33,262 bases of DNA from Rhodospirillaceae bacterium. Lineage in GTDB: Bacteria > Pseudomonadota > Alphaproteobacteria > GCA-2731375. Of the stretch, positions 1 through 33,262 are shown piece after piece; the first letter of the stretch is position 1, and every line of letters begins with the position of its first letter. The notes under the pieces were generated by a model, which was not told where the DNA came from, made no database searches, and saw nothing but the letters and a program-made list of their open reading frames with translations. The stretch lies in NCBI GenBank assembly GCA_002731375.1, contig PCBT01000011.1:4064-37325 (forward strand), given 5' to 3'. Made by a program: the position numbers and the translations under genes.

Positions 1-38
1 ATGGCCGAGTTTAAGGGATAAAGAAGCAAGACCATCGC

Positions 39-71
39 TTTACATGTTTATGCGCATAAAATATGCTCATA
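39..71 (+). promoter_or_regulatory. ccdAB promoter with operator-like repeats
   Basis: A sigma70-like promoter can be read: -35 TTTACA at 39-44, a 17-base spacer, and -10 TATGCT at 62-67. Two copies of TATGCNCATA overlie it, at 49-58 (TATGCGCATA, a perfect 10-base palindrome) and 62-71 (TATGCTCATA, one mismatch), 13 bases apart, so bound protein would cover spacer and -10. CcdA/CcdB pairs are known to repress their own promoter, which fits, but the operator role is inferred from position and symmetry only. Confidence 0.5.
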
Positions 72-90
72 AAAGATGGTGGAGATAATG

Positions 91-327
91 ATGCCCATTG
101 CTCAAACGTTAAAGAAGCCGACCAACTTATCCCTGGATAAGTCTCTACTGAAGGAAGCGCGGGAACTGAACGTCAATCTTTCAAAAGCAGCCGAGGCGGG
201 CTTGCGGCAAGCGATCGCGCAAACCAAAAGCGAGCAGTGGAAAGCGGAAAATGCGGCCGCCATCGAAGGCACCAATAAATGGGTCGAAGAACACGGCTTG
301 CTCCTTGAGCGGTACCGCCAGTTCTAA
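91..327 (+). CDS. ccdA: Type II antitoxin, CcdA family
   Basis: Antitoxin that neutralises the CcdB gyrase poison encoded next to it and probably represses the shared promoter. The 78-residue product has the usual two-part form: an N-terminal part with NLSLDKSLLKEARELNVNLS, typical of the ribbon-helix-helix DNA-binding segment, and a C-terminal toxin-binding tail ending WVEEHGLLLERYRQF, close to the CcdA signature. Three in-frame ATGs exist at 76, 88 and 91. The Shine-Dalgarno GGAG at 81-84 lies six bases before ATG 91 and only three before ATG 88, and nothing suitable precedes 76, so 91 is chosen. The toxin gene starts eight bases after the stop. Family assignment is strong; activity is inferred. 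Confidence 0.88.
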   Translation: MPIAQTLKKPTNLSLDKSLLKEARELNVNLSKAAEAGLRQAIAQTKSEQWKAENAAAIEGTNKWVEEHGLLLERYRQF

Positions 328-334
328 TGATCTA

Positions 335-634
335 ATGGCGAAATATGACGTCTACCCCAACCTGATCGGCACGGGCTACCTATTGGATGTACAGGCTGAA
401 TTGCTGGATAATTTTACCACCCGGATAGTTGTCCCGCTTCACACCATCGACAAGGCCCCACCGCCAGCCAAACGCCTCAATCCGGTATTTGAGATCGAGG
501 GCCTGCAGGTCGTCATGGCGACACAACTCCTGGCATCTGTGTCTACATCCATTTTAAAGAACCCAACGACAAACCTATCGAACCAGTTCGTGGAGATCAC
601 AAATGCCTTGGATATGGTTTTTGAAGGATTCTAG
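335..634 (+). CDS. ccdB: Type II toxin, CcdB family
   Basis: Predicted DNA gyrase poison of a plasmid-type addiction pair. The 99-residue length equals the family norm (about 100). It begins MAKYDVYPN, a typical CcdB opening, carries VVPLHTIDKAPPPAKRLNPVF in the middle (the family usually reads VVPL followed by a Pro/Arg-rich loop and LNPVF) and ends NALDMVFEGF, matching the C-terminal helix whose last residues contact gyrase in known CcdB. The reading frame is open upstream to 251, but the translational start at 335 is set by homology and by coupling to the antitoxin stop at 325-327. The toxin appears intact. Chromosomal ccdAB pairs often mark mobile or rearranged segments, which agrees with the gene debris just downstream. 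Confidence 0.87.
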   Translation: MAKYDVYPNLIGTGYLLDVQAELLDNFTTRIVVPLHTIDKAPPPAKRLNPVFEIEGLQVVMATQLLASVSTSILKNPTTNLSNQFVEITNALDMVFEGF

Positions 635-798
635 GCACAATGCTAATTACCACGCCCCAAAGGCTTTATCGATGAAGTCAGCATGAAAGACGAAATTAGA
701 AATCCTGCTCCATCGATGTTGAGTGCGGTAAGCAATGAAGGCACATATCCTGCAGCGAACATCACCATTTTACGGAATTCGGACAAAGCGAGAAAAAT
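635..798. other. Unassigned stretch between ccdB and receiver remnant
   Basis: No recognisable gene. An open frame from 647 reads for about 60 codons in the +2 frame but resembles nothing I know and runs out of frame into the receiver remnant. The stretch probably contains the recombination point that brought ccdAB next to the broken response regulator. Confidence 0.4.
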
Positions 799-1005
799 TT
801 GCAATGTGAAATTCGTGCCCTTGATGGCCCAAAGGCGGCGACGCCAATTATTGCCATGACCGCCTCGGCCATGGACGAGGGCCACCATCGCTGCGCCGCC
901 GCCGGCATGAATGACTATATCTCCAAGCCGGTCGAGGGTGCAGAGATGACCCGTCTGATCGCGCGATGGACGGATTCACCAACCGTGGAAACCAAGGCCT
1001 CTTGA
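799..1005 (+). pseudogene. C-terminal remnant of a response-regulator receiver domain
   Basis: The last half of a CheY-like receiver domain is readable: TPIIAMTASAM (beta4 with the conserved Thr/Ala switch region) and AGMNDYISKPV (beta5 with the conserved Lys-Pro). The Asp-containing first half is missing; homology begins abruptly near 808 at EIRALDG and the preceding sequence does not continue the fold in any frame. The spacing AxxAGMNDYxxKPV is most typical of hybrid histidine kinases. The only starts are TTG at 799 or none, so it is unlikely to be expressed as a functional protein. It overlaps the beginning of the next ORF (966), suggesting the parent gene once stood directly upstream of ampG. 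Confidence 0.7.
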
Positions 1006-2366
1006 CCGAAACGCCAAACGCAGACGAAGGCGCGGCCGCGGACACCGGCGCAAATAGGCCGGGCTGGCTGGCGGCGGCACGGGTCTATACGGACCGCCGC
1101 GTCATCGCCATTCTGTTCCTGGGCTTTTCTTCAGGCATGCCGTTGCTGTTGACCTTTTCCACTCTGTCGATCTGGCTGGCCGAGGAAGGCATCTCGAAAA
1201 CTGCCATAGGCCTGTTCGCCATGGTCGGCATGCCTTATTCCCTCAAATTCGTTTGGGCGCCATTCATAGACCGCTTGCACCTGCCGCTGTTGACCCGCCG
1301 GCTGGGCCGGCGGCGGGGCTGGGCGATCCTGACGCAACTTGCCCTGATGGTTGGCATCGTCGGGCTGGGCAGCAATGATCCCGCGAATGGCGCCTGGGCT
1401 ATGGCGGCATGGGCGCTCTGTGTCACCTTTGCCTCCGCCTCACAGGACGTGGTGATTGATGCCTACCGGGTGGAGATCCTGGAAGAACGGCAATATGGCG
1501 CCGGTGCGGCGATGATCGTCGCAGGCTATCGCGTCGGCATGCTAGCCTCAGGCGCCGGCGCCTTGTTCCTGGCCGAAAGTTTCAGCTGGTTCTGGGTCTA
1601 TGCCGCCATGGCGGCCCTAATGGGCGTGGGCATCCTGACCATATTGCTGAATCCGGAGCCGGAACAAAGTCGGGACGCGGACACGGCGCCTGGGATCCGC
1701 ACGGCCCCCATCCGATGGCTGCGCGAGGCCGTGTTTGAACCGTTTGCCGAATTCCTGCGCCGGGATGGTTGGCAGCCTGCGTTGATGATCCTGCTGTTCG
1801 TGGTGTTCTACAAATTCGGCGACAGTCTGGCCGGCCTGATGGCCGGGCCGTTCTATGTGGAGCTCGGCTTTTCCAAGTCCGAGATCGCCTCGGTCTCCAA
1901 GATATTTGGCCTTGGCGCCACCTTGGTGGGCGGTTTCCTGGGTGGTCTGCTGGTGGCCCGGCGCGGCATCATGTCATCGCTGTTGTGGTGCGGCCTGTTA
2001 CAGATGTTCTCCAACCTGATGTTCGCCATCCAGGCCATGGTCGGCCATGACGTCACCATGCTAGCGGTGACCATCGCGGTGGAAAATGTCGCCGGCGGCA
2101 TGGGCACCGCCGCATTCGTCGCCTATCTGGCGTCACTCTGCAACGTGGCCTATACGGCGACGCAATATGCCTTGCTGTCATCCCTGATGGCCCTGGCCCG
2201 AACGGCCTTGTCGGCGCCGGGCGGCATGTTGGCGGAGAGCACAAGCTGGGTGACATTTTTTCTGACCACGACTATTGCCGCCCTGCCCGGACTGATGTTG
2301 CTGTGGTGGCTGGTCAAACGGGGCATCGTGCCCCGGTCGGAAGCGGAGGAGGGTCGCGGGAGATGA
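966..2366 (+). CDS. ampG: AmpG-like MFS permease
   Basis: Inner-membrane transporter of the AmpG family, which imports anhydromuropeptides (GlcNAc-anhydroMurNAc peptides) for cell-wall recycling using the proton gradient. The 466-residue protein has a cytoplasmic N-terminus of about 40 residues and then 12 or more hydrophobic segments. FLGFSSGMPLLLTFSTLSIWL at the first segment, GLFAMVGMPYSLKFVWAPFIDR at the second and ASASQDVVIDAYRVEIL further on are hallmark AmpG stretches. ATG 966 lacks a clear Shine-Dalgarno; in-frame TTG at 1002, behind AAGG at 994-997 and overlapping the receiver-remnant stop, is an alternative start. The stop overlaps the macrodomain gene start as ATGA, so the two are probably co-translated. 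Substrate is inferred from family. Confidence 0.85.
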   Translation: MDGFTNRGNQGLLTETPNADEGAAADTGANRPGWLAAARVYTDRRVIAILFLGFSSGMPLLLTFSTLSIWLAEEGISKTAIGLFAMVGMPYSLKFVWAPFIDRLHLPLLTRRLGRRRGWAILTQLALMVGIVGLGSNDPANGAWAMAAWALCVTFASASQDVVIDAYRVEILEERQYGAGAAMIVAGYRVGMLASGAGALFLAESFSWFWVYAAMAALMGVGILTILLNPEPEQSRDADTAPGIRTAPIRWLREAVFEPFAEFLRRDGWQPALMILLFVVFYKFGDSLAGLMAGPFYVELGFSKSEIASVSKIFGLGATLVGGFLGGLLVARRGIMSSLLWCGLLQMFSNLMFAIQAMVGHDVTMLAVTIAVENVAGGMGTAAFVAYLASLCNVAYTATQYALLSSLMALARTALSAPGGMLAESTSWVTFFLTTTIAALPGLMLLWWLVKRGIVPRSEAEEGRGR

Positions 2367-2893
2367 CCGCGAAAATTGAAATTATCGAGGCGGATATCAC
2401 CTCTCTGAACGTGGACGCCATCGTCAACGCTGCCAACGGGAAACTGTTGCGCGGCGGTGGCGTTTGCGGCGCCATCCATGCCGCCGCCGGGCCAGGGTTG
2501 GAGCGGGAATGCCTGGCCATCGACGGCTGTCCCACCGGCCAGGCCCGCATCACCGCCGGCCACGGCCTCGCCGCGCGCCACGTCATCCATGCCGTCGGCC
2601 CCGTCTGGCATGGCGGCAAACAGGGTGAAGCTGATTTACTGGCAGGCTGTTATCAGCATTGCTATCAACTGGCGGATCAGGCGGGTTTGACATCAATCGC
2701 CTTCCCCGCCATTTCCACCGGCATTTTCGGCTATCCGCTAGAAGCTGCGACGGAAATTGCACTTGGTACGGCCAGGGAGTATCAGGCCAAGCCGGGCAGT
2801 CTGGAACGCATCATATTCTGCTGTTTTGGCAGGGACGTGACGGAGACCTATCGCCGGCTGGTGGCGCGAAACGCCGGAATGGGCGATAACTAA
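2363..2893 (+). CDS. Macrodomain ADP-ribose hydrolase-like protein (YmdB/MacroD type)
   Basis: Macrodomain proteins of this type remove acetyl from O-acetyl-ADP-ribose or ADP-ribose from proteins. The 176-residue product is a single macrodomain and aligns without gaps to the start of E. coli YmdB: the ADP-ribose-binding Asp at residue 11 (ADIT), NAAN with Asn25, then GGGVCGAIH, and GPVWHGG and AISTGIFGYP (the phosphate-binding loop) further on. The catalytic Asp35 of YmdB is replaced by Cys35, and the glycine at 30 by Arg. Activity may therefore be altered or reduced to binding. ATG 2363 overlaps the ampG stop (ATGA). A longer frame from 2303 lies inside ampG and is disfavoured. Followed by a hairpin that covers the next gene's Shine-Dalgarno. 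Confidence 0.85.
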   Translation: MTAKIEIIEADITSLNVDAIVNAANGKLLRGGGVCGAIHAAAGPGLERECLAIDGCPTGQARITAGHGLAARHVIHAVGPVWHGGKQGEADLLAGCYQHCYQLADQAGLTSIAFPAISTGIFGYPLEAATEIALGTAREYQAKPGSLERIIFCCFGRDVTETYRRLVARNAGMGDN

Positions 2894-2917
2894 CCTCCGT
2901 TGGAATTTTTCGGAGGT
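2893..2917 (+). promoter_or_regulatory. Hairpin sequestering the Shine-Dalgarno of the ligase remnant
   Basis: A perfect 7-base inverted repeat, ACCTCCG at 2893-2899 and CGGAGGT at 2911-2917, separated by 11 bases containing a T5 run. The right arm contains GGAGG (2912-2916), the only ribosome-binding site upstream of ATG 2928. The fold would hide it, so it could serve translational control, or it may simply be left-over structure ahead of a dead gene. Confidence 0.4.
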
Positions 2918-2927
2918 AGCTTGGCGC

Positions 2928-3521
2928 ATGAACCAGGCATCGTTGTTGCACAAGGCGGCTTTGAGTTTCGGTGAGCGGCCCGCCGTCACCGCCAGTTTAA
3001 ACAGTCTCTATAATTATCACCAGCTTTCCAACCGGGCGGCCCGCCTGGATGGCACCATGGCCAACGAGCTTGGCCTGAACAAGGGCGACCGGGTCGCCAT
3101 TATGATGAAGAATGCACCGGCATTTTTCGAGGCTCTCTTCGGCGCCTGGCACGCCGGGCTAAACGCAGTGCCGATCAATGCCAAGCTGCACCAAAAGGAA
3201 GCCGCCTATATCCTGGAAAATTCCGGCGCGCGCGTTTGTTTTATCACCGAAGATCTGAAGGCCGTGATCACGCCGCTGGCGGACGAGATTTCAGGGCTTG
3301 AAGCAGTGCTCCCCACCTCCGACACGAACCATGACGCGCTGCTAGCGGGACCGGCGGTACCAATGGCCGATTGCGCGCCGGAAGATATCGCCTGGTTGTT
3401 CTATACCTCCGGCACCACGGGACGGCCCAAGGGCGCCATGTTGAGCCAGCGTAATCTGATGGCAATGGTGATGAACTATTTCTCCGACATGGATACCATC
3501 ACGGAACAGGAGAACGGATAA
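2928..3521 (+). pseudogene. Truncated acyl-CoA ligase (AMP-binding, N-terminal part only)
   Basis: ANL-superfamily ligases activate carboxylic acids to acyl-CoA through an acyl-adenylate and need about 500 residues. Only 197 remain. The N-terminal domain is normal (FGERPAVT, NKGDRVAIMMKNAPAFFEAL, GLNAVPINAKL) up to the ATP-binding loop WLFYTSGTTGRPKGAMLSQRNL at about residues 157-178. Similarity ends after MNYFSDMDTI, and a short tail TEQENG leads to TAA at 3519-3521. The adenylate-binding A5 motif, the hinge and the C-terminal lid are absent, so ligase activity is not possible. The stop overlaps the ATG of the following SDR gene, whose own Shine-Dalgarno (AGGAG 3508-3512) is intact. This places a deletion junction between roughly 3498 and 3506. 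Confidence 0.85.
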
Positions 3522-4321
3522 TGGCGGGACGTTTACAGGACAAGGTCGCGTTGATTTGCGGCGCCGGCTCGATTGGGCCTGGCTGGGGCAATGGTAAGGC
3601 CACGGCAACCGCATTCGCACGCGAGGGCGCCAAGGTTTTCGCCGTCGATCTAAATCCCGGCGCCGCAGCGGAAACTGCGGAAATCATCAAGGGCGAGGGC
3701 CATAACGCCACCTCCCATGGCGCCGATGTCTCGGACGAAGGCGCGGTCACCGGGATGGTGGCCGCCTGTAGGGACGCCTATGGCCGGGTTGATATTCTGC
3801 ACAACAACGTAGGCATTTCAGGCCGGGGCGGGCCCATCGAAACCAGCCTGGAACAGTGGGAAAGGGTGATGCGCATCAACGTTACCTCCATGTTCCTAAC
3901 CTGCCAGGCGGTGCTGCCTTTATTTTTGGAACAGGGGGGTGGCGCTATCGTCAACGTCTCCTCCCTCTCAGCCCTAAAGGCGATCCGGCCGGAGCTGGCC
4001 TATGCCACCTCGAAAGGCGCGGTAAACGCCCTGACCATCAATATCGCCATGGAATTCGCCGGCCGTAATATCCGCTGCAACGCGGTGGTGCCGGGCCTGA
4101 TAAACACCCCCATGGTAACCAATGCCATGAAGGATCTGCCGAACAGGGAGATGGAAGCCATGATGGCGGGCCGCGACACCCTCTCGCCTACGGGCCGCAT
4201 GGGCGAAGGCTGGGATGTGGCCAACGCCGCCGTCTTCCTGGCCTCGGACGAAGCAAAATACATCAGCGGCATGCTGCTGCACGTGGATGCCGGCCTGCAA
4301 CACAACCTGACGACCGACTAA
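3521..4321 (+). CDS. SDR-family oxidoreductase
   Basis: NAD(P)-dependent short-chain dehydrogenase of classical length (266 residues). Visible landmarks: cofactor loop at residues 13-27 (CGAGSIGPGWGNGKA, longer than the usual TGxxxGxG and with Cys for Thr), acidic Asp43 after beta2 (FAVDLNP), which suggests NAD(H) preference, NNVG at 95-98, structural Asn120, and the catalytic set Ser148, Tyr161 and Lys165 (YATSK). The C-terminal part ends with the family motif SGMLLHVDAG. ATG 3521 is preceded by AGGAG at 3508-3512. It sits before a crotonase, consistent with a hydroxyacyl-CoA or alcohol dehydrogenase step in a degradative pathway; the substrate cannot be deduced. Confidence 0.87.
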   Translation: MAGRLQDKVALICGAGSIGPGWGNGKATATAFAREGAKVFAVDLNPGAAAETAEIIKGEGHNATSHGADVSDEGAVTGMVAACRDAYGRVDILHNNVGISGRGGPIETSLEQWERVMRINVTSMFLTCQAVLPLFLEQGGGAIVNVSSLSALKAIRPELAYATSKGAVNALTINIAMEFAGRNIRCNAVVPGLINTPMVTNAMKDLPNREMEAMMAGRDTLSPTGRMGEGWDVANAAVFLASDEAKYISGMLLHVDAGLQHNLTTD

Positions 4322-4343
4322 CCTATTTCGAAAGGTATTTGTT

Positions 4344-5111
4344 ATGAGTGAAAGTCCCGTCCGTTACGAACTATCGGAAGGCATCGCGACCATCACCATT
4401 GACCGACCCGAGGCCATGAACGCCCTCAACAAAGCAGTGCGGGAAGGACTATGGGACGCCCTACGCCGCTTTGCCGGCGATGACGAGGCATTGGTGGGTA
4501 TTTTGACAGCGACGGGCGAGAAGGTCTTTTGCGCCGGCGGTGATCTGAAGGAGATGTCGGAGACGGCACTGAAAGTACCGCCGCCCGATTTCGTCCCCTA
4601 TCTCAATCATAATATCAAGACCAATAAACCAGTCATCGCAGCCGTCAACGGCCTGGCCTACGCGGGCGGCTTTCTGCTGGCGCAGATGTGCGACCTGGTG
4701 ATCGCCGCGGAGAACGCCAAGTTCGCCATTACCGAGCCGAAGTGGAGCCGGGGCGCGCCTTGGGCCGCCCCCCTGCCCTGGCTGATCCCACCCCGCGTCG
4801 CCATGGAACTGCTGGTCACCGCAAAACCGATCTCGGCCGCGCGGGCTTATCAGATCGGTCTGATCAACCAGATCGTGCCACTGGCGGAACTGCAAGACGC
4901 CGCCCGCGACATGGCTCTGACCATTGCCCAGAACGCGCCCTTGTCGGTGCGGGCCGGCAAGCAAATGGTCTACGCCGTGGCCGAAGTGGGCTGGAGCAAA
5001 GGGCAAAAGCTTGGCGACAAGATTTACGAGCATGTCTATTTGAGCGAGGATGCCCAGGAAGGGCCGACCGCGTTCAAGGAAAAACGCGCGCCTGTGTGGA
5101 AGGCGCGCTAA
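4344..5111 (+). CDS. Enoyl-CoA hydratase/isomerase family (crotonase)
   Basis: Crotonase-fold enzyme of 255 residues acting on acyl-CoA esters. The CoA/oxyanion elements are present: FCAGGDLKEM at 62-71 and VNGLAYAGGFLLAQMCDLVIA at about 101-121. Compared with rat mitochondrial hydratase, the first catalytic Glu (Glu144, in GGCELA) is replaced by Leu111 (GGFLLA), while the second (Glu164) is kept as Glu131 in AITEPKW. One-Glu crotonases often catalyse isomerisation or other reactions rather than simple hydration, so hydratase is not assured. It follows the SDR gene by 22 bases and is probably in the same transcript. Its stop faces the end of the minus-strand remnant at 5118. Confidence 0.85.
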   Translation: MSESPVRYELSEGIATITIDRPEAMNALNKAVREGLWDALRRFAGDDEALVGILTATGEKVFCAGGDLKEMSETALKVPPPDFVPYLNHNIKTNKPVIAAVNGLAYAGGFLLAQMCDLVIAAENAKFAITEPKWSRGAPWAAPLPWLIPPRVAMELLVTAKPISAARAYQIGLINQIVPLAELQDAARDMALTIAQNAPLSVRAGKQMVYAVAEVGWSKGQKLGDKIYEHVYLSEDAQEGPTAFKEKRAPVWKAR

Positions 5112-5117
5112 CCGGCG

Positions 5118-5434
5118 CTATGATCTCTCTTTGATCGGTGGTTTGCCGCGCACAATCTCGTTGTGCATCTCGCTATAGACTTGCTGGAAGATAATAAGTT
5201 CCTTTTATGCTTCGCCGGGGCATTGCCGCCAATTGGGATACCGTTGTCCAGGGCAAATTGTGCCACCGCTTGGCCGGTGCCGTGACAGGAAAACCGCCGA
5301 CAGTCGGTATAGCCATCTTGTTCCAATGTATCCCATCTGCTGCATCGGAAATCAGCATACTTCTTATAATGTGACCAATCAAAGGCCAGGCCCACACAGC
5401 AGAGAGCATAGCATTTTGAGCAGTCCGGCTTGAG
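5118..5434 (-). pseudogene. Frameshifted Cys-rich protein gene (CxxC...CC type), degraded
   Basis: On the minus strand one frame (5434 down to about 5206) reads PDCSKCYALCCVGLAFD, then YADFRC, YTDCRRFSCHGTGQAVAQ and FALDNGIPIGG. This pattern resembles a family of Cys-rich proteins with an N-terminal CxxCxxLCCV motif (some carry pentapeptide repeats). A second frame then continues as IIFQQVYSEMHNEIVRGKPP to TAG at 5118-5120. Adding one base to the T4 run at 5203-5206 (A4 on the coding strand) would join the two frames smoothly. An in-frame TAG lies at 5435-5437 and no start codon is evident, so the 5' end is also damaged. Family naming is tentative; the frameshift reading is better supported. 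Confidence 0.5.
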
Positions 5435-5672
5435 CTACACCACCTCAATTATTGAATTCATCTAACCTTTTCTCGCAATTTTGGGGTTTCGAATCTGGTT
5501 TTCAGGGAAAAACAATTCCTCAAATCCGCGTTTGCAATACTGTCCAATCATTCTTTTAGGCACTTTCGAAGGACCCTCCCGATCACTGAAACAACATGTA
5601 AATCTTCGTTGAAGCCAAGTTGATTCAGTGCTCGAATGAGCTGCAAGCGACAAGACAAGAGAGGAAACGACC
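5435..5672. other. Non-coding stretch upstream of the redox operon
   Basis: No convincing gene. A minus-strand frame crosses 5462-5640 but has no recognisable motif and shares its start region with the flavin oxidoreductase gene on the other strand. AT-richer than its neighbours, so it plausibly holds the promoter of the 5673-11016 operon; no clear -35/-10 pair was found. GAGAGGAAA at 5659-5667 is the ribosome-binding site for ATG 5673. Confidence 0.4.
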
Positions 5673-6572
5673 ATGCAATTGGGCGCGAACCTGCCGCTAT
5701 GGGATATTGGCGGCGATCCTTCCGTGGTGCGGGATTTCAGCCAGGCGGCGGAAGACATGGGCTTTGACTACCTGGGCGCCGCCGATCACGTGATCGGCGT
5801 TAACGAGGCCAGCCGGCCCGATTGGGGCGCGCGTAACACCTCTGCCGATCTGTTCCATGATCCCTTCGTGTTATTCGGTTATTTGAGCGCCTGCACCAAG
5901 GACATCGGATTTTCCACCCAAGTACTGATCCTGGCTCAACGCCAAGCCGCCCTGGTGGCCAAACAGGCCGCATGTCTGGATGTTCTGAGCGGCGGACGTT
6001 TTCGCCTCGGCATCGGCGTTGGCTGGAACCCTGAAGAATTCGTCGCCCTGAACGAAAATTTCGGCGACCGGGGCCGGCGCTCGGAGGAGCAGGTTCAATT
6101 CATGCAGGCATTGTGGGCAGAATCCCATGTCAGTTTTGACGGCAAATGGCACAAGATTAATGACGCCGGCATTAATCCGCTGCCGGGAGGCGGCAACATT
6201 CCGCTGTGGTTTGGCGGCCATGTGGACGAGACCCTGCGACGCACGGCAAAACTGGGCGACGGTTGGATCATGCTGGCACATCCGCCCGGTGACCGGGCCA
6301 AGGCCGAGTTCGATAAATTGAGCGCCTATACAGTGGCCGAGGGCCGCAACCCGGCTGAAATTGGATTGGAGGTCTGGGTCTCCGTCGGGGCCGATGGACC
6401 GGATGAATGGCGCGGGGAGTTTGAGTTCTGGCGCGATGTGGGCGTCAGCCATATAACCGTCAACAACACCTATGACCGGGGCGATCATCATACGCGGATC
6501 GCTGGCCGCTCGTTGGCGGATCATATCACTGGGATCGAAATCTACCGCAAGGCGATCGAGGATCTTTTGTAG
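5673..6572 (+). CDS. LLM-class flavin-dependent oxidoreductase
   Basis: Luciferase-like (TIM-barrel) oxidoreductase of 299 residues that would use FMNH2 or F420H2. Family landmarks: MQLGANLPLWD at the N-terminus, GFDYLGAADHV (about 30-40), ACLDVLSGGRFRLGIGVGWN near 106-125, which is the signature of the F420-dependent/alkanal-monooxygenase class, and NPLPGGGNIPLWFGG followed by RTAKLGDGW in the C-terminal half. Strong Shine-Dalgarno GAGAGG before ATG 5673. It is first in a tight plus-strand operon: the next gene begins three bases after its stop. In this setting it may be the oxygenase or reductase step that feeds, or is fed by, the flavoprotein/Fe-S proteins downstream (inference). Cofactor cannot be settled from sequence. 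Confidence 0.85.
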   Translation: MQLGANLPLWDIGGDPSVVRDFSQAAEDMGFDYLGAADHVIGVNEASRPDWGARNTSADLFHDPFVLFGYLSACTKDIGFSTQVLILAQRQAALVAKQAACLDVLSGGRFRLGIGVGWNPEEFVALNENFGDRGRRSEEQVQFMQALWAESHVSFDGKWHKINDAGINPLPGGGNIPLWFGGHVDETLRRTAKLGDGWIMLAHPPGDRAKAEFDKLSAYTVAEGRNPAEIGLEVWVSVGADGPDEWRGEFEFWRDVGVSHITVNNTYDRGDHHTRIAGRSLADHITGIEIYRKAIEDLL

Positions 6573-6575
6573 AAC

Positions 6576-8270
6576 ATGACGCAATATTTGGAGACCGATG
6601 TCCTGATCATCGGCGCGGGCGGCGCGGGGATGTATGCCGCCATCGCCGCAGCCGAGACCGGCGCGAATGTACTGTTGCTGGACAAGAGCATTGTTGGGCG
6701 TTCCGGCGCCACCATCATGGCGCAAATGACCGTGGCCGCCGCCGTAGGTGAGGAGGAGCCCGATGATTGGCGCTTTCACCTGAAGGACACCATCGCCGCT
6801 GGGCGCGATCTGGTTGACGAGCCTTTGGCAAGAATACTCTGTCAAAGGGCGCCGGAGAAAATCTGGCAGATGGATGAATGGGGTGTTGGATGGGCCAGAT
6901 CGGGCAATCACCTAACGCAAGCCCACGCGCCGGGCCATGACCGCAAGCGTTGCGTCTATGTGGATTTCCTCAATACCGGGCCGGCCACCGCACGTACCTT
7001 GCGCAACCAGGTGCGAAAATATGACAGTATCCGCCGGGTCTCAGACCTGATCGTTACCGATCTGGTGCCGCAAGACGGACGTGCGGCGGGCGCCGTGGCC
7101 CTGCATCTAGAATCCGGCCAGACCGTGACCATCGCGGCTAAGGCGACGGTGATCGCCACAGGCGGTCTGACGAGTATGTACAACCGCAACTCCGCCTCCG
7201 CCAACATGGGCGGCGACGGCTATGCCCTGGGCCTGCGCGCCGGCGCTGAACTGATCGATATGGAATTCGTGCAGTTCTTCCCCATCGGCCATCTGGCGCC
7301 ACGGATGACGGGCATGGACCCAATCATGTGGGATCCGTTCCGATATAAACTGGGTGGCCGATTATTGAACGGTAATATGGAGGAGTTCACCCAGAATTAC
7401 GGTGCACCAGAGGACGGCAAGTATGTGGTCACCCGCGACGCCGCCACCTACGCCATTTTCAAGGAAGTCGAGGCCGGGCGCGGCTCCCCCCATGGTGGAG
7501 CCTGGCTGTCGTTCGAGCACATCGCGGAGGCGGATCTGCGTGCCGCCTTTGGTCCCGTCATTGACCGTCTGGCGGACAACGGCATCGACCTGACGAAAAT
7601 GGCCATCGAGGTTGCGCCCATTGCGCATTATCACATGGGCGGTCTGCGCACCAATGACAGCCTGGCGACCACGCTGCCGCATTTGTTCGCCACCGGGGAG
7701 GCTGTAGGCGGGGCTAACGGCGCCAACCGCCTATCGGGCAACGCCATCTCGGAGGTCTTTGTTTTTGGCGAGCTGGCGGGCCGCTCCGCGGCATCGCTGC
7801 GCCATGGCGCCATGCCCAATATCCGGGAGGCGGCGGCACCGTATCTGGCCGTCATTGTGGAGGCCGCAACGCGCACAAGCGATGGCACGGCGCCAACAGC
7901 CGCCATCGCCGCGCTACAAAACATCATGCAACAGGATGTCGGCCCGTTCCGCACGGCGGAGGGTCTGCGCCGGGCCTTGGCGGACCTGACGGAACTGACC
8001 GACCTGTTGCCGGACCTGCCTACGGGCGGCGCCAAGGCCTTCAATCAACAAATGGCGGACTGGTTTGGGCTGCGTAACATGGTATTGGTGGCCCGCACCG
8101 TCGCCACCGCCGCCCTGGCCCGCACGGAAAGCCGGGGCGCCCATCAGCGGGAGGACCATCCCGGCCTGGATGAAGCCTGGACCTACAATCAGGTCATTTC
8201 CCTGAATGGCGATGAGATCCAATCATCCCGTGGCGAGGTCCGCCGCCTTGCCCAGGAGGAACTAGTCTAA
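6576..8270 (+). CDS. FAD-dependent flavoprotein, fumarate reductase/succinate dehydrogenase type
   Basis: A 564-residue flavoprotein of the FrdA/SdhA/aspartate-oxidase superfamily. It starts with the dinucleotide fold LIIGAGGAGMYAAIAAAE (residues 9-26) and GRSGATIMAQM; the His that binds FAD covalently in SdhA (HRSHT) is absent, so FAD should be non-covalent. IAHYHMGGLRTN matches the SdhA active-site stretch (TAHYNMGG), and LFATGEAVGGANGANRLSGNA matches its C-terminal FAD-binding motif. The helical C-terminal domain is present. Its stop overlaps the next ATG (TAATG), so translation is coupled to a 2Fe-2S protein, as flavoprotein and Fe-S subunits are in fumarate reductases. The substrate could be a dicarboxylate or an unsaturated carboxylic acid; this is inference. 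Confidence 0.82.
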   Translation: MTQYLETDVLIIGAGGAGMYAAIAAAETGANVLLLDKSIVGRSGATIMAQMTVAAAVGEEEPDDWRFHLKDTIAAGRDLVDEPLARILCQRAPEKIWQMDEWGVGWARSGNHLTQAHAPGHDRKRCVYVDFLNTGPATARTLRNQVRKYDSIRRVSDLIVTDLVPQDGRAAGAVALHLESGQTVTIAAKATVIATGGLTSMYNRNSASANMGGDGYALGLRAGAELIDMEFVQFFPIGHLAPRMTGMDPIMWDPFRYKLGGRLLNGNMEEFTQNYGAPEDGKYVVTRDAATYAIFKEVEAGRGSPHGGAWLSFEHIAEADLRAAFGPVIDRLADNGIDLTKMAIEVAPIAHYHMGGLRTNDSLATTLPHLFATGEAVGGANGANRLSGNAISEVFVFGELAGRSAASLRHGAMPNIREAAAPYLAVIVEAATRTSDGTAPTAAIAALQNIMQQDVGPFRTAEGLRRALADLTELTDLLPDLPTGGAKAFNQQMADWFGLRNMVLVARTVATAALARTESRGAHQREDHPGLDEAWTYNQVISLNGDEIQSSRGEVRRLAQEELV

Positions 8271-8614
8271 TGAGTGATCGTCTAACCACCTGCCTGAAAA
8301 TCCGCCGAGGCGCACCGGGCGAGCCCGAGGGCTACGATGTGATCGAGTTTGAGTTCGAGGCCGGCCAGTCGGTGTTGGACGCCCTGCGCTGGATCAGGAG
8401 CAACCGGGATGCCACGTTGGCCGTGCGCTATTCCTGCATCAACGCCAACGCCTGCAAGGAATGCGTCATGCGCATAGATGGCCGCACCGGCTATGCCTGC
8501 ACCACGGCACTAAGACCTGGCGAAATGCTGATCGAACCCCTGCCCAACAAAAGCCTGATCCGCGACCTGGTCACCGATACCCTGCCACCCGATGAGCGGC
8601 TGCTCGAGACATAG
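8270..8614 (+). CDS. Single-domain 2Fe-2S protein, SdhB/FrdB N-terminal type
   Basis: A 114-residue protein corresponding to only the N-terminal plant-ferredoxin-like domain of SdhB/FrdB (normally about 240 residues with a C-terminal domain holding [4Fe-4S] and [3Fe-4S]). The cluster ligands are visible in YSCINANACKECVMRIDG and GYACTTAL: Cys-x5-Cys-x2-Cys-x11-Cys. SdhB has Cys-x4-Cys-x2-Cys-x11-Cys, so the first loop is one residue longer. FEFEAGQSVLDALRWI matches the SdhB start. The stop is clean and no frameshifted remainder follows, so the short form seems genuine. It probably passes electrons between the flavoprotein just upstream and the separate 2x[4Fe-4S] ferredoxin downstream. Confidence 0.8.
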   Translation: MSDRLTTCLKIRRGAPGEPEGYDVIEFEFEAGQSVLDALRWIRSNRDATLAVRYSCINANACKECVMRIDGRTGYACTTALRPGEMLIEPLPNKSLIRDLVTDTLPPDERLLET

Positions 8615-8712
8615 AGCTATTTTGCATAGACGCGCGAATGGTTTAGAGTTGCATTTGGGCTGCATGGGGGTTAGTCCGCGACCGTAATTTGAGCCCACGG
8701 AATGGTGCCGCC

Positions 8713-9018
8713 ATGCAGATCAAGAACAGTCAGGTTCTCAGGACTCCCAATTCGCCGACCCCTGGACGTCCCGTCCTCTTCAATCCAGACATTTGCACCG
8801 GCTGCAATATCTGCGTGCATTTCTGCATGGAGGATATTTTCCTGCCCGCGCCGAAAAAAGGCGAGGTGCCGCAAATCCTCTATCCGGAAGAATGCTGGTA
8901 TTGCGGCAATTGCGTCGATGATTGTCCGGAGCCAGGCGCCATCGCCCTGAACCATCCCCTGATGCAGCGGGTGCGCTGGAAGCGCAAGGCCACCGGCGAA
9001 CATTTCCGGGTGCGATAG
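8713..9018 (+). CDS. 2x[4Fe-4S] ferredoxin, AprB-like
   Basis: A 101-residue ferredoxin with two four-Cys motifs: CTGCNICVHFC and CWYCGNCVDDCPEPGAI. The first lacks the Pro that usually follows the fourth Cys; the second is classic. The pair with an inter-motif loop and the phrase CWYCGNCVDDCP resemble the beta subunit of dissimilatory adenylylsulfate reductase. ATG 8713 is taken as start; the frame is open to a TTG at 8689, with no better ribosome-binding site there. The flavoprotein alpha-like gene begins four bases after the stop, the same order (B then A) as in aprBA operons. The 98 bases between the 2Fe-2S gene and this one hold nothing recognisable. Confidence 0.82.
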   Translation: MQIKNSQVLRTPNSPTPGRPVLFNPDICTGCNICVHFCMEDIFLPAPKKGEVPQILYPEECWYCGNCVDDCPEPGAIALNHPLMQRVRWKRKATGEHFRVR

Positions 9019-9021
9019 ATC

Positions 9022-11016
9022 ATGGCTGACACATTGGAAACGACAAATGGCGCAGTTGATCCTGGGGTTTGGCCTTACCCCATCAGATACGGCCAGGTAA
9101 AAAAATTCGAAAGTGATGTGGTCATCCTGGGCGGTGGCGTCGCTGGCGTTTGGTCCGCTATCGGCGCGGCAAGGCAAGGCGCTAAGGTGATCCTGGTGGA
9201 AAAGTCAGTGACAGCCCGCAGCGGCGCCGGTGGTGCCGGTTGCGATCACTGGCAATGGGCCGCCGACAATCCCTGCTCCTCCGTCCGCCCGGAAGAACTG
9301 ACCCAGGCCCTGATCGATAATCAGGGTGGCTACCGCAATGGCGTTTCCACCTACATCCAGTGCGCCTCGGCCTACCGGGCCCTGTTGGAGTTGGAGCAGA
9401 TGGGCGGCAAGGTCCGGGACGTAGACGACGAATTCAAGGGCGCGCCGTTCCGGGACGAAGCATCTAAACTGTTATTCGCCTATGACTACGATGCCCGTTT
9501 CGTCCTGCGTGTTTGGGGCAACGATTACAAGCCGCTGTTGCGCCGGGAATGCCGGCGCCTGGGCGTGAGTATAGTCGATCGGGTCGCGGCCACGGGGCTG
9601 CTAACGAAAGATGGGCAAGCGGGCAGCCAGGTCATTGGCGCTACCGGGGTCAATGCACGGACTGGCGAATTCAATCTGTTCAAAGCGGGCGCTGTCATCA
9701 ACTGCATGAGCCGGCCGCAACGGAACTGGACATTCAGCTCGGAGATGCGCGGCATCTCGACCTTCCGCCCGCCAACCAACGTGGGTAACGGCCATGCCAT
9801 GGCCTGGCGGGCTGGGGCCGAGTTCACCATGATGGAAAAGTCCATGCGCTCGCCCTTTGCCTCGCCCTATTCCTACCCCTCCTACGGTGTGGGCAATGCC
9901 ATCAACACCTGGTTCGCCTGCAACGTCGTCGATACCAACGGCAAGGAAATCCCATGGGTTGACGCCAATGGCGAAGTGATCACCGAATTCGACAAGCGCC
10001 ACCGCCCCGCAAGGGGGCAGAAATTCTTCATCATGGGCGGCGGCTCATCATCACATCCCCATCCGGGCCTCAAGGAACATGAAGGTCCAAAATTGATCCC
10101 CGATCTGGCCGAGCGCATGCAAAAAGGCGAATTTGTCCCACCATTTTATGCCGATTTGACCTCCATGCCCGATCATGAACGCCGGGTTATCTGGGGCCTG
10201 AACGTGGGTGAGGAAGGCAAGACACGGATCCCCATTCTACAGACCTATTCCGAAGCCGGCTTCGATCCTGAACAAGACATGTTGCAGACCTATGATTTTC
10301 TGCGAGGCAGCGGCATGCGCGAACCGGTCACGCCCCAGGAAAGAACCTTTGGCGAACAGGGCATATGCGGTGGCATGGTGGTGGATTGGGATCTGATGTC
10401 TACCCTGCCCGGCCTGTTCGGCGCCGGCGATCTGATCTATGGCAGCCAGGATTATTCACACGCAGCGGCAACGGGACGCTATGTGGGCCGGCGGGCGGCA
10501 CTTTTCGCCGTGGAGCAGAACAATGGACATTGCAGCCAGGAACAGATCGAGGCCGAGATAGATCGGGTCTACGCCCCCCTTGGCAATGCTATCGAAAACG
10601 GCAATGCCGGCATGGATTGGAAAGAGTTGAACGCAGCCCTGTGCCGGGTGATGCAGAATTATTGTTCCGAGCCGAAAAACGCCGAATTGCTGGATTTGGC
10701 TGAAATCTGGCTCGACGATATAGCCGAGAACGAGGCGCATAAGATGGTGGCGGACAACCCGCATAAACTAATGCGGGCGCTGGATGTGCTGGATATCATG
10801 ACCTGCGACAGGATGATCGTGCATGCCTGCAAGGCGCGTAAGGCCTCTAACACCCATCTACATTTCAATCGTCTGGATTACCCCGAGATGGACCCGCCCG
10901 AATGGCACAAATGGATCACCATCCGTCGCGACGATGAAGGCACCGGCACCATCGTCGATGACATGCCTATCGCGCACTGGGGCGATTTCGAGAGCAATTA
11001 CCAAGCGCGTATCTAA
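9022..11016 (+). CDS. Adenylylsulfate reductase alpha-like FAD flavoprotein
   Basis: A 664-residue flavoprotein of the AprA/FrdA superfamily. After a short leader comes SDVVILGGGVAGVWSAIGAA (about 32-51), the FAD fold, then TARSGAGGAGCDHWQWA in place of the SHT loop. Length, the long central capping region, and partnership with an AprB-like ferredoxin fit AprA (about 620-660) better than SdhA. Near the end, LFGAGDLIYGSQDYSHAAATGRYVG closes the FAD site. True APS reductase usually travels with sat and qmo genes; none is here, and the neighbours are degradative, so the substrate may be organic. It is the last gene of the plus-strand operon and converges on a dead hydratase. Confidence 0.8.
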   Translation: MADTLETTNGAVDPGVWPYPIRYGQVKKFESDVVILGGGVAGVWSAIGAARQGAKVILVEKSVTARSGAGGAGCDHWQWAADNPCSSVRPEELTQALIDNQGGYRNGVSTYIQCASAYRALLELEQMGGKVRDVDDEFKGAPFRDEASKLLFAYDYDARFVLRVWGNDYKPLLRRECRRLGVSIVDRVAATGLLTKDGQAGSQVIGATGVNARTGEFNLFKAGAVINCMSRPQRNWTFSSEMRGISTFRPPTNVGNGHAMAWRAGAEFTMMEKSMRSPFASPYSYPSYGVGNAINTWFACNVVDTNGKEIPWVDANGEVITEFDKRHRPARGQKFFIMGGGSSSHPHPGLKEHEGPKLIPDLAERMQKGEFVPPFYADLTSMPDHERRVIWGLNVGEEGKTRIPILQTYSEAGFDPEQDMLQTYDFLRGSGMREPVTPQERTFGEQGICGGMVVDWDLMSTLPGLFGAGDLIYGSQDYSHAAATGRYVGRRAALFAVEQNNGHCSQEQIEAEIDRVYAPLGNAIENGNAGMDWKELNAALCRVMQNYCSEPKNAELLDLAEIWLDDIAENEAHKMVADNPHKLMRALDVLDIMTCDRMIVHACKARKASNTHLHFNRLDYPEMDPPEWHKWITIRRDDEGTGTIVDDMPIAHWGDFESNYQARI

Positions 11017-11033
11017 TACTCTCATACTGCGGC

Positions 11034-11827
11034 CTATTCCTCCACAGCTCGGAAATCGGGCGGCCGTTTCTCCAGGAAGGCGGTCACGGCCTCTTTATGC
11101 TCCGGCGTTTCGTAGGCTTCAGCCAGCATCTTGAACTCCCGCCGGGTCACCAAGCTCAGGTCGGGTCGGTGCCGTTTTGCGTCAATAACTGCTTGACCGT
11201 TTGCAATTGCCGTGACGGATTTTTGGCGATGGTGCCGGCCACCGCCAGGGCCTCGTCAAGCAGTTCGCCGTGGGGCACCAGTCGGTCGGATAGGCCTAAT
11301 TGCACGGCCTCCGCCGCCTCGATCATGCGGGCTGAAAGGGCGAACTCGCTGGCCCTGCCCCAGCCCATGCGTTGGACTAGAAAATGCGAGCTGGCCAGCT
11401 CCGTCACCCCGCCCATCCTGACAAAGGCGCAACAGAATCTTGCCCGGTCCGAGGCCATGATATAATCAAACAACAGGGTCATGGTCAGGCCAACGCCAAT
11501 GGAAGAACCGTTGACGGCGGCAATGATCAGTTTTGCCTTGCGGATTAGACCGACCCAGTCCGGTGCCGTGCCGGAGACAAAATCGTCTTCGATCTCCCCA
11601 TCGATCTGTTTCCTGAAAGTATCGTCAATATCGGCACCGGTACAAAAAGCACGGCCCGCACCAGTCACCACGATGGCGCCGATCCCCCGGTCCTAGTTTG
11701 CCGTGGCGACGGCGTCGAGGAATTCGTCACGCAACCGCGCGGTCCAGGCATTCATCCTGGCCGACCGGTTCAGAGTGATCAGTGCCACCGTGCCGCAGCG
11801 TTCATAAAGGATCGTTTCGTAACCCAT
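11034..11827 (-). pseudogene. Enoyl-CoA hydratase pseudogene (nonsense plus frameshift)
   Basis: Reading down from ATG at 11827, the N-terminus of a crotonase is clear (GYETILYERCGTVALITLNR) through EFLDAVATAN, then an in-frame TAG at 11693-11695, then DRGIGAIVVTGAGRAFCTGAD and the full core with AAVNGSSIGVGLTMTLLFDY. Near 11162 the frame is lost: QNGTDPT ends in TGA, but the frame shifted by one base continues as LSLVTRREFKMLAEAYETPE and FLEKRPPDF to TAG at 11034-11036. Restoring one G would rejoin it. Two independent lesions make a true pseudogene more likely than a read error. The intact length would be about 264 residues. An internal restart at 11671 could give a truncated protein lacking the N-terminal strand. 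Confidence 0.88.
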
Positions 11828-11842
11828 GACGAACTCCTCAAA

Positions 11843-13216
11843 CTAAGCAGCGTTGAACCACAGGCGCGGGCGCAGAAGCGTGACGGCGAGGCATAGTAAT
11901 AAGCCGACCCCGGCATAGCTGAATGTGGATTGAAAGGCAGGCAGGAAATCGGCACCCTGGCTTAGATGGGCAAAGATCAGCGACAAGCCGGTGGCGCCCA
12001 AAACCACGCCGATGGTGCGGCTGACCTGGGCCAGACTGCCCGCCACGCCCCGGTCCTGAACATCCAGACGGCCCGTGACCACGTCCAAGATGCAGACCTG
12101 GAACAGGCCCAGTCCAACGCCTTGCAGGAACATTGGCACAAGCATGCTCCAAATGCTGGATGCCGCCCCCCAGGCACCGATCCCGATGGTCGCCGTGCCC
12201 ACCAAAACGGCACCCAGCAACGCCAGGCGGCTGGCCCAGGGCCGCAGGCTTAACAACCAGCCAACGATGGGCCCAGCCACAGCCTGACCCAACGGGCTGG
12301 TCGCCAAAATCAGGCCACTGACGGCCAGGGAGAAATCGGTTAAGCGTACTAGATAATAGGGCACGAGCAGCAATGGCGCGAAGCCGACGAACATGACCAG
12401 GCTGTTGAAGATATTCAGCATGGTGAAATCGAGCCTGCGAAACGGTGCAAAGGGAATAATCGGATCCTGTGCCCGCACATCGCGCAGGACAAAGGCGAAG
12501 GTGGCGATCAGGCCCAGCCCCGCAATCATCAGGCCACGGACCACATCCACCTGCAGCTGGTTCAGGGCCAACAGCAACGCCCCAAGCCCCACGGCAAGCA
12601 GAACCGCGCCAAGCAAATCAAAACTGCCACTACGTTTTCTTGCCTGATCCGGGCGCAGCCAGGGCAAGGCCGCCAGGGCTGCCAGGGATATTGGCGCACG
12701 GAACCAGAATACGGCTTCCCAGCCCCAGGTCTGCACCATCATGCCGCCTAACGATGGCCCGGCTGCGGCAGCGATGCCGAACATCATGGTATAGGCGCCA
12801 AGCGCCCGGGCCCGCCGTTCCTCGGGCAACAGGGCGGTGGCCAGGGCCGGGCCGCAACTCAAAACCAAAGAGGCGCCGATGCCCTGGAAAAATCGGGCCA
12901 AAAGCAGCCAGTGATAGGCTGGCGCCATGGCGCACAGCGCGAAGGCAACGGTGGAGACCGCCAAGCCGGTCATGAAAATACGTTTATGGCCGAACAGATC
13001 CCCCAGTTTGCCAAAGGCCAACAACAGCGAGGTGTAGGTTAGGACGTAGAAAATAACGACCCATTGGATGTCGGCGATGGGGATGGCAAAATCAGAGGTA
13101 ATATCAGGAAAGGCAATGTTGACCGAAGTATCCAAGGGCACGATCGTCGTACCCAGGCCAACGATCAGCAGGCCCGCCAGGGCCCGCCCCCTGCCTGGTC
13201 GAACCGCTTCCCTCAA
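11843..13216 (-). CDS. MFS transporter, DHA2 (EmrB/QacA) type
   Basis: Inner-membrane proton antiporter of 457 residues. LDTSVNIAFPDI in the first segment is the DHA2 counterpart of the LDxTIVNVALP motif; GKLGDLFGHKR (about 69-79) is MFS motif A; LLARFFQGIGAS and GAYTMMFGIAAAAGPSLGG are motifs B and C of drug/proton antiporters. About 14 membrane segments are expected. The start is TTG at 13214-13216, overlapping the PLP-enzyme stop as TTGA, which indicates translational coupling. As the third gene of a minus-strand operon it may export a product or toxic intermediate of the two enzymes before it. The substrate is not deducible. Confidence 0.83.
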   Translation of the reverse strand: MREAVRPGRGRALAGLLIVGLGTTIVPLDTSVNIAFPDITSDFAIPIADIQWVVIFYVLTYTSLLLAFGKLGDLFGHKRIFMTGLAVSTVAFALCAMAPAYHWLLLARFFQGIGASLVLSCGPALATALLPEERRARALGAYTMMFGIAAAAGPSLGGMMVQTWGWEAVFWFRAPISLAALAALPWLRPDQARKRSGSFDLLGAVLLAVGLGALLLALNQLQVDVVRGLMIAGLGLIATFAFVLRDVRAQDPIIPFAPFRRLDFTMLNIFNSLVMFVGFAPLLLVPYYLVRLTDFSLAVSGLILATSPLGQAVAGPIVGWLLSLRPWASRLALLGAVLVGTATIGIGAWGAASSIWSMLVPMFLQGVGLGLFQVCILDVVTGRLDVQDRGVAGSLAQVSRTIGVVLGATGLSLIFAHLSQGADFLPAFQSTFSYAGVGLLLCLAVTLLRPRLWFNAA

Positions 13217-14454
13217 TAGACCGCTTTCAGATCAGAACCACCGCCCTGCTCTTGCGCCTCTTGCACCGAAGCCGCCAAATCGGCGAGATAGTCTTCCCGT
13301 CCCGCCTCGTGATACATGGATAGCATGGCTTGCATGCCCTTGGGGTTCCGGGTCAGGCCCGGCAGCCAGCCGCGCCGCTCCATACCTTCGGCGGCGTTGA
13401 AGATGTCCAGATCGTAAGCGCCGAAGTTAATGATCGTCAGATCCGGTTCAGCCCATAGATGCAGACCGTCAATGGCCTTGATTCCGGCCACGTAGGCGTC
13501 GGTCATGGCAGCTAATTGCCGGGCGATATCCATATAACCGGCCTCGCCCAAATGGTTCATCACGGCCCAGGCCGCCGCCACTGCGCCGCCCGCCCGCGTG
13601 CCCGACAGGGTCGCGGTGGAGAATTGCCCGTTCGGCCATTGATCGAAATGGAACAGGCCCCGTTCGCGGTCATCTTTCTGGCGATAAAACAGGGTTGAAG
13701 CCGGCTTCGGGCAAAAGCCGAATTTATGCAGATCGGCGGAAAGGCTGCGCACGCCGGGCAACGCCATGTCAAAGGCTGGAATATCCCGGCCAATGCGTTG
13801 AAAAAACGGCGCCACGTAGCCACCCACACAGGCATCCACATGCAGCCAGACATTCCGCGCCAGGGCCAGATCGCTGAGCGCGCCAATGGGATCGATCACG
13901 CCATGGGGAAAGCATGGCGCGGAGCCAGCCAGCATGATGGTGCCTTCATCCATGGCCGCCGCCATCGCCGCCACATCGGCCCGGCGGTTTTCCCCCGTGG
14001 CCAGGCGTTTGACCTCGATATCCATCACATCCCCGGCCTTGTTAAAGGCGGCATGGACCGTGAAGGGCGCGACGATATTATACGGCGGCTTCAGGCGCGG
14101 CTGGCTCCGGGCCCAGTCCCGGCAGGCCTTGACCGCCATGAAGATGCTTTCACTGCCCCCCGTCGTCATGTTGCCGACGGCGCCTTCGGGGGCCTGGAAC
14201 AGATCCAGGCCCATCTCCACCACCTCGTCCTCCATTCGCTTCAGACCGAAAAAGGCGCGCCGGCCACCCAAGGCATTTTCACTAAAATATTTCATAAAAG
14301 CCTGAAAACCAACTTCATAGGCGCCATCACTGCCATGAAAAACATACAGCGGCGCCCGGCCCCTACGCCAATCGATATCCGTGCAGGACATTTCAGTCAT
14401 CTTGGCATCCAGGGCCTGCCATTCGGTTCCTGACGTGGGGAAAGTTTTAGTCAT
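13213..14454 (-). CDS. PLP-dependent group II decarboxylase / S1P-lyase-like enzyme
   Basis: Fold-type I PLP enzyme of 413 residues related to sphingosine-1-phosphate lyase and aromatic/glutamate decarboxylases. Readable features: phosphate-binding TTGGSES at 97-103, ring-stacking His134 (TVHAAFNKA), Asp207 in WLHVDACVGGY contacting the pyridine nitrogen, and the Schiff-base lysine Lys244 in SADLHKFGFCPK. The order and spacing fit lyase/decarboxylase activity rather than transamination. GAGGAAG lies just upstream of ATG 14454. It is the middle gene between a D-2-hydroxyacid dehydrogenase (10 bases upstream) and an MFS exporter (4-base overlap). The combination suggests metabolism of an amino acid or phosphorylated aldehyde, but no substrate can be assigned. 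Confidence 0.83.
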   Translation of the reverse strand: MTKTFPTSGTEWQALDAKMTEMSCTDIDWRRGRAPLYVFHGSDGAYEVGFQAFMKYFSENALGGRRAFFGLKRMEDEVVEMGLDLFQAPEGAVGNMTTGGSESIFMAVKACRDWARSQPRLKPPYNIVAPFTVHAAFNKAGDVMDIEVKRLATGENRRADVAAMAAAMDEGTIMLAGSAPCFPHGVIDPIGALSDLALARNVWLHVDACVGGYVAPFFQRIGRDIPAFDMALPGVRSLSADLHKFGFCPKPASTLFYRQKDDRERGLFHFDQWPNGQFSTATLSGTRAGGAVAAAWAVMNHLGEAGYMDIARQLAAMTDAYVAGIKAIDGLHLWAEPDLTIINFGAYDLDIFNAAEGMERRGWLPGLTRNPKGMQAMLSMYHEAGREDYLADLAASVQEAQEQGGGSDLKAVY

Positions 14455-14463
14455 GGCGCTTCC

Positions 14464-15432
14464 TCATTCCAATACTTCCGTATTGATGACATTGGCCGGG
14501 TCCAGTTTGCCGTCGAAACAATCAATCACATTCTGAGCCGCGATCTGGCCCATGCGGAAGATCGATTCCTTGGTCACGCCGGCGGAATGGGGGCTAACGA
14601 TAATGTTATCCAACTCGAACAACGGATTATCCGGTGTAGCCGGTTCCACCACGAAGGGATCAATACCGGCTCCGGCGATGCTGTTTGATTTCAAAGCGTT
14701 ATAAAGCGCATCCTCATTGACAATGCCGCCACGGGCCGTATTGACCACATAGGCCGTGTCCTTCATCGCGGCCAGTTCCGCTGTGTTGACCATATCCGTG
14801 GTCTCTTCATTCTTCATACAGTTGATTGAAAGGATATCAATATCGTCCAGAATGCCGCGCCAATCATCAATCGGCGTGGCACCGGCGGTACGGATACCGT
14901 CCTGGACCACATAAGGATCATGCACCAGAATATTCATTTCCATCGCTACGCAGCGGTTGACCAGTCGGCGGCCAATCTTGCCGAAGCCCATGACCAAAAC
15001 CGTGCGTCCTGCCAAATCAAACGCCGGTTCCTCGAAGCGGATAGCCCAATTGCCCTTGCGGGTCTCCTTATCGTAGGCCAGGGCCTGTTTTGTCAGGGCC
15101 AGCATAAAGAACAACGCATGTTCGGCGACGGTCACTGAATTGGCGATACCCGCGATGGACAACGGGATGCCGGCCTTGGTCAAGGCAGGGACATTGACCG
15201 CGTCATAGCCAACGCCGAAGCGGGAGGCGATCTTCATCTTGTCGGCGGCCTCGATCAGACGCGGGGTCAAGGGCGCTATACCCAAAATCACAGCGTCGTA
15301 GTTGGCGATATGCTGATGGATATTGTCCTCACCCAGCTCAGTGAAATGATCGACTTCGATATCGCCCCGGCCCTCGAATACCGCCTTGAGGCCGTCGCTA
15401 TAGGGGAGTTGGAGCATGACGCGCTTTTTCAT
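14464..15432 (-). CDS. D-2-hydroxyacid dehydrogenase (phosphoglycerate dehydrogenase-like)
   Basis: NAD-dependent dehydrogenase of 322 residues interconverting 2-hydroxy and 2-oxo acids. The Rossmann motif is VLVMGFGKIGRRLV (glycine pattern GxGxxG), followed by the acidic NAD-binding residue in VHDPY. The catalytic Arg lies in NTARGGIVNE, the Glu in the PFVVEPATPDNP loop, and the His in IIVSPHSAGVT. The C-terminal ACT domain of SerA is absent, so this is the short form. ATG 15432 has an AGAGAAGA ribosome-binding site close upstream; the frame extends to a TTG at 15456 but that lacks support. First gene of the minus-strand operon, reading away from the alpha/beta hydrolase across a 100-base divergent promoter gap. 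Confidence 0.87.
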   Translation of the reverse strand: MKKRVMLQLPYSDGLKAVFEGRGDIEVDHFTELGEDNIHQHIANYDAVILGIAPLTPRLIEAADKMKIASRFGVGYDAVNVPALTKAGIPLSIAGIANSVTVAEHALFFMLALTKQALAYDKETRKGNWAIRFEEPAFDLAGRTVLVMGFGKIGRRLVNRCVAMEMNILVHDPYVVQDGIRTAGATPIDDWRGILDDIDILSINCMKNEETTDMVNTAELAAMKDTAYVVNTARGGIVNEDALYNALKSNSIAGAGIDPFVVEPATPDNPLFELDNIIVSPHSAGVTKESIFRMGQIAAQNVIDCFDGKLDPANVINTEVLE

Positions 15433-15532
15433 CTGTCTTCTCTTTCGATTTTCCAAAAAGGCTAGACGTTGCCCCCTATCTTACCTGTTCCACGGCGATT
15501 GCCCAGGGGTCCAATTATGCCTACGCTTGGGC
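15433..15532. promoter_or_regulatory. Divergent intergenic region
   Basis: One hundred bases separate the starts of the minus-strand hydroxyacid dehydrogenase operon and the plus-strand alpha/beta hydrolase, so promoters for both must lie here or within the hydrolase frame's open 5' extension. No clear -35/-10 pair or palindrome was found. Confidence 0.4.
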
Positions 15533-16417
15533 ATGGTACTAAATCACATAAACGCCGGCGTTCTGAATGTCGCTTATGACGATGCCGGGGCGCGGGACGG
15601 TACGCCGGTCATCCTGTTGCACGGCTTTCCCTATGATATCCATAGCTATGACGAGGTAACGCCGCACCTGGTAGCAGCTGGGTGCCGGGTTATCACGCCT
15701 TATTTGCGCGGCTACGGCCCGACGCGGTTTCTCTCGCCCGGTACCTTGCGCTCGGGCCAGCAGGCCGTTCTGGGCAAGGATCTGCTCGATCTGATGGATG
15801 CCTTGGAAATTCGATCAGCAGTGCTGGGCGGTTATGACTGGGGCGGGCGGGCCGCCTGCATCGTGGCCGCTCTATGGCCGGAGCGGGCACAGGGCCTGGT
15901 CAGTTGCAACGGCTACAATATACAGAACATCGCCAAGTCCGGACGGCCAGCGCTGCCGGAGATGGAACATAAACTCTGGTACCAATACTATTTCCATAGC
16001 GACAGAGGCCGCGCCGGCCTGGAAGCGAACCGCCATGCCTATTGCAAACTGTTGTGGCAATTGTGGTCGCCCAACTGGGCCTTCGACAATGGTACATATG
16101 AGCAAACGGCGGCGTCATTCGAAAATCTGGACTTCGTCGATGTGGTGGTCCATTCCTACCGCCACCGCTATGCCCTTGTGCCAGGCGAGGCGTCGGTAGA
16201 GGAGATAGAGGCGCGGCTGGCCGAACAACCCAGAATTTCCATGCCGACGGTGGCCATGGATGGCAGCGGCGACGGTGTCATGCCACCGGAGGGTTGCACC
16301 GGCCACGAGCGCTTTTTTACCGGGTCCTACAGACGAGAGGTCATCCCCTCAGTCGGTCACAATCTGCCGCAAGAGGCACCGGAAGAATTCGCTAGGGCGA
16401 TACTGTCGCTAGTTTAG
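15533..16417 (+). CDS. Alpha/beta hydrolase with Asp nucleophile (epoxide hydrolase/dehalogenase-like)
   Basis: A 294-residue alpha/beta-hydrolase. The oxyanion element HGFPYD is at 30-35, the nucleophile elbow reads GGYDWGGR with Asp102 in the catalytic position, and His276 is in [14 protein letters not shown]; the acid is probably in [10 protein letters not shown]. An Asp nucleophile in GxDxGG, with the HGFP motif, is the mark of soluble epoxide hydrolases and haloalkane/fluoroacetate dehalogenases rather than esterases (Ser). The frame extends upstream to 15416 but the fold begins at MVLNHINAG, so ATG 15533 is preferred. Its last four bases overlap the end of the convergent GMC gene. Confidence 0.82.
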
Positions 16418-18009
16418 CCAGCATCCTGCAGGATCATTTCGGCGCCTTTTTCAGCGATCATCACTGTCGGCGCATGGGTGTTGCCCGAAACCAATGTGGG
16501 CATGATCGAGGCATCGACAACGCGCAGTCCTTCCAGGCCATGGACCCGCAGGCGGTCGTCAACCACCGCGCTGGGGCCCTGGCCCATGCGGCAGGTGCCG
16601 ATGGGGTGATAGACCGTGGCGCCGGTGGCCCTGGCATAGGACAATAGTTCATCATCGCTTTGCAGATTCGGGCCTGGATTCATCTCGTATTCCAGATAAG
16701 GTTCCAGGGCCGGTTGCGCGCCCACGTCACGGGCAATGCGCATGCCGCCGATCAAGGCGGCGCGATCAATCTCGTCGGCCAGGAAATTGGGCCGGATCGC
16801 CGGTTCGCTACCCGCCCGCGCATCGCGGATATGGATCGACCCCATACTCTCCGGGCGCAGCTGACAGACGGCCAGAGTCATGCCCGGCTCCATATCCAGC
16901 ACCCGGTCCTTGGAGGTGGCATAGCTGGCGTGCGCGCCATGGAACTGCACATCGGGGGTTTCCAACTCTGGCCGGGTGCGGACAAAGCCGTGCACGATGC
17001 CAGCGGTATAGGTCAATATACCGCGCCGGGCGATGCCATATTTCAGGACCTCCAGGCCAAGGCGCCAGCCCCGGCTCTGCTCGTTCAGGGTGGTGGTGTT
17101 GCGGGCCCGCCAGTTAACCCGCGTGACATAGTGGTCACGCAGGTTTTCGCCGACCGCCGGCAGCTCGTGTGTCACCTTGATCCCTAGGCCCTTGAGCAGT
17201 TCCGGCTGACCGATGCCTGACAGTTCCAGCAGTTGCGGCGATTGCACGGCCCCGGCGCTAAGGATCACCTCGCGCCGGGCGCGGGCCTGATGCGGCTGGC
17301 CATTGACGGTGTATTCGACGCCGACGACGCGCTTGCCCTCCATCAGCAGACACCCGGCAATGGCATTGGTTTCGATCTGCAGGTTGGCCCGGTGTGCCGC
17401 CGGGCCCAGAAAGGCACGGGCGGCGCTGTGCCGGCGGCCCTTGTGCTGGGTCACCTGATAGTAGCCAAAGCCGTCCTGCGTAGCGCCGTTATAGTCGGGA
17501 TTGACGCCATGCCCGGCCTGACCGCCGGCCTCGATCAAGGCATCAAGCAGCTCATGGTTTTCCCGCATGTCGGCGACGTTCATGGGGCCTGAACCACCGC
17601 GCAGCTCGCTGCCGCCGCGCTCGAAACGCTCGGACTTCTTGAAATGCGGCAGAACCTCGTCATAAGACCAGCCGCGATTGCCCATCTGAGCCCAGGTATC
17701 ATAGTCCTGGGCCTGGCCGCGCACGTACAACATGCCATTGATGGAGGACGAGCCCCCCAGCACCTTGCCCCGGGGAATCGGAATTTTACGCTCATCGGTG
17801 CCGACCTCGGGCTCGGTCTCAAAGCACCAGTTCATGGCCGGATTGTTCAGCATCTTGGCGAAACCCACCGGTACATGGATCCAGATACTGCTGTCCTTGC
17901 CGCCCGCCTCCAGCAACAGGGTGCGGGTCATGGGCGGCTCGCTCAATCTGTTGGCCAGGACACAGCCCGCGGAACCTGCTCCGACAACGATATAATCAAA
18001 TTCAGTCAT
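16414..18009 (-). CDS. GMC-family FAD oxidoreductase (choline/alcohol dehydrogenase type)
   Basis: Glucose-methanol-choline oxidoreductase of 531 residues, oxidising an alcohol with FAD. The FAD fold [18 protein letters not shown] is at the N-terminus, the GMC signature 1 is [19 protein letters not shown], and signature 2 is [15 protein letters not shown]. The active-site pair is His468 ([10 protein letters not shown]) and His512 ([16 protein letters not shown]; most GMC enzymes have His or Asn here). ATG 18009 is chosen over GTG 18018 because the fold starts immediately after it. Length and HPIGTCRMG favour the choline-dehydrogenase/alcohol-dehydrogenase branch (BetA, AlkJ), but the substrate is unknown. 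Divergent from the isochorismatase gene 81 bases away, so the two may share control. Confidence 0.87.
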
Positions 18010-18090
18010 GGCAATCACCCGATGTCTTCAAGTTTGATGTTCTTGGTTTTGCGGCCATCATAACGCTATCCTGATGCCAAGAGGAAATTA

Positions 18091-18723
18091 GTGGATAGGC
18101 CAATGACGGAACAGCCGAACACATTCGAAGATCCCTCCCTGCTGATCGTTGATATGCAGAACGATTTCGTGCGTCAGGACGCGCCCTTGCAGGTACCCGA
18201 CGCCCTGGCCACGGTGCCCGCCCATCAGGCTCTGATCACCGCTTTTCGGGCCCAGGACCTGCCCGTGATCTACACCAAGTTCCTGGCCACTCAGACGCGG
18301 AGCTTGCTGTGGAACTGGTCGCCCGAATGCGAGCCGCCCACGAAATGCTGTTGGCAGGGCTATCGCCGCCATTACCCGGACGCCCGCGCGACATTGGATT
18401 GCACGGAGATCATTGACGAACTGCGCCCCGAGGCCGGCGATCTGATTGTCGAGAAATACGGCTATGGTGCCTTTCACGGCACCGCCCTGAACGACAGCCT
18501 GCGCAACCTCGGTGTCGGCTCCCTGGTCATTACCGGCACAGTAACCCAGATCTGTGTCGAGGAAACTGCACGCGAGGCCTTTCATCACCGTTTTCCCACT
18601 ATCATGGTTTCGGATGCGGTATCCTCGTTCGATGCGGAGCTGCATGCGGCGGCTCTGCGCAATTTCGCCATGAAATTCGGCTGGGTTCAGTCCAGCGACG
18701 AGGTACTCGCGGCCTTTGGTTAG
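18091..18723 (+). CDS. Isochorismatase-family cysteine hydrolase
   Basis: A 210-residue hydrolase of the isochorismatase/nicotinamidase superfamily. The catalytic triad is visible: Asp21 (LIVDMQNDF), Lys122 (VEKYGYGAF) and Cys155 (TVTQICVEETAREA), the last being the nucleophile with its preceding cis-peptide V-T. Members hydrolyse amides (nicotinamide, N-carbamoyl compounds) or, rarely, isochorismate, so the reaction is best called amidohydrolase-like. GTG at 18091 is chosen: GAGG at 18081-18084 lies six bases ahead, whereas in-frame ATG 18103 has no comparable site. The gene is divergent from the GMC oxidoreductase and its stop overlaps the convergent acyl-CoA ligase by four bases. Confidence 0.86.
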   Translation: MDRPMTEQPNTFEDPSLLIVDMQNDFVRQDAPLQVPDALATVPAHQALITAFRAQDLPVIYTKFLATQTRSLLWNWSPECEPPTKCCWQGYRRHYPDARATLDCTEIIDELRPEAGDLIVEKYGYGAFHGTALNDSLRNLGVGSLVITGTVTQICVEETAREAFHHRFPTIMVSDAVSSFDAELHAAALRNFAMKFGWVQSSDEVLAAFG

Positions 18724-20270
18724 GCACTCTCCATCATTTGCTGCTGGATACCCTTGCGGTCGATTTTAGCGGCGCCCGTCAGAGGCAACGCATCGACAAG
18801 CACGACGCGGCGTGGGTGGGAATAGGCAGGCCCTTCATCGAGACAGAACCGCTTCAAGGCTTCCGCGTCCGCCGCCGCATCTTCGGGTACCGAGACCATG
18901 GCGACAGGAACCTCACCCTTGATCGGGTGCGGCACGGCGACGACGCAGACATCGATTACATCGGGATGGCGCAGCAACAGGCTTTCAACCTCGATGGGGT
19001 AGACGCTTTCGCCGCCACACTGGAACATATCATCCGTGCGGCCCTTGAAATAGAAAAGCCCCGCCTGGTCCACCTCGAACAGATCGCCGGTCCGCAACCA
19101 GCCATCGACCAGGCGCTCAGCGTTGACCTCAGGCAAATTATGGTAGCCGGCCGTGACGCCGGGGCTGCGCATCCAAAGCTCGCCAAGGTGTTGATTTTCT
19201 AAGCCATCGTCGCCAATCAGCTTGGTCTCACAGCCTTCCATGGGCGTGCCGCAGCTGCCATGGGGCGGCTGCGGTCTGGACATATCGGCACCGTGAGAGA
19301 TCGGCCCACCCTCGGTCAGGCCATAGCCCTGGTAGATCGGCACGCCGAAGGTAACCTGAACATTTTCCAGCAGTTGGATAGGACAGGGCGCCGAGCCAAC
19401 GAACAGGCCACGCAGGGCGGATAGATCACTATTCGCGATCAGTTCGCCATATTCCAACAATAGCGCGAAAATACTCGGCACCGAAATTGTGTAGGTGCAT
19501 TCATATTTGGCCAAGGCATTGATGAAGGCGCGCGGCTCAAACTGACGCATGATCACCATGGAGGCGCCGAGATGCAACATCGGCTTGACCACGCCCGAGA
19601 AGGCATTCTTGTGATACAGTGGATTGGCGGTCAGAGCGCGGGCACCAGGTTCGAAAACGTTGCAAAACTGTTTTTCGGTCGCGGCCAGGTTCCAGGCCTG
19701 TCCCGCATGATCCAACGGCACCCCCTTGGGCCGACCGGTCGAGCCGGAGGTGTAGGGCATCATCAGAATATCATCGCCTCCGGCGCCGGGTGGATCGAAG
19801 GCCGGGGCCTGGGCTATTAGATCCTCGAAACCCAGCCAGCCGGTCCGCGCTTGCGCGACCGCGACGCGGCGTTCGATACTAGACTGTTCCACGGCCTCAA
19901 CCGCTGGCATGCTGACGTCTGGTTCAACCAGGGCTGCCTTGGCCTCGGAGTCTGCGATGATATAGTCAATCGTATCACCGGCCAGGCGGTTGTTGACGGG
20001 CACCGGCACGATGCCGGCCCGCATGGCACCGATGACGATCTCGATATATTCAATGCTGTTGCCGGCACAGACCACAAAACGGTCACCGTGGTTCAGGCCC
20101 ATGGCGGTCAACATCGTCGCGACCCGGTCCAAGCGCATCTCTAACTCACCATAAGTCCGCTCGCGCACCGCATCGCCATCGACTTCAATGATCGCCGTCT
20201 TATCCGGGTCCCGCAGCGCCTGGTGCTGGCTCAAATAGCCAAGATTCACGTGACCATCCCGCTCCGTCAT
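18720..20270 (-). CDS. Acyl-CoA ligase (AMP-dependent synthetase)
   Basis: Full-length ANL ligase (516 residues) making an acyl-CoA from acid, ATP and CoA. Motifs in order: A3 P-loop TSGSTGRPKG at 174-183, A5 YQGYGLTEGGP, A7 LRTGDLFEVDQAGLFYFKGR (Asp binding AMP ribose), hinge GRTDDMFQCGGESVYPIEVE, and A10 AKIDRKGIQQ with the catalytic Lys. GATGAGGA precedes ATG 20270. It is divergent from the ketoacyl synthase, dehydrogenase and thiolase genes and likely supplies their CoA substrate. This intact copy may cover for the truncated ligase at 2928. Acyl chain type cannot be read from sequence; the moderate length and lack of signal suggest a soluble medium-chain or aromatic-acid ligase. Confidence 0.87.
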   Translation of the reverse strand: MTERDGHVNLGYLSQHQALRDPDKTAIIEVDGDAVRERTYGELEMRLDRVATMLTAMGLNHGDRFVVCAGNSIEYIEIVIGAMRAGIVPVPVNNRLAGDTIDYIIADSEAKAALVEPDVSMPAVEAVEQSSIERRVAVAQARTGWLGFEDLIAQAPAFDPPGAGGDDILMMPYTSGSTGRPKGVPLDHAGQAWNLAATEKQFCNVFEPGARALTANPLYHKNAFSGVVKPMLHLGASMVIMRQFEPRAFINALAKYECTYTISVPSIFALLLEYGELIANSDLSALRGLFVGSAPCPIQLLENVQVTFGVPIYQGYGLTEGGPISHGADMSRPQPPHGSCGTPMEGCETKLIGDDGLENQHLGELWMRSPGVTAGYHNLPEVNAERLVDGWLRTGDLFEVDQAGLFYFKGRTDDMFQCGGESVYPIEVESLLLRHPDVIDVCVVAVPHPIKGEVPVAMVSVPEDAAADAEALKRFCLDEGPAYSHPRRVVLVDALPLTGAAKIDRKGIQQQMMESA

Positions 20271-20424
20271 TTCCTCATCCTTGCCATCTTATTTTGGTTT
20301 TTCCATGATTTGGTGAAAGACTGGCATGGGCGAAGACACATGACAATCCGGCCATCTACCTTGCGATTGCCACTCCAAAGCGTCAAGATAAGGAAAAATA
20401 CGTTATGAAAATTTGGAGGAAGCA
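20271..20424. promoter_or_regulatory. Divergent intergenic region
   Basis: A 154-base gap between the starts of the acyl-CoA ligase (minus) and ketoacyl synthase (plus), expected to hold both promoters. No palindromic operator is obvious. GGAGG at 20414-20418 is the synthase ribosome-binding site. Confidence 0.4.
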
Positions 20425-21675
20425 ATGGAAGATATTGCGATTACCGGACTGGGTGTTATTTCCTCGATCGGCCACTCCATTGACGAATTTTGCCAGAACC
20501 TCTCCACGGCCCATGTCGCCGCCGGCCCGACACCATGGGATAATGAACCCAGCCTGCAAAACGTATGGATGTCCAAGGTAGAAAACTTCAAGCCCGAGGA
20601 CTGGATGGACGATCGGGTCGTCGATGGCACTGACCGATTTGCCCAATATGCCATCGCTGCCGCTGTTCAGGCGGTTGATGCTTGCGGCATGGACGAATTG
20701 GACGCCGAACGCACCGCCGTTGTTATCGGCACCTCGTGCGGCGGTACGGAAACCATCGCGGATTCCCAGCGCAGCCTGGATCTGGAAGGCCCCACCGGTG
20801 TCGACCGAAAACTGCAGATCAAGGCCTGGACCAACATGGCGGCGGGACAAATCGCCCTGCGCTGGAAATTGCACGGCCCGCTATTGACGGTGACTACCGC
20901 CTGCGCCTCGTCCATCGACGCCATCGGCACGGCGGCCCGGATGATCGAGCGCGGCGACTGCGATGTCGCTATCGCGGGCGGCTGCGAAGCCTCGCGCACG
21001 CAGGTCACTATGATCGCGGCGGGAATTTACGGCATGCTGAGCCCCCAGCCCGACCCCTACAAGGCCTGCCGCCCCTTCAATACCGAACGTTTCGGCATCA
21101 TGGGCGGCGAAGGCGCCGGCGTGATTATTCTGGAGCGGGCCGATCTGGCCAAGGCGCGTGGCGCCAAGATCCATGGCTATCTGCGCGGCTATGCCTCACT
21201 GTCCGACGGCTTTCATCCGTCGTCCTCGAACCCGGATGGCAGTTGGGAAGCCCGCACCATGGAAAAGGCGATCGACGATGCCGGCCTGCCTGGCGGTACC
21301 GACGATGTGGACGCCCTGATCGCACACGGCACCGGTACTCCCCTGGGCGATATCGCCGAAATTAAAGCCATAAATCAGGTATTCAAAGGACGCGGCAAAT
21401 CGCTGAAAGTTTCCTCTATCAAGGGTCATGTGGGTCATACGGCGGGTGCCGCCGGCGTCATGGGCCTGATGGCGGCGCTGCACAGCATGGAGGAAGGCGC
21501 CATGGTGCCCACAGCAGGCACCACGGATGTAGACCCGGCCGCGGAATTCGACGTAGTCATACAGAAACCGTCCGAAGGCGAACTCAAGACCATGCAGGTC
21601 AATGGCTTTGGTTTCGGCGGTCAGAATGCGTCTTTGGTGGTGAGCCGCGACCAGCGGTTAACGGCGAGGGGCTAA
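20425..21675 (+). CDS. Beta-ketoacyl synthase (KAS I/II type)
   Basis: A 416-residue condensing enzyme of the FabB/FabF class with a complete Cys-His-His triad: Cys160 in TTACASSIDA, His301 in IAHGTGTPLGD and His338 in KGHVGHTAGAAG. GFGGQNASLVV at the C-terminus is the usual end motif. ATG 20425 is set by GGAGG at 20414-20418, six bases ahead. It is not accompanied by acpP, fabG or fabD but by an acyl-CoA dehydrogenase and a thiolase, so a role in ordinary fatty-acid synthesis is doubtful. A lone KAS near degradative genes may serve a small secondary-lipid or polyketide-like condensation, or be a scavenged FabF. Function beyond condensation is unassigned. Confidence 0.85.
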   Translation: MEDIAITGLGVISSIGHSIDEFCQNLSTAHVAAGPTPWDNEPSLQNVWMSKVENFKPEDWMDDRVVDGTDRFAQYAIAAAVQAVDACGMDELDAERTAVVIGTSCGGTETIADSQRSLDLEGPTGVDRKLQIKAWTNMAAGQIALRWKLHGPLLTVTTACASSIDAIGTAARMIERGDCDVAIAGGCEASRTQVTMIAAGIYGMLSPQPDPYKACRPFNTERFGIMGGEGAGVIILERADLAKARGAKIHGYLRGYASLSDGFHPSSSNPDGSWEARTMEKAIDDAGLPGGTDDVDALIAHGTGTPLGDIAEIKAINQVFKGRGKSLKVSSIKGHVGHTAGAAGVMGLMAALHSMEEGAMVPTAGTTDVDPAAEFDVVIQKPSEGELKTMQVNGFGFGGQNASLVVSRDQRLTARG

Positions 21676-21775
21676 AGACAAGGCTGCCCACTAGCGGGAC
21701 GCAGGCATTTTCGGATATTGTACGGGGTGGCGGTTGGACCACCGCGCGCCGCCGTATGAGCAAGGATTGAATACG

Positions 21776-23437
21776 ATGATCCCCAGAAAGCCCCTCGCCG
21801 GTCTGTCCACTCACGACGTCACCAACATGCCGCCACACTTGGGCGACCAGGATCTTTGGCACGATGATGCGGCCTTGCGCGAAGGCATCACGCGGGAAGG
21901 GGCCGGCTGGGCCAAGGACAGGCTGGCGGCGTTCGGCAAAATCGCCGGTGCCGCCGAGACTTTCGAGAAGGCGGACGCCGCCAACCGGCACGGCCCTGAA
22001 CTGCGCGCCTTTGACCGCCATGGCATGCGCGTCAATCAGGTCGAATTCCACCCCGCCTATCACGACCTGATGGCGCTCGCGATCGAGAACGAAGTACCCA
22101 GCTTCGCCTGGAACCACCCCCAACTCGGCGCCCAGGCTGCCCATGCCGCCCTGACCTACATGCTCAGCCAGGCTGAGGGCGGCGTGCTTTGCCCCATGGC
22201 CATGACCTATTCTGTGATACCGGCCCTCCGCAGCACGCCCAGTATTGGTGACGACTGGATTCCCAGGCTGTTAGCCACATCCTATGACGCCAGGGACATT
22301 CCCGTGACAGAGAAATCCGGCGCCACCATGGGTATGTTCATGACTGAGAAGCAAGGCGGCTCGGACGTACGCAGCAATACTACTCGGGCCGTTGCGGTGG
22401 ATGGTTCGGACACTGAGTATCTGCTGACAGGACATAAGTTCTTCTGCTCGGCACCCATGTGCGATGCCTTTCTGACCCTGGCCTACACCAAAACGGGGCT
22501 GTCCTGCTTCCTGGTGCCGCGCTGGCGGCCCGATGGCGAGCGCAATAATCTCTCCATCCAGCGCCTGAAGGACAAGCTTGGCAACCGCTCCAACGCCTCC
22601 TCGGAAATAGAACTGCACGACACCTTTGGTGTCATGGTTAGCGCGGATGGCCGGGGCGTCCCGACGATCCTGGAAATGGTACAGGGCAACCGTTTCTATT
22701 GTTGCGCCTCGTCCGCCGCCATGATGCGCCAGGGCCTGGTCCAGGCCATCCACCACACAACGCACCGCGCGGCTTTTCAGAAGAAACTCATTCAACAGCC
22801 ATTGATGCGCAACGTGCTGGCCGATCTAGCCCTGGAGGCGGAGGCCGCCCTGGCCCTGACCTTGCTCATCGGCCGCGCCATGGATGAAGCGGAGAGCGAC
22901 GAAAGTGCGGCGGCCCTAGCCCGCATCGGCACGGCGATAGGCAAATACTGGATAACCAAGCGCGCGCCGGGACATACCTATGAAGCCATGGAATGCCATG
23001 GCGGTCCTGGTTATGTGGAGGAATCCATCATGCCGCGCCTGTACCGCGAGGCGCCGGTCAACAGCATCTGGGAGGGTTCAGGTAATATCATGTGCCTAGA
23101 TGTCCTGCGCGCGATGTACCGTGAAAAGGCTGCTGTCCCGGCGATCCTGGCCGAGTTGGACGCGGCAAGTGGCGGCAATGCCAACCTGGACGCCGCCAGC
23201 GATAGACTGAAAGACGAATTGGCGGATCAAGGTGAATTGGAATTGCGCGCCCGCGCCCTCACGGAAATGATGGCAACGGCCTTGCAGGGCGCTTTGCTGG
23301 TACGCCATGCCCCAGGGGCGGTATCGGATGCCTTCTGCGCCTCGCGCCTGGGTGCCCGCTGGACCGGCACCTACGGCGGGCTGCCGGCGGGTGTGGATTT
23401 CGACGCCATCATCACGCGTGCGGGGCCAACACCCTAA
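21776..23437 (+). CDS. AidB-like acyl-CoA dehydrogenase
   Basis: FAD-dependent acyl-CoA dehydrogenase of 553 residues, the long AidB/isovaleryl-type subgroup (AidB is about 540). Typical stretches: a proline-rich N-terminal part ([12 protein letters not shown]), [22 protein letters not shown], the substrate/FAD loop, then [39 protein letters not shown], which correspond to the AidB stretches GGxGYxEE and RIYRDxxVNTIWEGTSNIM. In the ACAD family the enzyme removes two hydrogens from acyl-CoA; in E. coli AidB is linked to alkylation stress. The context with thiolase and CoA ligase favours a metabolic role. ATG 21776 follows AAGGA at 21762-21766; an upstream ATG at 21734 lacks a site. Confidence 0.85.
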
Positions 23438-23534
23438 TCCGGGCTTCGGCATTTCGAGGGCTGGCGTGGGCAGTGCGGCGCGGCTATATTGCCGCAACTA
23501 TTCAGGAAGACTACTTCCAAATCAGGAGATCCAC

Positions 23535-24710
23535 ATGAAAGAAGCCGTCATTGTTTCCACCGCTCGCACCCCGATCGGCAAGGCCTATCGCGGCGCCTTC
23601 AACAACACCGAAGGCCCGGCCATGGCCGGGCATGCTATCAAGCATGCGGTCACCAAAGCTGGCATTGACCCGGCGGAGGTTAATGACGTGATCATCGGTT
23701 GTGCCCTGCAGCAGGGCACCACGGGCAACAATACGGCCCGACAAAGTCTGTTGGCCGCCGGGCTACCGGTAGGCGTCTCGGGCATGACCCTGGATCGCCA
23801 ATGCTCATCAGGCATGATGGCCATCGCAACGGCTGCAAAACAAGTGGTAGATGACGGCATGCCAATCTGCATAGGCGGCGGCGTCGAGTCAATTTCTATG
23901 GTGCAGGTCGAGCAGTCATTCCGGCACGCCAACAAGTCCGTCACCAGTCAGGCCAAGGATATCTACATGGCCATGCTGGACACGGCGGAAGTGGTGGCGG
24001 ACCGTTACGGCGTCAAGCGCGAGGACATGGATGCCTATGGTCTGCAAAGCCAGATGCGCACGGCGGCGGCCCAGCAGGCCGGCAATTTCGACGATGAAAT
24101 CGTGCCCATGACTTCCGTCATGAAGGTCGCTAACAAGGAAACTGGCGAAATCAGCGATGCCGAAGTCACCCTGGACAAAGACGAAGGCAACCGCCCCTCG
24201 ACCAACATGGAGGGCTTGGTCGGTCTAAAAGCGGTGATCGAGGGCGGCACCATTACCGCCGGCAATGCCTCGCAGCTATCCGATGGCGCCTCCGCCGCTG
24301 TCGTCATGGACGCCAAGTTGGCCGAACAGCGCAATATCACACCCTTGGGTATCTACCGCGGATTGGCCGTGGCCGGTTGCGAGCCCGATGAAATGGGCAT
24401 TGGCCCGGTCTTCGCAGTACCAAAATTGTTGGAGCGTAATGGCCTGACCGTAGATGACATAGACCTGTGGGAGTTGAATGAAGCCTTCGCCGTGCAGGTA
24501 CTGTATTGCCGTGACCGCCTGGGTATCCCCAACGAAAAGCTGAACGTCAACGGCGGCGCCGTCTCGATCGGCCATCCCTATGGCATGAGCGGCGCCCGCA
24601 TGGTCGGCCACTCGTTGATCGAGGGTAAGCGCCGGGGCGCCAATTATGTGGTTTCCACCATGTGCATCGGCGGTGGCATGGGCGCGGCGGGCCTGTTCGA
24701 GGTCGTCTAG
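23535..24710 (+). CDS. Acetyl-CoA C-acyltransferase (thiolase)
   Basis: Degradative-type thiolase of 391 residues, splitting 3-ketoacyl-CoA to acetyl-CoA and shortened acyl-CoA. Catalytic Cys90 lies in LDRQCSSGM, His in [18 protein letters not shown], the second Cys377 in [11 protein letters not shown], and NEAFAVQ carries the Asn-Glu-Ala-Phe motif. CAGGAG at 23523-23528 sets ATG 23535; the frame is open back to 23307 inside the dehydrogenase gene. It ends a three-gene plus-strand run (synthase, dehydrogenase, thiolase) and is followed within 32 bases by a strong intrinsic terminator. An enoyl-CoA hydratase and hydroxyacyl-CoA dehydrogenase would be needed to complete a beta-oxidation cycle; candidates lie at 3521-5111. 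Confidence 0.9.
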
Positions 24711-24741
24711 CGCTTTCGCGTATCCATACCCGAATATGGAA

Positions 24742-24779
24742 AGGGGCGTCCACGAAGGTGGGCGCCCCTGATCTTTTTT
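24742..24779 (+). terminator. Intrinsic terminator after the thiolase gene
   Basis: A 12-base stem, AGGGGCGTCCAC at 24742-24753 with GTGGGCGCCCCT at 24758-24769 (one G-T pair), a 4-base GAAG loop, and a T6 run at 24774-24779. It stands 31 bases after the thiolase stop and is a textbook rho-independent terminator. A smaller TCCATA/TATGGA repeat (24723-24728 and 24735-24740) lies just before it. Confidence 0.9.
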
Positions 24780-24795
24780 CTTTTGCGTTACCACG

Positions 24796-24912
24796 TTATT
24801 GCCCGCGCCTCTCCACAACCGAACGCCGGTCACCCAGGCGGCAGTCGTTCAGGCGCCGGTCCGCGTATCGGCGATCCGATGCACGCCGTTGGGTGCTTCT
24901 CTCGACGCTCAT
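24796..24912 (-). CDS. Small Arg-rich ORF with repeated DRR motif (38 residues)
   Basis: A short minus-strand ORF with a well-placed ribosome-binding site: GGAG ends six bases before ATG at 24912. The 38-residue product is strongly basic and repeats Asp/Glu-Arg-Arg at roughly five- to ten-residue spacing (RRASDRRYADRRLND, then GDRRSVVERRG). Such DRR/ERR-rich short segments recur in small uncharacterised proteobacterial proteins, but I cannot name a family or function. It lies between the convergent thiolase terminator and the MFS gene, which ends 173 bases upstream of it on the same strand. The regularity of the motif argues for real coding; the small size leaves clear doubt. Confidence 0.45.
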   Translation of the reverse strand: MSVERSTQRRASDRRYADRRLNDCRLGDRRSVVERRGQ

Positions 24913-25084
24913 GTCATTCTCCGATTTCTAGCTTTGGCGCCAAATATAAATTCGTTATGTTGAAAGTGGCATACTCTACCGTGGTAAATGAAAAGTAACC
25001 ATCACACCAACAAATTAAACTCAATGAATTCAACTGCTTATGATAACGGCCATGTAGAAAAACTCCAACGGTATCGAATTATCT

Positions 25085-26623
25085 TTACGTTTTCGGCATG
25101 CGAACCAGCAGGATCAGGGGTAGCACAGCGAAAGACGCCAGGGCATAGGCCTTGAAGGCATTGATATAGCCGATCATAGCAGCCTGGCGGCCGATTTCCC
25201 CACTCAAGGCAGCCAAACCCTGAACGCCGTCGGTGCTCCACGCGCCCAGCAACCAGGGCAAGGCCAGGGCCTTATTATAATCGGAAATCCACTCCGTCAT
25301 GCCAGCATAGTTGGTGGCCGTCGAGACGATCACCAGGGTCACGGACAGCGAAATGAAAATAGAGCTGCCCAGATTGCGCAGCAGGTGATAAATCGCCGAT
25401 CCCTCGGCCAGATAGCGCGGCTCCAGGGTGGCGAAAGTGGCCACGGTCAGGGGTACCCAAATGATACCCACTGCAAGGCCCTGCAGGACGCTGTTAACGC
25501 CCACATCGAAGATCGTCGTATTGATGTCAAAGCTGGCCATGTAAATGCCGGAGACTACCTGGATAAGATAACCCAGGCTTATCCCGAACCTGGGGTCAAG
25601 GCGGGAAACGAATATGGCAACAAAAAACCCGGCGATAGCGCCGGCTCCACGCAGCCCCAACAACACACCGATGATCGAGTCCGGATAGCCAAGGATGCCC
25701 TGCAACATGGGCGGCATCAAAACCATGGGCGTGAAATTCAGCATGCCATAGATACCGACAATGATCAGGCCAAGAACGAAGTTACGGTTCAACATCAGGC
25801 GCGGATTCAAGAAAGGCCTCTGTACGGTCAGGGTATGCACCACGAACAGATGAAAGGCGACTAGCGCTAGGGCCGCCTCGATAATAATCTCCGGGCTTTC
25901 GAACCAATCCTGCCGTTGACCCCGCGATAGCAGCAATTGCAGCCCGATCACCGCCACCGACAGAGTCAGGAAACCGGTCCAATCCAAACCCACCCGCTGC
26001 CGCTGGCCCCGGCTATCGGATAGAAACAGGAACATGCCGACCAACGCGATAATGCCGAACGGAATAAACATGTAAAAAGCGGCCGGCCAGCCATACATTT
26101 CGGCCAAGCTACCGCCCAACATGGGTCCGATGACCGGCCCCACCACCACCGCCATGCCAAAGACCCCTGTCGCCAGGCTATGTTGACGCTTGGGGAATGT
26201 ATCCAGCACGATGGCTTGGCCCAAAGGGATCAAGGGCGCGCCGAAGGCTCCCTGGGCGATGCGGAACAGCACCAGCAAGGGCAGATTGGTGCACATGCCG
26301 CAGGCCACCGTAGCCACTGAAAAGCCTGCCATACTGACCAGCATGACACGGCGGTGCCCAAACCGGCCTTCTAGCCAACCGGTAGTCGGCGTCATGACCG
26401 CCGTCGCCAGAATGTTGAAGATCATGATCCAAGCGATTTCATCCTGGGTGGCAGAGAGCGCCCCTTGCATCTGTGGCAACAAAACCGCAACCACCAGAAT
26501 GGACATAGCGTATTGTGTTGTCGCCAAGGTCACGCAGAACAGAATAGCCCAGCGGCGAAACGCCGGCATAGCCTCGGCATTCCCGGGAGTTTTTGGATCG
26601 GTATCCTCGACCGCGGTGCTCAT
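25085..26623 (-). CDS. MFS transporter, DHA2 (EmrB) type
   Basis: A 512-residue proton-driven efflux protein with about 14 hydrophobic segments, the size of EmrB. Landmarks: after a soluble N-terminus of some 25 residues, ILVVAVLLPQMQGALSATQDE, TGWLEGRFGHRR (MFS motif A), LVLFRIAQGAFGAPLIPLGQ (motif B) and GVFGMAVVVGPVIGPMLGG (motif C, antiporter signature). No EmrA-type adaptor or TolC gene is adjacent, so it may work alone. No strong Shine-Dalgarno precedes ATG 26623. Distinct in sequence from the 457-residue transporter at 11843, so not a recent duplicate. Substrate unknown; probably hydrophobic compounds or drugs. Confidence 0.85.
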   Translation of the reverse strand: MSTAVEDTDPKTPGNAEAMPAFRRWAILFCVTLATTQYAMSILVVAVLLPQMQGALSATQDEIAWIMIFNILATAVMTPTTGWLEGRFGHRRVMLVSMAGFSVATVACGMCTNLPLLVLFRIAQGAFGAPLIPLGQAIVLDTFPKRQHSLATGVFGMAVVVGPVIGPMLGGSLAEMYGWPAAFYMFIPFGIIALVGMFLFLSDSRGQRQRVGLDWTGFLTLSVAVIGLQLLLSRGQRQDWFESPEIIIEAALALVAFHLFVVHTLTVQRPFLNPRLMLNRNFVLGLIIVGIYGMLNFTPMVLMPPMLQGILGYPDSIIGVLLGLRGAGAIAGFFVAIFVSRLDPRFGISLGYLIQVVSGIYMASFDINTTIFDVGVNSVLQGLAVGIIWVPLTVATFATLEPRYLAEGSAIYHLLRNLGSSIFISLSVTLVIVSTATNYAGMTEWISDYNKALALPWLLGAWSTDGVQGLAALSGEIGRQAAMIGYINAFKAYALASFAVLPLILLVRMPKT

Positions 26624-26925
26624 TTAGGCGCCAAATTAGTCCACGTGATCCGACGTATACCGGGACATATAGACGTGCTTTCGGCTGCCTTCACCGTACC
26701 GGACCATCACCAAAATGAGTACGCGATGGCTAGAGGATAAATCTATCAGCGGCAGAAGCAAACAAAATCAGGGATATTTCGCTATATGGTTTTCCATGGG
26801 CCCGAGACGAGGCCCACCCGCGCGACACGGCCGCGGACTGTTCAGCAGCGGCGGTTTGTGAAAAACGGCGCCGAAGCCCAAAACAACCGGGTGGCGCGCG
26901 CCGTCGGGCAGGGGGTTAGGTTACG
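26624..26925. other. Non-coding gap between MFS gene and rpsU
   Basis: About 300 bases with no convincing gene on either strand. It should contain the promoter of the minus-strand MFS gene and the 3' end of the rpsU transcript. GC-rich inverted sequences occur (for example GGCGCGCGCC at 26893-26902) but no terminator with a T-run was found. Confidence 0.4.
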
Positions 26926-27135
26926 CTAGAGCAAACCTTCCTTCTGGGCCCGCTTGCGTGCCAATTTGCGCGCGCGGCGCACGGCCTCGGCCTTCTCTCG
27001 CGCTCGGCGTTCCGACGGCTTTTCAAAATACTTCCGCATTTTCATTTCGCGGAAGACGCCTTCACGCTGCAATTTCTTTTTCAGGGCGCGAAGCGCCTGA
27101 TCGACATTATTGTCGCGAACACTGACCTGTACCAG
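26926..27135 (-). CDS. rpsU: 30S ribosomal protein S21, apparent CTG start
   Basis: Small-subunit protein S21, which sits near the 3' end of 16S rRNA and helps mRNA binding. The 69-residue product reads [20 protein letters not shown] at the start, [20 protein letters not shown] in the middle, and ends in an Arg/Lys/Ala-rich helix, all standard for alphaproteobacterial S21. The initiation codon should be the one before GTA-CAG-GTC, and here it is CTG (27133-27135). Shine-Dalgarno AAGGAG at 27143-27148 lies seven bases upstream, and an in-frame TGA stands just before that, so no ATG, GTG or TTG is available upstream; none occurs in the first 29 codons either. The protein is otherwise intact. 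A hairpin precedes the ribosome-binding site. Confidence 0.9.
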
Positions 27136-27152
27136 TGGTCTTCTCCTTCAAA

Positions 27153-27182
27153 ATTCGCCGCTTTTCGGGAAACCCGGCGAAT
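27153..27182 (-). promoter_or_regulatory. Leader hairpin upstream of rpsU
   Basis: On the minus strand the rpsU leader contains a perfect 8-base stem, ATTCGCCG (27182-27175) with CGGCGAAT (27160-27153), loop of 14 bases, followed by TTTT and then the Shine-Dalgarno. A smaller internal CGGG/CCCG pairing competes with it. It could act as an attenuator or a regulatory leader; this is inference from structure. Confidence 0.45.
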
Positions 27183-27433
27183 AGCCCATTATGTTGGACG
27201 TTTCAATGATATATTTCCAGGCAGGAAAAACAGGACGCACATAACCTTTCGCCAAGCATTACCAGCCGATTGAGCCGGGTTATAGCCCATAGGCGCAGCA
27301 ATGTGAAGCGCTGAGATGCAATCGCGGGAAGACATTTTCACGGCGGACCATGATGCATTACCATTCAACGCCGCATTGACGATCCACCGATTTAGTAGGA
27401 AGTTGTCCTAACTGTTCGAGAGGGGAGCGACAG
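27183..27433. other. Divergent non-coding region, rpsU / selenoprotein gene
   Basis: No gene seen. The stretch must carry the promoter for rpsU (minus) and for the selenoprotein gene (plus). TTGACG at 27376-27381 looks like a -35 but has no matching -10 at 16-18 bases. AGGGGAG at 27421-27427 is the ribosome-binding site for ATG 27434. Confidence 0.4.
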
Positions 27434-28330
27434 ATGGATCCACATACAGACGGCGGCGATACAAAGCCGGTTGGATATATGGAGCGGACACGGCTCTATT
27501 ACCGCGCCCTTGGTTATAGCAATGACTATATCTGGTCACACCATAATGACGCGCCCTTCGCCACGCTGAAGCGACCACTGGCCGAAAGCAAGCTGACGGT
27601 CATTACCACGGCAAGCCCGCCCGGCGGCCCACGGAATGGCAACCAGCGGCTTAAGGAAGTCTGGAGCGAGCACTTCGAACAAGCGCCGGCAGACTTGAAC
27701 ACGGAATTCAGTGCCTGGGACAAGGAAGCGACCCATACCAGGGACCGGGAGAGCTATCTGCCTGTCTTGGCATTGCAGGAACTGGTGGCGGCGGGGCGCA
27801 TCGGTAGCCTAACCACGCAATTTCACGGCGTGCCCACGACCTATAGTCAACGCCAAACCATTGAACAGGATGCCCCGGAAATCGCCCGTCGCTGCCGCTC
27901 GGACGGCAGCGACGCGGCATTGCTGGTCCCGCTGTGACCGGTCTGCCACCAAACCGTAGGTTTGGTTGCAAGAGAGCTCGAGACACAAGGCATCACTACC
28001 GTCATAATCGGATCAGCCCGCGATATCGTTGAATATTGCGGCGTTCCGCGTTTCCTCTACACCGATTTTCCTCTTGGCAATCCCTGCGGCTCGCCCTGGG
28101 ACCGGCAAGCCCAGGCCCGGATCGCCCAGCAAGCCGTTACACTGTTGGAAACAGCGATTGCGCCACGCCATACCGAACAAGCCGCCGCCACCTGGCCCAG
28201 TGGGCACGCCTGGCGCCCCGGCTACAACTATGTCGGAGCAGAGAACGCGGCAGAGCTGGCGGCCACGGGCGCAGCAAGGCGCCAACGGCAGATGGACGAA
28301 CGGCGCGACGCGGATTCGAAAACCGGCTAA
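27434..28330 (+). CDS. GrdB/PrdB-like selenoprotein, UGA-encoded Sec at residue 168
   Basis: One continuous frame of 298 residues interrupted only by TGA at 27935-27937. The N-terminal part (VGYMERTRLYYRALGYSNDY, HHNDAPFATLKRPLAESKLTVITTASPPG) and the part after TGA (PVCHQTVGLVARELETQGI, IVEYCGVPRFLYTDFPLGNPCG) belong to one protein family, glycine/sarcosine/betaine reductase selenoprotein B and proline reductase PrdB homologues. Translation as Sec gives VPL-Sec-PVC, a U-x-x-C redox motif with Cys171. A SECIS-like hairpin follows the TGA directly. The Shine-Dalgarno AGGGGAG is strong. A ThDP enzyme gene follows by 85 bases. Members are thought to attack activated substrates with the selenolate; the substrate here is unknown. 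Read as two ORFs (27434-27937 and 27962-28330) the gene would be wrongly called broken. Confidence 0.87.
27944..27970 (+). promoter_or_regulatory. Bacterial SECIS element
   Basis: Hairpin just after the Sec TGA: TGC 27944-27946 pairs with GCA 27968-27970, one C/T mismatch, then ACCAAACC 27948-27955 pairs with GGTTTGGT 27959-27966, with apical loop GTA. The loop starts 18 bases after TGA and its first base is G, both within the accepted range for SelB-binding bacterial SECIS elements. Confidence 0.8.
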
Positions 28331-28415
28331 GCCTCTGATTAACAACAGCGATTTTCACAACCAACAATACAATCTATACTTGTTTTGATACCACCGGACG
28401 TAAGAGGATAATGAA

Positions 28416-30116
28416 ATGGATACCGAAACAACCGAAGGCCACCGCATTCCAACCTATCGGGCCCTGGCACAAGACCTTAAGAACCTTGGGGTCGATACGG
28501 TATTCGGCCTGATGAGTGATGACACCGCTCTGTTCGCAGTGGAAATCGATACCCTCGGCATTGCCTTTTATGGCGGCCGCCACGAAAACAACACCATCGC
28601 CATGGCCGAGGGTTATGCCTCGGTCACCGGCAAACTGGGTATTGCGATCATCGGCCGGGGACCCGCCGCCGCCAATGGCCTGCATGCCGCCGTCTACGCC
28701 TCGCGCACCGGTTCCAAGGTGTTAATTATTTATGGCGAGATGGCCATAGGCAGTGGTGCCGTGAATACCATTGGCCCAGATTATAAGGCCTTCGACGCCC
28801 GCGGCGTCATGGCCGCGGCCGGCTTGCAGGCCTTTTCTCCCACCTCGCCCCAAGCCGCGCGCACGGCACTGGCGGATGCCATTGCCGCCGCCTCGCAGGG
28901 CACAGCAGTGACGCTACATTTACCGATCGATGTGCAAACCGCCGAAGTCCTGGTCCGCGACGACGATCCCGCCATCTCCCTGCCCGCCCTCATGGCACCC
29001 ACGGCAGCCCGGCCCCAGGGCATCAATGCGGCCATTGGCGTACTTGCCGACGCGCAGCGCCCCCTCATCATCGCCGGCCTGGGCGCCCATCTCGCTGATG
29101 CGGGAGAGCCATTGGAAAAGCTGGCGGAGAAAATTGGCGCGCTGCTCATCACGACGGTCCGGGGCAAGGACATGTTCCAGGGCAACCCGAATAACCTCGA
29201 TGTTATAGGCTCCTTCTCCCACTCCATGGCGCGCCGGCATGTGGAGCAGGCTGATTGTGTCTTGGTCTTTGGCGCCGGACTTAATCTTCTGACCATGAGT
29301 TTTGGCAATGCCCTGCCGCAGGTGCCGTTGATCCAAATTGACGCGGTACGCAGCAATATCGGCCGCTGGACCAGCGTCGATATCGCCCTGGTGGGCGATG
29401 CCAGATTGGTCGCCGAACAGCTTTTGCAGGCGGCACCGGAACGGTCGGAGGCCGGTAAACCGTTTCATGCCGCCGCCACGCGCAAGGATATCGCCGAATT
29501 TGATATGGCTTCTGATTTTCAGACTGCCCATACGGCCCATACCGTCGACCCCCGCGCCCTGGCCATGGAATTAGACCAGCTTTTGCCCAAGCAACGCAAT
29601 CTGGTTTACGACGCGGGCAATTTTCTTGGCGTGGTTCCCTATCTTTCTGTGCCCGGACCGGGGCATTTCAAGTTCACCTCTGAATTTGCCTCCCTCGGCA
29701 TGGGATTTGGCACCGCCCTGGGTGTCGCCAAGGCACGGCCCGAGCTGCCGACCGTCTTGCTTCTCGGTGACGGCGGTTTTTCCATGAGCATGAATGATCT
29801 TGATACGCCCGTACGGGAAGATCTGCCGCTGATCATCATCCTAATGAATGACTGTGCCTATGGCGCCGAGCTGCACTTGCTGCGCGCCCATCAACAACCC
29901 GTGGCCAAATCACTGTTCCCCGACGTGGATTTCGCCCCCGTGGCGGAAGCCTTTGGCTTCGAGGCTGTGACTATACGCTCGCTTGACGATTTAGCAGCTG
30001 CCGCGCCCAAGCTGGCGGATCCCCAAGGGCCGATTTTCTTGGATTGCAAGATCAATGCCGACATCGCCGCACCGTTTATGGGCGAGTTCGCGGCCTATGC
30101 GGAGAGCAATAAGTAG
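28416..30116 (+). CDS. Thiamine diphosphate-dependent enzyme (acetolactate synthase-like superfamily)
   Basis: A 566-residue three-domain ThDP enzyme of the acetolactate synthase/oxalyl-CoA decarboxylase/benzoylformate decarboxylase superfamily. The cofactor-activating Glu57 is in GGRHENNTIAMAEGYAS, the middle domain starts near RPLIIAGLGAHLADAG, and the Mg/ThDP motif begins at Gly451: LLLGDGGFSMSMNDLDTP ending at MNDCAYG. The usual Asn of the motif is kept. AGAGGA at 28403-28408 precedes ATG 28416; a nearer ATG at 28411 is out of frame. It lies directly downstream of the selenoprotein gene with the same orientation, making a probable two-gene transcript. The reaction (decarboxylation or carboligation of a 2-oxo acid) and substrate are not deducible. 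Confidence 0.85.
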   Translation: MDTETTEGHRIPTYRALAQDLKNLGVDTVFGLMSDDTALFAVEIDTLGIAFYGGRHENNTIAMAEGYASVTGKLGIAIIGRGPAAANGLHAAVYASRTGSKVLIIYGEMAIGSGAVNTIGPDYKAFDARGVMAAAGLQAFSPTSPQAARTALADAIAAASQGTAVTLHLPIDVQTAEVLVRDDDPAISLPALMAPTAARPQGINAAIGVLADAQRPLIIAGLGAHLADAGEPLEKLAEKIGALLITTVRGKDMFQGNPNNLDVIGSFSHSMARRHVEQADCVLVFGAGLNLLTMSFGNALPQVPLIQIDAVRSNIGRWTSVDIALVGDARLVAEQLLQAAPERSEAGKPFHAAATRKDIAEFDMASDFQTAHTAHTVDPRALAMELDQLLPKQRNLVYDAGNFLGVVPYLSVPGPGHFKFTSEFASLGMGFGTALGVAKARPELPTVLLLGDGGFSMSMNDLDTPVREDLPLIIILMNDCAYGAELHLLRAHQQPVAKSLFPDVDFAPVAEAFGFEAVTIRSLDDLAAAAPKLADPQGPIFLDCKINADIAAPFMGEFAAYAESNK

Positions 30117-30179
30117 TCCATATTTCAGATGACGAATTTGCTGCACGGAACCCGCGTACTGATTTGCCAGACCTGCCTG

Positions 30180-30206
30180 CGGCTAGCGGCAAAACCGGCT
30201 TAGCCG
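30180..30206 (+). terminator. Possible stem-loop after the ThDP gene
   Basis: Perfect 6-base outer stem CGGCTA (30180-30185) with TAGCCG (30201-30206), and an inner CGG/CCG around CAAAA. It lies 64 bases after the stop codon. No T-run follows, so it may be a rho-assisted or weak 3' end rather than an intrinsic terminator. Confidence 0.3.
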
Positions 30207-30261
30207 AGCACCGCTGGCGCGGATTCGCGCGCAAAAATCGTTGGTCTTATTGTTGCTGCCG

Positions 30262-30369
30262 GGGGTGATATCCGCAACCACGGCCAGTGATGGCAGCACC
30301 TCTGCCTCCAATTCCGAAACCCTGGATGTGACGGTGAATGCGGTGGCCGATGCGCCAACCATGAGCGTT
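30262..30369 (+). pseudogene. Fragment of a repeat-rich surface adhesin (VCBS/cadherin-like)
   Basis: Thirty-six codons read GVISATTASDGSTSASNSET then LDVTVNAVADAPTMSV. The phrase TLDVTVNAVADAPT is the standard repeat junction of giant VCBS/cadherin-type secreted adhesins and RTX proteins. Nothing before or after continues the repeat; at 30369 it abuts a transposase fragment on the other strand. It is a scrap from a much larger gene, carried here by rearrangement, and has no credible start of its own. Confidence 0.6.
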
Positions 30370-30538
30370 CCGCAGGTCTTTCTTCATCGGAAAAATAGGG
30401 CGCGATCTGCTCATCCAGCCAGGCCCAATCGATCCTGTCCGCCAAGATGACGAGTTCGTGCTTCATGTTGATGATTTGATCAAGACGGGCTTTGAATAGG
30501 TCGTCGTGATAGGCTTTTTTCGGCTGTTTCGGTCGCAT
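30368..30538 (-). pseudogene. IS5-family transposase, N-terminal fragment
   Basis: From ATG at 30538 the minus strand reads MRPKQPKKAYHDDLFKARLD, QIINMKHELVILADRIDWAW and LDEQIAPYFSDEERPAE, the N-terminal domain of IS5-group transposases (which continue with a helical region and the DDE domain). The similarity stops at Glu57 exactly where the adhesin fragment of the other strand begins, so the catalytic part is lost. Upstream of the start, AATCACAAG occurs at 30568-30576 and 30597-30605, possibly part of the element's end. The fragment is not functional. Confidence 0.78.
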
Positions 30539-30569
30539 CGGAACGCCCAAAAGCAATGTCTCTAGGGAA

Positions 30570-30780
30570 TCACAAGCGAGCCGAAAAGTGAATCAAAATC
30601 ACAAGAAAACGACCGCCAACACAGCACTTTCTTGCAATCTCAATTACTTCAAATCGCCGAGAACCATAGGCATGGCAAGGCTGTCCGAGTTCTTAATAGA
30701 CGACTAATTAGTCTGAAAATAGCAAGACGGCGGGTTCGCCGCAACAGGGCGTTTCGGTAGCTAAATGGCACTAAACCACG
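30570..30780. other. Non-coding stretch with a 12-base palindrome
   Basis: No gene. It contains a perfect palindrome GACTAATTAGTC at 30702-30713 and a small hairpin CGGCG/CGCCG at 30728-30741 with GGTT loop, which on the minus strand lies 40 bases past the HemY-like stop with T-rich sequence some bases further on and might help end that transcript. Confidence 0.35.
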
Positions 30781-32169
30781 CTAGATCACTGCCCGCTGGG
30801 CCGCGATTTGGTCGTTTCCCCGCAGATACTCATGTGTCGCCTGGGCTGTTTTTTGCGCCACGCTCAGACAGGTCGCAACGGATGGACCGGCAAAATAGTT
30901 ACCCGTCAAAAACAGCCCGCTTTGCCGGTCATGGCAGCTGCTCAACTGATCGATCAGGGCGCGGTGGCCAGCGCCGTATTGCGGCAAGCCGACGGGCCAA
31001 TGGCGCACCTTCGCCACCACCGGATCGGCCGAAACACCAAGAAGGTCACCGAATTCCGCCCGCACCAGATCGACCAATTCCGCCGCCGGCCGCCGCGCCA
31101 AATCAGGTGCCCTGACACCGCCGATATAGGCAGATACCGCGACATGGCCGTCGGGCGCGCGGCCAGGAAACATCGTGGAATTGAACTGGGAGCCTAGAAT
31201 GTTTTGGTTCTCGGCCTCCGCCGTAAGAAAGCCAAGGCCATCCAGAGGGTGCGCCACGTCCCCGCGCCGGTAACCAAGAAAAACCACCGCCAGGGGCGGC
31301 GCCTGAATTTGTGCTGCAGCAGCGGCGCCAGAGGGATCCACATCCGCGATCAGTTGCGCCGCGACATGGGCCTGGGTCGCGATGACGACAGCCCTACCTT
31401 GCATACGGCCATCCCTGCCCAGATCCACTTCGAAACCGCTCGGTGAAGCGGAAAAACGCCGCACGGCGACGCCGGTACGGACATCATCACCAAGGCCCAG
31501 GGCTAGGGAACTGGCCAAGGTCCCAATGCCACCGCGCCAGGAGAACAGTCTGCTGCCGGGCATCTTTCCGCCCTCGCGGCGGCGGTGCATGATGCCCAGG
31601 GTGACGGAACCGTATTTCTCCTCCAACGCCACCAGCATGGGGAAAATCGCGGCCACCGACAGTTCCGCCGCGCGGCCGCCGCCATAAATGCCTGCAACCA
31701 TTGGGTCCATGACCCGTTCGGCGAACTCCCGGCCAAAGCGCCGGGCGCAGAATTCCATGACGGATTCATCGGCATCCGGGCTACCGTGGGGCACCAGGAC
31801 TTCCAGCAATATTCGCAGTCTAGCCCATGGCGAGAGATAACTGGCAGTCAAGAAGCCAAATGCGCCCATGCCGATACCGGACAGTTGCCCACCTGAAACC
31901 AGGTAACGCTTGCGGATGCCATCGCCAAGATCGCAACGCAGATTTTCGAGACCCAAGTCTTGTGAAAACTCGTTGGCGGCGGGCACCAGGGCATTCATGG
32001 TGGAGGGGCCATGTTCCATGAGGAAACCGTCAAGGCGTTCCGAAACCGCGCTGCCGCCAAACTGGCGCTGGCGCTCCAATAAGACAACGCTATGCCCGCG
32101 CTGTTTCAGATCATAAGCCGTGGCCAGTCCGGAAACCCCACCGCCGATGACAATGACATCCGCCCTCAT
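30781..32169 (-). CDS. hemG: Protoporphyrinogen oxidase, HemY/PpoX type
   Basis: FAD-dependent oxidase of 462 residues that would turn protoporphyrinogen IX (or coproporphyrinogen III) into the porphyrin. FAD fold VIVIGGGVSGLATAYDLKQRG at 5-25 and GGSAVSERLDGFLMEHGPSTM at about 38-58 are typical of the PpoX/HemY/amine-oxidase class; VMDPMVAGIYGGGRAAELSV is a protoporphyrinogen oxidase hallmark, and FLTGNYFAGPSVATCLSVAQKTA closes the FAD site. The symbol follows the family name for this activity; it is the HemY type, unrelated to the flavodoxin-like E. coli HemG. Many alphaproteobacteria use HemJ instead, so a special role is possible. Its ATG overlaps the preceding radical SAM gene stop (ATGA). 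Confidence 0.82.
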   Translation of the reverse strand: MRADVIVIGGGVSGLATAYDLKQRGHSVVLLERQRQFGGSAVSERLDGFLMEHGPSTMNALVPAANEFSQDLGLENLRCDLGDGIRKRYLVSGGQLSGIGMGAFGFLTASYLSPWARLRILLEVLVPHGSPDADESVMEFCARRFGREFAERVMDPMVAGIYGGGRAAELSVAAIFPMLVALEEKYGSVTLGIMHRRREGGKMPGSRLFSWRGGIGTLASSLALGLGDDVRTGVAVRRFSASPSGFEVDLGRDGRMQGRAVVIATQAHVAAQLIADVDPSGAAAAAQIQAPPLAVVFLGYRRGDVAHPLDGLGFLTAEAENQNILGSQFNSTMFPGRAPDGHVAVSAYIGGVRAPDLARRPAAELVDLVRAEFGDLLGVSADPVVAKVRHWPVGLPQYGAGHRALIDQLSSCHDRQSGLFLTGNYFAGPSVATCLSVAQKTAQATHEYLRGNDQIAAQRAVI

Positions 32170-33262
32170 GTCCCATCCCGCCCCGTATTAGGCGCCGACG
32201 ACGGCCTGCCGCCACCAAAGCGGTGTTTAGCCACCTTGGATAATTCCAACATGACCTCGGCTGTGACCTCCCTACGCTGATCCGCCCGCACCTGGCTCTC
32301 GGCCCGCTGCCTGACAAAGCGGCGGACAAAGGATGGTATGCGCGCCAACCATTCCTCCGCCTCCGGCGTCCATTGAATGCTATTCGTGGCCGTCCCCAGT
32401 GGTTCGATCATCGGACCGCCCTGGGGTACGTAGGCGCAAAGGAAATCCTCACCCATCAAATCACCATTCCGGGCGAGAGGCCTGGCCCGGCAGCCGCCAC
32501 AAATCTTGCTGTATTCACAGGCCCCGCAGCGGCCCTGCAAAGCCGGCTGGCGCAACGTCTTGAACTGCGGCGCATCGCGCCAGATATCCGCGAAGCCTTG
32601 CTCTCGGATAGAACCGACTTCGTCCTCAATATACGGACACGAGGTGACACCGCCTGTTGGCGTAATGCGGCAATATCGGCTACCGGCCAGACAGCCGCCT
32701 GCCTCATAACCATGCGCCGCCGTGACCGGCCAATCGGGATCAAGCTCCCATGCCATGCGCTTGAAGTGGGGCGCGCATTTGGCCCGGACCATGATCTCCG
32801 TCTCCTCGCGCGCCGCAGCCGTCAGCCGGCGCATAACCTGCTCGTACGTCTGAGCCGAGATATTTGTGACCTTCTCACCCCGCCCGGTGCAGACCAGAAA
32901 GAATACATTCAAGACAAAGGCGCCCACGTCTTTCGCGAAGGCTATCATATTGTCAAGCTCATGCGCGGTATCGTCGGTCACAGAGAAATGGATTTGAAAG
33001 CGCAGATCATTGCGGCGACAGGCATCGAAGGCCGCCATGGCCTGCTCCCAACTACCCGGCAGGCCACGGAAGGCGTCATGGTCCGCAGGTTCGAGCGAAT
33101 CCAGGCTGATCCCAACACCCTGAAGGCCCGCCGCCTTTAACGCATTGACCCGGCGGTCATTCAGGCCCAGGCCATTGCTGCCCAGCACCGACATCAGGCC
33201 CAGACCATGGGCATGCGCCACCAGATCCGTTAGATCCGACCGCAGCAGCGGCTCGCCGCCGG
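32166..33262 (-). CDS. Radical SAM/SPASM protein with PCP_red-like C-terminus (5' end outside window)
   Basis: Partial: the gene enters from the window's right edge, so its CxxxCxxC cluster is not visible. The first residues seen are GGEPLLR, the SAM-binding GGE motif, then GISLDSLEPADHDAFRG. The SPASM domain has Cys-rich stretches (GGCLAGSRYCRITPTGGVTSCPYI; CGACEYSKICGGCRARP; FLCAY), holding auxiliary [4Fe-4S] clusters, as in NirJ/AhbC/AhbD heme-pathway enzymes. After a linker, WTPEAEEWLARIPSFVRRFV and the following helix resemble the PCP_red domain (57-kDa protochlorophyllide reductase subunit). ATGA overlap with the protoporphyrinogen-oxidase-like gene points to a shared tetrapyrrole job, such as side-chain decarboxylation or heme modification. 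Confidence 0.83.
   Translation of the reverse strand, partial: GGEPLLRSDLTDLVAHAHGLGLMSVLGSNGLGLNDRRVNALKAAGLQGVGISLDSLEPADHDAFRGLPGSWEQAMAAFDACRRNDLRFQIHFSVTDDTAHELDNMIAFAKDVGAFVLNVFFLVCTGRGEKVTNISAQTYEQVMRRLTAAAREETEIMVRAKCAPHFKRMAWELDPDWPVTAAHGYEAGGCLAGSRYCRITPTGGVTSCPYIEDEVGSIREQGFADIWRDAPQFKTLRQPALQGRCGACEYSKICGGCRARPLARNGDLMGEDFLCAYVPQGGPMIEPLGTATNSIQWTPEAEEWLARIPSFVRRFVRQRAESQVRADQRREVTAEVMLELSKVAKHRFGGGRPSSAPNTGRDGT

Follow-up and report, generated by a model that had tools for sequence, protein, structure and literature searches.

The gene at positions 27434-28330 of the window (i.e., the whole analysed stretch of 33,262 nucleotides) encodes a protein which belongs to a PrdB/GrdB-related clade apparently working without a pyruvoyl-type partner, and its in-frame TGA is, judged from its homologues, almost certainly decoded as selenocysteine, which would yield one whole protein. 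The outline as a whole, that of a stand-alone PrdB-like selenoenzyme in which the U168 selenolate and Cys171 would reductively cleave a substrate bond, is considered highly probable. The 298-codon frame on the + strand starts with ATG, ends with TAA and contains the TGA at 27935-27937 as its single internal stop, with PVCHQTVGLVARELE located immediately 3' of it and 130 sense codons following before the TAA. A preceding sequence-only reading had claimed one PrdB/GrdB-like frame split by this TGA, open behind it and gaining a U-x-x-C motif upon Sec decoding, all of which is borne out; the motif is U168-P-V-C171, a trait of PrdB-type proteins. Likewise, the full-length product of about 33 kDa expected there agrees with a computed mass of 32.9 kDa (Cys for Sec), while truncation at the TGA would leave 18.7 kDa. 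The features considered here are the following:

27420..27427, + strand: probable ribosome binding site, purine-rich, 6 bases 5' of the ATG (by eye)
27434..28330, + strand: gene for a predicted PrdB/GrdB-like selenoprotein of 298 aa, including U168, and ending in TAA (frame, profiles, homologues)
27935..27937, + strand: predicted selenocysteine codon 168, in-frame TGA (TGA or Cys codon in 109/109 aligned homologues)
27942..27973, + strand: predicted bacterial SECIS hairpin with core stem 27948-27955/27959-27966, loop GTA 27956-27958 and a weaker lower stem (pairing, covariation)
27944..27946, + strand: codon of Cys171, taken to be the resolving residue within UxxC
28416..30116, + strand: acetolactate-synthase-like TPP enzyme, 85 bases downstream of the PrdB-like gene (profiles)

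Selenocysteine codon and hairpin

Homologues were collected from 108 loci, 28 of which came from a search of related genomes and 80 from contigs of named genomes, whereby two pairs appear to be the same contig (contigs of equal length, identical 60-base segments). In the 109 homologues aligned, the codon matching the window TGA is TGA in 66, TGC in 33 and TGT in 10 cases and nothing else, the number of Cys codons (43/109) being raised in part by a search pattern which itself contained Cys. Residue 168, for which the sequence-only reading had suggested this comparison, is hence U or C only, and the homologues neither end at this column nor carry an unrelated residue but continue across it. The TGA is kept at 73% identity (L030) and 56% identity (L031), and the 65 TGA homologues other than the window gene range from 30 to 74% identity. 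Compared with L030, dN/dS was 0.15/0.94 upstream of the TGA and 0.20/0.96 downstream, and compared with L031 it was 0.36/1.10 downstream (dS upstream was not computable); as these ratios stay low, selection on the protein continues behind the TGA. Family matches were obtained in 15 of 41 related genomes (own genome included), and among the matches listed for these 15 genomes all that span the Sec column carry one TGA, the sole listed match without it being a fragment of 84 residues that lies at the beginning of a contig and starts behind the column. A sample of the class comprising 385 genomes, with at most six candidates scored per genome, yielded at least 97 matches at E <= 1e-20 in 50 genomes, of which 82 contain a single TGA, 14 have no stop and one has TAG; the latter was considered as an exception and rejected, as this match is a Cys form whose TAG is not at the Sec column. 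In a tree built from 153 distinct sequences (out of 156 found), parsimony required five Sec/Cys exchanges as compared to a mean of 37.5 with shuffled labels, and the midpoint root was Sec.

The hairpin behind the TGA is as previously described, with a G-first loop and 18 bases from the TGA to the loop, its core stem comprising eight pairs and its lower pairing being weaker. Taken alone, the window hairpin was not significant against synonymous recoding, as 8 pairs occurred in 5.5% of the shuffles and the MFE was equalled in 25%. Its significance comes from the family, because only the TGA set shows more pairing than expected from the synonymous-codon null: from 117 collected segments, two containing N were dropped, which left 69 TGA and 42 Cys segments, all distinct, in which stem 14-21/25-32 (counted from the T of TGA) showed a mean of 6.71 of 8 pairs for TGA genes (null 4.89 +/- 0.09) versus 4.95 for Cys genes (null 4.79 +/- 0.11). 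The mean MFE was -12.8 kcal/mol for TGA genes versus -7.5 kcal/mol for Cys genes, and the first loop base was G in 69/69 distinct TGA homologues versus 4/42 Cys homologues. Pair 18-28 of the TGA genes was G-C in 54, A-T in 12, G-T in one and C-G in two cases (Fisher p 2e-12) and showed no coupling in the Cys genes (p 0.74; 40/42 usable), while pair 15-31 gave p 4e-8 in TGA genes (66/69 usable) versus 1.0 in Cys genes (20/42 usable), all of these p-values ignoring shared ancestry. The region in which a SECIS search had been advised is, going by pairing and covariation, occupied by a selected SECIS, a statement which applies to the family and not to the window hairpin alone. The loop encodes residue 175, which is Val in 69/69 Sec forms versus 3/42 Cys forms; the RNA element therefore constrains the protein sequence, and this contrast shows how such an element shapes a protein.

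The selenocysteine machinery which the sequence-only reading had proposed to look for is present in the source genome (4.55 Mb, 115 contigs, 96.2% complete, 6.66% contamination), where selA, selB, selD and tRNA-Sec all score above cut-off. The tRNA-Sec reached 73.1 bits (cut-off 47) and has anticodon tca according to ARAGORN, a second match above the cut-off (50.5 bits) being a tRNA-Ser, and selB (426.5 bits, cut-off 242.25) adjoins selA (530.8 bits) on contig C63. The selD gene (L026, C46:47029-47955, 381 bits) has its own in-frame TGA (GGGUGCK), and SelD of the source genome is itself predicted to be a selenoprotein; a second selD-like gene (L027, C53:73670-74587, 313 bits) lies within a longer open frame of 756 aa. 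Considering the codon, the hairpin and the machinery, the ribosome would reach UGA codon 168, where SelB on the hairpin just downstream would deliver Sec-tRNA-Sec to give the 298-aa protein, a recoding step which is strongly supported by these sequence data. Even though standard gene callers would split the frame into two ORFs, the idea of two fragments separated by a nonsense mutation or a sequencing error appears already refuted, barring an error common to independent assemblies, by the TGA at the same codon in the 65 further homologues, the low dN/dS behind it and the selected SECIS. There is next to no chance that the source organism reads TGA as Trp or another ordinary amino acid, an assumption favoured by nothing beyond the in-frame TGA itself, as the column holds Cys and never Trp, TGA serves as stop in 5 of 22 chosen long ORFs of the window and the Sec machinery is present.

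Relation to PrdB and GrdB

Profile comparison identified TIGR04483 (PrdB) as the best model (74.7 bits, E 7e-21), which aligns with residues 86-240 and hence spans the TGA but has a cut-off of 300. The GrdB-type models gave 31-36 bits versus cut-offs of 65-800 (TIGR01918, GrdB: 31.4 versus 65.45), and the Pfam model GRDB (PF07355) gave 13.4 bits versus 22, while five paralogues and two Cys forms tested reached 76-143 bits with TIGR04483. For partner family PF09338, which we take to cover both GrdE and PrdA, the profile search found no member in the source genome, and among 43 other genomes with homologues, several of them carrying Cys forms and most of them without known completeness, 42 likewise lacked the family. 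The only match was obtained in the genome of L093 (titled Rokuibacteriota; proteins L213 and L214), and because of this match the search can be regarded as able to find the partner. The GrdA family PF04723 had 0 matches in the source genome, in a search where no positive control gave a signal. As a consequence of the scores below the family cut-offs and the missing partner protein, the initial assignment to the GrdB/PrdB family holds as to relatedness but not as to full membership.

It may be argued that the protein is a true D-proline reductase PrdB or a GrdB-type protein B, the partner of which was missed or has diverged beyond recognition, since TIGR04483 is the top profile, UxxC is common to both and marine surveys name such sequences PrdB (PMC2398784, as far as its available text goes). 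However, the shortfall against the PrdB and GrdB-type cut-offs, which extends to the paralogues and Cys forms, and the absence of PF09338 from 43 of the 44 genomes searched, by a search which the one match proves to work, render this very improbable. Among the relatives, D-proline reductase is reported to act together with a pyruvoyl peptide, and the same possibly applies to protein B of glycine reductase (PMC10298544).

Structure prediction with AlphaFold2 (41 sequences, Cys for Sec) resulted in a pLDDT of 92.3 and a pTM of 0.90 and placed residue 168 just before helix 169-184. Comparison with the PDB yielded 0 matches at E <= 0.001 by Foldseek and, by profile, only three chance-like matches up to E 10, the best having 0.23. 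The stretch around U168 resembles the Cys motif of Asp/Glu racemases, and two family members have hydantoinase-like genes close by; kinship to PF01177 was rejected, as hhalign assigned a probability of 1% against four PF01177 proteins of the own genome and no racemase was among the 50 Foldseek matches listed. A PF01177 racemase-type match of the same genome (L209, C46:2159-2767) contains one TGA and one TAG and is possibly a pseudogene.

The source genome has eight family members, i.e. seven besides the window gene, each with exactly one in-frame TGA, and their motifs are UPVCHQ in five, UPxCTR in two and UPLDHQ in one. Ten other genomes of the genus have 6-11 matches each, whereby one of the 11 in G004 is an 84-residue fragment. 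These copy numbers are high, because a 2016 survey reported 131 Sec 'proline reductases' in 110 organisms in its available part (PMC5029168), yet eight Sec grdB genes were described for one Synergistota strain, MFA1 (PMC10838667). Ten groups were delimited manually in the tree, and the seven paralogues it contains (out of eight) each fall into a different one; the copy on contig C9, which the tree does not include, resembles the UPxCTR group. The window gene groups with L138 (region around L030), some inner supports being low; its subfamily comprises loci with the titles Reyranella, Rhodospirillales and Gammaproteobacteria as well as Cys forms with the titles Bradyrhizobium, Stellaceae, Dankookia and Dehalococcoidia. 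Cys occupies U+3 in all members listed apart from a single subfamily, the 11 members of which (L142:255-1229 plus ten more genes) all have U-x-x-D (UPLDHQ), and since Asp replaces the resolving Cys here, this subfamily must work without UxxC. The paralogues probably divide substrates among themselves.

Gene neighbourhood and proposed reaction

Co-transcription of the PrdB-like gene with the downstream TPP enzyme gene is possible. A conserved operon of the two was considered and rejected, as a relative of the TPP enzyme was found near one of 108 loci (L079, 24% identity) and in one of ten longer regions (L145, 30%, convergent to the paralogue); in the case of L138, the nearest relative, only about 570 bases of contig follow the match, too few to judge whether a TPP neighbour is present. 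Within the window subfamily, Pfam annotation of 135 of 147 neighbour ORFs revealed no fixed partner, the counts among the best 25 of 65 families being TctC receptor 8, DAO 8, FAD_binding_2 7, MFS 4 and others 1-2. Considering all 156 family genes, which include a few loci of the same DNA, CoA-transferase III was found near 34 and acyl-CoA dehydrogenase near 32, in both cases without a background rate, and these proximities serve as leads only. Of the 36 CoA-transferase III ORFs, 30 share the strand of the family gene (median gap 168 bp), compared with 17 of 37 for acyl-CoA dehydrogenase. Elsewhere, family members lie near an amidohydrolase together with a hydroxyaspartate-aldolase-like gene (scoring below cut-off), near caprolactamase/hydantoinase-like genes (below cut-off) and near a GntG-type PLP aldolase (above cut-off). 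On contig C89 (L142:1258-4778), DUF169, Ala-racemase-N/D-serine-dehydratase-type and Amidohydro_3 proteins are encoded between two PrdB-like selenoprotein genes, which suggests D-amino-acid chemistry. In the window itself, the small basic ORF upstream at approx. 26926-27135 (- strand, divergent) is presumably ribosomal protein bS21, and we take the - strand ORFs 30781-32169 and 32166-33221 to be FAD amine-oxidase/protoporphyrinogen-oxidase-like and radical-SAM SPASM-like, respectively; the latter two overlap by 4 bases and are reminiscent of haem biosynthesis.

The suggested reaction mechanism assumes that the U168 selenolate would attack an electrophilic substrate atom, most likely a carbon with a leaving group as in glycine and D-proline reductase, that Cys171 would then resolve the intermediate to a selenenylsulfide and that a dithiol reductant would recycle the latter. 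Selenolate-on-carbon chemistry is reported for the relatives (PMC10298544, PMC10838667, available text), and the carbon-cleavage step is tentatively proposed by analogy with these. This chemistry may not carry over, because substrate activation in the known relatives takes place on a partner missing from the clade, and the U-x-x-D subfamily counts against a mechanism with a resolving Cys, as Asp replaces that residue. Alternatively, the protein could be a general thiol/selenol oxidoreductase, the UxxC of which acts on disulfides or peroxides without cleaving a carbon-heteroatom bond, an assumption in line with the motif as such, with the lack of a fixed metabolic neighbour and with the GOS survey, which places PrdB among thiol-oxidoreductase-type families in its available text (PMC2398784). 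Homology to C-N bond-cleaving enzymes, a fold search that reported no thioredoxin fold, the missing second Cys in one subfamily and the catabolic neighbours in several subfamilies speak against it and make it unlikely. Extending the proposal of a selenolate-driven cleavage to the clade, it is conceivable, and put forward with some reserve, that a large partner-free selenoenzyme clade, with about ten groups each in its own catabolic surroundings, performs reductive C-N/C-X cleavage in bacteria without known amino-acid reductase complexes, an uncharacterised reaction class hidden behind the label 'proline reductase'.

Earlier reports and related systems

Sec-containing 'PrdB' has been in print since 2005, when 42 sequences were reported from the Sargasso Sea (PMC1088965), followed by 235 sequences in GOS (PMC2398784) and by a later survey in which 'PrdB' made up 6.4% of 4324 selenoprotein genes (PMC9402790). 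The sequence-only reading, which called the use of this family outside the clostridial reductases poorly understood, had no means of knowing of these marine reports or of the seven paralogues. A literature search (many subscription papers and all preprints being outside it) yielded no study of partner-free, multi-copy PrdB-like selenoproteins and no description of the missing partner, of 6-11 copies per genome or of the SECIS/Cys contrast. If the proposal is true, part of the 'proline reductase' in ocean selenium surveys would be a family of other reductases and not proline reductase, and such reductases would be multi-copy in some alphaproteobacteria, with Cys forms instead in Bradyrhizobium- and Polynucleobacter-titled genomes. 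Since ordinary hosts are able to express the Cys forms, a direct test of the function is possible.

Regarding known systems, the Sargasso Sea and GOS 'PrdB' share with the present family the profile neighbourhood, UxxC, Sec with Cys homologues and the marine origin (PMC1088965, PMC2398784); described in this way rather than compared by sequence, they very probably include the family of 27434-28330. The available text of these surveys treats the family as proline reductase, and partner loss, subfamilies and copy number are not treated in it. The Cys forms from Bradyrhizobium-, Polynucleobacter-, Stellaceae- and Acidocella-titled genomes belong to the same family and have C-P-[VI]-C-H-Q at the same column, but, unlike the window gene, they use Cys rather than Sec, and their SECIS-like pairing does not exceed the null. 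Clostridial D-proline reductase PrdB (TIGR04483) resembles the window protein in the homology of residues 86-240 and in having Sec within UxxC, whereas the window product has 298 aa compared with 238 positions of the model and its genome lacks a PrdA-type partner family. Finally, GrdB, GrdF and GrdH of glycine, sarcosine and betaine reductase and FarB of fluoroacetate-reducing Cloacibacillus are homologous in their C-terminal part, and for GrdB/FarB the available text of PMC10838667 proposes an attack of Sec on the alpha-carbon and gives several paralogues per genome, as found here; in contrast to the window protein, which is without such a partner, they have GrdE/FarE-type partners, and their models comprise 431-435 positions.
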